DNA of 64,000 bases from Candidatus Phycosocius spiralis (GTDB lineage Bacteria; Pseudomonadota; Alphaproteobacteria; Caulobacterales; Aquidulcibacteraceae). Shown in pieces: positions 1 through 64,000 of this stretch. The notes beneath the pieces were generated by a model that ran no database searches, was not told where the DNA came from, and was given only the letters and a program-made list of their open reading frames with translations. A program made the position numbers and the translations under genes. The stretch's first letter is position 1. Each line of letters begins with the position of its first letter. The DNA lies in NCBI RefSeq assembly GCF_030158815.1, contig NZ_BPFZ01000007.1:62001-126000 (forward strand), in the 5' to 3' direction.

Positions 1-1836
1 ACGCGTTGTGGTCTCACGTAGATTGGACTGAATGGCAGCTTCCACTGGCAAAATCGCATTCTTATCTTCGATGAAATCGCCCAAATGGCTGTCTTCCTCA
101 TCACCGATGGGCGTTTCAAGGCTGATGGGCTCCTTAGCGATTTTCATCACCTTGCGGACTTTTTCTAGCGGCAAGCCGAGCTTTTCGGATAATTCTTCTG
201 GCGTAGGTTCGCGGCCGATCTCATGGAGCATTTGGCGAGACGTACGCACCAACTTATTGATCGTCTCAATCATATGCACCGGGATACGAATGGTGCGCGC
301 TTGGTCCGCAATCGAGCGGGTAATGGCTTGGCGGATCCACCAAGTGGCGTAGGTGGAGAATTTATAGCCACGGCGATATTCAAACTTATCCACTGCCTTC
401 ATCAAGCCAATATTGCCTTCTTGGATCAGGTCCAAGAATTGCAAACCTCGGTTGGTATATTTCTTCGCAATCGAGATCACCAGACGCAGATTGGCTTCTA
501 CCATTTCCTTTTTTGCTTGACGCGCCTCACGTTCGCCCTTTTGCACGGTTTGGACGATTCGTCGGAATTCATCGATGGGTACACCTGTTTCTTGCGCCAG
601 CGCATAGATTTCAGAGCGGATTTCTTCCACACGATCGCGCTGGTCGACACCAAAACGTGTCCAGGTCTTCGATTTATCCTTGACCCTATCGGTCCAGTTA
701 GGGTCCATCTCGTGACCTTGATACTCATGGGCAAAATCAGGGCGCGCGACGCCACAACTTTCTGCCAAACGCATCAACTTGCCTTCAAGACCGATGGAGC
801 GTTTGTTGATCGTATAGAGTTGCTCAACAAGTGCCTCGATACGTGCATTATTGAGTTTAAGGCTTTTTAGTTCTTCGATGATGCTATTTTGCAATACGTC
901 CATGGCGATCATGTCATCTTGGGTGATAGAGACACCACGGATACGCGCATCCAATGAGCGATCTTTGAGGGCGCGGAAAGCGTCAAAATGGGCAGCCACC
1001 GTGTCCAAAATGGTCATAATGCCTTCGCGCAATTCGCCTTCCATCGCCGACATCGAGAGAGCAGCACCCTCATCATCTTCTGCCTCTGAGCGGGCGACGC
1101 GGGCCGCACGGGCGGCGTCTTCATCCTCTTCATCTTCATTGCTGACGATGATTTCTTCTTCTTCTTCTTCCTCTTCATCAACCACAGGGGGCGCATTTTC
1201 GGCACCATAGGTTGCTTCCAAGTCGATGATTTCACGCAACAACACCCGTCCAGTTTGCAACTCATCGCGCCATACCATGATGGCTTCAAAGGTTAGCGGG
1301 CTTTCGCATAGGCCGCGGATCATCGCATCGCGACCGGCCTCGATCCTTTTGGCGATGGCGATTTCACCCTCGCGCGATAAAAGCTCAACCGCACCCATTT
1401 CGCGTAAATACATGCGGACGGGATCGTCGGTGCGATCTTGGCCTTCTTTGGTATTGCCGGTTTGTATCACGATAGCTGAACTGGACGAGGACACAGTTGT
1501 CACTTCGCCACTGTCATCTTGGCTATCATCTTCAGCTTCAATCAGATTAACGCCCATCTCACTGAGCTGGGCCATCACATCTTCAATCTGCTCAGAGGTG
1601 AAATCTTCTGAAGGCAAGATTTTATTAAGCTCATCGACTGTGACCCAGCCACGCAGCTTACCCGCCTTGATGAATTTCTTTACCGCCGCATTGTTTAAGT
1701 CCAGAAGTGGCGCATCGGGGGCCTCTGCTGATTGCGCTTCTTCAACTTTTTCTACCATGAATGTGCCGCCTCTTGGTTTCGCCATGTCGTCACATGACGC
1801 ACCTAATTGCTGAAAAGGGCTTTGCTGGTTAGACAT
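1..1836 (-). CDS. rpoD: RNA polymerase sigma factor RpoD (3' end outside window)
   Basis: Primary sigma-70 factor, which directs RNA polymerase to housekeeping promoters. Reading the minus strand, the visible 612 codons contain region 1.1 ([18 protein letters not shown]), a very acidic Asp/Glu-rich stretch, and the conserved region 2 core ([20 protein letters not shown] followed by AITRSI). The reading frame leaves the window just inside region 4 ([10 protein letters not shown]-like), so roughly the last 60-70 residues, including the -35-binding helix, are missing. The chosen start (MSNQQSPF) has no good Shine-Dalgarno of its own; an in-frame alternative is Met at 1758 (MVEKVEE). It lies downstream of dnaG on the same strand, the usual primase-sigma pairing of the macromolecular synthesis operon. 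Confidence 0.96.
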
Positions 1837-1839
1837 CCA

Positions 1840-1869
1840 TCATCCAGCACGAACCCATTTTGCGCCCAT
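1840..1869 (-). promoter_or_regulatory. Nine-codon leader ORF just upstream of rpoD
   Basis: A short ORF (MGAKWVRAG, stop TGA) sits directly before rpoD, in the same frame. It has an ideal Shine-Dalgarno AGGAGG six bases before its ATG, while the rpoD ATG, only three bases after the TGA, has none. This arrangement would let ribosomes terminate and reinitiate on rpoD. Translation of the leader is an inference. Confidence 0.4.
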
Positions 1870-1966
1870 CGCCGACCTCCTGCTAAGGCCCGCTTGTGGG
1901 TGCTATAAAGTGCTGCCTTAACCACAGCTATGTTGTTTGCGAACGCTCTTCGCGCCATCCATCCCA

Positions 1967-3862
1967 TTAATCAACTGCGGGCAAATCAAGCCCGACTAAA
2001 TCTGTCGCCACCCCAGAACTGTTGGCCTCTTGCGCACGTAAGGCACGACGCTCATCCACCAGTCGCTTCAGACGCGCGAATGCAGCTTCGTCGCCACCTC
2101 CCGCCGCTGAAACAGCCTCAGCAGCATCATCTGCCAATGCACGCTGAGTCTCTAACCGCTGTAAAGCCATTAGCCATGAATTTTTTGCTTCCTCGCCTCC
2201 GACGTTTGGCCGAACGTGAGGATTGATCGGGCTGGTACGTGCTTCGTCAACCAAGCGCACGCATTCGCCACGACCCAAATGTTCCAAATGGCGACGAACG
2301 CTGTCAAAATCAATAGGCGTACCCGCAAGATGCAGGTCCAAAAGGCTGTGACGCAGCACATCCAGCTCTGGATTGTCAATAAACAGTCCAGCAAAGGCTT
2401 CTTCATTGGCGTCAAGTAGCTCAGGCCGGCGCAAAGGGGCGGTTACAATGTCCACCAATGCTCGCTTCGGCCTCGAATTACCCGACTTGATCTTGAGACG
2501 CAGTTCAGAAGTTGCGGTCCCGATAGGGGCACCATCCCCCGCCTTGCCACGAAGCTTAGGAACAAAAGCTGGGCGAGCAGTCGTCGCGAAGAGTGCTTCG
2601 AGACTGCGGCGCATCTCCTCATTTAGCTCGCGCTGTAAATCGGGATCAGTCACTTGGGCGGTCAAGGCACGCAATCTTTTACGCAATCCTGCGCGCGCTT
2701 CTGCGGTCGCCAGGGGGTCGCGGTCTTGTTCGCGCTGGAACAAAAAGGTACCGAGGGAAAGCGCATGCGCCAAAACGGCCTCAACCCCAACCGCACCCTT
2801 CGACTTGATCAAATCATCTGGGTCTTGGCCTTCAGGCAAAAAACCAAACGCCAAAGTCTTTTCAGCTGAAACCAAAGGCAAAGCGCGGTCCAATGCCCGC
2901 TCTGCCGCCTTTAGGCCCGCTTTGTCGCCATCAAAGCATAAAATGGGCCGCTTACTGGCCTTCCAAATCAGGCCCAATTGATCTTCGGTTAAAGCCGTAC
3001 CCAAAGGTGCCACCCCGGCAAAACCCGCGCGCTCAAGCGCGATGACATCCATATAGCCTTCCGCCACCACAATGGGCTTTTCCTTGGCAGCGACGCGGGC
3101 TTGAGCATAGCGATAGAGATTGCGGCTTTTGCTGAAAACCGGACTATCGGGGCCATTGAGATATTTGGGCTGGCCATCGGGCTCTAGGGTGCGAGCGCCA
3201 AAGGAAACCGGGCGGTCGCGGCCATCGGCAATGGTGAACATCACCCGGCCACGGAAAAAATCAAACGGCGCGCCGCCATCATCGGGGGCTTTTAATAGGC
3301 CTGCGTCCACAAGATCGGCTAAACTATGCCCGCCTTGGGTCAAACGATCCTTCAGCCACGTGCGGCTATTGGGGGCATAGCCTAAACCAAAGCGATCCCA
3401 ATCGGCTTGGGATAGCCCCCGCTTGGTCAGATACTCCCTCGCTTTTGCGCCTGCTGAACTGCGCAGCGCTTGGGCAAAAGCGGCGCTGGCGGCTTCGAGC
3501 GCATGGTGAAGGCGTTTGGCTTGATCATCCTTCGCGCCAGCCTCTGGATCCCGCTCTGGTAAAGCAAGGCCTAGATCGCGCGCTAAGCTTTCCACAGCTT
3601 CAGGAAACGGCACATTCTGGGTCGCCATCACAAAGTCGATGGCATTGCCGTGCTGGCCGCAGCCAAAGCAATGATAAGTACCCTTCGCTTCGGTGGCATG
3701 AAAACTGGGTGTGGCCTCATTATGAAACGGGCAACAGGCCCACATATCGCCGCGCGCCAGATTGGATTTGCGCTTATCCCAAGACACTTTGCGCCCCACC
3801 ACATCCAAAATGGAGGCGCGGTTGAGCACTTCATCGATAAAGGAACGGTCAAAACGAGACAT
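1967..3862 (-). CDS. dnaG: DNA primase DnaG
   Basis: Makes RNA primers for replication. The protein is about 631 residues, normal for the family. It has an N-terminal CHC2 zinc-binding domain (CPFHNEATPSFHA ... YHCFGCG), a Toprim catalytic domain (VVAEGYMDVIALERAGF, then CFDGDKAG) and a C-terminal DnaB-binding region. The start chosen (MSRFDRSF) matches primase N-termini; a longer frame begins at 3892. rpoD follows after about 130 bases on the same strand. Confidence 0.97.
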   Translation of the reverse strand: MSRFDRSFIDEVLNRASILDVVGRKVSWDKRKSNLARGDMWACCPFHNEATPSFHATEAKGTYHCFGCGQHGNAIDFVMATQNVPFPEAVESLARDLGLALPERDPEAGAKDDQAKRLHHALEAASAAFAQALRSSAGAKAREYLTKRGLSQADWDRFGLGYAPNSRTWLKDRLTQGGHSLADLVDAGLLKAPDDGGAPFDFFRGRVMFTIADGRDRPVSFGARTLEPDGQPKYLNGPDSPVFSKSRNLYRYAQARVAAKEKPIVVAEGYMDVIALERAGFAGVAPLGTALTEDQLGLIWKASKRPILCFDGDKAGLKAAERALDRALPLVSAEKTLAFGFLPEGQDPDDLIKSKGAVGVEAVLAHALSLGTFLFQREQDRDPLATAEARAGLRKRLRALTAQVTDPDLQRELNEEMRRSLEALFATTARPAFVPKLRGKAGDGAPIGTATSELRLKIKSGNSRPKRALVDIVTAPLRRPELLDANEEAFAGLFIDNPELDVLRHSLLDLHLAGTPIDFDSVRRHLEHLGRGECVRLVDEARTSPINPHVRPNVGGEEAKNSWLMALQRLETQRALADDAAEAVSAAGGGDEAAFARLKRLVDERRALRAQEANSSGVATDLVGLDLPAVD

Positions 3863-3979
3863 GATGCCTAACAATGGGCCCAGATGGCTCAATCATCAAG
3901 CCCATCGCACGCGCGCGACTTTTCCTGATTGCGGCGAGACGCTATAATCAAGTTTTCATCGTCTTATTTGAATGTGACC

Positions 3980-4411
3980 ATGCGCCCTGACCTCCTATCC
4001 ATGACCACTTGGCTTATTGTGCTTGTGTGTGCCACTCCCGCTTTCGCTAAGGATCTCATCGGCACAAAATGGGTGACCGCCAATGGCAGCGGTATCATTC
4101 GGCTGGAGCCATGCGGCCCAAAACTATGCGGAAAGATCATTGGTCCTGGCCCAAAGGCCGACAAGAATGGCGCGCAAACGGACGTGAAAAATCCAAATCC
4201 GGCTTTACGGTCGCGGCCCATTGTCGGCCTAGCCATCCTGACGGGCTTTAGCGATCAGGGTAAAGGCAAGCTGACCGGTGGGCAGATTTATGACCCAATT
4301 GAGGGCAAAACCTATCGCAGTGAAGTGCGCTTAAAGCTCGATGGCAAGCTGGAAGTGAAGGGGTGCATTGGGCCGATCTGCGTCAGCCAAATCTGGACAC
4401 CCCTTCCCTGA
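3980..4411 (+). CDS. Secreted DUF2147 family protein
   Basis: A 143-residue exported protein. It has a signal peptide ending ...VCATPAFA before KDLIGTKW, then a compact domain with the DUF2147 pattern: G-x-W near the N-terminus, paired cysteines (EPCGPKLCG), and the stretch GGQIYDPIEGKTYRSEVRL. The C-terminus carries a second cysteine pair (KGCIGPICVSQIW), suggesting disulfides in the periplasm. The function of DUF2147 proteins is unknown. It is divergent from dnaG and convergent with the peroxiredoxin. Confidence 0.8.
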   Translation: MRPDLLSMTTWLIVLVCATPAFAKDLIGTKWVTANGSGIIRLEPCGPKLCGKIIGPGPKADKNGAQTDVKNPNPALRSRPIVGLAILTGFSDQGKGKLTGGQIYDPIEGKTYRSEVRLKLDGKLEVKGCIGPICVSQIWTPLP

Positions 4412-4427
4412 CGTCCGAACCGATCGC

Positions 4428-4910
4428 TTAGATATGCTCGAGCATATATTCAGCGCTGGACACCTTGTATTCGGCTGGTGCCTCGACAAATAAGTGGGTG
4501 ACTACGCCATTGTCGGCGACCAAGGAAAAGCGCTGTGCACGTGTACCCATGCCAAACTTGGAGGCATCCATCTCAAGGCCAATCGCTTTGGCAAAGTTAC
4601 CACTACCATCAGCCAGCATGATGATGTCATCGCTCACACCTTGATCCTTTGCCCAAGCCGACAAAACAAAAACATCATTGACCGACAAACAAGCTATCGC
4701 GTCCACGCCTTTGGCAGCCAGTTCAGCAGCCTTTTCTTTATAAGACGGCAAATGCTTGGCAGAGCAGGTTGGCGTAAAAGCCCCTGGGACGGCAAATAAA
4801 GCAACTTTTTTGCCGCCAAAAATCTCAGCTGTGGTCTTGGCAGCAGGGCCGTCCTTGGTTGGGACCATGAATGTCGCTTCGGGGAGGCTTTCGCCTACTT
4901 TTAGTGTCAT
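4428..4910 (-). CDS. Peroxiredoxin, Prx5/AhpC-TSA type
   Basis: A 160-residue thiol peroxidase that reduces hydroperoxides. The peroxidatic cysteine is in PGAFTPTCSAKHLPSY, the signature of the Prx5 (peroxiredoxin-5) subgroup, and a second cysteine lies in AIACLSVND. The start (MTLKVGESLPEATF) is preceded by GGAG at a good spacing; the frame is open further upstream but that extension is AT-rich and unlike the family. Divergent from yqgE; the 173-base spacer contains the inverted repeat AGTCC-ACA-GGACT at 4954-4966. Confidence 0.9.
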   Translation of the reverse strand: MTLKVGESLPEATFMVPTKDGPAAKTTAEIFGGKKVALFAVPGAFTPTCSAKHLPSYKEKAAELAAKGVDAIACLSVNDVFVLSAWAKDQGVSDDIIMLADGSGNFAKAIGLEMDASKFGMGTRAQRFSLVADNGVVTHLFVEAPAEYKVSSAEYMLEHI

Positions 4911-5083
4911 CTTTCTACTCCATAAAATAGCTGATAATCGCGAAGGTATCTCTAGTCCACAGGACTTCACAAACAAAGTAATATTTACCAAAATGCATGT
5001 GTTAATTTTCTTTTTGTTTGCAGTGCAGACCAAATTCTTCTAGCCTCAATCAAGGCTGGACAGATCCGCAATTTCGCAACACC

Positions 5084-5656
5084 ATGAGCCCCATGAAAGA
5101 TTATCTGGTCGGTCGATTTTTAATTGCTAGCCCTTCCATCCGGGATCGGCGCTTTAAGCGCGCTGTGATATTGATATGTGATCATGATGATACACATGCC
5201 ATGGGTCTTGTGATCAACCGCGCTATGCCACAACTTACCTTACCCACCCTGTTGGACCGATTGGGGATCGATTGCGCGCTAGGACTACCGATCGCGCCGG
5301 TATTGGACGGCGGTCCTTGTCAACGAGACCGTGGTTTTGTTCTTCATAGCGATGATTGGGAAGGCGATGAAAGTACTCAAGCAATTGTACATGGTCTCAG
5401 AATGACCGCGACCCGCGACGTCTTACAAGCGATTGCCCATGGCAATAAGCCTAATCGTGCAACTTTGGTATTGGGCTATGCTGGCTGGGATGCAGGGCAA
5501 TTAGAGGCGGAAATTTGCGACAATGCTTGGTTGGTTGCCGACGCCGACATTGAAGCCGTTTTTACAACCACAAATCTAGATGAAAAATGGGTCGATGCGA
5601 TCAGCCGTTTAGGGTTAGAACCTTGGCAAATTTCCCAAACCGCCGGGCAGGCGTAA
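5084..5656 (+). CDS. yqgE: YqgE/AlgH family protein (UPF0301)
   Basis: A 190-residue member of the widespread YqgE/AlgH family. Recognisable are the N-terminal LVGRFLIASPSIRDRRFKRA, the HAMGLVINR strand, VLDGGPCQRDRGFVLHS and the C-terminal LVLGYAGWDAGQLEAEI. The biochemical role is not established. The start could be Met at 5084 or 5093 (MKDYLVG). Confidence 0.92.
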   Translation: MSPMKDYLVGRFLIASPSIRDRRFKRAVILICDHDDTHAMGLVINRAMPQLTLPTLLDRLGIDCALGLPIAPVLDGGPCQRDRGFVLHSDDWEGDESTQAIVHGLRMTATRDVLQAIAHGNKPNRATLVLGYAGWDAGQLEAEICDNAWLVADADIEAVFTTTNLDEKWVDAISRLGLEPWQISQTAGQA

Positions 5657-5665
5657 ACCCTGTTT

Positions 5666-6253
5666 CTAAGTTTGGTGGTCGTGCGCCAAAATGGCGTAGA
5701 GTACGTGATCTTTCCAAGTGCCATTAATTTTTAGATAGCCCCGCGCCAAACCCTCTTCATGAAAACCTATACTTTCAAGAAGTTTGCGCGATCGGTAATT
5801 GGAGGGAATACAGGCCGCCTGGATGCGGTGCAGGCCTAATCGGCCAAAGGCATATGCGATTACAGTCTGAACGGCTGCGCGCGTGAGGCCTTGACGGGCA
5901 TAGGGTTCACCCACCCAATAGCCCAGGGTACAATCTTGCGCGACACCGCGGCGAATATTGGAGATATTTACCCCACCGACCAAAATATCATCCTTAGCCC
6001 GAAATACTAAAAAAGGTGCCGCTAAGCCCAATTTCTTATCCTGGTGCCAGCCTTGCAGCCGCCATAAGTAGCAAGCGCGCGACAATTCATCAAAACGCCA
6101 TTCTGGTTCCCACGGGACCAACCAAGATTGGCTCTTCTGGCGTAGATCAGCCCAAGCTTGATAGTCATTCTTAGTGGCTTCGCGCAGATATACGCCCTGC
6201 CCTTCAAGGCGAAGCCGGCTTTCAGATTGGCCTGTCAGACTTAAAAATGCCAA
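5666..6253 (-). CDS. GNAT acetyltransferase, RimJ/RimL type
   Basis: A 195-residue GCN5-related N-acetyltransferase of the ribosomal-protein-alanine acetyltransferase class. Supporting motifs are LGYWVGEPYARQGLTRAAVQ (acetyl-CoA-binding motif A), GLHRIQAACIPSNYRSRKLL and GFHEEGLARGYLKING. The gene is 20 bases downstream of the M16 peptidase on the same strand, as is common in Alphaproteobacteria, and is probably cotranscribed. The true substrate cannot be read from the sequence. Confidence 0.9.
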   Translation of the reverse strand: MAFLSLTGQSESRLRLEGQGVYLREATKNDYQAWADLRQKSQSWLVPWEPEWRFDELSRACYLWRLQGWHQDKKLGLAAPFLVFRAKDDILVGGVNISNIRRGVAQDCTLGYWVGEPYARQGLTRAAVQTVIAYAFGRLGLHRIQAACIPSNYRSRKLLESIGFHEEGLARGYLKINGTWKDHVLYAILAHDHQT

Positions 6254-6273
6254 GGCGATGCCCCCAAATGATC

Positions 6274-7548
6274 TTAGCGAAAGCTTGCCGCAAAAACCTC
6301 TGCGGCGCCAAGCCCTAAAGTGGGGCCAATTGCTGCAGCGGCACCAAAGCCAGCCTGCCCACCAACGATAGCTGATGTCGCCACAGCTTGCACGTGCTCT
6401 GTTGTGACAGAACGTATACGAGACGCCACCTCGAACAAGGCCAAAGGACGACCATAAAGCAGGGTTTGACTAACCGCTACTTCACACCGGGCTGGAGGGC
6501 TTTCTGCTGCCATCATCATGCTAGCTTCTAGAATACGCAAGGCGCGCTTGAGCTCTTTTTCGCTTGGCCCCTTTTGGGCCAAATCTACCAAATGTTGGGC
6601 GCTACGGCGCGCCACTTCTTCACCAACATTAGGCGTACAGCCGGCTGATACACAGATGCGCCCGCCATCTTCATAAAGATCGCTAAAAGCTTCGACCGAA
6701 TAAACGAGCCCACGTGTCTCGCGCAGGTCTTGAAAGAGGCGCGACGCCATGCCGCCGCCTAAAATCTCGCACATCACGCGCGCAGCAATAGCCTGCTGGC
6801 TACCCAGATTGGGACCGGGGAGTGAAAATGTTAAGTGAATTTGTTCAGCGTCGCGCACTTCGCTCAAAGCCTGACCGCCCAGGCTAACAGGAGCCAAAGC
6901 AGGGGCCGTAAAAGGGGCAAGGCCACCAAAGGCCTGTTCAACTTGGTCTTGGATCGCAGAAGCTTCAAACGCACCAGATACCGCGACAATCATCTGGGAC
7001 GGGGCATACGTGCGCGCGCGAAAGGCTGCAATCGCAGCGTGATCAATCCCCGCCAAACTGGCTTCATCCCCTAAAATGGGTCGGCCAAGGGCATGATCGG
7101 GGAAGGCCGCTTGTTGGTGAAGGACACCACAACGGTCCTCTGGATCATCAAAAGCTTCACCGATTTCTTGCAAAATCACATGTTTTTCAAGCTCTAAATC
7201 TTCGGCGCGCAAATGGGGCTTTAACACCAAATCGGCCGTCAAACTCAAAGCAAAACCAGCATCTTCAGCTAAACAACGCGCAAAAAAGCCAGTCCGCTCA
7301 TAGCCAGTTGCAGCATTGAGATAGACACCTTGACCTTCAGCGTCTTCTGCCAGTGCCCGCGCATCGCGCCCGCCAGCCCCTTTAAACACCAAATGCTCCA
7401 ACAGATGAGCGCTGCCATTTTCGGCTAGGGTCTCAGCACGCGCACCGACTTTTACCCAGACCCCTACGGAGGTACTGGCCAAACCCGATATCGGATCCAT
7501 GAGCAAACGCACGCCATTGGATAAGTGATGCAGGGTAGTGTCACTCAT
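6274..7548 (-). CDS. M16 family zinc peptidase (processing-peptidase-like)
   Basis: A 424-residue insulinase/pitrilysin-type protease related to the mitochondrial processing peptidase beta subunit. The inverted zinc motif HxxEH is intact (HLLEHLVFKG), and the downstream zinc-ligand Glu lies in ILQEIGEAFDDPED. A glycine-rich C-terminal domain follows. The ATG chosen (MSDTTLHHL) overlaps the thrC stop by four bases, indicating translational coupling; the upstream in-frame extension is a shadow of the thrC 3' end. Confidence 0.94.
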   Translation of the reverse strand: MSDTTLHHLSNGVRLLMDPISGLASTSVGVWVKVGARAETLAENGSAHLLEHLVFKGAGGRDARALAEDAEGQGVYLNAATGYERTGFFARCLAEDAGFALSLTADLVLKPHLRAEDLELEKHVILQEIGEAFDDPEDRCGVLHQQAAFPDHALGRPILGDEASLAGIDHAAIAAFRARTYAPSQMIVAVSGAFEASAIQDQVEQAFGGLAPFTAPALAPVSLGGQALSEVRDAEQIHLTFSLPGPNLGSQQAIAARVMCEILGGGMASRLFQDLRETRGLVYSVEAFSDLYEDGGRICVSAGCTPNVGEEVARRSAQHLVDLAQKGPSEKELKRALRILEASMMMAAESPPARCEVAVSQTLLYGRPLALFEVASRIRSVTTEHVQAVATSAIVGGQAGFGAAAAIGPTLGLGAAEVFAASFR

Positions 7549-8945
7549 GCAGCTACACCAAGATGGCCTCGGATATAGGCTTTCACCGCTTCGATAGTGG
7601 CTGGCATATCGATGCGCACTTCTTGGCGGGCAAACAAATCGGCGCAATGGGGTGGCAAGCTGGGCACTTGGCCTAAAATCGCCTCAACCGTCTCTGGAAA
7701 CTTGGCACTATGGGCAGTGGCCAACAGTACACGCGCACCCTCGCACTCACCCTGGCCATAGCGGGCGCGCCAACCTACGGCTGTATGCGGGCATAAAACT
7801 TCGCCCGTTTGTTCAAAGCAATCGGCCAAGGCCCAACGGGTTTCCTGATCATCAACGCCAAAAGCGTCATAATGGCTCCTCAAAAAGGCTTGAGCTTCGT
7901 TTGGCAAATCAAATGAGCCAATGGCACCAAACTGATCATAGAGTTGCTTAAGTAGCCCTTGCTCACGTCCTGTGGCCTCAAAAACGATGCGCTCAAAATT
8001 GCTGGCCACGGCAATGTCCATGGCAGGGCTTAAAGTCGTAATGCTGGCGGCTGACTTGGTATAAGTCCCGGTTTCAAAAGCTTGGGCAATGCCATCATTG
8101 GCATTGGTGGCGATCATGATCCGGCCAATGGGAGCACCCAGCATTTTGGCGACATAGCCTGATAAAGCATCACCAAAATTGCCCGTAGGAACGGTAAAAT
8201 GTACAAGACTGCCAGCTGACAAAGCGCAAGCCGTCACGACATAATAGACGCTCTGGGCCATGATCCGGGCCCAGTTGATCGAGTTGACGGGCGAGAGGGT
8301 GACTTCCTGACTAAAGGCTTGATCGGCTAAAAGCGCTTTGACCAAGGCTTGGGCGGCATCAAAATCACCTTCGATATCGAGGGCATGCACATTGGGGGCA
8401 CCCGACGCGGTCATAAAGCGGCGCTGAACTTCTGACACCCGCCCCTTTGGCATCAAGACAAAAAGGTCAACCCGATCGGTTTGTTTCAGCGCTTCGACCG
8501 CCGCCCCGCCTGTATCGCCAGAGGTCGCGCACACAATTGTCAAGCGCGCGTCGCGGCGCTCTAAAATATGGCTATAGAGCCCCGCCAAAAGCTGCATGGC
8601 AACGTCTTTAAAGGCCAAAGAAGGCCCGTGAAACAATTCTAAAAGATAGTCACCGGGGCCAATTTGTTGAACCGGCGTGATCGCAGGATTGGCCCATTGG
8701 CTGCCATAGGCTTCCTCGGTCAGACCCAAAGCATCGTCTGCACTCAAATCATCGCCCGCAAACACGGATAGGATTGCCGCAGCAGTCTCTGCATAAGGCA
8801 CAAAAGCGGCATTGCGCAGTACCTGCTCAGAAAGCCTGGGCCAGCTCTGGGGCATATAGAGCCCGCCATCGGGAGCGAGCCCGGTTAAAATCGCATCAAA
8901 AAACGAAACAGAAGGAGACCCGCCACGGGTCGAGAGATAGCGCAT
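7545..8945 (-). CDS. thrC: Threonine synthase
   Basis: A 466-residue PLP enzyme converting O-phosphohomoserine to threonine. It starts MRYLSTRGG as in the family. The PLP-lysine region LFHGPSLAFKDVAMQ is present, as are CATSGDTGGAAVEAL and FTVPTGNFGDALSGY, which bind the cofactor phosphate. It lies between the SURF1 gene and the M16 peptidase, all on one strand. Confidence 0.97.
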   Translation of the reverse strand: MRYLSTRGGSPSVSFFDAILTGLAPDGGLYMPQSWPRLSEQVLRNAAFVPYAETAAAILSVFAGDDLSADDALGLTEEAYGSQWANPAITPVQQIGPGDYLLELFHGPSLAFKDVAMQLLAGLYSHILERRDARLTIVCATSGDTGGAAVEALKQTDRVDLFVLMPKGRVSEVQRRFMTASGAPNVHALDIEGDFDAAQALVKALLADQAFSQEVTLSPVNSINWARIMAQSVYYVVTACALSAGSLVHFTVPTGNFGDALSGYVAKMLGAPIGRIMIATNANDGIAQAFETGTYTKSAASITTLSPAMDIAVASNFERIVFEATGREQGLLKQLYDQFGAIGSFDLPNEAQAFLRSHYDAFGVDDQETRWALADCFEQTGEVLCPHTAVGWRARYGQGECEGARVLLATAHSAKFPETVEAILGQVPSLPPHCADLFARQEVRIDMPATIEAVKAYIRGHLGVAA

Positions 8946-8970
8946 GATCCAGCTTTATAATGAGTTGGTT

Positions 8971-9741
8971 TTAAAGAGAGCGACGCACAAAACGTAAGCG
9001 GCCCGTACGCAGATGCAACCCCGTATAAACCCCGATGAGCGCGAAGCCAAACCCCCACCATGTTAAAGCATAACCCAAGTGACGTTCAGGTGGGATTTGA
9101 TTGGCACCCTTTGGATCGGCCCAAGGATTGGCTTGGAGCTGCCCCTTATTGAGGGGATCGACTTGGCTTATCGCGATGTAAAAGGGTGCGATATCGGCAG
9201 GCAGGTTGAGTGACCCAGCCATGGCCGCCAGATCAGGCCAAAACCACATTTGCTTGGTAGGATCATTTTCAGGGGTAAAGCTATTGGCCTTGGCCCCTTT
9301 GCGCAGCACACCGCGATACGATCTTGGACCTGCGACAACAGGGACTTTAGCCAGATCAGCTTCTGCTACAAAGCCAAGGTCAATAAAAATCCAACGGCCA
9401 TTGCTTTGCATGGGCGAAAACAAGCGCCGCCCACTGACGCCATCGTGCAATGCGCGCACCCCGATCACGCGTGGATCCAAAGTTCCTTTAGCCTCCACCA
9501 CTTGATACTCAAAGGGCGCGCTCGAAAAAGCAGCCTGGATTGAGACTGGCTTCGCCGCCGCGCTAACCGCCGGGGCAGCCGATTTTTCCACAAATTTGAC
9601 CCATTGCCAGTGCCCCAATTGATAGAGCAGCACCAGACACAGGATGGAGATTACGGTCAAAGCCGGCATGGGCTTAAAGCCCGTTTGCCCCGATAATGGA
9701 TCGGCAATTGGCTTTTGAGTGGTGGTGTTTTGCTTAGACAT
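8971..9741 (-). CDS. SURF1 family cytochrome oxidase assembly protein
   Basis: A 256-residue inner-membrane protein used in assembly of aa3 oxidase (heme a insertion). It has the two-helix SURF1 layout: an N-terminal TM helix (PALTVISILCLVLLYQLGHW), a periplasmic domain, and a C-terminal TM helix in HLGYALTWWGFGFALIGVY. The ATG at 9741 overlaps the DUF983 stop by eight bases. Confidence 0.93.
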   Translation of the reverse strand: MSKQNTTTQKPIADPLSGQTGFKPMPALTVISILCLVLLYQLGHWQWVKFVEKSAAPAVSAAAKPVSIQAAFSSAPFEYQVVEAKGTLDPRVIGVRALHDGVSGRRLFSPMQSNGRWIFIDLGFVAEADLAKVPVVAGPRSYRGVLRKGAKANSFTPENDPTKQMWFWPDLAAMAGSLNLPADIAPFYIAISQVDPLNKGQLQANPWADPKGANQIPPERHLGYALTWWGFGFALIGVYTGLHLRTGRLRFVRRSL

Positions 9742-10084
9742 GGGTGTGATCAACCCTGTGGCGCCAATGCATGACAAACAGCATCGCCTTAAATGGTCGC
9801 AAAAGGGCGACGCACACCCCCGCTGTCAGGGGCAAAGCAAATAACGCCATCGCCCAGATCGGGGGATGCAGGGCAAGTTGGGCCACCAGAATAACTGGCA
9901 CGCAAATCGCGCCAGCCACCAGAATCACAAACACCGCTGGCCCATCGCCACTATCTTGGCCGGAAAAATCAGCGCGGCAGTTGGGGCAGCTCTGCTTGAT
10001 GGTCAAAAGCCCGTCAAACAAAGGTGCGCGCCCACAATTGGGGCAAAGGCTTAAAAGCCCCGCTTTCCAGAAACTCACACCCAT
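9734..10084 (-). CDS. DUF983 small zinc-ribbon membrane protein
   Basis: A 116-residue protein with two CxxC pairs near the N-terminus (CPNCGRAPLF and SCPNC), a likely zinc ribbon, followed by two hydrophobic helices. DUF983 genes are a regular member of alphaproteobacterial oxidase operons but their function is undefined. The start (MGVSFWKAGL) was chosen because GAGGAG lies just upstream; Met at 10117 is an alternative. Confidence 0.88.
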   Translation of the reverse strand: MGVSFWKAGLLSLCPNCGRAPLFDGLLTIKQSCPNCRADFSGQDSGDGPAVFVILVAGAICVPVILVAQLALHPPIWAMALFALPLTAGVCVALLRPFKAMLFVMHWRHRVDHTHV

Positions 10085-10189
10085 TGGCCCACTCCTCGTC
10101 CTGCAAAGTGTGGACAAGCCACGAAAGCCTACATGACAAGGGCGGAAGACCAGCCCCCACCCACACCCCTTTGTTAAGGCGGGTCGCCC

Positions 10190-11230
10190 TTAGCTGAAAG
10201 CCACATAGATAAAGGCAAAAAGAAATAGCCAAACGACATCCACAAAGTGCCAATACCAAGCCGCAGCTTCAAAACCAAAATGTTGCTTGGGTGTGAAATG
10301 CCCAGCCATCAGGCGGAACAAGCAAACCGCCAAGAAGAGAGTACCGATCACCACATGTGCGCCGTGAAATCCTGTCGCCATGAAGAAAGACGAGCCATAA
10401 ACACCAACGGTCTCACCGCCAAAGCCAAAATAATCTTCATGCAAAGCATGGTGATATTCAATGACTTGCAAGCCTGTAAAGCTGAGCCCCAAGAGAACCG
10501 TGATGATCAAGCCCAATTGCGCGCTCTTTCGATTACCTTCTTGCAAGGCATGGTGGGCCCAAGTGACCGTTGTACCCGAAAGCAGCAAGATCAGCGTATT
10601 CATCAAAGGCAAATGGAAGGCATCCAGGGTTTCAACCCCTTCTGGTGGCCATTTTGCCCAAGCGGTAGCAACTTCTGGAATGGTTGAAAGTGTGCGCGCT
10701 TCGTTGAAGAGACCAATGTCAAAAAACATCCAGAACCAAGCGACAAAGAACATCACTTCTGAAGCGATGAACAAAATCATGCCATAGCGCAGACCAATGC
10801 CAACAACGGGGGTATGATCGCCTTTATGGGCTTCCTTGATCACGTCACCCCACCAAGAAGCCATGCAATAAATGGTGAATAAGAAACCGCCTACCAGAAT
10901 GATCGGGTCACCCTTACCCAGTAACCAATGCCATTGTTGGGCGGTCTTAAAATCGGCGATCGCCTTGGCTTGCAAGCTTGGGTCCAAGCCTTGGAAACCA
11001 GAATTGGCCACTAACCCAGCTTCCACCGCTTTCCAACCCCCAGCCATGGCGGCTCTGGCTGCTTCTTCATTGGCGAAATAACCCGAGATCAGGGATAGAG
11101 GATCATCGACAAAGCCCTTCATGAAAATGACAGCACCTATCGCCAAAATGAAAAGTGCAAGCGAAGAGACGACCGGCCATGGGCTTGGATCGACTAGGTG
11201 GTAATCATGTTTAACGGCGGCGTGACCCAT
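10190..11230 (-). CDS. ctaE: Cytochrome c oxidase subunit III
   Basis: Subunit III of the aa3 oxidase. Typical features are [37 protein letters not shown]-like helices and [20 protein letters not shown]. At 346 residues it is longer than most bacterial homologues: about 60 extra residues separate TM1 from TM2 (roughly residues 45-105, including [20 protein letters not shown]). The start [11 protein letters not shown] fits the family. It is separated from ctaG by 143 bases. Confidence 0.96.
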
Positions 11231-11373
11231 GTTTTGGCCCTGTAGGTTGTCCGAACGCGAGGGGCGTTGGAATCTCAAAAAACTCTTGTCGTTTAGCGCG
11301 TTCTTGGCTGCTGAAGCAACCTCGCAGTGCGGTCTTAGCTCACAAGTATTGACACATTTCTTACATCTTGTTC

Positions 11374-11955
11374 TTACGGGTTTGCCACCGGGGGCGCAGT
11401 TAGATCCCCTTGGCTTGCTTGAATGGCTTTATCGCCGACGGCAAAAAAGGTGTAGGACAAGGTCACTTCGGTGACTTCATCGACATTACGGTCGGTCGCA
11501 AGCGCTGGATCGACATAGAAAATCACTGGCAATTCCATGCTTTCGCCGGGCTGCAAGGTCCGGTCTTGAAAGCAAAAGCACTCCAGCTTTTGAAAATAGG
11601 GGCCCACCTTGTGCGGGGTGACATTATAGGTCGCGACCGCGGTTACCGGGCGATCCGACTCATTCTTGACCGTGTAGAAGGCCAAGCCATTCTCACCCAA
11701 TTTAAGCGAAACAACGGGCTTCTCAGGTTTGAAGCTCCAAGGCACGCCAGGGGCGACGTTGGCGTCAAAGCGCACTTGAATGGTGCGGCTCAGGACAGTG
11801 CTAGCAGCAGCGGTCGCGACTTGGGTGGTGCCGCCATAGCCCGTCACTTGGCAGAAGAGTTGGTAGAGCGGCACGGCTGCATAAGAAGCACCAAGCATCG
11901 CAAGCGGCACAAAAGCGGCGATTAGTCCAAAGCGTGTGGTTTTGGTCATCACCAT
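11374..11955 (-). CDS. ctaG: Cytochrome c oxidase assembly protein CtaG (Cox11)
   Basis: A 193-residue copper chaperone that delivers CuB to subunit I. One N-terminal membrane anchor is followed by the periplasmic immunoglobulin-like domain. The copper-binding motif is present ([16 protein letters not shown]). The start is either MVMTK at 11955 or MTKTT at 11949. It directly follows the coxF-like gene. Confidence 0.96.
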
Positions 11956-11964
11956 AGCGATCCC

Positions 11965-12111
11965 CTAAAACGGCTTGTTAAGCGCATGACCTTGCAAGCG
12001 CACAATGGTCACTAAAAAGACGATGGCGACAAAGGCAAATAGACATAGCCCAATCGCCAAGCTGCGGCGGTTGCGCGCTGTTGTCTCATCAAGGGGTAGT
12101 TTTTCTTTCAT
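11965..12111 (-). CDS. CoxF-like small membrane protein
   Basis: A 48-residue protein, MKEKLPLDET..., with one hydrophobic helix (LAIGLCLFAFVAIVFLVTIV) after a basic ARNRRS segment. In many Alphaproteobacteria a small single-TM gene called coxF lies exactly here, between ctaB and ctaG. The stop is ten bases before the ctaG start, and AAGG precedes the ATG. The assignment is by position and topology, because the sequence is too short for a firm family match. Confidence 0.75.
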   Translation of the reverse strand: MKEKLPLDETTARNRRSLAIGLCLFAFVAIVFLVTIVRLQGHALNKPF

Positions 12112-12168
12112 CAAGGTCGCCTTAAGCGCATAGAGGAAGCGGGGGAAATCAGGGTCTGAACTAAGATT

Positions 12169-13158
12169 TTAGCCCAGCACCGAGTGATGCATATGAAACC
12201 CATGCTCAACAAGCAATGCGGCAAATAGCGCAGTCAGATATAAGAGCGAGAACGCAAACAAATCCCGCGCTGGGCGGTTATCAATCTGCTTATCTGAATA
12301 AAGTGCGCGGCCTTCTTCGCGCCCGTCTTGATCGCCGGCTCTGGAGCGATGGACCCGCCAAGCCAGAAGCAAAAACACTAGCCCAGTGGACAAAGAAACC
12401 CAAGCGTAAATCTGCCCGCCAAGCCCGCTATAACTCGGTAAAACACCAACTAGAACAAGGGCGATGGAATATATAAAGATTTGTAGCCGCGTTGAAGCTG
12501 CCCCCTTGGCAACCGGCATCATGGGTATGTTGGCGGAGGCATAGTCGCCCGCCTTATAGAGCGCCAAAGCCCAGGAATGGGGTGGGGTCCACAAAAAGAT
12601 AATGCCGACTAAAAGCCAAGCATCCAAAGCCATATCCCCGGTTGCCGCTGCCCAAGCCACCAGCGGCGGCAAAGCCCCTGCAAGGCCACCAATCACAATA
12701 TTTTGCGGGGTCGAGCGTTTGAGCCACATCGAATAAACCACCGCATAAAAGAAGATGGTGAAGGCAAGTAAGCTTGCCGCCAAATAGCCTTTGGCGGTTA
12801 GGGCCAGCAAAAGGACGGACAAAAAGCTCATCACAATGCCCATGGCCAAGGCTTCATCCTTATGCACAATGCCTGCTGGCACCGGGCGCATCCGCGTGCG
12901 CTTCATCAGGCCATCAATGTCGGCATCATACCACATATTGAGCGCGCCAGCGGCCCCTGCACCCATGGCAATCGCGAAAATCGACAAGGCCGCTAAAACG
13001 GGGTTATGCTCACCCGGCGCGCATAAATAGCCGACAATGGCGGTAAAAATCGCCAAGGACATGACGCGCGGCTTCATCAAAGCCAGATAGTCTGACCAAT
13101 CGGCGATCCGCCGTTTAGGTTCTGAGCTCGTAAAGTGGTCAGCAGGTACTTCGGTCAT
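12169..13158 (-). CDS. ctaB: Protoheme IX farnesyltransferase (heme O synthase)
   Basis: A 329-residue polytopic UbiA-type prenyltransferase that farnesylates heme B on the way to heme A. The first Asp-rich motif is NMWYDADIDGLMKRTRMRPV and the second lies in ALYKAGDYASANIPMMPV. About nine membrane helices can be traced. It belongs to the oxidase operon, 73 bases after ctaD. Confidence 0.96.
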   Translation of the reverse strand: MTEVPADHFTSSEPKRRIADWSDYLALMKPRVMSLAIFTAIVGYLCAPGEHNPVLAALSIFAIAMGAGAAGALNMWYDADIDGLMKRTRMRPVPAGIVHKDEALAMGIVMSFLSVLLLALTAKGYLAASLLAFTIFFYAVVYSMWLKRSTPQNIVIGGLAGALPPLVAWAAATGDMALDAWLLVGIIFLWTPPHSWALALYKAGDYASANIPMMPVAKGAASTRLQIFIYSIALVLVGVLPSYSGLGGQIYAWVSLSTGLVFLLLAWRVHRSRAGDQDGREEGRALYSDKQIDNRPARDLFAFSLLYLTALFAALLVEHGFHMHHSVLG

Positions 13159-13231
13159 GATGGCTTTCTACGCAACACGCCCCCGAAGTGGACTTCGGGA
13201 GCGTGTAATTTCACGGGTTTTACGCAGCAGA

Positions 13232-14908
13232 TCAATGGTGATCTTTAGCTTCAACCTTAGGCAATTCAGAGAATTGGTGGAATGGCGGTGGGGAGGACAA
13301 GGTCCACTCCAACGTGGTGGCTGCAGGCCCCCAGGGGTTAGCTCCTGCTGGGCGACGGCGCAGAACGAACATGTCCAACAACATCACAAAGAAAATAGCC
13401 ATGCCCGCGATTGTGATGAAATAGCCATAGGACGAGACCTTATTGAAGAAGGCCAAGGCTTCTGGATAATCGACATAGCGCCGTGGCATTTGTTGCAGGC
13501 CCAAGAAATGCTGTGGGAAGAAGATCAAATTCACACCGACAAACATCACCCAGAAATGCGCATTACCCAGCACTTCTGAATATTTCAGGCCACTCATCTT
13601 CGGGATCCAGTAATAGAAGCCCGCAAAGATCGCAAACACCGCACCCAAGGACAACACATAGTGGAAGTGTGCGACCACATAATAAGTGTCGTGTAAGACG
13701 GTATCCACGCCTGCGTTGGCAAGCACCACGCCCGTGACACCACCGACGGTGAACAGGAAGATAAAGCCAATCGCCCATAGCATCGGGGTTTTGAAATCCA
13801 AGGAGCCGCCCCACATGGTGGCGATCCACGAAAAGATCTTAATCCCGGTTGGTACCGCAATAATCATGGTTGCGGCCACAAAATAGGCCTTAAGGTCCAC
13901 ATCCATCCCGACCGTATACATGTGGTGGGCCCATACGATAAAGCCGATAAAGCCGATCGCCACCATGGCATAAGCCATCGCAAGATAGCCAAACACGGGC
14001 TTTTTGGAGAAGGTGGCGACAATGTGGCTGATGATGCCAAAGCCTGGCAGGATCAAAATATACACCTCTGGGTGACCAAAGAACCAGAACAAGTGCTGGT
14101 ACATGATGGGGTCGCCACCTTGGGCCGGATCAAAGAAGCCCGTGCCAAAGTTTCGGTCTGTTAAAAGCATGGTGATCGCACCTGCCAAAACAGGCAAGGA
14201 CAACAACAACAACCAAACTGTGACCAAAACCGACCATACGAACAAGGGCATTTTGTGCAAAGTTATGCCCGGTGCGCGCATGTTGAAAATGGTGGTGATG
14301 AAATTGATCGCACCCAAAATCGAGCTGATGCCTGCAATGTGAAGCGATAAGATCAACAAATCCATCGAAGGCCCATTATGGCCTGAGGTTGACAAGGGTG
14401 GATAAAGAACCCAGCCCCCGCCAAAGCCTGGATCTGCCCCTTGACCTGGCACAATCATGGAAAGCGCGCCCAAAGCAAAGGAGAAAGGCAAAAGCCAGAA
14501 CGAGATGTTGTTCATCCGTGGGAAGGCCATATCGGGCGCACCAATATGTAAAGGCACAAACCAATTGCCAAAGCCGCCAATCATGGCAGGCATGACCATG
14601 AAGAAGATCATGATCAACCCATGCATGGTGACCACCACATTGTAATTGTGTGCGTTGCCCCAAGGCCCTTGGGCTGTTGGATCGCCGGTGACGCCAAAAA
14701 ATTGCAGGCCGGGCTCCATCAACTCCATCCGGATCATTCCAGATAAGGCACCACCAAAAATGCCTGCGAAAATCGCAAACACCAGATACATGGTGCCAAT
14801 GTCTTTGTGGTTGGTCGACAAAAGCCAACGGAGAGGATTGTAGACCGAAGGGCGGTCCGTCAAATCCGCCATCGCGGGGGCTTCAAGATGCGCAGCAGTG
14901 CTTGCCAT
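13232..14908 (-). CDS. ctaD: Cytochrome c oxidase subunit I
   Basis: The catalytic subunit, with heme a and the heme a3-CuB centre. Ligand regions are intact: [19 protein letters not shown], the [13 protein letters not shown] segment with the His-Tyr crosslink pair, HHMYTVGMD and [15 protein letters not shown]. Length is 558 residues. The start [10 protein letters not shown] was chosen; upstream codons overlap ctaC sequence. It follows ctaC after 20 bases. Confidence 0.97.
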
Positions 14909-14928
14909 GTTCACTATGTCCCTGAGAT

Positions 14929-15795
14929 TTAATTGGCTTGGGCCGATATGGCCGTAGAAGGTGCATTTGCAGCAAACTGGGCCGCTGTAGGATTGGTTGC
15001 GCCAGTAGCAGCTGATTTTTGTGACGCGACCCAAGCATCAAACTCAGCTTGGGGAACGGCTTTGATTTCAATCGGCATATAAGCGTGCTTTACGCCGCAG
15101 ATTTCAGAACATTGACCAAAATAGGTGCCAGGCTTTTCAACCTTGAACCAAGCTTCGTTCAAACGGCCTGGAACTGCGTCCATCTTCACACCAAAGGAAG
15201 ACATCGACCACGAATGAATAACATCAGAAGCGGTAACTTGAACGCGCACGGTTTTATTGACTGGCACTATTACAGCATTATCGGTGCCCAAAAGATATGG
15301 CTTGCCAGCGGCTGTTGCCTCGTCCTTGGCCAAAATATTGGCATCAAACCCAATGCCATCATAGTCTGGATACTCATAGCTCCAATACCATTGGTGGCCG
15401 GTCACCTTTAGCGTCATGTCATATTTAGCGGGGGTTTGATCTTCTTTGTAGAGAAGCGGGAAGGAAAAAAGTGAGATACCGACCAGAATCAAAACCGGGA
15501 TAAAAGTCCAAACCACTTCAATCGTGGTGTTATGGGTGAATTTTGCTGGAACAGGATTCGCGCGCTTGTTGAAGCGGATGATGCAATAGGCCAACAGCCC
15601 TGCAACAAAAACCGAAATCGCAACAATGACCGGCAACAATACCAGATTGTGGAAAAACGTAATATCGCGGGCCACTTCGGTAACAGGCGGCTGTAAACCT
15701 AAACCCTTATCAACCGGTTGATCGGCCCATGCTGCCTGCACGATTGTGGCCGCGCCCATAAGTGCAGCCAATCCCGCTGTTTGCCAACGTCGCAT
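14929..15795 (-). CDS. ctaC: Cytochrome c oxidase subunit II
   Basis: A 288-residue protein with a signal peptide (to VQAAWA), two TM helices and a periplasmic cupredoxin domain. The CuA site is complete (DVIHSWS ... [16 protein letters not shown]). The aromatic electron-entry patch [12 protein letters not shown] is present. An Ala/Thr/Ser-rich tail follows the domain. It is the first gene of the oxidase operon; the roughly 295 bases between it and tldD should hold both divergent promoters. Confidence 0.97.
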
Positions 15796-16090
15796 GTCAT
15801 AACTCCCTTATTGCACCCATTCTACAGCGCGACTGATTGACGCTTAATTAGCGCGCATAGACCAAAAGTCACGCGTGATTGTGCGCACACTTTGTCGCAG
15901 GGCAAATCTATCCTTGCCTCAATCCGCCAAGCGCATAACACGCCACCCCCCTTCGGGGAAAGGTGGCCAACTCACAGGAAACAGGATTGCATTCAGTAGG
16001 GCATCTTTGGTGTGCTTGCTTGAGGCTGTGCTTGGCATTTGCATTGAGGCCAACAAGGCTTAATCTTAAAGGCCTACAAAAGGAAATCGC

Positions 16091-17509
16091 ATGACCGATC
16101 AAGCCTTGGCACCCTTAAGCGAGCTGGCATTTGCTGCTGGCTCTGAAGCCATTTTAAAGGATGGCTTGCATCACGCGGACGATGGCGAACTCTTTTTAGA
16201 ACGCGCGCGCGGGGAAAGCTTTGTTTGGGATGATGGGCGCTTAAAATCAGCAAGCTATGATTCCGATGGGGGCTTCGGACTGCGCGTCGTGGCGGGAGAG
16301 GCCGCAGGCTATGCCCACGCCAATGAAATCTCATCAGCTTCCCTGACGCGGGCATCCAAAGCGGCCAGCATCGCCAAACGCGGCCATAGCGGTACTTTGG
16401 CCCTGCCCCCGGTGCGCACCAATGCAAAACTGTATAGCGATGCTGACCCATTAGCGGCACCAGCCTTTGAAGCCAAAATCGCGACCTTGGCGCAAATTGA
16501 TTATTATTTGCGCGAAAAAGACCCCCGCGTCGTACAGGTGTCGGTATCCTTGGCCGCCTCACGCAAAGAGATCGCGATTATGCGCCCAGATGGCGATATT
16601 CGCACCGATATCCGCCCCTTGGTGCGGGTCAATGTCTCGGTCACCGCAGAAAAATATGGGCGGCGCGAAACAGGTTCTGCCGGGGCAGGTGGGCGCACGG
16701 ACTATAGCCAATGGATCGAAGCGGGCCATCTTAAAGCCTTAGCCGATGAAGCGTTACGCATTGCTCTGGTTAATCTAGACGCAGTCCCGGCACCTGTGGG
16801 TGAGATGGATGTGGTCTTAGGCCCAGGCTGGCCTGGTATCTTACTCCATGAAGCAGTGGGGCATGGCCTTGAAGGGGACTTTAACCGCAAAGGAACCAGT
16901 GCCTTTTCGGGCAAAATTGGCCAACGCGTCGCCTCGCCCGGCGTGACAGTGGTAGATGATGGCACATTGGCGGATCGGCGTGGTTCTTTGACCATTGATG
17001 ATGAAGGCACGCCCACCCAGCGCACGGTTTTGATCGAGGATGGGATATTGGTCGGCTATCTGCAGGACCGCATGAATGCCCGCTTGATGGGCGTTGTGCC
17101 GACCGGCAATGGACGGCGCGAAAGCTATGCCCATAGCCCGATGCCGCGCATGACCAATACGATGATGGAATCAGGTGCGCTTGATCCAAACGAAATTATC
17201 ACAAGCTTAAAGCGCGGCATTTACGCCACCCATTTTGGCGGTGGCTCGGTCGATATTACATCCGGCAAGTTCGTGTTTCAATGCACGGAGGCCTATTTGG
17301 TTGAAAATGGCAAGATCATCGCCCCGGTTAAAGGGGCGAGCCTGATAGGCGACGGGCCAACTTCGCTGACAAAAATCTCTATGATTGGCAATGACGCCAC
17401 CCTCGACCATGGCGTGGGAACCTGCGGCAAAGCGGGCCAATCCGTCCCCGTCGGCGTTGGCCAACCGACCCTGCGCATTGGCGGCTTGACTGTGGGTGGC
17501 GCGGGGTAG
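16091..17509 (+). CDS. tldD: TldD metalloprotease subunit
   Basis: A 472-residue TldD/PmbA family protein that works with TldE in peptide processing. The HExxxH zinc motif is intact (LLHEAVGHGLEGDFN), placing it as TldD rather than the non-catalytic TldE partner. The glycine-rich end GTCGKAGQSVPVGVGQP is typical. Divergent from ctaC, a common alphaproteobacterial arrangement. Confidence 0.96.
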   Translation: MTDQALAPLSELAFAAGSEAILKDGLHHADDGELFLERARGESFVWDDGRLKSASYDSDGGFGLRVVAGEAAGYAHANEISSASLTRASKAASIAKRGHSGTLALPPVRTNAKLYSDADPLAAPAFEAKIATLAQIDYYLREKDPRVVQVSVSLAASRKEIAIMRPDGDIRTDIRPLVRVNVSVTAEKYGRRETGSAGAGGRTDYSQWIEAGHLKALADEALRIALVNLDAVPAPVGEMDVVLGPGWPGILLHEAVGHGLEGDFNRKGTSAFSGKIGQRVASPGVTVVDDGTLADRRGSLTIDDEGTPTQRTVLIEDGILVGYLQDRMNARLMGVVPTGNGRRESYAHSPMPRMTNTMMESGALDPNEIITSLKRGIYATHFGGGSVDITSGKFVFQCTEAYLVENGKIIAPVKGASLIGDGPTSLTKISMIGNDATLDHGVGTCGKAGQSVPVGVGQPTLRIGGLTVGGAG

Positions 17510-17520
17510 GGTTTGGGTTG

Positions 17521-17536
17521 ATTTGTGTACACAAAT
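17521..17536. promoter_or_regulatory. 16-bp perfect palindrome upstream of brnTA
   Basis: ATTTGTGTACACAAAT is a perfect inverted repeat 50 bases before the BrnT coding region. A further half-site-like ACACAAAA follows at about 17542. It is a good candidate operator for antitoxin autoregulation, known for BrnA; binding is inferred. Confidence 0.5.
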
Positions 17537-17585
17537 AAGATACACAAAATCAGATGCAGCATTTCTAATCGCCGGAGTTAATTGA

Positions 17586-17894
17586 CTGAAGCGAACCACG
17601 CAGAACATCCAAGAACGCATCGTCTTTCAATGGGACGAAAAAAAGCGAGATCGGGTTCTCAAGGAACACAGCGTAGACTTGTTATATGCAGCCCTGATTT
17701 TTGAAGGCCCCATCCTTACAAAAATCGACAACAGAAAAGATTACGGCGAAGTGCGCTGGATAGCGATTGGTAAAGTGGAATTAGATTATTTCACACTTAT
17801 CTACACGATCCGAGACGGCAAATACCGCCTGATCACGGCTTGGAGGTCAGGACGACGTGAAAGGGAACACTATGAAAGAAGCAACACTGGATGA
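17586..17894 (+). CDS. BrnT-like toxin (ribonuclease), apparent CTG start
   Basis: A BrnT family ribonuclease toxin of the RelE-like fold. The frame reads IVFQWDEKKRDRVLKEHSVD, then KDYGEVRWIAIGKV and the C-terminal RRERERY-like end SGRREREHYE, all BrnT hallmarks. There is no ATG, GTG or TTG before residue 32; the only codon placed like a start is CTG at 17586, eight bases after GGAG. Either CTG initiates or the start codon has been lost and the toxin is dead. It overlaps the antitoxin by 23 bases. Confidence 0.75.
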   Translation: MKRTTQNIQERIVFQWDEKKRDRVLKEHSVDLLYAALIFEGPILTKIDNRKDYGEVRWIAIGKVELDYFTLIYTIRDGKYRLITAWRSGRREREHYERSNTG

Positions 17895-18132
17895 CCTCAA
17901 ATCCATGCGCGCACGCGGGCAATTGTTGCATGATCCCGAAGCGCCAGACGGACCTGATCTTGGCTCGGCGTTTTGGGCAGACGCTGTTATACAAGAGCCG
18001 ACACCACGTAAGTCTGTGCACCTGCGGCTCAATTCAGAAGTCTATGATTTCTTTCTTAAGCAGAGCGACGGCAAGGGCCATATCAAGAAAATGCAACAAG
18101 TCCTCAAAGCTTATGCTGATGCGCATAAGTAA
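17872..18132 (+). CDS. BrnA-like antitoxin
   Basis: An 86-residue protein of the BrnA family. The N-terminal part contains DPEAPDGPDLGSAFWADA, resembling the toxin-binding part. The C-terminal part is a ribbon-helix-helix-like segment (KSVHLRLNSEVYDFFLKQ). AAGGGA precedes the ATG at 17872. Overlap with the toxin gene and the operator-like palindrome upstream support a toxin-antitoxin operon. Confidence 0.8.
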   Translation: MKEATLDDLKSMRARGQLLHDPEAPDGPDLGSAFWADAVIQEPTPRKSVHLRLNSEVYDFFLKQSDGKGHIKKMQQVLKAYADAHK

Positions 18133-18194
18133 CGCGCATTCGGCCAATCCCTGAGATAGCCGCCCCCACCGTTTATCTCCAGCTATGAAATGAC

Positions 18195-19004
18195 ATGCCC
18201 CCAATGAACCAGATCGAAACCTATCTACTGCCGATGGCCCTATCCGTGGGCATGAAATTATTGGGCGCGATTGCGTTATGGGTGGGCGGTCGCTTTGTCA
18301 TTGGCCTCCTCCAAAAGGCGGTGCGGCGCGCCTTGGTGCTGAACCCAATGGACCCCACGATCAAGATGTGGATCGGGGCGATTATCTCTATTGGGCTCAA
18401 TATTTTTTTGGTTATCGCGATCCTCAATGTGTTTGGGATCGAAACCACAAGTCTGGCCGCTTTGGTGGCGGCAGCGGGCTTGGCAATTGGGGCAGCGTGG
18501 TCTGGACTATTGGCCAACTTCGCGGCTGGGGTTTTTTTGATCCTGTTTAAGCCATTTAAAGTTGGCGATGTTGTGACCGTTAATGGGATCACCGGCACCG
18601 TCCTTGAAATCGGCGTCTTTTCGACCACCCTTAATTCGACCGAGCATGTGCGAACCATCATTGGCAACAATGCGGTTTCTACCGCCATCATCCAAAACTA
18701 CTCAGCCAATCCATACCGGGCAGTTGAAATGCGCGCTCAATTGCCAGCCACCCTTGAACCCGACAGCGCGATCACCTTGCTGCGCGCGACCCTTTTAGCC
18801 ATACCCAATGTGTGTGCAGAGCCCGCCCCGACCCTTGAGGTGATTGAATTTAGTGAAGCAGGCCCCAAGCTGATCGTGCGGCCTTTTTGCCACCATGATC
18901 ATTATTGGCAGGTGATTTATGACAGCCAAAAAGCCATTGCCAAAGCCTTTAGCCAAGCAGGCCTTCCCCAGCCCTTGATCACATTGGTGCCAAAAACCGC
19001 TTAA
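18195..19004 (+). CDS. mscS: Small-conductance mechanosensitive channel MscS
   Basis: A 269-residue MscS channel of the compact type: three N-terminal TM helices and a cytoplasmic beta domain. The pore helix is AAGLAIGAAWSGLLANFAAGVF, followed by the beta-domain signature FKVGDVVTVNGITGTVLEIG. The start could be 18195 or the second Met at 18204. Its stop overlaps the convergent DUF885 gene by four bases. Confidence 0.94.
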   Translation: MPPMNQIETYLLPMALSVGMKLLGAIALWVGGRFVIGLLQKAVRRALVLNPMDPTIKMWIGAIISIGLNIFLVIAILNVFGIETTSLAALVAAAGLAIGAAWSGLLANFAAGVFLILFKPFKVGDVVTVNGITGTVLEIGVFSTTLNSTEHVRTIIGNNAVSTAIIQNYSANPYRAVEMRAQLPATLEPDSAITLLRATLLAIPNVCAEPAPTLEVIEFSEAGPKLIVRPFCHHDHYWQVIYDSQKAIAKAFSQAGLPQPLITLVPKTA

Positions 19005-20797
19005 ACGATCGCCTCATCCAATAATAAAGCGCGGGCATAGCGTACAGGCGGGGAACCAAAGCTTAAAATCCCATCATGATAGGCCTTAAGCGAGAAAGCA
19101 CTGCCCTGCTTGGCTTTAGCCGCGGCGCGCGCCTCCATATGTTCACTAAAGCCGACAAAATAGGTCGACAATTGGGTTATGGACAGCTGGGCACGCCGCC
19201 ACTTGCCCGCAGCTTCGCGTTCTTCTTGGAAGGCGGTCTGCGTCAGGAAAGTCATGACTTGGGCCTCACTCCACCCATCGACATGAATGGCTTGATCGAT
19301 AATGGCATTGGAAATAGCGCGCAGAAGGATTTTTAATTGGGTGAGGTGGTAGAGGGGGTCGTCCGCCATAAAGCCTTCCTCTACCATCATCGTTTCCCCA
19401 TAAACCGCCCAGCCTTCGACAAAGGAGCCAGAGCTTAAAACCGCGCGCAGGATTGAGGGATAGGCATTGGCATGGAAAATCTGCACATAATGGCCAGGCA
19501 TGGCTTCGTGGACCGCAATATCTTGAATGGCCCGGCGATTATATTCGCGCGTGAAGGAGATCGCTTGCTCTTCACTCCACTCATCAGGGATGGGGGAGAC
19601 GGCATAAAACGTGTCCAAATGCTTTTCGAGTGGGCCTGGGCTATCGCAATAAGCAACGGCAAAGCCACGCTGAAACTCTGGCATCAAAATGATGCGAACC
19701 GGTCCTTCGGGCAGCGTGATCAAATCCTTAGCAACAACAAATTCGCGCGCAATCTGGGTCGCTTTGGTCGAGGTTTCCACCAATGCATGACGCGCGGGCC
19801 GATCGGCTGCTGCGAGGTCAAGGGCGGCGCGAATGGCATTTTGGCGTTGCGCATCAGTTGGATTGGCAGGCGTTGGTGGCGCATCGGCGACCCCTTTGAG
19901 CGCCATGCATGCGGCATGGTACATCTTTGCACGCACCTCAATCACCGCCGCTTCGGCGCGGGTGCGAATGTCTTGACGGCTTAAGGGCGACAGCAAAGTA
20001 TAGCGTAATTGTTGATCAAACCGCGCGGCCCCGGCACGAAACTCACCTTGTGCGGCAGGAACCAAAACCGTCTCAATCCAGCTTTGGTGGCTATCAATGG
20101 CCGCGCTAAACACCGCCATGGCCGCTTCCAAAGCCGCGCGATCTTTGCCTTCCAACGCCGACAAATTTGGTGTGATCATTTCTGAAAGGATCGATTTCAG
20201 CCCCTTGTTTTGCGCGGCATAGGTCACCGCATGGGGCATTGGCACGCGTGCTGGCACCAACGAAGCGCGGGTTTCTGCCAAAAACGCGGGTATGGCGTTC
20301 ATGCGTGCCGTTGCACGGATGAGGCGGGTGGGCAAGGGCGCAAACTCACGCGCCATCAAGCTATAAATCGCCCCGCCTGCGACTTCCTGCCAAACCAGTG
20401 GGTTCCAAGCCCAGTCCTGACCAATTTCAGTGGTCCAAATCTGCGACTCCAAAGCATTTGCCAACATAGAGGCATCGACTTGATTGGCCCGTGACAACGA
20501 TTCTGAGTCAATTGCTTTGAGCGCTCGAAGCGTCGTTTTGGCAAAATCGAGCGCGGCGGCGCGCCCCTTGGGGCTAAAGTCGGTCATTAAGGCATCAAAG
20601 CGGTGATCACCAATGGCAGTTGCCGCAACGGGATTAAACCGCATGGATTGGTCGAGCCAGCTCACTGCAAGTTTTGAAAAGGCTTGATCCGCAGCGCTTA
20701 GCGCGCCACCCATCGCATTGCCCACCACAATTGGAAGAGAGAAGCCACCCAGCCCGCCAACCAAACCACCCAAAAGCGTTCTGCGTGAATAAGCCAT
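19001..20797 (-). CDS. Exported DUF885 family protein (putative metallopeptidase)
   Basis: A 598-residue protein with a twin-arginine-like leader (SRRTLLGGLVGG) and a helical DUF885 domain. The motif AVHEAMPGHYVQ (HExxPGH) and the later FVEGWAVYGETMM look like the zinc-binding and second Glu positions of gluzincin peptidases. Peptidase activity is inferred from that motif. No operon partner is visible. Confidence 0.9.
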   Translation of the reverse strand: MAYSRRTLLGGLVGGLGGFSLPIVVGNAMGGALSAADQAFSKLAVSWLDQSMRFNPVAATAIGDHRFDALMTDFSPKGRAAALDFAKTTLRALKAIDSESLSRANQVDASMLANALESQIWTTEIGQDWAWNPLVWQEVAGGAIYSLMAREFAPLPTRLIRATARMNAIPAFLAETRASLVPARVPMPHAVTYAAQNKGLKSILSEMITPNLSALEGKDRAALEAAMAVFSAAIDSHQSWIETVLVPAAQGEFRAGAARFDQQLRYTLLSPLSRQDIRTRAEAAVIEVRAKMYHAACMALKGVADAPPTPANPTDAQRQNAIRAALDLAAADRPARHALVETSTKATQIAREFVVAKDLITLPEGPVRIILMPEFQRGFAVAYCDSPGPLEKHLDTFYAVSPIPDEWSEEQAISFTREYNRRAIQDIAVHEAMPGHYVQIFHANAYPSILRAVLSSGSFVEGWAVYGETMMVEEGFMADDPLYHLTQLKILLRAISNAIIDQAIHVDGWSEAQVMTFLTQTAFQEEREAAGKWRRAQLSITQLSTYFVGFSEHMEARAAAKAKQGSAFSLKAYHDGILSFGSPPVRYARALLLDEAIV

Positions 20798-20898
20798 TGT
20801 GAAATCATCCCTCTACCAATCAATAGGCTTAACTTTATATGGTTTTACTAAGCTAGCCAACCTTGGCCAGCCAACCTTGCCTAGCGATTATAACGAAA

Positions 20899-22548
20899 TC
20901 AATTGGGCGGTAACATCGCATGCTTGCCAGCCTTATTGGGATTACCGCCGCAATTGTCGTTTCGGTATTTTCCCTTTATGGCCTCCTCACTGCAAGCGGC
21001 ATAGATAAACCGACCATCGGAATCGCAGGCATATTGAAGTACATCATCCATATCGCGTTCCCCAGCACGCCCCGTTGAAGAACCACACTCCCAAGATTTG
21101 TCTTTACTGTTGAACACGCAAAGGTGCATCCGTAGGGTTTGAGGACATATATTTTTGATTTTGACCAACAGAGAATTAGGTCGCCCGCATTCCTGGCCAC
21201 GGGTTTGTTCTATAACTCGCAAACAATCGTTCCTGTCGGGAATTGGAAAATCTTGAACGCTTGAATCCGTTGAGCTACTGGTGGACGAAGCAGACGTGTC
21301 ATGACCTGCAGTCGTTAATGTAGGGGATGATCCCGAGGCGCTGCCCATTGGTGGAGCCCCACTAACAGCACTTGGATTACCGCCATATCCAATCATTTTG
21401 TTAGCGCCGGCAATATAGGCGGCTGCTTCTGGATGACCGGCACAGCGGCCTTGGAATAAATCGCGCTGCATCAAGCCCAGTCGTGCCGATATGTCATTAA
21501 CATTGCCGGACCATTTCTGGGAACTCAATTGTAGCTGGGTTGCCTCTTTGGTGCAGGCGGCGATCTTGTCACCTTGGTCATTCGGTGATGACTGCGAAGC
21601 GGCAATTGAAGTCAAAGGCACGATTGGCGAACAATCAGACGGGTTGCTCGACAGTTGGCGGCACATCTGCACGGAATTCTTGAAATATTCTTCAAATTCA
21701 GCTTTTGTGGAAGCATATATCGTCCCCAGACACGCGCGGTGCAGCTCGATCTGCTTGAGGTATGTCGAGGATAAGTGCATAAAAAACTGAGTTTCTGCGA
21801 GGGACGTGACGGCGTCTACTCCACCCATGGCCGGCGGCGTGATTGAGTTCTGGCGCAAGTAATCGTCCACCTCTTTTCTGACGCGTTCAAGGGTGGCGTC
21901 AGGCGAATCCGCGCACGCAGAATCGCCGCCAGAACCAGCGCCCGATTGAGCGCTTGAACCGGTGCTGATCTTTGGCGTTAAAGATACCTGTTGGGTGCCA
22001 AACGGTGTGAACGCAACCCCATCCTTCTTTGCTACCCAGATTCGCGCCAAACAGACTTGCATATACTGCTTAGCGAAATCTGGGTGCCCATTTTTGCGTT
22101 CTGCTTCGGTCGGAAGATCAAATTCCCCAGCTGCCGTTCTTCGGTTTAACGCCTCGGCATCGGGAGTATCCAGATTAAGATCAGCTGTATCGGTTTTGTA
22201 GCTGTAGCAAGGGTAAGACGACGTCTGACAATCGTCATCATCGTGATCATTCCCTCTGATGTACCATGCCATATCGCTGGTGCCGGCGGACAGATTGGCC
22301 TTGTCGGTCAGCTCACGGCATCTTGGTGCATAAAGCGAATTATCCCTCGCCTTGGCGCAAATTTCGTCCGCCGACTTTTGGCGGTAACGAATGTCTGCCC
22401 GATGAAATTCAGCGATCTCAGAACTGCACAATGCCAGGTCCTCGACAGTAATCCGTGGCTGTGCTTGAGGAGCGAGACCAGAAGTCATCAGCCAAGCTGA
22501 AGCAGCAAGAGCTGCACGCATTAACTTTCCGTTGCGTTTCATCGACAT
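20899..22548 (-). CDS. Cysteine-rich secreted protein of unknown function
   Basis: I do not recognise this 549-residue protein. It has an N-terminal signal peptide (MRAALAASAWLMTSGLAPQA). The mature protein contains more than 20 cysteines in scattered pairs, so several disulfides are likely. Two Ser/Gly/Thr-rich low-complexity linkers occur (GSSAQSGAGSGGDS and TSASSTSSSTDSS). The C-terminal part (IKNICPQTLRMHLCVFN ... WECGSSTG) may be a small separate domain. AGGAGG precedes the ATG, so it is well set for translation. It appears monocistronic. Confidence 0.75.
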   Translation of the reverse strand: MSMKRNGKLMRAALAASAWLMTSGLAPQAQPRITVEDLALCSSEIAEFHRADIRYRQKSADEICAKARDNSLYAPRCRELTDKANLSAGTSDMAWYIRGNDHDDDDCQTSSYPCYSYKTDTADLNLDTPDAEALNRRTAAGEFDLPTEAERKNGHPDFAKQYMQVCLARIWVAKKDGVAFTPFGTQQVSLTPKISTGSSAQSGAGSGGDSACADSPDATLERVRKEVDDYLRQNSITPPAMGGVDAVTSLAETQFFMHLSSTYLKQIELHRACLGTIYASTKAEFEEYFKNSVQMCRQLSSNPSDCSPIVPLTSIAASQSSPNDQGDKIAACTKEATQLQLSSQKWSGNVNDISARLGLMQRDLFQGRCAGHPEAAAYIAGANKMIGYGGNPSAVSGAPPMGSASGSSPTLTTAGHDTSASSTSSSTDSSVQDFPIPDRNDCLRVIEQTRGQECGRPNSLLVKIKNICPQTLRMHLCVFNSKDKSWECGSSTGRAGERDMDDVLQYACDSDGRFIYAACSEEAIKGKYRNDNCGGNPNKAGKHAMLPPN

Positions 22549-22783
22549 TTCCCTCCTGTCTCTATGGTTAAGCTGGTTTTCTATACTCTATTACGCAATG
22601 CGGCTCGCCTGCGCGGGCAAGTTTCTTGGTAAACCATAAGCCCATTTTGTAACAATCTACTCATTGTGTCATACATCAATACTCTTGTAGGAATTCTCTT
22701 GGATCTTCAGTTGTGATCAGGTTTTGTTACAAGAACGTGACTATAGTTGAGCACCTCATGTCGGGCTCCTAATATGTCAGATT

Positions 22784-22815
22784 TTTTTGCCAGAGATTAT
22801 TTTTGCCAGAGATTT
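22784..22815. repeat. 16-bp tandem repeat, two copies
   Basis: TTTTTGCCAGAGATTA at 22784-22799 is repeated immediately at 22800-22815 with one mismatch at the last base. The pair is enclosed by GTCAGA and TCTGAC, so it also forms part of a dyad. Confidence 0.7.
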
Positions 22816-23072
22816 TCTGACTAAAAATTTTTGGAAATGCTAAAACCCGATTGGCATCGGTTTCCTATGACCCCTCAGGAAACAATGATCCCCCTTTTTT
22901 GCCAAGACCTATGGCATCTAATTAATGGCACCTTTAAATGGCGCCAATCATTGGGCGCTAATTCCTAGCGCTTATCATCGCGCGCCCAACTGGGAGATGG
23001 CTTAAGTTCTTTATTGATAGCGATCACAAATATGTTATTGTGTCAAGATAAATTGGGAATCTAATCCTCATT

Positions 23073-23122
23073 TTTCGTGCAAACGACACTTTACAAGTTT
23101 CGTGCAAACGACACCTTACAAG
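23073..23122. repeat. 25-bp tandem repeat upstream of lipoprotein gene
   Basis: Two adjacent 25-base copies (23073-23097 and 23098-23122) beginning TTTCGTGCAAACGACAC differ by one T/C change. They end 90 bases before the lipoprotein start, where a regulator binding site or leader structure could lie. Confidence 0.8.
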
Positions 23123-23211
23123 GTTTTAACTGGTCAGCCATGGCTGCATCTGGCACCATGATTTGGTTTGTCGCACCGTGGCGGATGAAGTTGTTTTTAC
23201 AAGGTGATGTT

Positions 23212-23634
23212 ATGATTAAAAAACTGAATAGGGCGTTTGTTTTTGCCCTTGCTTTGACGAGTGTTTTGGCAGGATGCATCAGCATAGATGTCAATGAGGC
23301 CGAAGTAAAAGCTGAAATCGCCCCCACTCCATCAAGCTTGATTGGCTCTTGGGACGTGTCTTTGTTTTCTCAAGCCAATAGTGAGCCGAGCAAAACCCAA
23401 TTTGTGGTCAGCGAAGTAACGGCAGGCACGTTCAAAGGCACCTTTTATGGCAGCGAGATCCAGAATGGACGCTATATCGTCAAAGGCAATGATTTGATTT
23501 TTGCAGGGCGAACTTCTGATCAATCGGGGACCTATTGGCATTCCGGCCGGATCCGAAACAATTCCTTGATCCAAGGGCAAACCTTGTCGGACGGGCGTAA
23601 CTTTCTAATGGCTTGGAGCGCGAAGCGAAACTAA
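23212..23634 (+). CDS. Small lipoprotein of unknown function
   Basis: A 140-residue protein with a lipoprotein signal: MIKKLNRAFVFALALTSVLAGC, where VLAGC is the lipobox. The mature part starts ISIDVNEAEVKAEI and then has a beta-rich domain (LIGSWDVSLFS, FKGTFYGSEIQNGRYIVKG) reminiscent of small lipocalin-like barrels, which is only a resemblance. AAGGTGA lies upstream of the ATG. The frame is open further upstream, but that part runs through the tandem repeats. Confidence 0.75.
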   Translation: MIKKLNRAFVFALALTSVLAGCISIDVNEAEVKAEIAPTPSSLIGSWDVSLFSQANSEPSKTQFVVSEVTAGTFKGTFYGSEIQNGRYIVKGNDLIFAGRTSDQSGTYWHSGRIRNNSLIQGQTLSDGRNFLMAWSAKRN

Positions 23635-24068
23635 GGTTCGGCATGATTGCATTACAAACTTGACTAAGTAGGTCAGTCAATCATGGTTGATGCTTTGTCT
23701 TTTAAAACTTAGCCCATCTTTGGGCTTGTAATGCTTGTAGCCTGATGACTTGAGATAGCTAAACACTGCCAAAATTCATGCAATTTAGGCGCAAGCATCG
23801 CCAAGCGAACAAAGCAAGTATGCATACTATCTTGGTTTTTGGACCAATCTTGACCGATACTGAGTTGTTTAAGCCAGTTTGGCATTCAAGTGGTTCACGA
23901 TGGTGATCTGAATGAACAGTACCAAAAACTGTCAAATTCGTCGGCTTATATCCAATTCAATCAGTTAATTTAACGGGGTGATAACCACACTAACCCTTTG
24001 TATCTCTAAATCACAAGCCTCCAAAGGGCGTAAAGAAAAAGATCATCGGGAATAGATGGGGATAGATC
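23635..24068. other. 434-bp intergenic region
   Basis: No gene is supported here. It contains a perfect 12-bp palindrome AGTATGCATACT (23817-23828) and presumably the ftsK promoter. Confidence 0.55.
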
Positions 24069-26507
24069 ATGGGCGCACGCTTGCGGATGAAAACGGAAGG
24101 CATTGGGTGGCTTCATCGCATAAGGCGCGATGTTCTGCTTGGCGCTGGGGTTTTGGGTGGTTCTGTCCTCAGTGTGGCGGCGATGACTTTCAACGCCCGT
24201 GACCCAAGCTGGAATGTTTCAGGTGCCAAAGAGCCCACCAATTGGTTAGGCCAACCCGGTGCAATCCTAGCCGACTTTGTGCTCCAGGTGTTGGGTATCG
24301 CACTTATTCCTGCTTTGCTGGCTTTGATCGCATTATGCCTCCTTGCGATACTCAAAGGGCCTGGTGGGGTTGCGCACATTAGATTGCGGAGTTGGCTCGC
24401 GGGCCTTGGTGTTTTTTTGTTTGCTGCGGCAGTTTCTGGCTTGCCTAATGCTCAAGGTTGGCCAATGCGCGCAGGCCTTGGGGGCCTGATTGGTGATTGG
24501 CTGTTAGATCTGCTGGCTTTGCCCTTTTCAGGGACACAAGGTGGCCAAGGATTTGGCGCGGTGTTAGCGCTTGTGGGCGCTTTGGTGTGTGGCGGGGTAG
24601 CCTTACAGCTCAAGCGGTCTGATTTTAATGCGGTGGTTGAAGCCTTATCATCCTTATGGGCTAGCCTACTGGTCGGTCTTAATACACTCGCGCGAAGCCT
24701 AACGAGCTCTAAACGCACCACAGCCCAGCAGCGAATAAACGCGCTCTCATCGCGCTTTGAACCGACAGATCCAAACGATATCGCAGCCATTGCCGCCCGC
24801 TTTGCTCCCCCAAATGCTAGATCAAGCCTTGCCCGTGATAAATGGCGCGGGCCTGAAGTCCATGGCGCAAGTTCCAAACAGGTTGGTCCTTTATCCGCAG
24901 ATTTTCTCGATGAGGATATTCCAGTTGAACTCCCTAAAAGCCCTAAGCAATCACCACGTGCCATACGCGAGGCGCAAGGCGAATTGCCCATATATACTAC
25001 TGGACCCAAGTTCCAGCTGCCACGCCTTGATCTATTGGCCAAGCCCAAGCCACGCGTTACCCATCATGATGAAGCGGGGCTGAAACAAAATGCCCGCCTG
25101 TTGATGACGGTTTTAAGCGATTTTGGCGTCAAAGGTGAGATATTAAACGTACGTCCGGGCCCAGTTGTGACGCTTTATGAATTAGAACCAGCAGCTGGGG
25201 TTAAATCAGCGCGCGTGATTGGGCTGGCCGATGATGTTGCGCGCTCCATGTCCGTGCAAGCATGCCGAATTGCCGTGGTTCCTGGCCGCAACGCGATTGG
25301 GATTGAGCTACCCAATGCACGGCGTGAAACGGTCTATCTGCGCGAATTGCTCTCGACCCATGATTATGAGAATGGCCGTCAAGAATTGCCTTTGGCTTTA
25401 GGCGAAACCATCGGTGGGGAACCTTCAGTTGCTGATCTTGCCCGCATGCCGCATTTATTGATTGCAGGGACCACAGGATCTGGCAAGTCGGTCGGGATCA
25501 ATGCCATGATCTTGTCGCTTCTTTATAAGATGACGCCCCAACAATGCCGCTTCATCATGATTGATCCTAAGATGTTGGAGCTTTCGGTCTATGACGGCAT
25601 CCCCCATCTGTTGGCCCCGGTTGTGACCGATCCCAAGAAAGCGGTCGCAGCCCTTAAATGGGCGGTGCGCGAGATGGAAGATCGCTACCGTAAAATGTCA
25701 AAGATCGGCGTGCGCAACATTGCGGGCTATAATCAACGCGCCGCCGAAGCCTTGGCCAATCAAGAAACCTTTTCACGCACGATGCAGACCGGCTGGGACC
25801 GCGAAACCGGCAAGCCGATCTATGAGACTGAGACCTTTGAGCTTGACCATATGCCCTATATCGTCGTGGTGATCGACGAGATGGCCGATTTGATGCTGGT
25901 GGCTGGCAAGGATATTGAAGGGGCCGTACAACGCTTGGCGCAAATGGCGCGCGCTGCGGGTATTCATCTCATCATGGCCACCCAACGTCCTTCGGTGGAT
26001 GTCATCACCGGCACGATTAAAGCCAATTTTCCAACCCGTATCTCTTACTCGGTCACTTCCAAGATCGACAGCCGCACCATTTTGGGTGAGCAGGGCGCAG
26101 AGCAATTATTGGGTCAAGGCGATTTACTTTACATGGCCCAAGGCGGAAAAATGCGCCGCCTGCATGGCCCGTTTGTGGCCGATCAAGAGGTGGAAGAAAT
26201 TGTCGCAAGCTTGAAAGCGCAAGGCGCACCGGAATATTTTGACGAAATCACGGCCGACGCCGATGAAGATGGCCCTTATGGCGATGGCGGTGAATTTGAG
26301 GGTCTGGCGGGATCAAATGATCTTTTTGACCGCGCAGTCGCCATCGTGGCGCGCGACCGTAAAGCCTCCACGTCCTATCTGCAACGGCGTCTCTCTTTGG
26401 GTTATAATCGCGCAGCAAGCCTGATTGAACGCATGGAGCAAGAAGGCATGATCAGCCAACCCAATCATGCGGGCAAACGCGAAATTCTATTGCCTGATCA
26501 TGGGTGA
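24069..26507 (+). CDS. ftsK: DNA translocase FtsK
   Basis: An 812-residue septal DNA pump that clears chromosome ends at division. Four N-terminal TM helices are followed by a linker and the RecA-like motor with Walker A (GTTGSGKSVGINAM), Walker B (YIVVVIDEMADLMLV) and an MATQRPSVDVITG segment. The C-terminal winged-helix gamma domain that reads polar DNA sequences is present (FDRAVAIVARDRKASTSYLQ). Alternative start Met at 24087. LolA follows 55 bases later. Confidence 0.96.
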   Translation: MGARLRMKTEGIGWLHRIRRDVLLGAGVLGGSVLSVAAMTFNARDPSWNVSGAKEPTNWLGQPGAILADFVLQVLGIALIPALLALIALCLLAILKGPGGVAHIRLRSWLAGLGVFLFAAAVSGLPNAQGWPMRAGLGGLIGDWLLDLLALPFSGTQGGQGFGAVLALVGALVCGGVALQLKRSDFNAVVEALSSLWASLLVGLNTLARSLTSSKRTTAQQRINALSSRFEPTDPNDIAAIAARFAPPNARSSLARDKWRGPEVHGASSKQVGPLSADFLDEDIPVELPKSPKQSPRAIREAQGELPIYTTGPKFQLPRLDLLAKPKPRVTHHDEAGLKQNARLLMTVLSDFGVKGEILNVRPGPVVTLYELEPAAGVKSARVIGLADDVARSMSVQACRIAVVPGRNAIGIELPNARRETVYLRELLSTHDYENGRQELPLALGETIGGEPSVADLARMPHLLIAGTTGSGKSVGINAMILSLLYKMTPQQCRFIMIDPKMLELSVYDGIPHLLAPVVTDPKKAVAALKWAVREMEDRYRKMSKIGVRNIAGYNQRAAEALANQETFSRTMQTGWDRETGKPIYETETFELDHMPYIVVVIDEMADLMLVAGKDIEGAVQRLAQMARAAGIHLIMATQRPSVDVITGTIKANFPTRISYSVTSKIDSRTILGEQGAEQLLGQGDLLYMAQGGKMRRLHGPFVADQEVEEIVASLKAQGAPEYFDEITADADEDGPYGDGGEFEGLAGSNDLFDRAVAIVARDRKASTSYLQRRLSLGYNRAASLIERMEQEGMISQPNHAGKREILLPDHG

Positions 26508-26562
26508 ATGCCGAAGCGGTGTTAGCCTTACATTTGCCGTAAGACCAGCCCAAGGTTCAACC

Positions 26563-27186
26563 ATGCATAGACGATCATTACTCGTGGCAGCAGCCACTTT
26601 ATTGCTGCCCCATGGCGCGCAAGCCCAAGCCATTGGTGCCGATCAACGTAGCGCGGTGATCGTGCGGCTGAGCCAATCGATCAATGCGATCACCCGTCTT
26701 TCTGGCAGGTTTCGTCAAACCAACCCGGATGGCAGCTTGGTGGCAGGCCGTTTCTGGTTACAGCGCCCGGGCAAAGTGCGGTTTGAATATGATGCGCCTT
26801 CACCCTTATTACTGATCAGCGATGGCAGCACCGTTAGCCTGCAAGACCGTAAGCTGCGCACAACCGATCGCTATCCCCTGCGCAAAACCCCGCTTTATTT
26901 TTTGCTCAAGTCCAATGTGAATTTAGAACAAGATGTGGCGTTAACAGGACTTGTGCGTCAGGGCAGCCTGTTGAAGGTGACGTTGCGCGACAAGGCACGC
27001 CAAGCCGATGGTGAATTGACCGTGATCTATGATGAGGCCAACGAGAGCTTGCGGGAATGGACCATCACCGACCGCCAAGGCCGTGTGACACAGGTGACTT
27101 TGTTAGATCCACAGTCCAAAGGCCCGATCGATGGCAGCTTATTTCAAGCCCCAGGTCCACAAAAACGATATGATCCGAAGAATTAG
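26563..27186 (+). CDS. lolA: Outer-membrane lipoprotein carrier LolA
   Basis: A 207-residue periplasmic protein: signal peptide to HGAQAQA, then the LolA fold (INAITRLSGRFRQTNPDGS, GRFWLQRPGKVRFEYDAPSP, LLISDGSTVSLQDRKLRTTDRY-type strands). It ferries lipoproteins to the outer membrane. The ftsK-lolA order is the standard alphaproteobacterial one. The start at MHRRSLL gives a proper signal sequence; a longer frame overlaps the ftsK end. Confidence 0.92.
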   Translation: MHRRSLLVAAATLLLPHGAQAQAIGADQRSAVIVRLSQSINAITRLSGRFRQTNPDGSLVAGRFWLQRPGKVRFEYDAPSPLLLISDGSTVSLQDRKLRTTDRYPLRKTPLYFLLKSNVNLEQDVALTGLVRQGSLLKVTLRDKARQADGELTVIYDEANESLREWTITDRQGRVTQVTLLDPQSKGPIDGSLFQAPGPQKRYDPKN

Positions 27187-27310
27187 TGTTTTTGGGCAAA
27201 GATTATCATGTCGAAGTTTGAGGCTTCCTAAACCCAAGAGACTTAGACGCGCTTTTGGTGCCCATTGTGGCCCAAAACCGCTTAACAAGCATGACCGGGC
27301 GTTTTGTCGC

Positions 27311-27455
27311 GTCAAGTCCAGCTTTCCTTTGGAAAGCTGCCGCCCTAGGTCCGCTTCTTTTCTACTTAAAAGACGCGGACCTAAATTCTTAATTTTAACG
27401 CGCAACTTGGTTCTAAAGAACCAAACCCGCGTCAGGGGCGCGAAGCGGACTTGAC
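27311..27455. repeat. Nested multi-hairpin element
   Basis: An outer inverted pair, GTCAAGTCC (27311-27319) with GGACTTGAC (27447-27455), encloses three hairpins. These are AGCTTTCC-TTT-GGAAAGCT (27320-27338), TAGGTCCGC with GCGGACCTA (27346-27383, continuing inside as CTTTT/AAAAG), and TTGGTTC-TAAA-GAACCAA (27407-27424). The whole would fold as a three-armed junction in RNA or single-stranded DNA. No protein gene fits the stretch. A structured RNA or a palindromic mobile repeat is possible. Confidence 0.6.
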
Positions 27456-27639
27456 CCGTCAAATCGCCCACAAATAATGGAGCTAGGCCTTTGGGGAAGG
27501 CAGGGCCTGCACCAAAGCCGTCCCAGACGAATTGGCTCCCTTGACGTCATCTCAATTCTTTAAAACTTACCCGCCAAATACCAAACCCGTGATTTGTTGT
27601 GATAAATGCATCACACGCAAGAATTAATTACTTTTAATC

Positions 27640-27668
27640 TTGCTTTTCTTTTTTATTGTGTCTATTGT
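27640..27668 (+). promoter_or_regulatory. Sigma-70-like promoter of candidate sRNA
   Basis: TTGCTT, a 17-base spacer and TATTGT form a good housekeeping promoter. The predicted transcription start is about 27675, with no ORF following. Confidence 0.5.
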
Positions 27669-27674
27669 ATCACT

Positions 27675-27816
27675 CATGGACGTAAGATACTGGATCGGCG
27701 TCGTCCCCCCGCCTGCAGATCCAGTATTTGTTCAATTCGCTGGTTTAGTCTCCGGCTCAGACACGATGCCTTGTGCATACATTGTCTGAACGCCCGGTCC
27801 CTGGGACCGGGCGTTT
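27675..27816 (+). ncRNA. Candidate small RNA with three hairpins
   Basis: About 140 bases between a promoter and a strong hairpin. Hairpin 1 pairs ATACTGGATC (27687-27696) with GATCCAGTAT (27718-27727), extended by GGCG/CGCC around a C-rich loop (TCGTCCCCC). Hairpin 2 pairs TCAGACA (27757-27763) with TGTCTGA (27784-27790). Hairpin 3 is the terminator-like stem. It does not match tmRNA, SRP RNA or RNase P RNA by eye; a C-rich loop would suit an antisense regulator of ribosome-binding sites. Existence is inferred from structure alone. Confidence 0.45.
27790..27816. terminator. Strong GC-rich terminator-like hairpin
   Basis: AACGCCCGGTCCC and GGGACCGGGCGTT form a 13-bp perfect inverted repeat around a single T. 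The U-tract is short on both sides (TTTGACGTTT on the plus strand), so termination could be bidirectional for the sRNA and the convergent YciI/gpsA transcript. Confidence 0.6.
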
Positions 27817-27841
27817 GACGTTTGGGTATATTCGACTGGGT

Positions 27842-28135
27842 CTATTCGACAAGTGCCCCGATGGTGATTTGAAATGGATGGATCACTTGGCTTTCGAACA
27901 AACCAACTAAAGCATAGGGGTCTTGTTGCGCGAAAGCTTTCGCTTCTTCCAGATCGGCCACATCCACTATAAAGTGCGAGCCAATGGGCCTTCTTTCAGG
28001 ATCCGATAGGATTGGTCCTGCCAATTTCACCCCTTGGCCACATCGTCTTATATAGGCTAAATGGTCGGGGCGGGTTGCGAGGCGAAGCTCCAGGGAGCTG
28101 GGCTTGTCCAAGCAGGTTACGATAAAGAGCGCCAT
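27842..28135 (-). CDS. YciI-like (YCII domain) protein
   Basis: A 97-residue single-domain YCII protein. Typical are LATRPDHLAYI with the conserved Arg-His pair, GPILSDPERRPIGSHFIVDV and AFAQQDPYALVGLFES. The family has a dimeric alpha-beta barrel fold and uncertain activity. Its ATG overlaps the gpsA stop (TAATG), so the two are translationally coupled. Confidence 0.88.
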   Translation of the reverse strand: MALFIVTCLDKPSSLELRLATRPDHLAYIRRCGQGVKLAGPILSDPERRPIGSHFIVDVADLEEAKAFAQQDPYALVGLFESQVIHPFQITIGALVE

Positions 28136-29127
28136 TAATCTGTCTCATGCTTAAAGGGTCGCGATAGTAATTGACCAATGGCTTGGCCAACATCGACTTG
28201 ACCAGACAAGACCGCAGCCACAGCTTCACATATCGGCATCGAAGTTTGGTAGCTGGAAGCAAGATCAAGCAAGGCAGGAGCCGTGGCCGCACCTTCAGCA
28301 ACACTTTGCTTGCCTGCTAAGGCCGCTTGGAGTGAGTGGCCCTGCCCAAGTGCTAATCCGAGCGCAAAATTGCGTGAGTTGGTGCTGGAACACGTTAAAA
28401 CCAGATCGCCAAGTCCACATAGTCCAGCTAAGGTTCGCGTGTCTGCCCCCATCGCCACGCCCAATCGGGTCATTTCGGCAAAGCCGCGCGTGATCAATGC
28501 AGCCCGCGCACTTTCACCTAAGCCTTTACCTTGCGCCATACCACACCCTATTGCCAACACATTTTTAACTGCTCCACCTATTTCTGCACCAATCAGATCA
28601 AGCGATAAATAAGGTCTAAAAGTTGCGATGCCGATCATGCGCACTAGATCGGCTCCGATCTTGGGATTTTGACAGGCCAATGTTACAGCTGTCGGCAAGC
28701 CAATGGCCACATCCTTGGCAAAGCTTGGCCCCGATAAAACTGCCCCACAAGCTTGGGGAAAAACATCCTCCAACACTTGAGTCATCAGCTTGTGAGTGCC
28801 TTGCTCTATTCCTTTGGAGCATAAGATTATAGGGAGATCAGGACGTACAAAGCCTTGCAATTCTATCAGAGCTTGGCGCATGAATTGCGCGGGAACCACC
28901 GCTAAAATTAGCTCGGCGTTTCTCAGATCGGCCAGAGTTCCTGTTGCGCTTATGGCCGATGATAAGCCAATATTGGGCAGAAACATCTGATTGGTTTGCG
29001 TGGAATTCACACTGGCCACCACCTCTGCCTCACGCGCCCAAAGCGTAACATCATGACCGGCTTGCGCAGCAACTTGCGCTAAAGCGGTCCCCCAAGCCCC
29101 TCCACCAACAATCCCAATCTTCGCCAT
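28135..29127 (-). CDS. gpsA: Glycerol-3-phosphate dehydrogenase [NAD(P)+]
   Basis: A 330-residue enzyme making sn-glycerol 3-phosphate for phospholipid synthesis. The N-terminal Rossmann motif is [20 protein letters not shown]; the catalytic-Lys region [21 protein letters not shown] and the ending [19 protein letters not shown] are typical. In many relatives gpsA lies next to tsaD; here about 1.6 kb of extra genes separates them. Confidence 0.96.
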
Positions 29128-29152
29128 TTAAGTCCCTATTTCGAAGTATATT

Positions 29153-29201
29153 TGACGCTGGCGTCACTTTTGTAAAAACTGAACATTTTGTTGATTGTTC
29201 A
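29153..29201. promoter_or_regulatory. Paired dyads in the gpsA/tetR divergent promoter region
   Basis: Two inverted repeats lie between the divergent genes: TGACGC-TG-GCGTCA (29153-29166) and TGAACA-N10-TGTTCA (29180-29201). The second ends 18 bases before the TetR start and is the better candidate for an autoregulatory operator. Binding is inferred. Confidence 0.45.
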
Positions 29202-29219
29202 TCATTTTAAGTCTAGACT

Positions 29220-29813
29220 ATGGATATGGACGATAAAGAGCAGACCCGGCAAAAAATTTTAGCAGCTGCTGGGCGACGTTTCCAGCATTATGGCTATGCC
29301 AAGACGACTATGTCTGAGATCGCAGCTGATCTTAAAATGTCTACTGGCAATCTCTATCGATTTTTCCCTTCTAAACTTGACATTGCTGAAGCTTATGCCT
29401 TGGCCCATGAATCTGATGAAGAAGCGATGATGGCGTCTATTGGCGCTTTGCCAAAATCGGCAGCTGAGCGATTGATTGAGCATCACCGTGCACTTTTAGA
29501 TTATACTTTCACCATGATTGACGAGAGCCAAAAGATTTTTGAGCTTGCCCAAGCCATTGGGCGAGAGCGGCCATCTTATGTCAATCGCAGGCTGGCGAAT
29601 GAACGTGTGTATTTGTCAAGCATTTTGAAAGACGGCATTGAAGATGGTTTATTTGCGCCCAATGAAGATATCAACAGGCTTGCAGAGATGATACAATGCG
29701 CAACTATGAAGTTCCGCTATCCACAATTGCATAATTGCTTTTCTCTTGACACATTGCGACGTGAATTGGAAGGCACGATGGATCTGATCTTTAAGGGCCT
29801 GATCAAGCGCTAA
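29220..29813 (+). CDS. TetR family transcriptional regulator
   Basis: A 197-residue regulator. The N-terminal TetR helix-turn-helix is clear (RQKILAAAGRRFQHYGYAKT then MSEIAADLKMSTGNLYRFFP). The C-terminal ligand/dimer domain is helical and not recognisable in detail. It is divergent from gpsA. The 37-residue membrane protein gene begins 149 bases downstream and may be a target. The start may be 29220 or 29226. Confidence 0.92.
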   Translation: MDMDDKEQTRQKILAAAGRRFQHYGYAKTTMSEIAADLKMSTGNLYRFFPSKLDIAEAYALAHESDEEAMMASIGALPKSAAERLIEHHRALLDYTFTMIDESQKIFELAQAIGRERPSYVNRRLANERVYLSSILKDGIEDGLFAPNEDINRLAEMIQCATMKFRYPQLHNCFSLDTLRRELEGTMDLIFKGLIKR

Positions 29814-29900
29814 TTCCTCCAGAATATCGCCAGAGTATGAAAGCAGGTCTGCTGGCAACGGGCTTGACTGATAAATAATGAATAATATGCAAATCATTCA

Positions 29901-29929
29901 TTGACAAGCATATTGTGTGCACTTATATA
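29901..29929 (+). promoter_or_regulatory. Consensus sigma-70 promoter
   Basis: TTGACA, a 17-base spacer and TATATA: a near-perfect housekeeping promoter. Transcription would start about 29936, giving a 5' leader of roughly 27 bases before the small membrane protein. Confidence 0.7.
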
Positions 29930-29962
29930 AAACAATAAGAAACAAAGAAACGGAACCTCTCC

Positions 29963-30076
29963 ATGACCTCTCATGATTCTTTTCCATCTGCTTGGAGCCT
30001 AATCCTAGCCAGCCTTTGTGTGGCGGTGGTATTGACGCCAATCAGCCAATTAGCTGTTCGTGTTGCCGGCTATTAA
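29963..30076 (+). CDS. 37-residue single-pass membrane protein
   Basis: A very short gene, MTSHDSFPSAWSLILASL..., ending AVRVAGY. Residues 11-31 form one hydrophobic helix (WSLILASLCVAVVLTPISQL). It has no strong Shine-Dalgarno, but a consensus promoter lies just upstream and an excellent intrinsic terminator just downstream, so the whole unit is a single-gene transcript of about 220 bases. I do not recognise the family. Stress or envelope roles are typical of such proteins but not shown here. Confidence 0.6.
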   Translation: MTSHDSFPSAWSLILASLCVAVVLTPISQLAVRVAGY

Positions 30077-30121
30077 GCCTATGCAATTCAAAGACTCTAC
30101 CCCAAGATAGACGTAACCCAG

Positions 30122-30157
30122 TGCCGCCAGAACTCCCCCTCTGGCGGCATTTTTTTT
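30122..30157 (+). terminator. Rho-independent terminator
   Basis: TGCCGCCAG (30122-30130) pairs perfectly with CTGGCGGCA (30141-30149), followed by eight T. It ends the small-membrane-protein transcript. Confidence 0.9.
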
Positions 30158-30404
30158 GAATTCGACACCAAAGTGGCCGCAGGTCTGACGTTTCAAGATG
30201 CCTGCGGCTAAAATCTGTGTGACGGTCTTAAGTTAAAGAGCTAGAACCCGCCATAACGATCATGGACAAGTTCTATCCACGCTTGGCCATGCAAAAGGAT
30301 GCAGCAACGCAATGTCTATGGCCTGATCGAAGGCCATATGGATAGGAAAGTGCGCCTGTTTGAGCAATCCTATTTGGCATTTATGGCTCCCCTCTCGTCC
30401 CCAA
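30158..30404. other. Intergenic region without recognised gene
   Basis: Weak reading frames exist on both strands, but none has a ribosome-binding site or a family signature. It may contain decayed coding sequence. Confidence 0.4.
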
Positions 30405-30647
30405 CTATTCTCCATCTCGTCCCCTTGTGGGCACCTCACTATCGCCCTCTGAAAGACAATAAGCAACAATAGCATTGGCATGGCCATGTCCCATTCCGTA
30501 TTGCTCCTTCAACATGGAGACAAGTTGCATGTGCTTGGCTGGGCGTGCAGCCCGCACCAGAGACTTCCATTCAGCAATGGGGCGCCCATATTGCTTCTCA
30601 ATAGCGGGAAAGTAAGACGCAGGGCCTTTGATCTTAGCTTCATTCAT
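30405..30647 (-). CDS. DUF4287 domain protein
   Basis: An 80-residue protein matching the DUF4287 pattern: KGPASYFPAIEKQYGRPIAEW, then KHMQLVSMLKEQYGMGHGHANAIVAY. Function unknown; homologues are small stand-alone or N-terminal modules. It lies 59 bases downstream of the tsaD stop, on the same strand. Confidence 0.8.
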   Translation of the reverse strand: MNEAKIKGPASYFPAIEKQYGRPIAEWKSLVRAARPAKHMQLVSMLKEQYGMGHGHANAIVAYCLSEGDSEVPTRGRDGE

Positions 30648-30706
30648 CGCTAAGAAATATCATAAGTAAGAAATATCATAAAGTCGAAACCCTGAGTCAA
30701 CGTGTT

Positions 30707-31816
30707 TTAAACTTTTGGGCCTTTACGACCCGTTTTAAACTTAGGTGCAGCATGGGCAGCATCGCCGTCGAGCGGCCAGCGTGAGCGCGCGTGTACGCCT
30801 AGGCCATCCGATAAACCAAGGGCCAAGCGCTCTGCCCCTGCCAAAGCGATCATAGCAGCATTATCCCCGCAATAATCCAACGCAGGGGCAAAGAAAGACC
30901 AGCCTTGTTCGTCACATAGTTCCTTTAAGCGCGCACGCACCGTTTCATTGGCCGCAACCCCGCCTGCCACAACAAACCGACCAGGCACTTCTGCTGGCAG
31001 AGGCAAAGACGCCATCGCTTGACGGGTTCGATCAACCAGCACGTCACCAATTGCAGCTTGAAAACTGGCGCACATATCATTGATGTCTTGCGCGCTTAAA
31101 GGCGAAAGGATTGCAGCCGCGCGTGCAACCGCAGTTTTGAGGCCTGCAAAAGAAAAGTCACATCCAGGGCGCCCTTTAAGTGGCCTTGGTAGGTCAAATC
31201 GCTTTGGGTCGCCCGATTGGGCCGCATGTTCAACCGCTGGTCCACCCGGATAAGCAAGGCCAAGAATCTTAGCGGTTTTGTCAAAAGCTTCGCCAACTGC
31301 ATCATCAATGGTGGATCCTAAACGCTGATAATCCCCAACCCCTTTCACCGCCAATAATTGACAATGCCCACCTGAAACCAAGAGCAAGAGATAAGGGAAT
31401 GGAACGTCAGCTTCCAGACGCGGTGATAAAGCGTGCCCCTCCAAATGATTGACCCCCACCATCGGCAGACCCTGTGCAAGGGCTATGGCTTTAGCCGTCA
31501 AAAGGCCAACCATGACGCCTCCGATCAGTCCAGGGCCTGCGGTTGCAGCGACACCTGTTAAATCAGTAAAGCCAAGCTGTGCTTGCTCTAAGGCTTTAAG
31601 GACGGTTTGATCCATGATCGCCACATGGGCGCGCGCAGCAATTTCAGGAACGACTCCGCCATAGGGGGCATGGGCTTCAATCTGACTGGCGATGATGCTA
31701 GAGGCAACGTACGCGTGCCCAGCCTCAAAGACCACCACCGCTGCAGCTGTTTCATCGCAACTGCTTTCTAATCCCAATATGATTTGGCGATCTTTGTATA
31801 AAACGGAGTGCGGCAC
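30707..31816 (-). CDS. tsaD: tRNA threonylcarbamoyltransferase TsaD
   Basis: A 369-residue component of the t6A37 tRNA modification complex. ASKHA-type ATP-binding motifs are clear ([16 protein letters not shown]), and the metal-binding His pair lies in [13 protein letters not shown]. Other anchors are [35 protein letters not shown] and [16 protein letters not shown]. The frame starts with GTG. Divergent from hemC, a conserved arrangement. Confidence 0.96.
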
Positions 31817-31947
31817 GGTGATTTAACGCCTGATTACGATGGCCTTGAACCTAGGTGAACGCTCTAAGGTGACTGGTTCATGGAACTGGTTGCGCGTCTA
31901 GATAAATGATTTAGGGTCACATGCAACGCTTAACACTGGAACTTATC

Positions 31948-32886
31948 ATGCGCATTGGTGCTCGTGGCTCTCCGCTTTCCTTGGCCCAGACAGGCCAGCT
32001 TCGTGCTCTATTGGCAGCTTCCATGGGCATAGAGGACGATCAGATTGAAGCCCGCCTACCCATCATTGCGATCACCACCACAGGGGATCGAATTCAGGAT
32101 CGGCCTTTAAGCGAGGCAGGTGGGAAAGGCCTGTTCACTAAAGAGCTAGACGATGCTTTATTGGACGGGCGGATCGATTGCGCCATTCACTCACTTAAGG
32201 ACGTACCCACCCAAGTCCCAGAGGGTATTGTGCTGCTGCCTGGACCAAAGCGAGAGGATCGTCGCGATGCTTTGGTTACCTTGACTGGATCGCGCCTTGA
32301 AGACTTGAAACAAGGGGCAGTGATTGGTTCTGCCAGCTTGCGCCGCGCTGCACAGCTTTTGCATGCACGCCCAGATTTGACCATTGTGAGTTTACGCGGC
32401 AACGTAGGGACACGCTTAGACAAACTCAAATCTGGTCATTGCGATGCAACCTTGTTGGCAGCAGCTGGTTTAAACCGGTTAGGTTATGACCAAACGCCCC
32501 ATATATTACTGGACCCGCACATCATGCCCCCCGCTATTGGCCAAGGGGCCTTGGCGATCACGGCGCGAACTGGGGACATAACCACGGCCGCGGCCTTTGC
32601 CCAGATTGCTGACCCAATTACCGCCGTGGAAGTGGCGGCTGAACGGGCATTTCTAACGGCTTTGGATGGATCGTGCCGGACCGCTATTGGCGCTTTGGCT
32701 CAAGTGGATCATCATGGGCAGCTCAGCTTCGTGGGCGAGGCCCTGAGTGAAGACGGCAAATGCCGGTGGCGCAGCGATGGCAGCATAAAGCAGGCCAATG
32801 TGGAGCAGGCTGAAGATTTGGGACGTGAACTTGGTCTTAAAGTGAAAGCCATGGCCGGGTATGGCTTTGCTGGGGCGATGTCATGA
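31948..32886 (+). CDS. hemC: Porphobilinogen deaminase (hydroxymethylbilane synthase)
   Basis: Assembles four porphobilinogens into hydroxymethylbilane in heme synthesis. The start MRIGARGSPLSLAQTGQL matches the family; an upstream Met at 31921 would add nine residues. DAIHSLKD-type segment IDCAIHSLKDVPTQ, GSASLRRAAQLL and the cofactor-attaching Cys in LDGSCRTAIGALA are intact. The stop is one base before the hemD start. Confidence 0.96.
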   Translation: MRIGARGSPLSLAQTGQLRALLAASMGIEDDQIEARLPIIAITTTGDRIQDRPLSEAGGKGLFTKELDDALLDGRIDCAIHSLKDVPTQVPEGIVLLPGPKREDRRDALVTLTGSRLEDLKQGAVIGSASLRRAAQLLHARPDLTIVSLRGNVGTRLDKLKSGHCDATLLAAAGLNRLGYDQTPHILLDPHIMPPAIGQGALAITARTGDITTAAAFAQIADPITAVEVAAERAFLTALDGSCRTAIGALAQVDHHGQLSFVGEALSEDGKCRWRSDGSIKQANVEQAEDLGRELGLKVKAMAGYGFAGAMS

Positions 32887-32887
32887 A

Positions 32888-33607
32888 ATGACAGTTTGTT
32901 TGATCACAAGGACACTGCCCGGAGCTAACACGACGGCACAAATGGTGCGCACCTTGGGGTTTGAACCGATCATAGTTCCCGCAGCACATATAGAATATAC
33001 ACCCAAAGACATTGATTTGGATGGTGTACAAGCCCTTTTAATGACCAGTGCAGCAGCAGCTCGGGCGCTGGTCATGACCCAAGCCCTTCAAGTCATTCCT
33101 CTTTATGCCGTTGGCGATGCCACCGCCCAAGCCGCAATATCGGCTGGGTTTCAAAACGTAATCTCAGCGGGGGGAGATGGCGCGAATTTAGCGGTGTTGG
33201 CCGCCGACAGACTCAATCCGCGCAACGGCGCTTTGGTGCATGTGCGTGGCCGCGAAGTCGCAGGGGATGTCACAGGGATGTTGCAGGCTTGTGGTTTTGA
33301 AGCCCGCCATCTTGAAGTCTATGTTACCCATGATCACCCCGAATTTAAACCACGCGTGACCGATTGCATTAGGTCAAAGGTGGGCTATGTCCTCATCCAT
33401 TCCCCAGCGGGAGCCCGCCGGTTCTGCGCAGCTGTAACAAACCCCAAGTTAGATTTATCGGGCTGGAACGTGGTTGGAATGTCGCAAGCTTGTCTTAAAT
33501 TATTGGATAATTTGAATTTTAAGTCATTTATTCGTGCTGATAGCCCCGATGATGCAGCCCTTCATGCTGCTTTGGTGCATCATTATGAACACCAAGGTCT
33601 TGAGTGA
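32888..33607 (+). CDS. hemD: Uroporphyrinogen-III synthase
   Basis: A 239-residue HemD-like protein that cyclises hydroxymethylbilane with ring D inversion. Sequence is weakly conserved as usual for the family; recognisable are LITRTLPGANTTAQMVRTLG, LYAVGDATAQAAISAGF, GALVHVRGREVAGD and YVLIHSPAGARRF. Position directly after hemC makes the call secure. Confidence 0.88.
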   Translation: MTVCLITRTLPGANTTAQMVRTLGFEPIIVPAAHIEYTPKDIDLDGVQALLMTSAAAARALVMTQALQVIPLYAVGDATAQAAISAGFQNVISAGGDGANLAVLAADRLNPRNGALVHVRGREVAGDVTGMLQACGFEARHLEVYVTHDHPEFKPRVTDCIRSKVGYVLIHSPAGARRFCAAVTNPKLDLSGWNVVGMSQACLKLLDNLNFKSFIRADSPDDAALHAALVHHYEHQGLE

Positions 33608-33633
33608 AATCCCATTGCAGAGTTTAACAAGAT

Positions 33634-34863
33634 ATGGCCGAAAACATTACTTCTACAACCTCAGCTGATTCGCCTGATAGGGTGTCAACCAAAACCGATC
33701 AATCACCTGCCACCGATCCTTTTTTGGACGCACAATTGCGTGCGGCTACCGCCCCTATTTGGAGTACAAGCCCCACCAACCAAAGTTCGACACATGTGCG
33801 GGTTAGGCGGGGCATTGGCTTTGGCACAGCCTTAAGCTTATCAATCGCCGCCAGTTTCTGTGGTGCTGGTGTGACCTTAAGCGCGTTGAGCCACCCACAC
33901 TGGATGCGTGCACTTGGGCTTGATGCACTTATACCCCCCATTTTCTCGACGACGGCTAATACCAAGGTCGAATTGTCGATCGTTCAAGCGCGCCTGGTTG
34001 CCTTAGAAAATCGTGTGCAGGCCCTGACCCAATTTGAGCCCTTGCTGAGCTCAGGTGACGCTAAAGCCGAACCTCCCGAGACCGTTGATCGTGTCATCAA
34101 CCAAATAAAGGGGATCGCTGGGCGGGTTACGGCCATTGAAACCCGTTTGGCTGCTTTGGATCCAACTGGGGCTGGGGGCGCGATTATTGCTGGCTTGCAA
34201 GCTGAAATCGCCAGTTTAAAAGTAATGGTTCAAGCACTCCAGACCCAAGCGGCCCTAACCCCCTCTGCCGGGGTTACATTCGCGGTTGTCAATTTGGTAG
34301 AAGCAGCAAACCGTCCAGGCCCCTTCTGGCCAGAGTTTGAAACCGTGCGCGCAGCTTTGCCAGGGGTTAGCGAAGTTGAAGCACTTGAGCCTTTTGCACG
34401 CACCGGCGTTCCAACCAGGGCATTGCTGCAAGAGCGCTTCGCGACTTTACCCGCAGCCTTAGCCGCGAGCAATCAAAAAGCTACCAAAGCAAAGGGAATT
34501 CTCGAATGGTTAAAAGCCTTGTTTGCCGATATGATCAAGGTAGAACGCGTCACGACAGCCAATGATACCAGTGCCGAGGCTAATCTTTTGCGTGCCAAAA
34601 GCAACTTGGATCAAGGCGATCTGGCAGCAGCACTTGAAGAAGTTAAAGCCATTAATCCAGCTCCTGAACTTATCGCCCAATGGATCAAAGGGGCCCAAGA
34701 TCGGCTGACCCTTGAAAGTCGGCTCGCAGCGATACGCGGGGCTGTTGAGCGCGGCTCTAGGCCCCCTCAATCTGTCACCAACCCTACCAGCCCTACCAAG
34801 GGGCAATATCCCAACGTCGCAATACCTGCTAACCCACCTGCCATTCAAAAGGCCACACCATGA
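33634..34863 (+). CDS. Mitofilin/Mic60-like inner-membrane protein
   Basis: A 409-residue protein with the alphaproteobacterial Mic60 layout. It has a Ser/Thr-rich N-terminal cytoplasmic part, one TM helix (GFGTALSLSIAASFCGAGVT, about residues 62-82) and a periplasmic coiled-coil region (VELSIVQARLVALENRVQAL and TAIETRLAAL). The C-terminal mitofilin-like domain contains FWPEFETVRAALPGVSEVEA and LDQGDLAAALEEVKAINPAP. Genes of this family are known between hemD and hemY, and homologues shape mitochondrial cristae. The stop overlaps the hemY start. Confidence 0.85.
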   Translation: MAENITSTTSADSPDRVSTKTDQSPATDPFLDAQLRAATAPIWSTSPTNQSSTHVRVRRGIGFGTALSLSIAASFCGAGVTLSALSHPHWMRALGLDALIPPIFSTTANTKVELSIVQARLVALENRVQALTQFEPLLSSGDAKAEPPETVDRVINQIKGIAGRVTAIETRLAALDPTGAGGAIIAGLQAEIASLKVMVQALQTQAALTPSAGVTFAVVNLVEAANRPGPFWPEFETVRAALPGVSEVEALEPFARTGVPTRALLQERFATLPAALAASNQKATKAKGILEWLKALFADMIKVERVTTANDTSAEANLLRAKSNLDQGDLAAALEEVKAINPAPELIAQWIKGAQDRLTLESRLAAIRGAVERGSRPPQSVTNPTSPTKGQYPNVAIPANPPAIQKATP

Positions 34864-36356
34864 GAATGCTACGCCTAATCACTTTGATCGTTATGGGTTT
34901 GGCCTTGTTGGGCGGCTTTCTGTTTATAGCAGTTCAGCCTGGGGATATTATGTATTCCGATGGCGTTATGAAGACCACCATTAGCCCAGTTGTCGCTGCA
35001 GCGATCTTGTTGGTGACCACGGTCTTATTGGTTGCCTTATGGAGTCTTATCGCTTGGCTATTAGGTCTACCTGGACGCATGCGCCGCGCCAAGCAAGATA
35101 ATGCGCGTAAAAAATGCCTAGAAGCACTTGGCCAATCCTTAGCCGCTTTTGAAAGTGGCGAAATCTCCGAAGCCCGCCGTCAAGCCCAAAAAGCATTAGG
35201 ATTCGCCCCTGATACGCCTGTGGCCAAGTTTATAGCGGCAAAAGCAGCTGTGGTAGCAGGGGATGGTTCAGCAGGGGAGCGCCTCTATGGCGAGTTAACA
35301 CAGAGTACCGGCTATCAAGTTGCAGCACGACGTGGACTGGCAGAATTAGCATTAAGACGGGGCAATATGGCCGCCGCGATTTCCCACGCAGAAACCGCAC
35401 TTCAGTCTTCAAGAAAAGCACCTTGGCCGGCGGAATTTCTCTTTAGCCAAAGGGTTCAAGCAGCAGATTGGGATGGCGCGTTAGGGGCACTCGATGACGC
35501 TGAAAGACGTGGTCTCATGGGTCAAAAAACAGCTATGCGCCGTCGTAGCGTGGTCTTAACCGCTGCCGCGCAGCGTGCAGAGCGCCTGATGGACCCCGCA
35601 ACCGCATTAGAATTAGCCCAACGGGCGGTCAAATATACACCGGGATTTGCACCCGCCGCCGTGATGGCTGCACGGCTTTTGTCCAGCGCCGGCAAACAAT
35701 GGCAGGCCGCAGGGATTTTGGAGGCGGCCTGGGAAGCAACCCCCCATCCGGCCTTGGCCATCGCCTACCGGGACTTGAAAATACAGGAAGATGATGCGGC
35801 TCAGACCCGCTGGCTCGACGGCCTGATACGTCTTAATCCAGAGCACCGAGAAAGCCGCATTTTAGCAGTCGAGCAGGCCTTGTTGAGTCAAGATCATGGC
35901 GCGGCCATACAAGGGCTTGAGCCTTTGTTGGCAGAGAGGCCAACAACGCGGATTGTAAGTCTAAGGGCGGCGGCTGCCAAAGCTGCTGGCGACGAGGCTG
36001 GGGCGCGTGAATGGATGGCTAAGGGCGTTAACGCCCCACGTGAACCTGACTGGTCCGATCTTGACCCAGATGGAACGGCATTTACCTATGAGGATGCCGA
36101 TTGGATACGTTTGATTGAATCCTATGGTGACCGTGGCGTTTTGGTGCATCCAAGATTAGAACGTTCTGATGGTGAGCGCCTTGCCGCTCCACAATTGGCC
36201 AGCTTAACCCAAAGCGCCATCCATTATCCGTACAATGACCAGCACGGTGTTCACCCCGTCGTACCTGATGATCCTGGCATTGGTTATGATGCGGGTTTAG
36301 ACATGGATGATGAGGCCCAAGAAAGCCAAACGAAGAAGTCTTGGCTTAATTTTTAA
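34860..36356 (+). CDS. HemY-like TPR membrane protein
   Basis: A 498-residue protein with two N-terminal TM helices (LITLIVMGLALLGGFLFIAV and VAAAILLVTTVLLVALWSLI) and a tetratricopeptide region of the HemY_N type (RKKCLEALGQSLAAFESGEI ... ARRQAQKALG). Its role in heme metabolism is suggested only by gene order. The acidic C-terminus (DMDDEAQES) is unstructured. It ends 47 bases before the convergent atpC. Confidence 0.88.
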   Translation: MRMLRLITLIVMGLALLGGFLFIAVQPGDIMYSDGVMKTTISPVVAAAILLVTTVLLVALWSLIAWLLGLPGRMRRAKQDNARKKCLEALGQSLAAFESGEISEARRQAQKALGFAPDTPVAKFIAAKAAVVAGDGSAGERLYGELTQSTGYQVAARRGLAELALRRGNMAAAISHAETALQSSRKAPWPAEFLFSQRVQAADWDGALGALDDAERRGLMGQKTAMRRRSVVLTAAAQRAERLMDPATALELAQRAVKYTPGFAPAAVMAARLLSSAGKQWQAAGILEAAWEATPHPALAIAYRDLKIQEDDAAQTRWLDGLIRLNPEHRESRILAVEQALLSQDHGAAIQGLEPLLAERPTTRIVSLRAAAAKAAGDEAGAREWMAKGVNAPREPDWSDLDPDGTAFTYEDADWIRLIESYGDRGVLVHPRLERSDGERLAAPQLASLTQSAIHYPYNDQHGVHPVVPDDPGIGYDAGLDMDDEAQESQTKKSWLNF

Positions 36357-36403
36357 GATTTATAATGCGTTCACGCCTGTTTCTCGGCATTTACCTGATC
36401 CAA

Positions 36404-36805
36404 TTAGACAGCGGCTTGGATGGCTTCCAAACGGTCAAGCTTGCGCTGGGCCAAATCCTTCCCATAGCTATCCTTGGCGTCACGGAGGTCTTCGCGGGCA
36501 TTGTGCAGGTCTCTTTCTAGAGCCTTCGTATCAAGGCTGGACAAATCAACCGCATCTTCGGCCAAAATGGTGAGACCTTGTGCGGATACATCCGCAAATC
36601 CCCCGCCAACATAAATACGCCGCTCATCAGCCCCATCCAAAATAAGTATTGCCCCCGATTTAATGACGGTCATAAAGGGGGCATGCAGGCTCAATGCACC
36701 AAATTGACCATCCACACCAGGAACCACCACTTGGTCAACTTCACCCGAATACAAAGAGCGTTCTGGTGAAACGAGGGAAAAGTGTAGTTTGCCTTGAGAG
36801 GCCAT
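36404..36805 (-). CDS. atpC: ATP synthase epsilon subunit
   Basis: A 133-residue F1 epsilon subunit: beta-sandwich domain (LHFSLVSPERSLYSGEVDQV, GQFGALSLHAPFMTVIKSG) then two C-terminal helices. Last gene of the atp operon, 147 bases after atpD. Confidence 0.95.
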   Translation of the reverse strand: MASQGKLHFSLVSPERSLYSGEVDQVVVPGVDGQFGALSLHAPFMTVIKSGAILILDGADERRIYVGGGFADVSAQGLTILAEDAVDLSSLDTKALERDLHNAREDLRDAKDSYGKDLAQRKLDRLEAIQAAV

Positions 36806-36855
36806 GATTTAACTCGCCAAATCAAAATAAGTGATAAGAGTTTAGCATGACATAT

Positions 36856-36871
36856 ATGGTTTGCAAACCAT
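36856..36871. repeat. 16-bp perfect palindrome between atpD and atpC
   Basis: ATGGTTTGCAAACCAT is a perfect dyad in the atpD-atpC spacer. It lacks a loop and T-tract, so it is not a convincing terminator. It could be a protein site or a processing signal. Confidence 0.5.
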
Positions 36872-36952
36872 GACCAGAATCTAAGCACGTTAATGCCTAG
36901 AATTAGGGCTGCTGCCAAAATGGAGTGGGCAGAAGGGTGCAGAGGGTCGCGA

Positions 36953-38482
<1,530 letters not shown>

Positions 38483-39358
38483 TTAAGAACCTAATGTTAC
38501 GCGATTAAGGCGTTTATAGATCGCCCGTAATCTCGTGCTAAGTGTTAGATGGTCCCCTGGTCGAAGCACAGGCTGAGCAAATTGGCCCGTGCGAATATCG
38601 TGAGGAAGGCGAATTCTGCGCTTGTTACCGCGTTGATACATCAAGGTATGATACGTGCAGTCTTCAAAGAAAAAATGGGTCACTTGGCTGTAGCGTGTTT
38701 TGAGTTCGTCGCTTCTGGGTGCACCACCATGAACCAGATTGGCAACCCAAACTATGGCTTGGCCTTTTTTGATCAATCCATGGCGCGCAGAGATTTTATT
38801 GCGAGCAATTTGAGCCGCCATCGCAGGTTCATAAAGGGTTTTATAGCTTGTTTCAGGGCTTTGATTGGGCGGCGCACCAACATCATGCAAAGTGACAACA
38901 GGCCATTTGTGGCTGCCTGGAAAATACTCTAGTGGACCTGCTTCTTCATGCACATCTTCCAAAGCCAACCACACTCCACACATGAACTCAATCGGATCAG
39001 GCGTGAAGTGCATCAGATCGGAGTGGGCTGCTTGTTGGCTGCCAAATTTAAAATTCAAGGTTTGAAATGGAATCGCCCGACGACCATAATATGTTTCCAA
39101 TGGCGCAATCAGTTGTGGCAAAGTGGCAAGGCTTCTAACTGCTAAGGAGCGCTGCCATAAATCTTGGATGCGTGAACCATGTGTGTAGCCAAAGGCATCC
39201 ATATCCACCCTTGCTTGGTCACACAGTGCCAGAATGTCTGGATCGTGTGATAAATCGATTAAAGCAGTGCCATTAACGTCCATATTGTCAGCAAACTCTT
39301 GGTCCTGGGCAGAGGGTGCTTCAGCGACAAAAGACTGTGAGGGTAGCGCCTTTGCCAT
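38483..39358 (-). CDS. Phytanoyl-CoA dioxygenase-like protein within the atp operon
   Basis: A 291-residue Fe(II)/2-oxoglutarate-type dioxygenase of the PhyH family. The iron ligands look complete: HSD at residues 112-114 and distal His210 (NLVHGGAPRSD), followed by the 2OG-binding Arg in KTRYSQ. EEAGPLEYFPGSHKW is the usual PhyH core. It starts three bases after the atpG stop and ends 84 bases before atpD, so it is cotranscribed with ATP synthase. The substrate is unknown. Confidence 0.85.
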   Translation of the reverse strand: MAKALPSQSFVAEAPSAQDQEFADNMDVNGTALIDLSHDPDILALCDQARVDMDAFGYTHGSRIQDLWQRSLAVRSLATLPQLIAPLETYYGRRAIPFQTLNFKFGSQQAAHSDLMHFTPDPIEFMCGVWLALEDVHEEAGPLEYFPGSHKWPVVTLHDVGAPPNQSPETSYKTLYEPAMAAQIARNKISARHGLIKKGQAIVWVANLVHGGAPRSDELKTRYSQVTHFFFEDCTYHTLMYQRGNKRRIRLPHDIRTGQFAQPVLRPGDHLTLSTRLRAIYKRLNRVTLGS

Positions 39359-39361
39359 CGC

Positions 39362-40240
39362 TTAAACCGCCTGTGCCCCTGCAATAATTTCCGTTAATTC
39401 GGTGGTGATCATGGCTTGACGCTTACGGTTCATTTGCAAGGTCAGTTTTTTGATCAAATCGCCGGCATTGCGGGTCGCATTATCCATCGCCCCCATTTGA
39501 GCTCCATAAAAGCCAGCCGCATTTTCCAACAAAGCCCCAAGAATTTGGCTATCGAGATACCGTGGAAGCAAAGCTTCCAAAATAGCTTCTTCATCAGGCT
39601 CATAGCTATAAATCCCGCCACCCAAATCCGCTGAGACCAAGCCTTCAGGTGCAACAACAGGGATCAATTGCTGGGTTGTGGCGATCTGGCTGATCACGGA
39701 TTTAAACTTGGAATAGATTAAATGGGCGACATCAAAGTCACCAGCTTGAAACCTATCAACCAATAATTGGCTAACTTGTGCGCTTTGGGTCGCCCCTAAG
39801 GAGCGTATACCCGCAAACTCAATATGGCCGATCATACGTTCACCATAGCTGCGTTTGAGCTGATCGCGTCCTTTTTTGCCAACGGTCAGTATCTTGACAG
39901 TCTTACCCTGGGCCTCGAGCGCTAAAATCGTTTCGCGGGCTTTTTTGACAATATTCGTATTAAAGCCACCGCATAGCCCACGCTCTGAGGTTGCCACCAC
40001 GACCAAATGCACTTGGTCTTGACCTGAACCACGCAGCAGTTTGGGCGCGCCATCGCCTTGAACGGTGCCAGCCAAATTCGCCACAGTCGCCGCTACCCTC
40101 ATGGCGTAGGGGCGCGCGGATTCGGCGGCTTCTTGCGCACGCTTGAGCTTTGCCGCCGCCACCATCTGCATGGCTTTAGTGATCTTCTGCGTTGACTTGA
40201 CTGAGGTTATTCGCGTGCGAAAGTCCTTAAGGCTCGCCAT
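39362..40240 (-). CDS. atpG: ATP synthase gamma subunit
   Basis: The central rotor shaft, 292 residues. Conserved ends are present: N-terminal RITSVKSTQKITKAMQMVAA and C-terminal ENAAGFYGAQMGAMDNATRN. Follows atpA after 24 bases. Confidence 0.97.
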   Translation of the reverse strand: MASLKDFRTRITSVKSTQKITKAMQMVAAAKLKRAQEAAESARPYAMRVAATVANLAGTVQGDGAPKLLRGSGQDQVHLVVVATSERGLCGGFNTNIVKKARETILALEAQGKTVKILTVGKKGRDQLKRSYGERMIGHIEFAGIRSLGATQSAQVSQLLVDRFQAGDFDVAHLIYSKFKSVISQIATTQQLIPVVAPEGLVSADLGGGIYSYEPDEEAILEALLPRYLDSQILGALLENAAGFYGAQMGAMDNATRNAGDLIKKLTLQMNRKRQAMITTELTEIIAGAQAV

Positions 40241-40264
40241 GGTTTGGTTTCCTCAGCCTGTTGC

Positions 40265-41806
40265 TTACGCAAATGTCTTTGCAAAATCGTCAAGGGCCGC
40301 TTTGATACGCGCTTCGATATTGTCCGCTTTGATATCAAGCTTGGCTTTGATCGCGGCAGAGAGGTCTTTGTATTTGCTCCGAAGTGCGGCCTTAAGCTCA
40401 GCTTCATAGCGCTTGATGTCAGCCACAGCGACAGCGTCTAGATAGCCCTTGGTACCCGCATAGATCAAAACGACTTGATCTTCGACGGCCACTGGCGAGA
40501 ACTGGTCTTGCTTGAGCATCTCGGTCAAGCGCGCACCACGTGCCAGCAAGCGCTGGGTTGAGGCATCCAAGTCCGATCCAAACTTCGCAAAGGCCGCCAT
40601 TTCGCGATATTGCGCGAGCTCACCCTTAATCGGGCCAGCCACTTGCTTCATCGCCTTAACCTGAGCCGACGATCCCACGCGCGAAACCGACAGACCCACG
40701 TTCACCGCAGGACGCACGCCTTGGTAGAAAAGATCGGTTTCCAAGAAGATCTGCCCGTCGGTAATCGAAATCACGTTGGTTGGAATATAGGCCGACACGT
40801 CATTGGCTTGGGTTTCGATGATCGGCAAAGCGGTCAAGGAACCAGACCCATTGTCTTCGTTCAACTTTGCAGCGCGCTCCAGCAAGCGTGAATGCAGATA
40901 AAATACGTCGCCGGGATAGGCTTCGCGCCCTGGTGGGCGGCGCAACAACAAGGACATTTGGCGATATGCCACCGCTTGCTTGGATAAATCGTCATAGATC
41001 ATCAAAGCATGCATGCCATTGTCGCGGAAATACTCACCCATGGTGCAAGCAGCGAAGGGCGCCAAGAACTGCAACGGTGCAGGCTCAGAAGCGGTTGCCG
41101 CAACTATGATGGAATATTTCAGCGCACCAGCTTCTTCTAGCGTCTTAACGAGCTGGGCGACGGTAGAGCGCTTTTGGCCGATCACGACATAGACGCAATA
41201 AAGCTTTTCGCTTTCTGGCGCGTTGTTATCATGGGCTTCGCGCTGATAGAGGATGGCGTCGATGGCGATGGCGGTCTTGCCGGTTTGGCGGTCGCCAATA
41301 ATCAACTCGCGCTGGCCACGGCCAACGGGGATCAAAGCGTCAATCGACTTAATGCCGGTCTGCATCGGCTCATGCACGGATTTGCGCGGAATAATGCCCG
41401 GCGCTTTGACGTCCACTTGCTTACGCTCAGCTTCGATACCAACGAGGGGGCCCTTGCCGTCGATGGGCTCACCCAAGGGGTTGAGCACGCGGCCCAACAA
41501 GCCTTTGCCGACAGGAACAGACACAATCTCACCTAGGCGCTTAACGGTGTCGCCTTCCTTGATTGCGCGGTCTTCGCCGAAGATCACGACGCCGACATTG
41601 TCGCGCTCAAGGTTGAGGGCCATGCCCTTAATGCCGCCTGGAAACTCAACCATTTCGCCCGCTTGGACACTGTCGAGGCCATAGACGCGGGCGATCCCGT
41701 CACCAACGGACAACACGGTACCAACATCAGCAACAGCGGCTTCGGCGCCAAAGTTTTTAATCTGATCCTTCAGGATCGCGGAAATTTCTGCGGCGCGGAT
41801 GTCCAT
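40265..41806 (-). CDS. atpA: ATP synthase alpha subunit
   Basis: The non-catalytic nucleotide-binding F1 subunit, 513 residues. P-loop [16 protein letters not shown] and the [20 protein letters not shown] segment are standard. The start is ATG, three bases after the atpH stop. Confidence 0.98.
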
Positions 41807-41809
41807 GCC

Positions 41810-42370
41810 TCAGGCCCCCTTCATCGCAATTTTAAGTGCGTCGAGTTTAGATTTGACAGAATCGTCGAATAGCCTGGATCCAATTTTGACGACAAGGCCG
41901 CCAAGAAGTTCAGGCTTTAGCGTGGTTTCTACATCAACCGGCCCTTTAAAGGCCCGGCCAAGTGCTTCAGTCAGGTCCTTGAGTTGCTCTTCGCTCAAGG
42001 GCTCTGCAGTCGAGACTTCGGCCAAAACAGCGCCGCGTGCTTTGGCCGCTAAGCCTAAGAACGCCGCCAACATGCCACCTAAATCGCCACAGCGGCGGTT
42101 TTGAGCGGCAAGGCCGAGAAAATTGTGCGTGATCTTTTGCGCCTTTAGATTAGCCGCAATCGCGTCAAGCGCGGCGGCCTTTTGCTCAACCCCAAAGAGC
42201 GGGCTGATCATGGCGCTGCGCAGGTCCGCGCTGGTTTGCCACGCAGCTAAGAGCGCCTTAGCGTCCTTTTCAACGCCCGCCACCTTTTTGGCTTCAGTCG
42301 CCAACTCAAACAGCGCGGCACCATAGCGCTGCGCGGCCTCAGGAATGGCAATGCGATAAGATCCGCTCAA
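41810..42370 (-). CDS. atpH: ATP synthase delta subunit
   Basis: A 186-residue OSCP-type stator subunit: AAQRYGAALFELATE at the N-terminus and PELLGGLVVKIGSRLFDDSVKSKL at the C-terminus. The frame is closed by TGA just upstream, and the first usable start is TTG at 42370. It is the first gene of the F1 operon; F0 genes lie elsewhere. Confidence 0.94.
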   Translation of the reverse strand: MSGSYRIAIPEAAQRYGAALFELATEAKKVAGVEKDAKALLAAWQTSADLRSAMISPLFGVEQKAAALDAIAANLKAQKITHNFLGLAAQNRRCGDLGGMLAAFLGLAAKARGAVLAEVSTAEPLSEEQLKDLTEALGRAFKGPVDVETTLKPELLGGLVVKIGSRLFDDSVKSKLDALKIAMKGA

Positions 42371-42723
42371 AGGGTCTACTCACGTTTAAGACACACCAAA
42401 GCTACTAGGGTAAACAAAAGCGTGTACATTAGATTAGAGGAACAAAATCAGGCGATTCGATACCATGGGTCTCGCCGCCGCTTTGTGGTGCGTGGCGTCT
42501 AGCATGGGGTCGCTGTTACCGCAACATTGGCGGCGCAGGGAGTTGCAGGGGGGTTCCAAACTTGAGACTATGTGAAACCAATCACAAAATTCCAACCAGC
42601 CATTGCGTTGGAAACAAGAACATGTTAGGAACATTTGGCAAAACCAGACCGCTAAGCTAATTGCAATTGCGTCGGTTAGCTGCGACAACTGGCCTGCTAG
42701 GGAATCATTTTTGGTGTAATGAC
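42371..42723. other. Intergenic region before the accessory block
   Basis: About 350 bases between atpH and the Panacea-domain gene. It must hold the atp operon promoter (minus) and the promoter of the plus-strand pair. I see no convincing gene, no clear consensus promoter and no RNA structure. Confidence 0.4.
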
Positions 42724-43248
42724 GTGGTAATCTTGGTTGAACCAAAAGATCAGAAGTACGACCCGCGAGGTGTTGCCAATTACATCCTCGACTGTTGCGA
42801 GATGGGTGGAATTGCGATCTCTAACTTAAAACTTCAAAAGATCATGTTTTTCGTTGAAGGGTGGCATTCTGCCACCCTTGGCCGCCAGCTTATTGATGCT
42901 GACTTTGAAGCTTGGGATTATGGTCCTGTTATTTCGACGATTTATCATTCTTTTAAGAGTTGGGGCTCGGAAGCAATTGAAGGCAGGGCGAAGGCAATAA
43001 ACTTAAAGGATGGTTCAACAGCTCCCGTCAAAGTTAATCTCCCTAGTGATACTGTCGACCTGATTTCGTTTATCTTGGCGAGATACGGACGGCTAGCCCC
43101 AGCTAAACTGGTAGAGCTTTCCCACGTCAAGGATGGCCCTTGGGACCAAGTCATGCGCATCGAACCTAGCGAACGTAAGACTTCACGAATTTCACAAGAT
43201 GCAATCAGAGATTTTTTTAGCAAAAAGATAAGAAGCCGAACATGCTAG
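42724..43248 (+). CDS. Panacea/SocA-type (DUF4065) antitoxin-like protein
   Basis: A protein of about 174 residues with the DUF4065 (Panacea, GepA/SocA) domain: ANYILDCCEMGGIAISNLKL, QKIMFFVEGWHSATLGRQLI, DADFEAWDYGPVISTIYHSF. Such proteins are known antitoxins of varied toxins (PanA), and Caulobacter SocA is a proteolytic adaptor for its toxin SocB. The start is uncertain: GTG at 42724 and TTG at 42733 are candidates. It overlaps the next gene by seven bases, as toxin-antitoxin partners often do. Confidence 0.82.
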   Translation: MVILVEPKDQKYDPRGVANYILDCCEMGGIAISNLKLQKIMFFVEGWHSATLGRQLIDADFEAWDYGPVISTIYHSFKSWGSEAIEGRAKAINLKDGSTAPVKVNLPSDTVDLISFILARYGRLAPAKLVELSHVKDGPWDQVMRIEPSERKTSRISQDAIRDFFSKKIRSRTC

Positions 43249-44003
43249 TTGGAAAAGACGGTAGGCTTAGTACGCCAAACGCACAACACTTGGCTGCTCA
43301 AATCGATTTAAACCCAACGCGTACTTACGATCTTATACGTCGAAGTGACAAGGAATTTCGTTCGAAGTACCGATACTTACATGCTGACCGCTTGATGGGT
43401 CCAATACTCGCTAACGACTTTACCTATGAGTTTGCGATAAAGCAAATTGCGACTTTAGCAACAGATGGCAAGTGTTGGCCCGAGGATTTGGAAGCATGTC
43501 GAAAAATGATCGACTATCGCCAACTCAAAAGAGTTACTTGGTATCAAAAGTTCCCGGCTTTGGAGTATCAACTTCCGACCGGTTTGATTATTAAAGTAAA
43601 AGTCGCGGGACTGGCAGGCTTTGAAGGTGGCGCCGCATTAGTGGCCCCTTTGTTTTGGGCAACCAAGAGCATGGAAGAGCTTCCTCTGCAATTTTGGCTC
43701 TACATTCTCACCGATACGTTCTGTAAATATGAAATGGCTTCGGTTGATATTGACATTGTGACTATGCGTAGGCCCGTGCAGTCAAGAGTGGAAAAGGAGC
43801 GAGGTGTAAAGCCAGGTCGAGTCCTTGAAATTTTTAATTCGAAAGATTTCGAGACTCTGACAAGAGAGCGATTTGTTGAAGTGTGTCGAATGTATCATAA
43901 GCAGCTAGACAAATATCTCTCTGATACGGGCCAAGGAACAGCAGGTCCTATAGACGATCTCAAAGGCGGTGCGCTTGGTGGTAGCGGCGGATTATCTTTT
44001 TAG
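43242..44003 (+). CDS. Unrecognised partner of the Panacea-domain gene
   Basis: A 253-residue protein I cannot assign. The first 50 residues are basic (TRTYDLIRRSDKEFRSKYRY). The centre is alpha/beta with several Trp and aromatic residues (RVTWYQKFPALEYQLPTG, PLQFWLYILTD) and acidic positions (VDIDIVTMRRP). The C-terminus is glycine-rich (GGALGGSGGLSF). There is no signal peptide or TM helix. Overlap with a DUF4065 gene makes a toxin, or another DUF4065-controlled protein, the leading hypothesis. Confidence 0.7.
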   Translation: MLVGKDGRLSTPNAQHLAAQIDLNPTRTYDLIRRSDKEFRSKYRYLHADRLMGPILANDFTYEFAIKQIATLATDGKCWPEDLEACRKMIDYRQLKRVTWYQKFPALEYQLPTGLIIKVKVAGLAGFEGGAALVAPLFWATKSMEELPLQFWLYILTDTFCKYEMASVDIDIVTMRRPVQSRVEKERGVKPGRVLEIFNSKDFETLTRERFVEVCRMYHKQLDKYLSDTGQGTAGPIDDLKGGALGGSGGLSF

Positions 44004-44022
44004 TAATGCGCTCCGCGCATTA
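44004..44022. terminator. Perfect hairpin after the accessory gene pair
   Basis: TAATGCGC-TCC-GCGCATTA, an eight-bp stem with three-base loop, begins immediately after the stop codon. There is no T-tract, so it may be a 3'-end stabiliser or a REP-type palindrome rather than a true terminator. Confidence 0.5.
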
Positions 44023-44158
44023 GGGTGCCTTCCTTTGGAACGCAGCCCTCTTGGGTTTGTTACACAAGCTTTGTTTTGAGCCCGGACGTGTTGCATTCGA
44101 AGATGAGTGCACCCTATGTTTCTGCGCTTATCCCCACCACCGCCAAGGCCGCTTCGGA

Positions 44159-44394
44159 TCGGTTTTGGTGAACCGCATGTTCACGCAAAACCTTGTCTCT
44201 ATGGTCTTTTGCTCTTTCAAAGAGGTCAAGGGTCGCTTCGCTTCTGCCCTTGACCGCCCCAATCAGACGGCCCCCGCGATAGGTTCCAGTGCAGGCGGGT
44301 CAAGGGCGAAGAGCGAAGCGTCCCTTGAGGCGACTGGGCTGACATCAGACAATTGACGGTCGGTTTTGGTGAACCATAAGGGTCACCAAAATCG
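44159..44394. repeat. Palindromic repeat cluster (REP/MITE-like)
   Basis: Two direct copies of a 16-mer beginning TCGGTTTTGG (44159-44174 and 44360-44375) each open a hairpin. The first pairs GGTTTTGGTGAAC with GTTCACGCAAAACC, the second spans 44361-44394. Between them are two further stems in inverted orientation: GGTCAAGGG/CCCTTGACC (44224-44255) and CAAGGG/CCCTTG (44301-44327), both with CGCTTCGCT-like loops. This is typical of a non-coding mobile palindromic element. Confidence 0.6.
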
Positions 44395-44450
44395 TTCCAA
44401 AGCGTCTATTCTTAATAGTGCGATACAACCGCGCGTTCCAATCACCACGT

Positions 44451-44597
44451 TCACAGTGTCACATCATCCGGCGAAACTAAGCCCACGCCAAAGGGCGAAA
44501 AGTCTTTCGTATTGGCCGTCACGATCATCAGATCATGTGCTTTGGCGATCCCAGCGATTGCCGCATCTGCCATGCCGGGGTTGTGACCGCTTGCTAA
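44451..44597 (-). pseudogene. VapC/PIN-domain toxin remnant (3' part only)
   Basis: The minus strand reads [20 protein letters not shown] then [20 protein letters not shown] and ends SPDDVTL. This is the C-terminal third of a PIN-domain ribonuclease with its conserved Asp and the T-x-N-x-x-D-F motif. The 5' two thirds are absent: homology stops where the istB fragment begins. Confidence 0.75.
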
Positions 44598-44899
44598 GCC
44601 TTGATCTGATTATGGTGGATGAGTTGGGTTATCTGCCGTTTAGCACGTCTGGGGGTGCCATGTTGTTCCACTTGCTCTCAAAGCTCTACGAACAAACAAG
44701 CGTTATCATCACCACAAATCTCAGCTTCAGCGAATGGGCAGGTGTCTTCGGTGATGCCAAAATGACTCCAGCTCTACTCGATCGACTAACACACCACTGT
44801 GATATCCTCCAGACTGGCAATGACAGCTTCCGCTTCCGCGCAAGTGCCAAAACAAGCACTAATGCGCCCAAAGTCAGAAAGGAAAAACCAACCTCGTGA
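44597..44899 (+). pseudogene. IstB (IS21 family ATPase) remnant (3' part only)
   Basis: Reads [20 protein letters not shown] with the Walker B region, then [20 protein letters not shown] and [20 protein letters not shown], the C-terminal 100 residues of IstB. The P-loop half and IstA are missing. Sequence to about 45000 (ending near GGGTCACTTCTCAGCG) resembles the outer end of an IS21 element. Confidence 0.85.
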
Positions 44900-45064
44900 C
44901 CCAACACCCGCAACGCGAGACATAACTTAGCCTGGGTCAACTCGATGAAAATACCGGGTCACTTCTCAGCGACAATCAACAGACTGCACGTCTCAAGCGG
45001 GCGTTGGCCAAGCGGACTAGCGGCACCTCGCCCTCCCAACCCCGCTTGATCTGAGGGCATACGT

Positions 45065-45424
45065 ATGACCACACGCAAGCAACTCACCCTCCATCTCGAT
45101 GACACCACTGCCCGCGCCCTCGACCACGAGGCCAAGCTGCGCGGTCTCACCCTCTCACGCGCCGCCAACGATGCCCTCAAGCGCGTCCTCATCCATGACC
45201 GCGCTGACGCCATCGCCGATACTATCAAAGCCCGTCTTGATCGATTGGATCAGCGGGAGCTGGCGAGGGGGCAGGACATGGCCATCCTACGCGAAACCCT
45301 CCTCGCGTTTGTCCGCATCTGGTTCACCTACGCAGGACCTCTTGAGCGCGATGACCACGATGATCATGCTGAGGCGCTGTTTGATGCGTTTCTCGATGAG
45401 GTCGCACTTGGGGTGCGGGGGTGA
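45065..45424 (+). CDS. Ribbon-helix-helix (CopG-like) protein
   Basis: A 119-residue protein whose first 45 residues match a ribbon-helix-helix DNA-binding fold (KQLTLHLDDTTARALDHEAK, LRGLTLSRAANDALKRVL). The rest is helical and ends in an acidic/His-rich segment (ERDDHDDHAEALFDAF). GAGGG precedes the ATG. Similar proteins occur on plasmids and islands as regulators or antitoxins; no toxin partner is adjacent. Confidence 0.7.
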   Translation: MTTRKQLTLHLDDTTARALDHEAKLRGLTLSRAANDALKRVLIHDRADAIADTIKARLDRLDQRELARGQDMAILRETLLAFVRIWFTYAGPLERDDHDDHAEALFDAFLDEVALGVRG

Positions 45425-45450
45425 GGACTTTTTGTGAAGGATCGATAATC

Positions 45451-45480
45451 AAAATGAAAGGGCGGACCGGAGCCCGCCCT
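45451..45480 (-). terminator. tracrRNA intrinsic terminator
   Basis: On the minus strand GGGCGG-N8-CCGCCC is followed by TTTCATTTT. It closes the tracrRNA. Confidence 0.8.
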
Positions 45481-45538
45481 TATCTCGTGGGGGAGAACCC
45501 CTTGTTAACGGAGGGCCCCGCCGCGTTCTCGATTAGCT
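45451..45538 (-). ncRNA. tracrRNA
   Basis: Minus-strand RNA of about 88 bases, divergent from cas9. Positions 45504-45539 form a 36-base anti-repeat: the first 21 bases are identical to the CRISPR repeat in plus-strand orientation (AAGCTAATCGAGAACGCGGC and the next G), and the last 15 are diverged but end AAC as the repeat does. The tail then reads AAGGGGTTCTCCCC (a nexus-like hairpin) and ends in a terminator. Its anti-repeat can pair with a crRNA transcribed from the minus strand of the array. Confidence 0.85.
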
Positions 45539-45544
45539 TCACAT

Positions 45545-45573
45545 AAGCTATGTCCGAACTTGACATTTTGCAA
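45545..45573 (-). promoter_or_regulatory. Putative tracrRNA promoter
   Basis: On the minus strand TTGCAA, 17 bases, TAGCTT. The start would fall at about 45538, right at the anti-repeat. The same TAGCTT hexamer closes every CRISPR repeat. Confidence 0.5.
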
Positions 45574-45640
45574 GTTGAAAATCTCAAGACATTGTTGTCC
45601 TATGGTTGTGTGCTTGTTTGAGCCGTTTAGGAGATTTTCG

Positions 45641-48600
45641 TTGACAGGATTTGTACGATTTTCGTTTGATATGGGCACAAACTCGCTAGGTTGGGCGGTA
45701 TTTCTTGGGCAATATCCAAATGGTGTGAAATCTGCGCGGATCACTGGCGTAGCTGGTGTTAGCGGCGAGCTTACGGACATTTCATCGGCTGGCGTTCGAA
45801 TCTACAGCGATGGCAGAAATCCAAAGGATGGGAAGTCGTTAGCGGAGATGCGGCGCGGACCCCGCGCAGCGCGGCGGCGGCGAGATCGATTTTTACAGCG
45901 TCAGCGTGGCCTAAATCGCTTGCTTAAGATCTATGGACTGTTTCCAACTTCTGTATCTGAAGGAAAAGCGCTTGCACGTCTTGACCCCCTAAAACTTCGT
46001 GCGGAAGCCCTCGAACGAGCTCTGACGCCATATGAGCTTGGCCGCGCGATCTGGCACTTAAATCAAAGGAGGGGGTTTAAGAGCAATCGGAAGACCGACA
46101 AGGCCGATGAGAGCGGTAAGGTAAAGTCGGGACAAGCTCGCCTCAATGCTGCGCTTGAGCAAGAAGGGTTCCATACGCTAGGCCAATGGCTGTACAATCG
46201 GCGCGCACAAGGTTCTAGATTTCGCGCGACCCCAGACCCTGAGTCAAAAGCAGTCGGCAAAACTTGGTTTGAGTTTTATCCCGAGCGCGGCATGGTCGAG
46301 GATGAATTTGATATCATTTGGTCTCGACAGGCGAATTATCATCCCAGCTTAATGACTGATGTTGCACGAGACACAATTCGCAAAATGGTCTTCTTTCAAC
46401 GACCGTTGAAGAAACAACAAATCGGAAAATGCACCTTCAATTCTGACGAACTTCGCGCGCCAAAAGCTTTGCCTAGTGTGGAGGCTCGAGAAATCTACGA
46501 ACGACTCAATCAGTTGCGCTTTGGCTTCGGTCCGGTCCGCACTACGACTTTGGACCGTCACCAACGCGATGCATTAGCTGCCACTTTGCTCGCCGGTGAC
46601 AAAGTAAGTTGGGACAAGGTCCGTCGGACTTTGAAGCTGCCTGCTGATACCCTGTTTAATCTGGAAGACACCTTAAAGGAACTGCCTTCCTCCAAAACCG
46701 CAGCTCGTATGAAAAAGCCTGATGCATTCGGGGCCAAATGGCTGAACTTCAGCCTCGCGGACCGTGATGAAATCATGTGGCGCTTTATCGACACAGAGGA
46801 CGAGGCCGAGCTTGCTGCTTGGCTAGTTGAAACGCATCGATTCGAACATGAGGTGGCGAGTAAATTGGCTGCCAGCCCAACAGCTGGCCAAGACGGTTAC
46901 GGCCGTCTCGGTGTTACCGCAAATCGTAAGATACTCGAACAGTTACTCGCCGACCATCTGGCCGTGTATTCCATTGCGGCAGAGCGCGCAGGGTATCATC
47001 ACAGCGATTTCAGGACGGGCGAGGTTATGGACCGACTTCCCTATTACGGAGAAGTCCTTGAACGACATATTATTGATAGTGGTCCCGAATTGCGCGAGGC
47101 GGTTGCCGCATACAAGCGCGATAAGGAAAAAAACGCCAACCGAGCCGATGGAAAAGTTCATAGCCGCAAGTTTCTGGGGGCTGGCCTAGAAGAAGCAGAG
47201 ACAGGCCGTGTTCCCAATCCAACAGTGCATATTGGGCTAAACCAGCTTCGACGGGTCGTTAATCGGTTGATTGAGACTTATGGACCTCCAGACGAGATCG
47301 TCTTGGAACTCGCCCGCGAACTAAAGATGAATGATGAGCAAAAGAAAAAGGCTGATGAGGAGAATCGCAAAAACAGAAAGGCTAATGAACGCAGGCGTCT
47401 CGCGATTGAAGCGCTGAAATTACCGGTAAACGGCAAAACCTTGATGCGACATCGACTTTTCGATCTTCAAATGGTCGGAGGTATTGTTCTGTGCCCTTAT
47501 TCCTTGCGTGCTATCGGACTCGAACAAGCTCTGGGCGGGGGAGAGATCGATGTCGATCACATACTGCCGTTTTCGCGTTCATATGACGACGGCGTGGCTA
47601 ACAAGATCCTATGTTATCGATCCGCGAACCAACAGAAGCGCAATCGAAGTCCAGCGGAGGCATTTGAAGGCAACGCAGAATGGCCATCCATTCTTGCAAA
47701 TGCCCAGACACTTGGGAGAAGCCGCGCTTGGCGCTTTGCACCAGATGCCATGGACCGGTTCAAGGACATGGGTGGCTTTCTGGAGCGACAACTCAATGAA
47801 ACAAAGCATTTGGCCAGAATTGCCCGCGCCTATTTGGAATGCTTGACACCAAATGTGTGGGTCGTCACAGGGCAGCTTACAGCTCTGATGAGAGGTAAGT
47901 GGGGTCTAAATGGCCTCTTGAACGACGATAATCGCAAAAATCGCAACGATCACCGCCATCATGCAATCGACGCAATTACAATCGGTTGTATTTCTCGCAG
48001 TCTGCTTAATCGCCTGTCGACCGCTACTGCGCGCGCGGAGGAAAACAATCTAGAGCGCTTATTTGACGACTTCCCAGAACCAATGGCGGACTTTCGCGCG
48101 AAAGCAAAGAAGGCCGTTGAGGCCATCATTGTGAGCCATAAGCCTGAGCATGGTAAGGGCGGTGCCCTGCATGAAGAAACGGCCTATGGGTTGAACGTGC
48201 ACGAGCATGAAAAGGCGTTGGGCAATGTCGTGCTGCGGCTGCGGTTGGATGATCTAACCGTCAAAGAAGCTGAACGGGTGCGAGATCCCGCACTTCGCAA
48301 GGTTTTTTTGGCCTTGCGCCATGACGTTCAGTCGGATCAGAAAGCATTCACCAGGGCAGTGCAGGATTGGGCTCTGAAGCAGGCCAACGATTATGCAGCA
48401 GCTTTCCCAAATCGCCCGCATCGTCAACCGATGCAGCGGGTACGGATCCTAAAGCCCGAAGCAGCTTTGGTCCCTATCTATGATGCCAATCAAAGCAGCT
48501 TCACCAAGGGTCTCGTGCCGGCAGAAAATTATTGCGTGGATATCGTCAAAATGCGCGATGGCACTTGGAAGGGATTTGGTGCGACGATCTTTGAAGTGAA

Positions 48601-48910
48601 CCGCAAAGATTGGCGTCCAATTTGGGAACGCGAGAAGCTTGGTGGGTTGTTGATGATGCGACTTCACAAGGGCGATTTGGTGGAGCTGGAGGACAGCGAC
48701 GGGGTTCGGCGGGTGAAGCGGGTGGTGCGGATCGCTCCAAGCGGGGGTCGAATGTATTTGGCAACCCATTTCGAAGCGGGCAGTTTGCAAGAGAGACATG
48801 ATGCACCGGACTCTGCGGATGGATTTCGATGGGATTTGGCAAGTTTCTCCAAGTTACGTGATCGCGGCGCCAGAAAGGTAAAAATAAATGAAGTGGGATC
48901 GCCGCGGTAG
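45641..48910 (+). CDS. cas9: CRISPR-associated endonuclease Cas9, type II-C
   Basis: RNA-guided DNA endonuclease of 1089 residues, a type II-C size. Catalytic residues are all visible: RuvC-I Asp10 (FSFDMGTNSLGWAV), an Arg-rich bridge helix (residues 71-95, RRGPRAARRRRDRFLQRQRG), RuvC-II Glu556 (EIVLELAREL), HNH His640 (GEIDVDHILPFSRSYDDG, later ANQQKRNR) and RuvC-III His774/Asp777 (NDHRHHAIDA). The start is TTG at 45641, seven to eight bases after AGGAG; the upstream frame is non-homologous. cas1 follows after 80 bases. The gene appears intact. Confidence 0.97.
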   Translation: MTGFVRFSFDMGTNSLGWAVFLGQYPNGVKSARITGVAGVSGELTDISSAGVRIYSDGRNPKDGKSLAEMRRGPRAARRRRDRFLQRQRGLNRLLKIYGLFPTSVSEGKALARLDPLKLRAEALERALTPYELGRAIWHLNQRRGFKSNRKTDKADESGKVKSGQARLNAALEQEGFHTLGQWLYNRRAQGSRFRATPDPESKAVGKTWFEFYPERGMVEDEFDIIWSRQANYHPSLMTDVARDTIRKMVFFQRPLKKQQIGKCTFNSDELRAPKALPSVEAREIYERLNQLRFGFGPVRTTTLDRHQRDALAATLLAGDKVSWDKVRRTLKLPADTLFNLEDTLKELPSSKTAARMKKPDAFGAKWLNFSLADRDEIMWRFIDTEDEAELAAWLVETHRFEHEVASKLAASPTAGQDGYGRLGVTANRKILEQLLADHLAVYSIAAERAGYHHSDFRTGEVMDRLPYYGEVLERHIIDSGPELREAVAAYKRDKEKNANRADGKVHSRKFLGAGLEEAETGRVPNPTVHIGLNQLRRVVNRLIETYGPPDEIVLELARELKMNDEQKKKADEENRKNRKANERRRLAIEALKLPVNGKTLMRHRLFDLQMVGGIVLCPYSLRAIGLEQALGGGEIDVDHILPFSRSYDDGVANKILCYRSANQQKRNRSPAEAFEGNAEWPSILANAQTLGRSRAWRFAPDAMDRFKDMGGFLERQLNETKHLARIARAYLECLTPNVWVVTGQLTALMRGKWGLNGLLNDDNRKNRNDHRHHAIDAITIGCISRSLLNRLSTATARAEENNLERLFDDFPEPMADFRAKAKKAVEAIIVSHKPEHGKGGALHEETAYGLNVHEHEKALGNVVLRLRLDDLTVKEAERVRDPALRKVFLALRHDVQSDQKAFTRAVQDWALKQANDYAAAFPNRPHRQPMQRVRILKPEAALVPIYDANQSSFTKGLVPAENYCVDIVKMRDGTWKGFGATIFEVNRKDWRPIWEREKLGGLLMMRLHKGDLVELEDSDGVRRVKRVVRIAPSGGRMYLATHFEAGSLQERHDAPDSADGFRWDLASFSKLRDRGARKVKINEVGSPR

Positions 48911-48990
48911 AATTCTGATCTTACAAAAACTCTTTCGTTCAATTCGGCACATATATTGCGTTATCCGGCCCAACCATAGGAGGTTGTGTC

Positions 48991-49932
48991 ATGTTGGGGA
49001 TACCACGCATAGTCGAAATTACCACGCCAGGCCGTCGATTGCGCCTGGATCGCGGGTTCTTGGCTGTCAATGACGGACAATCTGACATTGGCAAAATCGC
49101 TCTCGATTCGATTACTGCCTTGCTGCTGACTACTCCCGCAGTGTCAATAACTGGCCAAGCTCTTGCGGCCCTAGCAGAGCGGGGGGCGCCGGTTGTTTCG
49201 TGTGGGCCTGATTTCTGCCCATCCAGCTACCTTCTGCCAGTCTCAGGTCATCATGCACAAGGGGCTCGACTTGAGGCTCAAGCTTCTGCAAGCCTGCCTT
49301 CCAAGAAGCGTATTTGGCAACAGATTGTCCAAGCAAAACTCACAGCTCAAGCGGATGTCTTAGCTCAGCTTGGCATATCCGATATACCCGTCCGGGCTTT
49401 GGTTAAAACCGTAACTTCTGGCGATGCCACAAACCGCGAGGCGACCGGCGCCCAACGCTATTGGCCTCTGCTTTTTGGCAAAGGCTTCAGGCGCGATAGA
49501 GAAGAGCCGGGCATTAATGCCATGCTGAATTACGGCTACACCGTTCTGCGCGCAGCCACGGCACGCGCGATTGTTGCAGCCGGGCTCCACCCGTCATTGG
49601 GCGTTCAGCATAAAAGCAAAGGCAGCGGCTTACGCTTGTCTGACGACCTTATGGAACCATTCCGCCCTACTGTTGATTTGGTGGTCCATAGCTTGGTTAA
49701 ACAAGGCCAATGCCAGGTCACAACAGACACTAAAGCACGTTTAGTAGGTGTATTGCTTCTAGATTTTTCAACCGTTGAAGGTGTTAGTCCACTCTCAAAT
49801 GTAATTGCGCGTTCAGCTGTTCAATTGGCGCAAACCTATCTTGGTGAGAGAAAAGCGCTTTCTTTCCCGAAATCTATGGTCCCGATTTCATTTGCGAATG
49901 ATAGATCAAATTTACAGGAGGATGCCGCGTGA
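48991..49932 (+). CDS. cas1: CRISPR integrase Cas1
   Basis: A 313-residue type II Cas1 that integrates spacers. The active-site residues are present: Glu150 (NREATGAQRYW), His207 (SLGVQHKSKGSGLRLSDDLM) and the acidic cluster at 218-222 (DDLMEPFRP). A perfect AGGAGG precedes the ATG. Its stop overlaps the cas2 start. Confidence 0.96.
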   Translation: MLGIPRIVEITTPGRRLRLDRGFLAVNDGQSDIGKIALDSITALLLTTPAVSITGQALAALAERGAPVVSCGPDFCPSSYLLPVSGHHAQGARLEAQASASLPSKKRIWQQIVQAKLTAQADVLAQLGISDIPVRALVKTVTSGDATNREATGAQRYWPLLFGKGFRRDREEPGINAMLNYGYTVLRAATARAIVAAGLHPSLGVQHKSKGSGLRLSDDLMEPFRPTVDLVVHSLVKQGQCQVTTDTKARLVGVLLLDFSTVEGVSPLSNVIARSAVQLAQTYLGERKALSFPKSMVPISFANDRSNLQEDAA

Positions 49933-50261
49933 AAGCGCTTTCGGCATATCGCATCATGTGGGTGTTGACGATTTTTGATTTACCGGTGTTGACTGCCGCG
50001 CAGCGCAAAAAGGCCAATGCATTTCGAAAATATTTGCTCGACCTTGGCTTCAACATGATGCAACTTTCGGTCTATATTCAACATGCGGCGGGCAAAGAGG
50101 CTGCTGAATCATTGGCAAGTAAGGTTGGCGAACGTGTCCCAAGAGCTGGTAAAGTCGATGTATTGTTCTTTACGGACAAACAGTACGAATCGATCAAAGT
50201 CTTCCGCGGTGTGGCCGATGTTTTGCCGCCCAAAAAACCGAATCAACTTGAACTTTTTTGA
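49929..50261 (+). CDS. cas2: CRISPR adaptation protein Cas2
   Basis: A 110-residue Cas2 with the ferredoxin-like first strand and conserved Asp (WVLTIFDLPVLTAAQRK) and the LGFNMMQLSVYIQ strand. It starts with GTG inside the GTGA overlap with cas1. No csn2 or cas4 is present, which fits subtype II-C. Confidence 0.95.
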   Translation: MKALSAYRIMWVLTIFDLPVLTAAQRKKANAFRKYLLDLGFNMMQLSVYIQHAAGKEAAESLASKVGERVPRAGKVDVLFFTDKQYESIKVFRGVADVLPPKKPNQLELF

Positions 50262-50316
50262 GGTTTTCTTGGCGTGTCTCTACCATTTGATGTCCGTTTT
50301 TCGGCCTTTTGGCATC

Positions 50317-50343
50317 AAAAAACCCTCTAAAACCAGAGGGTTT
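50317..50343 (-). terminator. Terminator between array and cas2, minus orientation
   Basis: AAACCCTCT (50320-50328) pairs with AGAGGGTTT (50335-50343). On the minus strand the stem is followed by TTTTTT; on the plus strand the tail is only TTTCAG. It is therefore set to stop a transcript that leaves the array towards cas2. Confidence 0.75.
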
Positions 50344-50353
50344 CAGAGGGTCT

Positions 50354-51247
50354 AAGCTAATCGAGAACGCGGCGTGTGCCAACCGCAACCACTGATCAGC
50401 GAGCCCTTAGCGCGGCCTTAAGCTAATCGAGAACGCGGCGTGTGCCAACCGCAACGATTGGGCGGCGCAAGAGCGATGGGGCAAGAAGCTAATCGAGAAC
50501 GCGGCGTGTGCCAACCGCAACCGCAGCACGTTCAAGAGTGAGCACGCCGCAAAGCTAATCGAGAACGCGGCGTGTGCCAACCGCAACCAGGTTGCCGCCG
50601 AATACGCCAATGTTCTTAAAGCTAATCGAGAACGCGGCGTGTGCCAACCGCAACTTAGCCGCAGATATGGCGTCGAACAGAGTTAAGCTAATCGAGAACG
50701 CGGCGTGTGCCAACCGCAACTATATCCGCAAATGATTTTATTTTTTTTATAAGCTAATCGAGAACGCGGCGTGTGCCAACCGCAACAAGGTCAATCCAGA
50801 GTGGTTGCTTTATGGAAAGCTAATCGAGAACGCGGCGTGTGCCAACCGCAACTACTTCTTCAAACCAGATAGTTTGAAACGGAAGCTAATCGAGAACGCG
50901 GCGTGTGCCAACCGCAACACCGCCACAATCTTCGAGCGGTCAAAGGTGAAGCTAATCGAGAACGCGGCGTGTGCCAACCGCAACAAAATCAATCCAGAGT
51001 GGTTGCTTTATGGAAAGCTAATCGAGAACGCGGCGTGTGCCAACCGCAACGGGAACCATTGTCCATAACTTTCTTTATAGAAGCTAATCGAGAACGCGGC
51101 GTGTGCCAACCGCAACAATGTTAATCATTCTAAAATTGTTAGTGCAAAGCTAATCGAGAACGCGGCGTGTGCCAACCGCAATTACGATCAACTCAATATG
51201 TTCTTGATGGGAAGCTAAACGAGAGAGCGCCAGTAAGCACCTTAAAA
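50354..51247 (-). CRISPR. CRISPR array, 13 repeats plus a degenerate one, 13 spacers
   Basis: The 36-bp repeat reads AAGCTAATCGAGAACGCG... on the plus strand, or GTTGCGGTTGGCACACGC... in crRNA sense. Repeats start at 50354, 50420, 50486, 50552, 50619, 50685, 50751, 50817, 50883, 50949, 51015, 51081 and 51147. All are identical except the last, whose final C is T. A degenerate repeat starts at 51212. Spacers are 30 bases (one 31, the last 29). Spacers at 50787-50816 and 50985-51014 are nearly identical. Strand is assigned from the anti-repeat and the terminator. Confidence 0.97.
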
Positions 51248-51384
51248 TACGACATTAAAAATGGGTCAAAACCCGCTAGATTTTGCTTTTAGTCCGCCTC
51301 TAGAAGTGTGCGTGCAAGTTTTTCCACAACTCACCTCACCCGCCAAAGCCTCCAATCCTTGCTAGCAAATTGGTAGCAAACCAA
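51248..51384. other. Region between degenerate repeat and tRNA
   Basis: AT-rich, no gene. On the minus strand TTGACC at about 51270 lies upstream of TATTTTAAG, a weak promoter candidate for the array from this end. GCTAGCAAA and GTAGCAAA occur as close direct repeats near 51365. Confidence 0.35.
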
Positions 51385-51410
51385 AAATAGGTATCTAATT
51401 AGACCTATTT
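51385..51410 (-). terminator. Terminator of tRNA-Thr transcript
   Basis: AAATAGG and CCTATTT flank the palindrome TCTAATTAGA, giving a long stem with a two-base bulge; on the minus strand it runs into TTTTT. It lies about 50 bases downstream of the tRNA. Confidence 0.6.
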
Positions 51411-51456
51411 TAAAACTTGACTTCGGCTATAAAATATTGATTTTTAAAGAAAAAAC

Positions 51457-51532
51457 TGGTGCCGCAAACAGGATTCGAACCTGCGACCCCATCATTACGA
51501 ATGATGTGCTCTACCGACTGAGCTATTGCGGC
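51457..51532 (-). tRNA. tRNA-Thr (anticodon CGU)
   Basis: A 76-base cloverleaf with encoded CCA. The acceptor stem is GCCGCAA/TTGCGGC, the D-arm contains AGCTCAGTCGGTAGAGC, the anticodon stem-loop is CATCA-TTCGTAA-TGATG, and the T-arm is CGCAG-GTTCGAATC-CTG. It reads ACG codons and marks the right edge of the CRISPR-bearing block. Confidence 0.97.
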
Positions 51533-51676
51533 CAATCTCCAGATCTGTGGACGGGCTGTTACACCGAGGCAGTCGATTGAGCAACTCTTTGTGATGACGC
51601 TCTTGCATCCAGACTGGAGCAGGCCATCTAATGCTAAGCACCATGTACGATGGTCCAAGTCTAGGAGCTTTACCCC

Positions 51677-52348
51677 ATGTTCGATGCGAATAAAATCTTT
51701 GCAGCCCTGCAACATGAATTGCCTAAAGCCATTCAAGCGATCAAGTCCGAAGGTCAAGCAGGGATCGATCGGATCAGGAGTGATCAGGATGCGAAAAATC
51801 TGGCACTTGGTGCAGGGGCTGCTGGGGTATTAGGCGGCATATTCCTATCTGGCGCGGCAGGCAAATTTGGCCGACAAGCCGCAACCTTGGGCGGAATTGC
51901 AGCGCTTGGCACTCTAGCCTATCAGGCCTATCAGAAGCATCATGGACGTTCGTCTCAAGGATCAACTCCGTCGGACTTGTTTCTGCCCAGCACACCGATG
52001 GCCCAAGAACTGGTTGGCAAAGCGACTTTGCGGGCCATGATTGCCGCAATGAAAGCCGACGGGCACATTGAGGCAGGAGAAAAAGCTAAATTGTTTGACC
52101 ATTTGGCCAAAATAGATCTCTCAGACGCAGAGAAATCCTTCTTATTCGATGAGCTAGCCAAACCACTCGACATTCAAGAAGTGGTGCAAGATGCCACAAG
52201 CCCAGAAATGGCAGCTGAGATATATGCAGCCTCTCTGATAGCGATCAATCCAAATGGCAAAGCGGAGAAAGTCTATTTGGCCGATCTAGCGCAGCGTCTC
52301 TCATTGAACCCAGATTTGGTTGTCAAATTGCATCAGGAAGTGGTGTAA
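51677..52348 (+). CDS. DUF533 (YebE/TerB-like) protein
   Basis: A 223-residue protein. Its N-terminal half has a glycine-rich hydrophobic segment (LGAGAAGVLGGIFLSGAAGK), probably membrane associated. The C-terminal half is a TerB-like helical domain (LRAMIAAMKADGHIEAGEKA, AAEIYAASLIAINPNGKAEK). Function is unknown. AGGAG precedes the ATG. Confidence 0.85.
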   Translation: MFDANKIFAALQHELPKAIQAIKSEGQAGIDRIRSDQDAKNLALGAGAAGVLGGIFLSGAAGKFGRQAATLGGIAALGTLAYQAYQKHHGRSSQGSTPSDLFLPSTPMAQELVGKATLRAMIAAMKADGHIEAGEKAKLFDHLAKIDLSDAEKSFLFDELAKPLDIQEVVQDATSPEMAAEIYAASLIAINPNGKAEKVYLADLAQRLSLNPDLVVKLHQEVV

Positions 52349-52561
52349 ACCTGTTAAGGTCAACATAAGCTTGATATGATAAGCTGCCATGACAAAATCT
52401 ATGGTGTGTGGCCATAAATATCAATCCGTATAAAGATTACTCAGGTCAAGTTTCATGATGATCTGTTTCATGAACCTTTGGGCTGCCAATCTTCTTGAAC
52501 TCTTCAACTACGATTTCAATTTTAGGAGCGCGAAGGCCGATCATACAGGTTTTGGGTTAAG

Positions 52562-52577
52562 GCTTTGGCCAAAGCCA
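52562..52577. repeat. 16-bp palindrome in the DUF533-cysQ gap
   Basis: GGCTTTGGCCAAAGCC is a perfect dyad. The surrounding 265-base gap (52349-52613) has no supported gene; short frames on both strands lack family signals. Confidence 0.5.
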
Positions 52578-52613
52578 GTTTACCTTTTGAGGACACGAAA
52601 GTTTATAGTCATG

Positions 52614-53417
52614 CTAGAAAAGACGCCGCGCTATTGCTGGATCTCCCAGAGCTAAAAAGCCCGAGTTTTTAAAGGCTTTCTCAAATTGGCCATAAAGAAA
52701 TAGCTTAGCATCCAATCCCAAAACTTGCCCACCAGCAGCATTGAGTACTGCATCTCCGGCGGCAATGTCCCACTCCATCGTCGGACCAAAACGGGGGTAA
52801 AGGTCGCCGTCGCCGCGTGCAATCAAGCAGAATTTTAAGGACGACCCACGCATGATGCTTGCGCCTAGGTTCAGCATTGAAAGAAATGCCTTGGTTTCGG
52901 GGTCGCCATGGGAACGCGATAATAGGACCGTTAAAGCGGCTTTCGACTTGCGAACCCGCACAAGCTGCCACGCCCCATCCGCCGATACCTGCCACGCCTT
53001 TGGGTGTTCAGATCGACAATCTCCGATCCAAGATAGGCCCGTTTCAGGCATATGCACGACGCCTAAAATCGGGCGTCGCTGGCGAATCAGTGCAACATTC
53101 ACGGTGTAATCCCCACCATGATCGATAAATTCACGCGTCCCGTCCAAGGGATCTATCAGAATGAAGTCCTGATGGGGATCCTTGAGTGCCTGGGGAATTC
53201 CTTCCATTTCCTCACTTATGCATGGCCAGTCGGGCAATTGGCGCTCTAAGCCTTGTAAGAGTACAGCATTAGCAGCAAGATCGGCTTGTGTAACCGGGGA
53301 GCCATCGGGCTTAAAGTGTGCGTGAACACCTTGGGCCTTTACATCCAAAATGGCCTTACCTGCCCTGCGGCACAGCACCTCAAGTGCAAGGATGAGATCA
53401 TCTTTGCTCACGTCCAT
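52614..53417 (-). CDS. cysQ: 3'(2'),5'-bisphosphate nucleotidase CysQ
   Basis: A 267-residue inositol-monophosphatase-fold enzyme that hydrolyses 3'-phosphoadenosine 5'-phosphate. Metal-binding motifs are intact: ISEEMEG, IDPLDGTREFI and EWDIAAGDAVLNAAGG. It overlaps the HIT-protein gene by ten bases and is cotranscribed with it. Confidence 0.93.
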   Translation of the reverse strand: MDVSKDDLILALEVLCRRAGKAILDVKAQGVHAHFKPDGSPVTQADLAANAVLLQGLERQLPDWPCISEEMEGIPQALKDPHQDFILIDPLDGTREFIDHGGDYTVNVALIRQRRPILGVVHMPETGLSWIGDCRSEHPKAWQVSADGAWQLVRVRKSKAALTVLLSRSHGDPETKAFLSMLNLGASIMRGSSLKFCLIARGDGDLYPRFGPTMEWDIAAGDAVLNAAGGQVLGLDAKLFLYGQFEKAFKNSGFLALGDPAIARRLF

Positions 53418-53818
53418 GGCAAAAGGCGTTTCACAGCTTGAATCAGGGCATCAGCGGCCCCTGTCTCATAGGGTTGGGCGGGGCTATGCCCCCATACGGG
53501 GCCGGGCCAAGCGGGGTCAGATGGCTTGCGCCCAATAATATGTACATGGAATTGGCGCACGATATTGCCCAGCGCGCCAATGTTGACCTTCTCCACACCC
53601 TCAGTCGCGGAGACGATATGACTGAGCGCCATCACCTCTGCAAAAGTTTGCATGCGCGCTTGTGCATGTAAATCATGCCATTCGGTCGCTCCTGCCAACC
53701 TCGGCACACCAATCAACCAGGCATAACGCGCATCATTCATGACACGCACGTCGCAAATCGGCAGCGAAACCGCAAACAAAGTTTCGGCCTCAAGGCGCGG
53801 GTCAAGCACAAATGCCAT
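53408..53818 (-). CDS. HIT domain protein
   Basis: A 136-residue histidine-triad nucleotide-binding protein. The motif is QFHVHIIGR, with Gln at the first triad position, as in a common alphaproteobacterial subgroup (QLHVHVIAR type). The tail AWPGPVWG is also typical. It directly abuts the mesaconyl-CoA hydratase gene. Confidence 0.9.
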   Translation of the reverse strand: MAFVLDPRLEAETLFAVSLPICDVRVMNDARYAWLIGVPRLAGATEWHDLHAQARMQTFAEVMALSHIVSATEGVEKVNIGALGNIVRQFHVHIIGRKPSDPAWPGPVWGHSPAQPYETGAADALIQAVKRLLPWT

Positions 53819-54865
53819 TTAGTCAACCATGCTGGAACGAAGAGGAATGGCGGCCCAATAATCAAACTCTAATATCGCATCGGGATGATCGACCCCTGGA
53901 TACGCATGGGCGGAGACATTTTTAGTGGCGATCAGGCGCAATCGCAGCGCGCCTTGCCCTTGGTTGAGCATGGCTTTGTCAAGCACTTCGCTCCACGCAT
54001 AAATGGTGTCGCCAGCAAATAGGGGCTTGATGTGACGCCCACCATTGATGGCCAATATTTCTGCTGCATTAGCAAGGCCGTTAAAGGCCAAGGAACGCGC
54101 TAAGGAAATCACCACACCACCATAAATCAAGCGTTTGCCATGGCGCGATTGGGCTTGGACGAGGGCGTTAAAATGCACTTTTGCAGTATTTTGATAAAGC
54201 CTTGTGGCAAGTTGATGCTCCGCCTCCTCCACCGTCATGCCATCAATATGGTCGATGCATTCACCAATCTGGAAATCTTCAAACCCAAAGGGGGAGCCTG
54301 CCAATTGCTGGTCATAATTTTTTGACCAAGCCGGTGTGGGGGTTGGTAAATCCTCTGCGGGCACATAGTCTGGCAAGTCTGGGACCACTGGCTTTGGTGC
54401 GGGTGCTGCGGGGTCGGCCTTATTGACCATCACCCACCGCACATAACTTAGGATTACCTCGCCGTGTTGATTGAGGCCCGTGGTACGGACATAGACGATG
54501 CCAGTTTTGCCATCGGTATTTTCTTTAACCCCAATCACTTCTGAAATGGCACAAAGTGTGTCGCCTGGAAAAACCGGGGCTAAAAATCGACCATAGGCAT
54601 AGCCTAAATTTGCCACCGCATTAAGGCTGATATCAGGCACGGTTTTGCCAAACACTGTGTGGAAAACCAACAATGGATCAATCGGTGCGCCATCAAGGTC
54701 GCCGTCGCGGGCGAAGGCGTCTGAGCTATAAAGGGCGTAGCGCGAGCCAGTCAGGGCCGTATAAAGCGCAACATCGCCTTCGGTCAGGGTTTTGGGTGTC
54801 GCATGGCGCAACATCATGCCGACATGAAAATGCTCAAAAAATAACCCAGAATTTGATTTAGTCAT
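53819..54865 (-). CDS. Mesaconyl-CoA hydratase (MaoC-like, double hotdog)
   Basis: A 348-residue protein of the beta-methylmalyl-CoA dehydratase family (mch/meaC), an enzyme of the ethylmalonyl-CoA pathway for acetyl-CoA assimilation. Hallmarks are FFEHFHVGMMLRHATPKTLT, EGDVALYTALTGSRYALYSS, VFGKTVPDISLNAVANLGYA and DTLCAISEVIGVKENTDGKT. The start MTKSNSGLFFEHF matches the family; the frame is open upstream without similarity. Other pathway genes are not in the window. Confidence 0.88.
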   Translation of the reverse strand: MTKSNSGLFFEHFHVGMMLRHATPKTLTEGDVALYTALTGSRYALYSSDAFARDGDLDGAPIDPLLVFHTVFGKTVPDISLNAVANLGYAYGRFLAPVFPGDTLCAISEVIGVKENTDGKTGIVYVRTTGLNQHGEVILSYVRWVMVNKADPAAPAPKPVVPDLPDYVPAEDLPTPTPAWSKNYDQQLAGSPFGFEDFQIGECIDHIDGMTVEEAEHQLATRLYQNTAKVHFNALVQAQSRHGKRLIYGGVVISLARSLAFNGLANAAEILAINGGRHIKPLFAGDTIYAWSEVLDKAMLNQGQGALRLRLIATKNVSAHAYPGVDHPDAILEFDYWAAIPLRSSMVD

Positions 54866-55020
54866 GCGTGGACCTTTGAACGAGCGGTGGTTCCTTGATC
54901 TAGTAGAAGTGATCCCAACACAAGTTATTAATTCCATATTGTGCGCCCCAAACCCAATTGATGCATAGCATCTGGTATCAAACCTCCCTATAGTATGATC
55001 AGGTTTCAAGGGGATAGTCG

Positions 55021-56016
55021 GTGAGCACAGGTTTATTGGCACTGCTGGATGATGTTGCCGCCATAGCAAAAATTGCGGCCGCCAGTTTAGATGACGCTGC
55101 CACCCAAGCGGTCAAAGCAGGCAGTAAGGCTGCAAGTAAAGCCGCTGGCATTGTGATCGATGATGCTGCAGTGACTCCACGCTATGTCGTAGGTTTTGCA
55201 GCAGACCGTGAATTGCCAATGATCGCCAAGATTGCGTGGGGGTCTCTTAAAAACAAGCTGATCATCTTATTGCCAGGCGCTTTGCTCTTAAGCTTGTTTG
55301 CACCCTGGACCATCACGCCCCTTTTGATGCTGGGCGGGACCTATTTGTCTATGGAAGGCTTTGAAAAGGTTCATGATATCTTCCAAAAGCAACAAGGCCA
55401 TGGCGATGACCATGGGGGAGAAGACGAAGAGAGCAATCTTAGCCCTATTGAATTAGAAAATGAAAAAGTAGCCAGCGCCGTGCGCACGGATTTTATCCTA
55501 TCGGCTGAAATCATGGCGATCACTCTATCAACTGTCGCAACAGCGCCGATTTGGCTCCAGGGCGGCGTATTGGGGGTTGTGGGCCTGGGCATGACGGCTT
55601 TGGTGTATGGTGCGGTCGCGCTTATCGTGAAAGCCGATGATGCGGGTGTGGCAATGGCGCGGTCCAAAAGTGGGTTTATCGCCAGTGCAGGGCGTGGCTT
55701 GGTTTTGGGCATGCCAATCTTTCTAAAAGGCTTAAGTTGGCTTGGCATGGTGGCGATGTTGTGGGTGGGTGGTGGCATTTTGATCCATGGTCTCCATGAA
55801 TTGGGCTATGGTGCACCCGAGGAAGCAATCCATCATGTCGCGTCTATGGTGGGAAGTGCTATTCCACCGTTAGAAGGGTTCGTGATTTGGTTGGTGAGTG
55901 CAATCATTGGGGCCATTTTCGGATTGATGGTTGGGGCCTTGGTTGCCCCCCTTGCCCATCATGTTTTGTTGCCAGCTATCGGGCATTTGCAAGCGATGCT
56001 CAAAAAGCCAACCTAG
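55021..56016 (+). CDS. DUF808 (YedI-like) inner-membrane protein
   Basis: A 331-residue membrane protein starting with GTG. The N-terminal MSTGLLALLDDVAAIAKIAA, AAGIVIDDAAVTPRYVVGFA and SLKNKLIILLPGALLLSLFA are DUF808 signatures. It has about six TM helices and a His/Asp/Glu-rich cytoplasmic loop (GHGDDHGGEDEE). Function is unknown. Divergent from the hydratase gene. Confidence 0.9.
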   Translation: MSTGLLALLDDVAAIAKIAAASLDDAATQAVKAGSKAASKAAGIVIDDAAVTPRYVVGFAADRELPMIAKIAWGSLKNKLIILLPGALLLSLFAPWTITPLLMLGGTYLSMEGFEKVHDIFQKQQGHGDDHGGEDEESNLSPIELENEKVASAVRTDFILSAEIMAITLSTVATAPIWLQGGVLGVVGLGMTALVYGAVALIVKADDAGVAMARSKSGFIASAGRGLVLGMPIFLKGLSWLGMVAMLWVGGGILIHGLHELGYGAPEEAIHHVASMVGSAIPPLEGFVIWLVSAIIGAIFGLMVGALVAPLAHHVLLPAIGHLQAMLKKPT

Positions 56017-56070
56017 CTTTACCTAAAACGGCTTGACCCTTTGGGCTGATTGGGTCATTTGTTATAACAA

Positions 56071-57387
56071 ATGCACCTGCCTACATCCCCTTCCCGCCAT
56101 GTGCATGCTGAGGCGAGTGCGCGCAGCACATGGTATCATGCTTCTGCACCGCGCCGCTTTGCCCTTGGTGAAACGCTAAACAACACAATCAGCGCCGATG
56201 TAGTGGTGGTCGGAGCAGGTTATACTGGGATGTCGGCAGCTCTTGACCTTGCACAAGCAGGCTTAAAAGTGGTGGTTCTAGAGGCAGATGAAGTGGGCGC
56301 TGGCGCTTCGGGGCGCAATGGCGGGCTGGCTTGTTCAGGCTGGCGCCACGATCAAATCTGGTTGGAAGAGCGCATGGGTCAAGCTGATGCTAGGGCCCTT
56401 TGGACCTTAGCCGAAGATGCAAAAGCCGACCTCTTTAGTCGTATGCAGACCCTAAACATCGATGCGGATTGGATGGCAGGGCAGATTTTTGCCGCCCACA
56501 CACCTCGCCTCATGCAGGCCTTGGACTATGACGCAGACCATATGGCGCGCGTCTATGGCTTTGAAGCGCCACAGCGCCTGAACCAGGAAGAAGTTGAGCA
56601 TGCCTTGGGAAGTAAGGCCTATTTTGGCGGTTGGCGCGACACCAGTGCAGGCCATCTCCACCCACTCAAGCTGCTCTATGGCCTCTCAGACGCGGCCTTA
56701 GCGGAAGGCGCTACCCTTTATGAGCATAGCCTTGTGATTGAAATTGGCACCCAAGGCCTTAAGCGTTTTGCCAGAACCTCCGAGGGGAAAGTCCTTGCCA
56801 ATCATGTCTTATTATGCGGTGACGGCTATATGGACGGCATTGACCAGCGTGTAGAGACGCGCGTTTTACCCATTGGCAGCTTTATTGTCGCGACTGAGCC
56901 CTTAGCTGAGGATAGCGAAATCCTGCCGAATAAAGAATCTGCGATGGATACCCGCTTTGTGGTCAATTATTGGCGCCGCACCCAAGATAATCGGATCATT
57001 TTTGGCGGTGGTGAAAAATATACGCCAAGCTGGCCAACTGATGTCGGCACGTTCGTGCGCAGGAATCTTATAAAAATTTATCCAAGCCTTGAGAGGATAA
57101 AGCTGACCCATGCTTGGGGTGGTGCTTTGGGGATTACGCCAACGCGGCTGCCCTTTTTGCATCAATTGGCACCGGGCTTGATCAGTGCTTCGGGTTATTC
57201 GGGTCAAGGGGTGGTTTTAGCGCCTTTCTTTGGGCGAATTCTGGCGGCCTGCGTTTTAGGTCAAAGTGGCTATCAAGACGTGCTTTCAAGAGTGCCTGTA
57301 CCCCAATTTCCGGGGGGTCGTCTTCTACGCTGGCCTTTATTAGCGGCCGCCATGTCATGGTACGCCCTGCGAGACAAACTGCCCTAA
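56071..57387 (+). CDS. FAD-dependent amine oxidase (PuuB/DAO-like)
   Basis: A 438-residue DAO-family flavoenzyme resembling gamma-glutamylputrescine oxidase. The dinucleotide motif is VVVGAGYTGMSAALDLAQAG, followed by GAGASGRNGGLACSGW. The C-terminal flavin segment is ISASGYSGQGVVLAPFFGRI. The next gene is an aldehyde dehydrogenase 30 bases away, suggesting joint polyamine or amine degradation. The exact substrate is inferred only. Confidence 0.87.
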   Translation: MHLPTSPSRHVHAEASARSTWYHASAPRRFALGETLNNTISADVVVVGAGYTGMSAALDLAQAGLKVVVLEADEVGAGASGRNGGLACSGWRHDQIWLEERMGQADARALWTLAEDAKADLFSRMQTLNIDADWMAGQIFAAHTPRLMQALDYDADHMARVYGFEAPQRLNQEEVEHALGSKAYFGGWRDTSAGHLHPLKLLYGLSDAALAEGATLYEHSLVIEIGTQGLKRFARTSEGKVLANHVLLCGDGYMDGIDQRVETRVLPIGSFIVATEPLAEDSEILPNKESAMDTRFVVNYWRRTQDNRIIFGGGEKYTPSWPTDVGTFVRRNLIKIYPSLERIKLTHAWGGALGITPTRLPFLHQLAPGLISASGYSGQGVVLAPFFGRILAACVLGQSGYQDVLSRVPVPQFPGGRLLRWPLLAAAMSWYALRDKLP

Positions 57388-57417
57388 ACGCGTGTAGTCG
57401 GCCAAGGAGGCTCTAAG

Positions 57418-58863
57418 GTGAAGCTTTGTGATCCTAATTTAATGCGTAGCCAATGCCTGATTGATGGGATGTGGATTGGTGTTGCTGAAGAAGCCATCTT
57501 TGATCCTGCAACAGGGTTAGAAATTGGTAAAGTGCCCAATCTGGATGCCAAGGCTGCCCATGACGCTATTGCTGCCGCAAACGCCGCCTTACCAAACTGG
57601 CGCGCCAAAACCGCTCATGAGCGCAGTGCGGTTTTACGGAAGTGGTTTGATTTAATCATGGCCAATCAAGAAGACCTCGCCCACATCCTAACAGCTGAAC
57701 AAGGCAAACCCTTGGCCGAAGCGCGCGGCGAGATAGCCTATGCGGCATCGTTTATTGAGTTTTACGCCGAAGAGGCCAAGCGGATTTATGGCGAGACATT
57801 GCCGTCCCCAAAAGCTGATGCCCGCATATTGGTGCTGCGCCAGCCCCTTGGTGTGGTGGCCGCGATCACGCCTTGGAATTTCCCTGCTGCTATGATTGCT
57901 CGTAAAGTTGGCCCTGCCTTGGCAGTGGGCTGCACTATGGTGTTAAAGCCCGCGCCAGAAACACCCTTTACCGCTTTGGCTTTAGCTGAATTAGGACAAC
58001 GGGCCGGGATTACTGCGGGCGTGTTTAACGTGGTCACAGGCGATGCAAAAGCCATTGGCGAAGTTTGGTGTGCCAGCGAGATCGTGCGCGGCTTATCCTT
58101 CACCGGTTCAACACCCATCGGCAAGCTCCTGATGCGTCAATGCGCCGATACCGTCAAAAAGTTGGGGCTAGAGCTTGGCGGCAACGCGCCCTTTTTGGTG
58201 TTTGATGACGCTGACCTCGATGCGGCGGTAGAGGGTGCGATCGCCTCAAAGTTTCGCAATATGGGCCAAACCTGTGTGTGCGCGAATCGCCTTTATGTGC
58301 AAGCAGGTATCCATGATGCATTTGTTGAGCGACTCACCCAAAAAGTGGCGCAGATGAAATTGGGTCCGGGCACGCAAACAGGCGTCACCCAAGGTCCTTT
58401 GATTAACAAGGCGGCTTTAGCCAAGGTCGAAAGCCATGTGGCCGACGCGCTGGAAAAAGGTGCAAAATTGGTCATTGGGGGCAAGGTAGGGGCATTAGGC
58501 GGCACATTTTTTGAACCAACGGTGATCACGGGAGTGACTGCCGCCATGAAATTTGCTCAAGAAGAAACGTTTGGCCCCGTGGCACCGATCTTTGTTTTTA
58601 AAGAAGAGGCTGACGCCTTAGCCCAAGCCAATGACACGCCATTTGGCCTACAAGCCTATGTTTATACAAAAGATTTAGCACGTACCTTTCGTGTGGCAGA
58701 AGCCCTTGAAGCGGGAATCATCGGTGTGAATTCAGGCATCACATCCTCAGTGGGTGTACCATTTGGCGGTATCAAGCAAAGCGGGCTTGGACGTGAAGGA
58801 TCCCACCATGGGGTTGAAGAATATTTAGAGTTAAAATACGTCTATCTGGGCGGACTGAGCTAA
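57418..58863 (+). CDS. gabD: Succinate-semialdehyde dehydrogenase
   Basis: A 481-residue NAD(P)-dependent aldehyde dehydrogenase of the GabD type. Catalytic Cys is in NMGQTCVCANRLYV, the general base Glu in LGLELGGNAPFLVF, and the Asn in AITPWNFPAAMIARK. It begins with GTG after AAGGAGG. With the upstream flavin oxidase it could convert a putrescine-derived aldehyde to succinate. Confidence 0.92.
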   Translation: MKLCDPNLMRSQCLIDGMWIGVAEEAIFDPATGLEIGKVPNLDAKAAHDAIAAANAALPNWRAKTAHERSAVLRKWFDLIMANQEDLAHILTAEQGKPLAEARGEIAYAASFIEFYAEEAKRIYGETLPSPKADARILVLRQPLGVVAAITPWNFPAAMIARKVGPALAVGCTMVLKPAPETPFTALALAELGQRAGITAGVFNVVTGDAKAIGEVWCASEIVRGLSFTGSTPIGKLLMRQCADTVKKLGLELGGNAPFLVFDDADLDAAVEGAIASKFRNMGQTCVCANRLYVQAGIHDAFVERLTQKVAQMKLGPGTQTGVTQGPLINKAALAKVESHVADALEKGAKLVIGGKVGALGGTFFEPTVITGVTAAMKFAQEETFGPVAPIFVFKEEADALAQANDTPFGLQAYVYTKDLARTFRVAEALEAGIIGVNSGITSSVGVPFGGIKQSGLGREGSHHGVEEYLELKYVYLGGLS

Positions 58864-58963
58864 AGAAAACCTGTGAATAACAACACCTGCCCGTCGTAAA
58901 AATTAACCTTTGTTAACCATTATTAGCTTATACTTAATTTTTACCTTTGAAGCGAGTAGATAG

Positions 58964-61273
58964 GTGCAGAAAGTGCCCTTGGACTTGTCAGTTTTTTTAG
59001 CCCAATGGGGCAGCGATATCCTCACAGCGGGCGGGGCTGGATTGGTAGCGGCTTATTTTGCATTTCAGCTCGGTAAGCAAAGGCGTGTACCCCTAACAAC
59101 GCCTAGAGCCAGTGCTGCGATTGCGGCTTCAGGCTCAGTCGCTTTGGTCTGGCCTGATGATGATGATGGCGCGGGATGGGGCCAACCTGAAGAAGAGGCT
59201 GACACAGCCACTCGTGCTGCGTTGGTCAAGCGTTTAGGCCTAAGCACAGACCCGTTAGACACGGCCCCCTCCACATTTGATATATTAGAGGCTTTGGCCG
59301 CAGCATCTGCCGAATTAGGCGCACGGCTTAATCGCTTACGCCAACGCGGAGAAGCGTTCACCCTGTCGGTTCTTGGCCTTGAGGTTCAAGGTAAACCCCA
59401 TGGAGCCAAAGCAATTGTTTGGTTGACGCCAGGTGCACCTGCTGGAGACTTAGCGGGCGCGGAACAAGCGAGCTTTCCAGCTTGGCGTACAGACAGTCAA
59501 GGCGCGTTATTATGGGCCAATCACCCCTATCTTCAAGCGGTCGAGGCCCATGATCTGGAGGACGCCCGCGCGCGCGATTGCGCTTTGGATCGCAAGGCGC
59601 GCAAAGATGCAACCCTTGCTGCCAAAGGGCGCAGTTCGACCTCTACAAGGCCCATTACGATCAATGGCAAACGGCGGATATTACGCATCAGTTTGTTTCC
59701 CGCCCATGATGGGGCGTCTGGAGTTGCCTTTGATGTTACAGAAGAGATCGAGACACGCGACACCTTGGCCCGCGAAGCTAAGGCCCACGAAGAAACGCTC
59801 AATCATCTAACAGATGCAGTTGTGGTATTTGATTCCACCCGCAGGCTAACAACGCATAATCTTGCCTTTAGTCGATTATGGGGCCTTGAGGATGCTTGGC
59901 TGAATGAGGGGCCAAGCCATGGTGAATGGCTTGATCGGTTGCGGCAATCAGCCAAAATTGCCTCAGCACGCGATTTCGCTGCGTGGAAAGCTCAAGAACT
60001 CTCTTATTATCAAGAACCTGGCCTTATTCCTGACCAGACTTGGACCATGCCGGATGGGCGGATTTTACGGGTTGCCCGCCAGCGCCAACCCTCTGGTGGC
60101 TTGTTGATTCTCTTTGAAGATATTTCTGACAAAATGGGTTTGCAGGCGCGCTTTAAGACCTTAATTGAAGTGCAGCGCGCCACGCTAGATAAATTAGGTG
60201 AAGGGGTGGCCGTCTTTACCGCCGATGGGAAGCTTTCCTTAGCCAATAGTGCTTTCGCACGCATGTGGGGGCTTGAACAATCCTTTTTGGATGCACTGCC
60301 TGAATTTGATCTGGTTGTTGAACGCGCGATCTTGATCCACCGCGATAGCGCGTTTTGGAATGAGCTCAAGGCCCGTATCTCTGACCCCTCACCCCAATCG
60401 CGTCAAGAAAAGCAGGGTGAATTCATCTGTGTGGATGGCACGAGCCTTACTTGGCTGACACGCCCTTTGCCCGATGGGGCAACTTTGGCCGCCTTTGCCG
60501 ACGTTACTGCAGCGCGCAAGGTTGAAATGGCTTTGCGCGATAAAGCAGCGGCCTTTCAAGACGCCGATCGCTTAAAAACCGAATTTGTCCGTAATGTCAG
60601 TTATCAATTGCGAACCCCTTTGACCACGATTGGTGGCTATACTGAATTATTGGTTGCCGGTGTGGGGGGCAGCTTAACCCCAGCGCAATCCGATTATCTA
60701 AGTGCCATTGGCTCGGCTTCTAGTCATTTGGGCAAATTGATCGAAAACATTCTTGATCTGGCGATGATTGATGCTGGGCAAATGTCATTGGACCTTGGCG
60801 ATGTGCATGTGCGTGAGGTGCTTGAAATTACTGCTGAGATTGCACGAACCTCATCGGGCAATGATCAAGTTAAAATCCTTGTTGATTGCGATGACAACGT
60901 TGGGGTCATACGTGCCGATAACGCAAGGATCCGTCAGATCCTGTTTAATTTAGTCTCTAATGCACTGCGCTTTACTGGCAAAGGCGATACAGTGACTATG
61001 GGGGCTAGACGCTTTGAAGGTAGCGTGCGGCTATGGGTCAGTGATACGGGTCCAGGTATTGAAATCAACAGACAGGCTTCGGTGTTTGAGGGTTTTGCTG
61101 ACGGGGATCGCAGAGCTGGAGTTAGTCTTGCCTTAGTCAAGCGATTTGTTGAACTCCATGGTGGCTGGGTCTCACTCGCTTCACCAACACCGCGCGGTGT
61201 CACTGTATCATGCTATCTGCCCGCAGAAGCGGCGAACCAGCATGCAGCACCTGAGCTTGATTTGATTTCGTGA
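58964..61273 (+). CDS. divL: DivL-like cell-cycle sensor kinase homologue
   Basis: A 769-residue protein, the same length as I recall for Caulobacter DivL. It has an N-terminal TM helix, several PAS-like domains, a dimerisation helix and a HATPase domain (RADNARIRQILFNLVSNALR, VSDTGPGIEI). The normally phosphorylated His is Tyr547 (FVRNVSYQLRTPLTTIGG), the DivL hallmark. DivL regulates the DivK-CckA-CtrA polarity pathway by binding rather than classical phosphotransfer. The start is GTG and could be slightly off. Confidence 0.9.
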   Translation: MQKVPLDLSVFLAQWGSDILTAGGAGLVAAYFAFQLGKQRRVPLTTPRASAAIAASGSVALVWPDDDDGAGWGQPEEEADTATRAALVKRLGLSTDPLDTAPSTFDILEALAAASAELGARLNRLRQRGEAFTLSVLGLEVQGKPHGAKAIVWLTPGAPAGDLAGAEQASFPAWRTDSQGALLWANHPYLQAVEAHDLEDARARDCALDRKARKDATLAAKGRSSTSTRPITINGKRRILRISLFPAHDGASGVAFDVTEEIETRDTLAREAKAHEETLNHLTDAVVVFDSTRRLTTHNLAFSRLWGLEDAWLNEGPSHGEWLDRLRQSAKIASARDFAAWKAQELSYYQEPGLIPDQTWTMPDGRILRVARQRQPSGGLLILFEDISDKMGLQARFKTLIEVQRATLDKLGEGVAVFTADGKLSLANSAFARMWGLEQSFLDALPEFDLVVERAILIHRDSAFWNELKARISDPSPQSRQEKQGEFICVDGTSLTWLTRPLPDGATLAAFADVTAARKVEMALRDKAAAFQDADRLKTEFVRNVSYQLRTPLTTIGGYTELLVAGVGGSLTPAQSDYLSAIGSASSHLGKLIENILDLAMIDAGQMSLDLGDVHVREVLEITAEIARTSSGNDQVKILVDCDDNVGVIRADNARIRQILFNLVSNALRFTGKGDTVTMGARRFEGSVRLWVSDTGPGIEINRQASVFEGFADGDRRAGVSLALVKRFVELHGGWVSLASPTPRGVTVSCYLPAEAANQHAAPELDLIS

Positions 61274-61297
61274 GGGCTTCGGCAAGAAACCGCACCC

Positions 61298-61960
61298 TCA
61301 AAAGTCCAATGCGAAATTGGCGATCTCCTCGCGCAACCTATCTATACCGATCTGTTCATGCGAGGAGATGGGCAAGATTTCCGGATGCGCTGCTGGGCGC
61401 TTTTTGAGGCCTTCGCGGGTCTGTTCCACCACCCCTTCAAGCTCGCCCTTCTTCAATTTGTCGATCTTGGTCAAAATGATCTGATAAGCGAGTGCGGAAG
61501 CGTCAAGCAGGCTCATCACCTCTAAATCATTGGGCTTGAGTCCGTGGCGACTATCAATCAGTACAAAAGCCCGCTTCAAAGTGACCCGCCCACGCAAAAA
61601 ATCCCGCGTAGCTTCATTCCAGCGGGCAATCTCAGTCTTGGAGGCCACCGCATGGCCATAACCCGGTAAATCGACGATGCGAATTTTATCGATTTCGTCT
61701 TTTCCAGCGATGCCAAAAAAGATCAGCTCACGGGTTCGTCCTGGCTCAGAGGATGCGCGCGCCAGGCCCTTGCGGCCAACCAATGCGTTGACAAGGCTAG
61801 ACTTTCCCACGTTCGATCGCCCGGCAAAACACACTTCGGGTGCGCCTGTAGGTGGCAGGTCCGCCATAGTTTTGGCTGCCCACAAGAAGCGGGGCTCTAA
61901 CCGAAATAGTCGCTCACCGCGTGGCAGTGCGTGGGCAGGGAGCATTGGCTTATAGCCCAT
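61298..61960 (-). CDS. engB: Ribosome biogenesis GTPase EngB (YsxC/YihA)
   Basis: A 220-residue GTPase needed for large-subunit assembly. G1 is AGRSNVGKSSLVNAL, G3 is VDLPGYGHA and G4 is LTKIDKLKKGE. Its ATG overlaps the yidC stop by one base (TGATG), so the genes are coupled. Confidence 0.95.
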   Translation of the reverse strand: MGYKPMLPAHALPRGERLFRLEPRFLWAAKTMADLPPTGAPEVCFAGRSNVGKSSLVNALVGRKGLARASSEPGRTRELIFFGIAGKDEIDKIRIVDLPGYGHAVASKTEIARWNEATRDFLRGRVTLKRAFVLIDSRHGLKPNDLEVMSLLDASALAYQIILTKIDKLKKGELEGVVEQTREGLKKRPAAHPEILPISSHEQIGIDRLREEIANFALDF

Positions 61961-63789
61961 CAGGTCACAGTCTTTTTGCCAAACTTGCCAAAAAACTCAT
62001 CAATTGGATTTGACGTGCCAGAGCGCTTGGCAATCACATATTGCTGCACAATCGTGAGCAGGTTCGACCATGTGTAATAAATCACGAGGCCAGAACCAAA
62101 GCCCGCGAACACAAAGACGAAAATCCACGGCATAAGCGCAAAAATCTGGGCTTGCATCGGATCTGTCGCTGTGGGCTGCATTTTTTGCAGGAGCCAGAAA
62201 GAAATCCCATATAAAATGGGCCAAGCACCAATCGCCAAGAACGTACCGATAAGTGGCAAAGCGGTGGGGTCAAATGGCAAAAGCCCAAATAGGTTGAAAA
62301 TCGTGGTTGGATCTTTCGCCGAAAGATCGGGAATCCAGCCATAAAACGGCGCGTGGCGCAGTTCCAGCGAGATCGACAAAACCTTAAACAAGGCAAAAAA
62401 GATTGGCATTTGCAGGAGGGCTGGGATACAACCCGCAACCGGATTGATCTTCTCACTCTGATAGAGCTTCATGGTCTCTTGCTGCTGGCGCTGCACATCT
62501 GCGGCAAAACGTTCTTTAATCTCAGCCATTTTGGGGGCGAGATCGCGCAACTTCGCGAAGCTCTTATAGCTGGTATAGACCAAGGGGAAGGTCACGATTT
62601 TGATCACAACCGTGACCATCAAAATAGCGATGCCAATATTATTCCCAACCAAGCCGTTAAAGAACATTAGCATGGCGTAAAATGGCTTGGTCAGAAACCA
62701 GAACATGCCCCAATCCACCGCATCTTCAAAGCGTGCTAGACCAAGCTGTGCACCCACACTGCGCAGCTCAGATACCCGCTTGGCACCTGCATACAGATAG
62801 TGAGTGTTCGAAATGGTTTGTCCGATGCCTAAGGAATCCGGTGCTGCAATAAAGCTTGTTTCAAAAACCTCTTCATTGGGCAATTGCGTGACTTTATAGG
62901 CCCCGACTAGCTTGGTCTTTTGATCAGGAATAAGCGCTGACAGCCAGAATTTATCGGTGATGCCCAGCCAGCCGCCTGTGGCGGATTGCTGCAATGCCTC
63001 CCCCTTTTCGAGCTTTTTATAGTCCATCAACTTAAGTTTGCCGTCAAATACACCCACCATCCCTTCATGATTAATGCCATTGGGGGCTTCTTTTGGCTTG
63101 GCATGGCGGCGCAAAGCCCCATATGCTTGCAAAGTCACCGGTGAGGCACCAGTATTGGTGACACGGTCGGTAATGGTGAACAAATAATCCCCATCAATCT
63201 TGATCGTGCGTTCAAACTTGAGACCTTGACCATTGTCATAGGTCAAGATGACAGGCGTGGTTGGGGTAAGGTTTTCATCGGATGCCGCTGTCCACACAGT
63301 GTTAGGGCCTGGTAAGGTGCCAGCAATTGGGTCCGTGGTCGTAAAGCCGAAAAAACCATAATAACCATCGGCCGTGCCCTGGGGGTGCAAAAGCGTGATG
63401 GCCTTGGAATCCTTCTTTATGGTTTCCCGATAGCGTCTAAGCACAAGGTCATCAAAGCGTGCACCTAAGGTGGAAATAGAGCCACTGACGCTATTGGCTT
63501 CAATGGGAATACGCTGGCTCAATGCCAGTGCTTGGGACCGATCTACAGGTGTGCTGACCCCCTTTGTTGTTTCTAAGTTTGCCGTTGGTTGGGCACCTGG
63601 TGCGGTTTGAGCTTTGGCTACCGCTTGGGCCTCGCGCTTTTGGGCCATCTCAGCCAAGCGCGCCCGCTCACGTGGGGCTTCATAAAAATATTGAAAACCC
63701 AATAGAATGGCTAGTGATATCCCAATTGCGATCGCAAGATTTTTGGTATCTGATGTAGAGGGCGGTGAAGACATAGGAGACGGGGCCAT
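61960..63789 (-). CDS. yidC: Membrane protein insertase YidC
   Basis: A 609-residue insertase. N-terminal TM helix (LAIAIGISLAILLGFQYFYE), a large periplasmic beta-sandwich, then five C-terminal TM helices with NPVAGCIPALLQMPIFFALF and FVFAGFGSGLVIYYTWSNLL. AAGGA stands before the ATG at 63789; MSSPPS at 63774 is an alternative. Confidence 0.96.
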   Translation of the reverse strand: MAPSPMSSPPSTSDTKNLAIAIGISLAILLGFQYFYEAPRERARLAEMAQKREAQAVAKAQTAPGAQPTANLETTKGVSTPVDRSQALALSQRIPIEANSVSGSISTLGARFDDLVLRRYRETIKKDSKAITLLHPQGTADGYYGFFGFTTTDPIAGTLPGPNTVWTAASDENLTPTTPVILTYDNGQGLKFERTIKIDGDYLFTITDRVTNTGASPVTLQAYGALRRHAKPKEAPNGINHEGMVGVFDGKLKLMDYKKLEKGEALQQSATGGWLGITDKFWLSALIPDQKTKLVGAYKVTQLPNEEVFETSFIAAPDSLGIGQTISNTHYLYAGAKRVSELRSVGAQLGLARFEDAVDWGMFWFLTKPFYAMLMFFNGLVGNNIGIAILMVTVVIKIVTFPLVYTSYKSFAKLRDLAPKMAEIKERFAADVQRQQQETMKLYQSEKINPVAGCIPALLQMPIFFALFKVLSISLELRHAPFYGWIPDLSAKDPTTIFNLFGLLPFDPTALPLIGTFLAIGAWPILYGISFWLLQKMQPTATDPMQAQIFALMPWIFVFVFAGFGSGLVIYYTWSNLLTIVQQYVIAKRSGTSNPIDEFFGKFGKKTVT

Positions 63790-63829
63790 AGGGGTCCTTG
63801 CTGTCAGCTTCTAAAGTTTCGCTGTGGCT

Positions 63830-64000
63830 TTAAGGTGTTTCGGCGGTTGTGTGGGCAGTGGCTAATCGTGAAGATAGCTTTACGAACAAGGCTGTAAGAT
63901 CGTCAAGCAAGGCGGGCCAATCTGCGGTCACACTTGCAGTGCGGGCAACAGCAACATAATCAAAACCAGGCCGACCATGAACCGATAAAAGCTGTAACAT
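63830..64000 (-). CDS. rnpA: Ribonuclease P protein component (3' part)
   Basis: The last 56 codons of an RnpA-like protein: the minus strand reads VHGRPGFDYVAVARTASVTA, then DWPALLDDLTALFVKL. This matches the C-terminal G-x-D-Y-V-x-x-x-R segment of RNase P protein. It lies 40 bases upstream of yidC, the conserved rnpA-yidC order. The gene continues beyond the window, and the Met at the window edge is not the true start. Confidence 0.8.
   Translation of the reverse strand: MLQLLSVHGRPGFDYVAVARTASVTADWPALLDDLTALFVKLSSRLATAHTTAETP

Follow-up and report, generated by a model that had tools for sequence, protein, structure and literature searches.

Does the short intergenic stretch beside cas9 in Candidatus Phycosocius spiralis hold the gene for the tracrRNA of its own CRISPR array, and is that gene still intact? 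The window, that is the whole stretch of DNA analysed here, comprises 64,000 nucleotides of contig NZ_BPFZ01000007.1 (positions 62,001 to 126,000 of the forward strand). A first-pass annotation made from the letters alone had proposed on its minus strand a complete tracrRNA of about 85-95 nt with full-length anti-repeat, promoter and terminator, serving an apparently intact type II-C Cas9. On the basis of sequence, conservation, covariation, thermodynamic pairing, uninterrupted reading frames for the effector and the adaptation proteins, and an RNase III gene encoded in the genome, I conclude that the minus strand from 45539 to about 45451 is almost certainly the tracrRNA gene of a type II-C CRISPR-Cas9 system in this alphaproteobacterium, divergent from cas9. 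Judged by its sequence, the gene looks intact and is of a kind already known from related bacteria (Table 1).

Table 1. Features of the tracrRNA gene and of the CRISPR-Cas locus, in coordinates of the window
Feature	Position	Strand	Basis
Predicted tracrRNA, about 89 nt	45451..45539	minus	sequence, covariance-model match
tracrRNA anti-repeat, 36 nt (21 bases identical to the repeat, 15 diverged)	45504..45539	minus	alignment, co-fold, covariation
Nexus hairpin GGGG-UUCU-CCCC, 4 bp	45490..45501	minus	co-fold, pair covariation, covariance model
tracrRNA Rho-independent terminator hairpin; the interrupted T run then reaches about 45449	45458..45481	minus	
Putative tracrRNA promoter TTGCAA-17-TAGCTT, weak	45545..45573	minus	sequence, position within family
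cas9, TTG start chosen, 1089 aa, RuvC and HNH motifs	45641..48910	plus	
cas1 (type II), the only Cas1 match in the genome	48991..49932	plus	
cas2	49929..50261	plus	
CRISPR array, 13 repeats and a degenerate terminal repeat at 51212, 13 spacers of 29-31 nt	50354..51247	minus (inferred)	

Anatomy of the predicted gene

Read on the minus strand from 45573, the order is TTGCAA, 17 bases, TAGCTT, ATGTG and the 36-base anti-repeat (45539-45504), which is followed on its 3' side by AAGGGGTTCTCCCC, CACGAGAT, the hairpin AAGGGCGG...CCGCCCTT and an interrupted T tail. The gene lies directly upstream of cas9-cas1-cas2 and the 13-spacer array, and is divergent from cas9. The anti-repeat is indeed full-length, as its first 21 bases are all identical to those of the array repeat and 7 of the remaining 15 positions are common, with an alignment score of 42 as against 19-21 for three shuffled repeats. 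With up to two mismatches allowed, a search of the 2.5-Mb genome for the 21-mer gives 14 sites, of which 13 belong to the array and one, on the opposite strand, to the tracrRNA gene. The small hairpin and the GC-rich hairpin with a T-tail were likewise recovered as the nexus and the terminator; the stem of the latter (45481-45458) consists of 10 pairs, 7 of them G-C, with a loop of 4 and the tail TCATTTTGAT, in which the T run is interrupted (TTTCATTTT). A terminator scan of a 351-base stretch on both strands reported two sites where shuffled sequences lead one to expect 0.5, and the tracrRNA hairpin is the longer of the two. Apart from the promoter, the described parts of the gene exceed chance. 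At gathering thresholds Rfam matched only a tRNA in the whole window, so that no curated Rfam family reaches threshold on the tracrRNA. A long-form tracrRNA, one that carries a targeting segment of its own, was looked for by folding a hypothetical long transcript from 45760; in this fold nothing paired clearly with the anti-repeat in the manner of a crRNA.

Co-folded with the repeat in its GTTGCGG sense, the tracrRNA forms 21 bp, a loop, 3 bp, a second loop and a 7-bp stem with one bulged U, which is the bulged crRNA:tracrRNA duplex that had been expected from the diverged part of the anti-repeat. The binding energy of -38.8 kcal/mol lies far below that of the controls, namely 200 mononucleotide-shuffled tracrRNAs (mean -6.4, lowest -18.3 kcal/mol) and up to 300 other pieces of the window (mean -6.7, lowest -17.4 kcal/mol).

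Minus-strand transcription of the gene would begin just before the anti-repeat and end at the terminator, giving an RNA of about 89 nt. The crRNAs, produced from this strand of the array as well, would carry the repeat in its GTTGCGG sense and pair through it with the anti-repeat. In the resulting duplex, the 21-bp upper stem would be followed by the 3-bp stem between its two internal loops and by the 7-bp stem with its bulged U next to the spacer, while the nexus hairpin, the CACGAGAU linker and the terminator hairpin would be the part held by Cas9. The upper stem may be trimmed by RNase III, after which the duplex would load Cas9 and direct the cleavage of matching DNA.

Related loci and covariation

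At an E-value of 0.001, Cas9 matched none of 8 genomes of the same genus. A match was found in 25 of 398 genomes sampled from the order (at 1e-60) and in 22 of 385 sampled from the class (at 1e-100), the own genome being counted both times, and the nearest Cas9 found, that of L018, is 50% identical. Together, 46 larger stretches, four contigs and the window made up a set of 51 loci, each of which matches Cas9. The search for anti-repeats covered the 36 loci in which a repeat no shorter than 30 nt had been detected and left out the other 15. In 36/36 loci, the sequence outside the array that best matches the repeat is on the other strand from cas9, and in 35/36 it falls within a range that begins 618 nt before the stop-to-stop cas9 frame and ends 31 nt inside it, including L065, where the best matches are two further copies of the repeat and not an anti-repeat. 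L067 is the positional exception; its cas9 frame is shortened, and its second-best repeat match lies upstream. What most loci have in common after the anti-repeat is CCGTTAACAAG, a short hairpin, CACaAaAT and a terminator. The two extra copies in L065, at 2848 and 2914 of its reverse complement, are 66 nt apart upstream of cas9 and form a mini-array on the opposite strand, near a tracrRNA gene that is matched there by the covariance model R1.

This model was trained on 31 relatives with the window excluded; L065, L089, L110 and L067 were omitted from the training alignment as well. Its best match in the window is found at 45532-45444 of the minus strand (53.9 bits, E 1e-13; runner-up E 0.5), close to the predicted extent of 45539 to about 45451 and in keeping with the length first proposed. 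Genome-wide, the tracrRNA is the sole match at E 0.001 (3.9e-12). Among 19 loci held out of the training, 16 were matched below 1e-3, the remaining ones being L109, L089 and L110, and the Bosea plasmid locus was matched at 1.4e-14. In the nexus and terminator, 10/11 pairs are kept through changes on both sides among the 31 relatives.

Repeat and anti-repeat, too, co-vary across loci. For this count L065, L089, L110 and L097 were left out by choice, and L067 for want of a clear match near the frame; in the remaining 31 loci, 93.2% of the repeat:anti-repeat pairs are formed with the own repeat. Over 1000 swaps of repeats among these loci, a mean of 70.5% and a maximum of 77.2% of the pairs are formed, although the test leans toward pairing in the upper stem, because the anti-repeats were located by their likeness to the own repeat. 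In the lower stem alone, which was anchored on a conserved TAAC motif inside the stretch placed by the repeat match, the figures are 98.2% for the own repeat, 92.9% for the swapped mean and 95.4% for the swapped maximum. None of the 1000 swaps matched the pairing of the own repeats, for all pairs and for the lower stem alike, but these percentages are not probabilities, given that loci of common descent do not count as independent and that repeat likeness served to place the upper stem. At repeat position 4, where the usual pair is G-U, three loci have C-G and one has A-U. Covariation across loci marks which pairs of the lower duplex are held. The family model built without the window, the covariation and the co-folding together support the complete minus-strand tracrRNA of the first-pass annotation.

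Promoters of the gene and of the repeats

The proposed promoter fared less well. The string TTGCAA-17-TAGCTT is present at 45573-45545 and agrees with the sigma-70 consensus at 7/12 positions, but it does not stand above chance in the window. A promoter scan of the 351-base stretch reported no site, and the best consensus pair upstream of the anti-repeat is a different one, also with 7/12, where shuffled sequences average 6.9. In the window itself, the promoter-like score is 7 immediately before the anti-repeat, and two other offsets reach 8. In 34 loci, with base composition uncontrolled, the mean best score peaks directly upstream of the anti-repeat (7.18) and falls gradually, to 5.7-6.4 from 50 nt further upstream on. 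Upstream of the same number of anti-repeats the mean best score is 7.0, as compared to 6.3 in mononucleotide shuffles. Support across the family is mild and comes from position, not from the sequence of the window. Since the enrichment is positional in the family and the score is at chance level here, a promoter at this place is probable across the family but no more than putative in the window's own copy. Transcription is predicted to start at about 45538-45540.

The last six bases of the repeat are TAGCTT, the proposed -10 box of the tracrRNA gene, and the repeat holds TTGGCA-17-TAGCTT where the gene holds TTGCAA-17-TAGCTT. Each repeat, here and in the alphaproteobacterial II-C group, may carry its own promoter, with the tracrRNA gene of the window using the same elements, a tentative reading that I hold to be somewhat more doubtful than probable. 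If true, crRNAs would start inside each spacer, without processing of the pre-crRNA on the 5' side, and would be co-regulated with the tracrRNA. T31 and A32 are present in 36/36 repeats. The tracrRNA partner fails to pair with T31 in 5/31 loci and with A32 in 6/31, so that duplex pairing by itself is not enough to account for their conservation; another possible reason is that Cas1-Cas2 recognizes them during integration. Repeat-borne promoters have been reported in other II-C arrays (PMC10309648, PMC10281378).

The array and the cas genes

Twelve of the array repeats are identical and one carries a single change. The repeat lacks G29 and C30, which are carried by 33/35 and 31/35 repeats, respectively. 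The array was assigned to the minus strand because its crRNAs must read GTTGCGG... in order to pair with the tracrRNA, and it would accordingly be transcribed opposite to the cas operon. Five of the 13 spacers were searched for outside the window, and no convincing protospacer was found among them: viral contigs gave 0 matches to the pattern of a near-duplicate pair and to two exact spacers, a phage collection searched with three spacers singly gave weak matches only (best E about 2), and in 398 genomes of the order the near-duplicate pair, at up to three mismatches, matched only the array itself. Within the window none of the 13 spacers has a convincing self-match; 3/13 have a match with a 10-base seed, with 13-20 matching bases in all.

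The near-duplicate pair (50787-50816 and 50985-51014) differs in only 2/30 bases. Counted from the repeat, these are the third and fourth at the 3' end of the crRNA spacer, in the place expected of a Cas9 seed. On the plus strand these spacers encode KVNPEWLLYG and KINPEWLLYG, which presumably resemble the end of a phage repressor-type HTH domain. The pattern suggests a single target with two alleles, or else a variant that escaped targeting.

The reading frames of cas9, cas1 and cas2 are open. The TTG start of cas9 at 45641 sits behind AGGAG, and the protein matches TIGR01865 at 2.2e-160, with motifs of RuvC I, II and III and of HNH all present (FDMGTN, LELAREL, DVDHILP, HHAIDA); of these four strings, all except FDMGTN fall within alignments to solved Cas9s. 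The effector thus looks as intact as was claimed. It is far from the PDB chains that I take to be NmeCas9 (phmmer 3.7e-45). With respect to the subtype, the profile of cas4, which marks II-B (PF01930), has no match in the genome and matches 8/14 control genomes. That of csn2, which marks II-A (PF09711), has no match either, but as 0/14 controls were matched, this search does not show the absence of csn2; the gap between cas2 and the array, being only 92 bases, leaves no room for it there.

Alternative readings

An inverted copy of the repeat, left beside cas9 by decay of the array and no longer transcribed, would resemble such a gene, and the weak promoter, the interrupted T tail and the lack of a convincing protospacer for the five spacers searched all fit a degenerate, silent relic of this sort. 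However, the window's own repeat pairs at 21/21 positions of the upper stem and 7/7 of the lower stem, whereas the repeats of the other 30 loci pair with at most 13/21 positions of this upper stem. At 53.9 bits, the score of the conserved core with nexus and terminator falls inside the 21-67 bits of the held-out relatives, the cas genes are open and the repeats are nearly identical, all of which makes a relic very improbable.

The anti-repeat alone would fit either sense if the array were read the other way, in which case a tracrRNA on the plus strand would read into cas9 and the crRNAs would come from the plus strand of the array. Against this, the best score of R1 on the plus strand at this site is 9.2 bits, compared to 53.9 bits on the minus strand, and in the plus direction the terminator scan reports nothing for the tracrRNA hairpin, which has no T run there. 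The repeat, moreover, begins with GTT in the minus sense, as do 31/36 repeats of the group, the window's included, all of them opposite to the sense of cas9. The chance that the plus strand is the right one is in my view negligible, smaller still than that of a relic, and the minus-strand tracrRNA gene is the reading retained.

Relation to known systems

The anatomy agrees with that of published type II-C systems, and especially with EHCas9 (PMC10281378). EHCas9 is a metagenome-derived member of type II-C clade IX that is reported to cleave DNA (PMC10281378); it is likened to the present locus by gene order and tracrRNA anatomy. There, too, the order is cas9-cas1-cas2-array with 36-bp repeats; a putative tracrRNA gene about 100 bp long, with predicted promoter and terminator, lies upstream of cas9, and two presumed stem-loops follow the anti-repeat (PMC10281378). 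A minimal cas9-cas1-cas2 set, with the array transcribed opposite to the operon, is described for II-C loci and for Neisseria meningitidis among them in a further paper, which also states that the location and direction of the tracrRNA vary among such loci (PMC3936727). The grouping of tracrRNAs by covariance models has likewise been described (PMC7606464).

Closer at hand, the tracrRNA lies upstream of cas9 and on the opposite strand, as in the window, in Aliihoeflea aestuarii (L016), Pelagibacterium sediminicola (L017), an uncultured member of the Alphaproteobacteria (L018) and on a plasmid of Bosea sp. ANAM02 (L111), as well as in further genomes of the group. The Cas9 proteins of these four are 36-50% identical to that of the window, and those of the other genomes in the alphaproteobacterial II-C group 27-42% over their best segments; the repeats of L016-L018 are 36 nt long, as is the window's. 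The tracrRNAs of the group and of the window have a common core (CCGTTAACAAG, nexus, CACaAaAT linker and terminator), whereas the letters of repeat and upper stem differ. A literature search on Parvibaculum lavamentivorans with Cas9 and tracrRNA found no paper. Neither the prediction nor the covariation changes the understanding of type II systems; what is gained is a dual-guide RNA, predicted in full, for a Cas9 that is 50% identical to the nearest relative found, so that the PAM and activity of this enzyme could be tested with a guide designed from the sequence.

Neighbouring genes

Elsewhere in the window, a phytanoyl-CoA dioxygenase-like gene (PhyH, 1.1e-17) at 38483-39358 of the minus strand lies between the genes for the gamma and beta subunits of ATP synthase, and has a match in 8/20 relatives searched, the best with 51% identity over part of the protein. 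At 42733-44003, a SocA/Panacea-type antitoxin gene (PF13274, 5.9e-19; under the NCBIfam SocA cut-off) overlaps a gene of 253 aa that has no Pfam match above cut-off, and the two may be a toxin-antitoxin pair beside the CRISPR locus. Between this pair and the tracrRNA gene sits a remnant of an IS21-type IstB (44366-44896), in which only the C-terminal part of the profile is matched.
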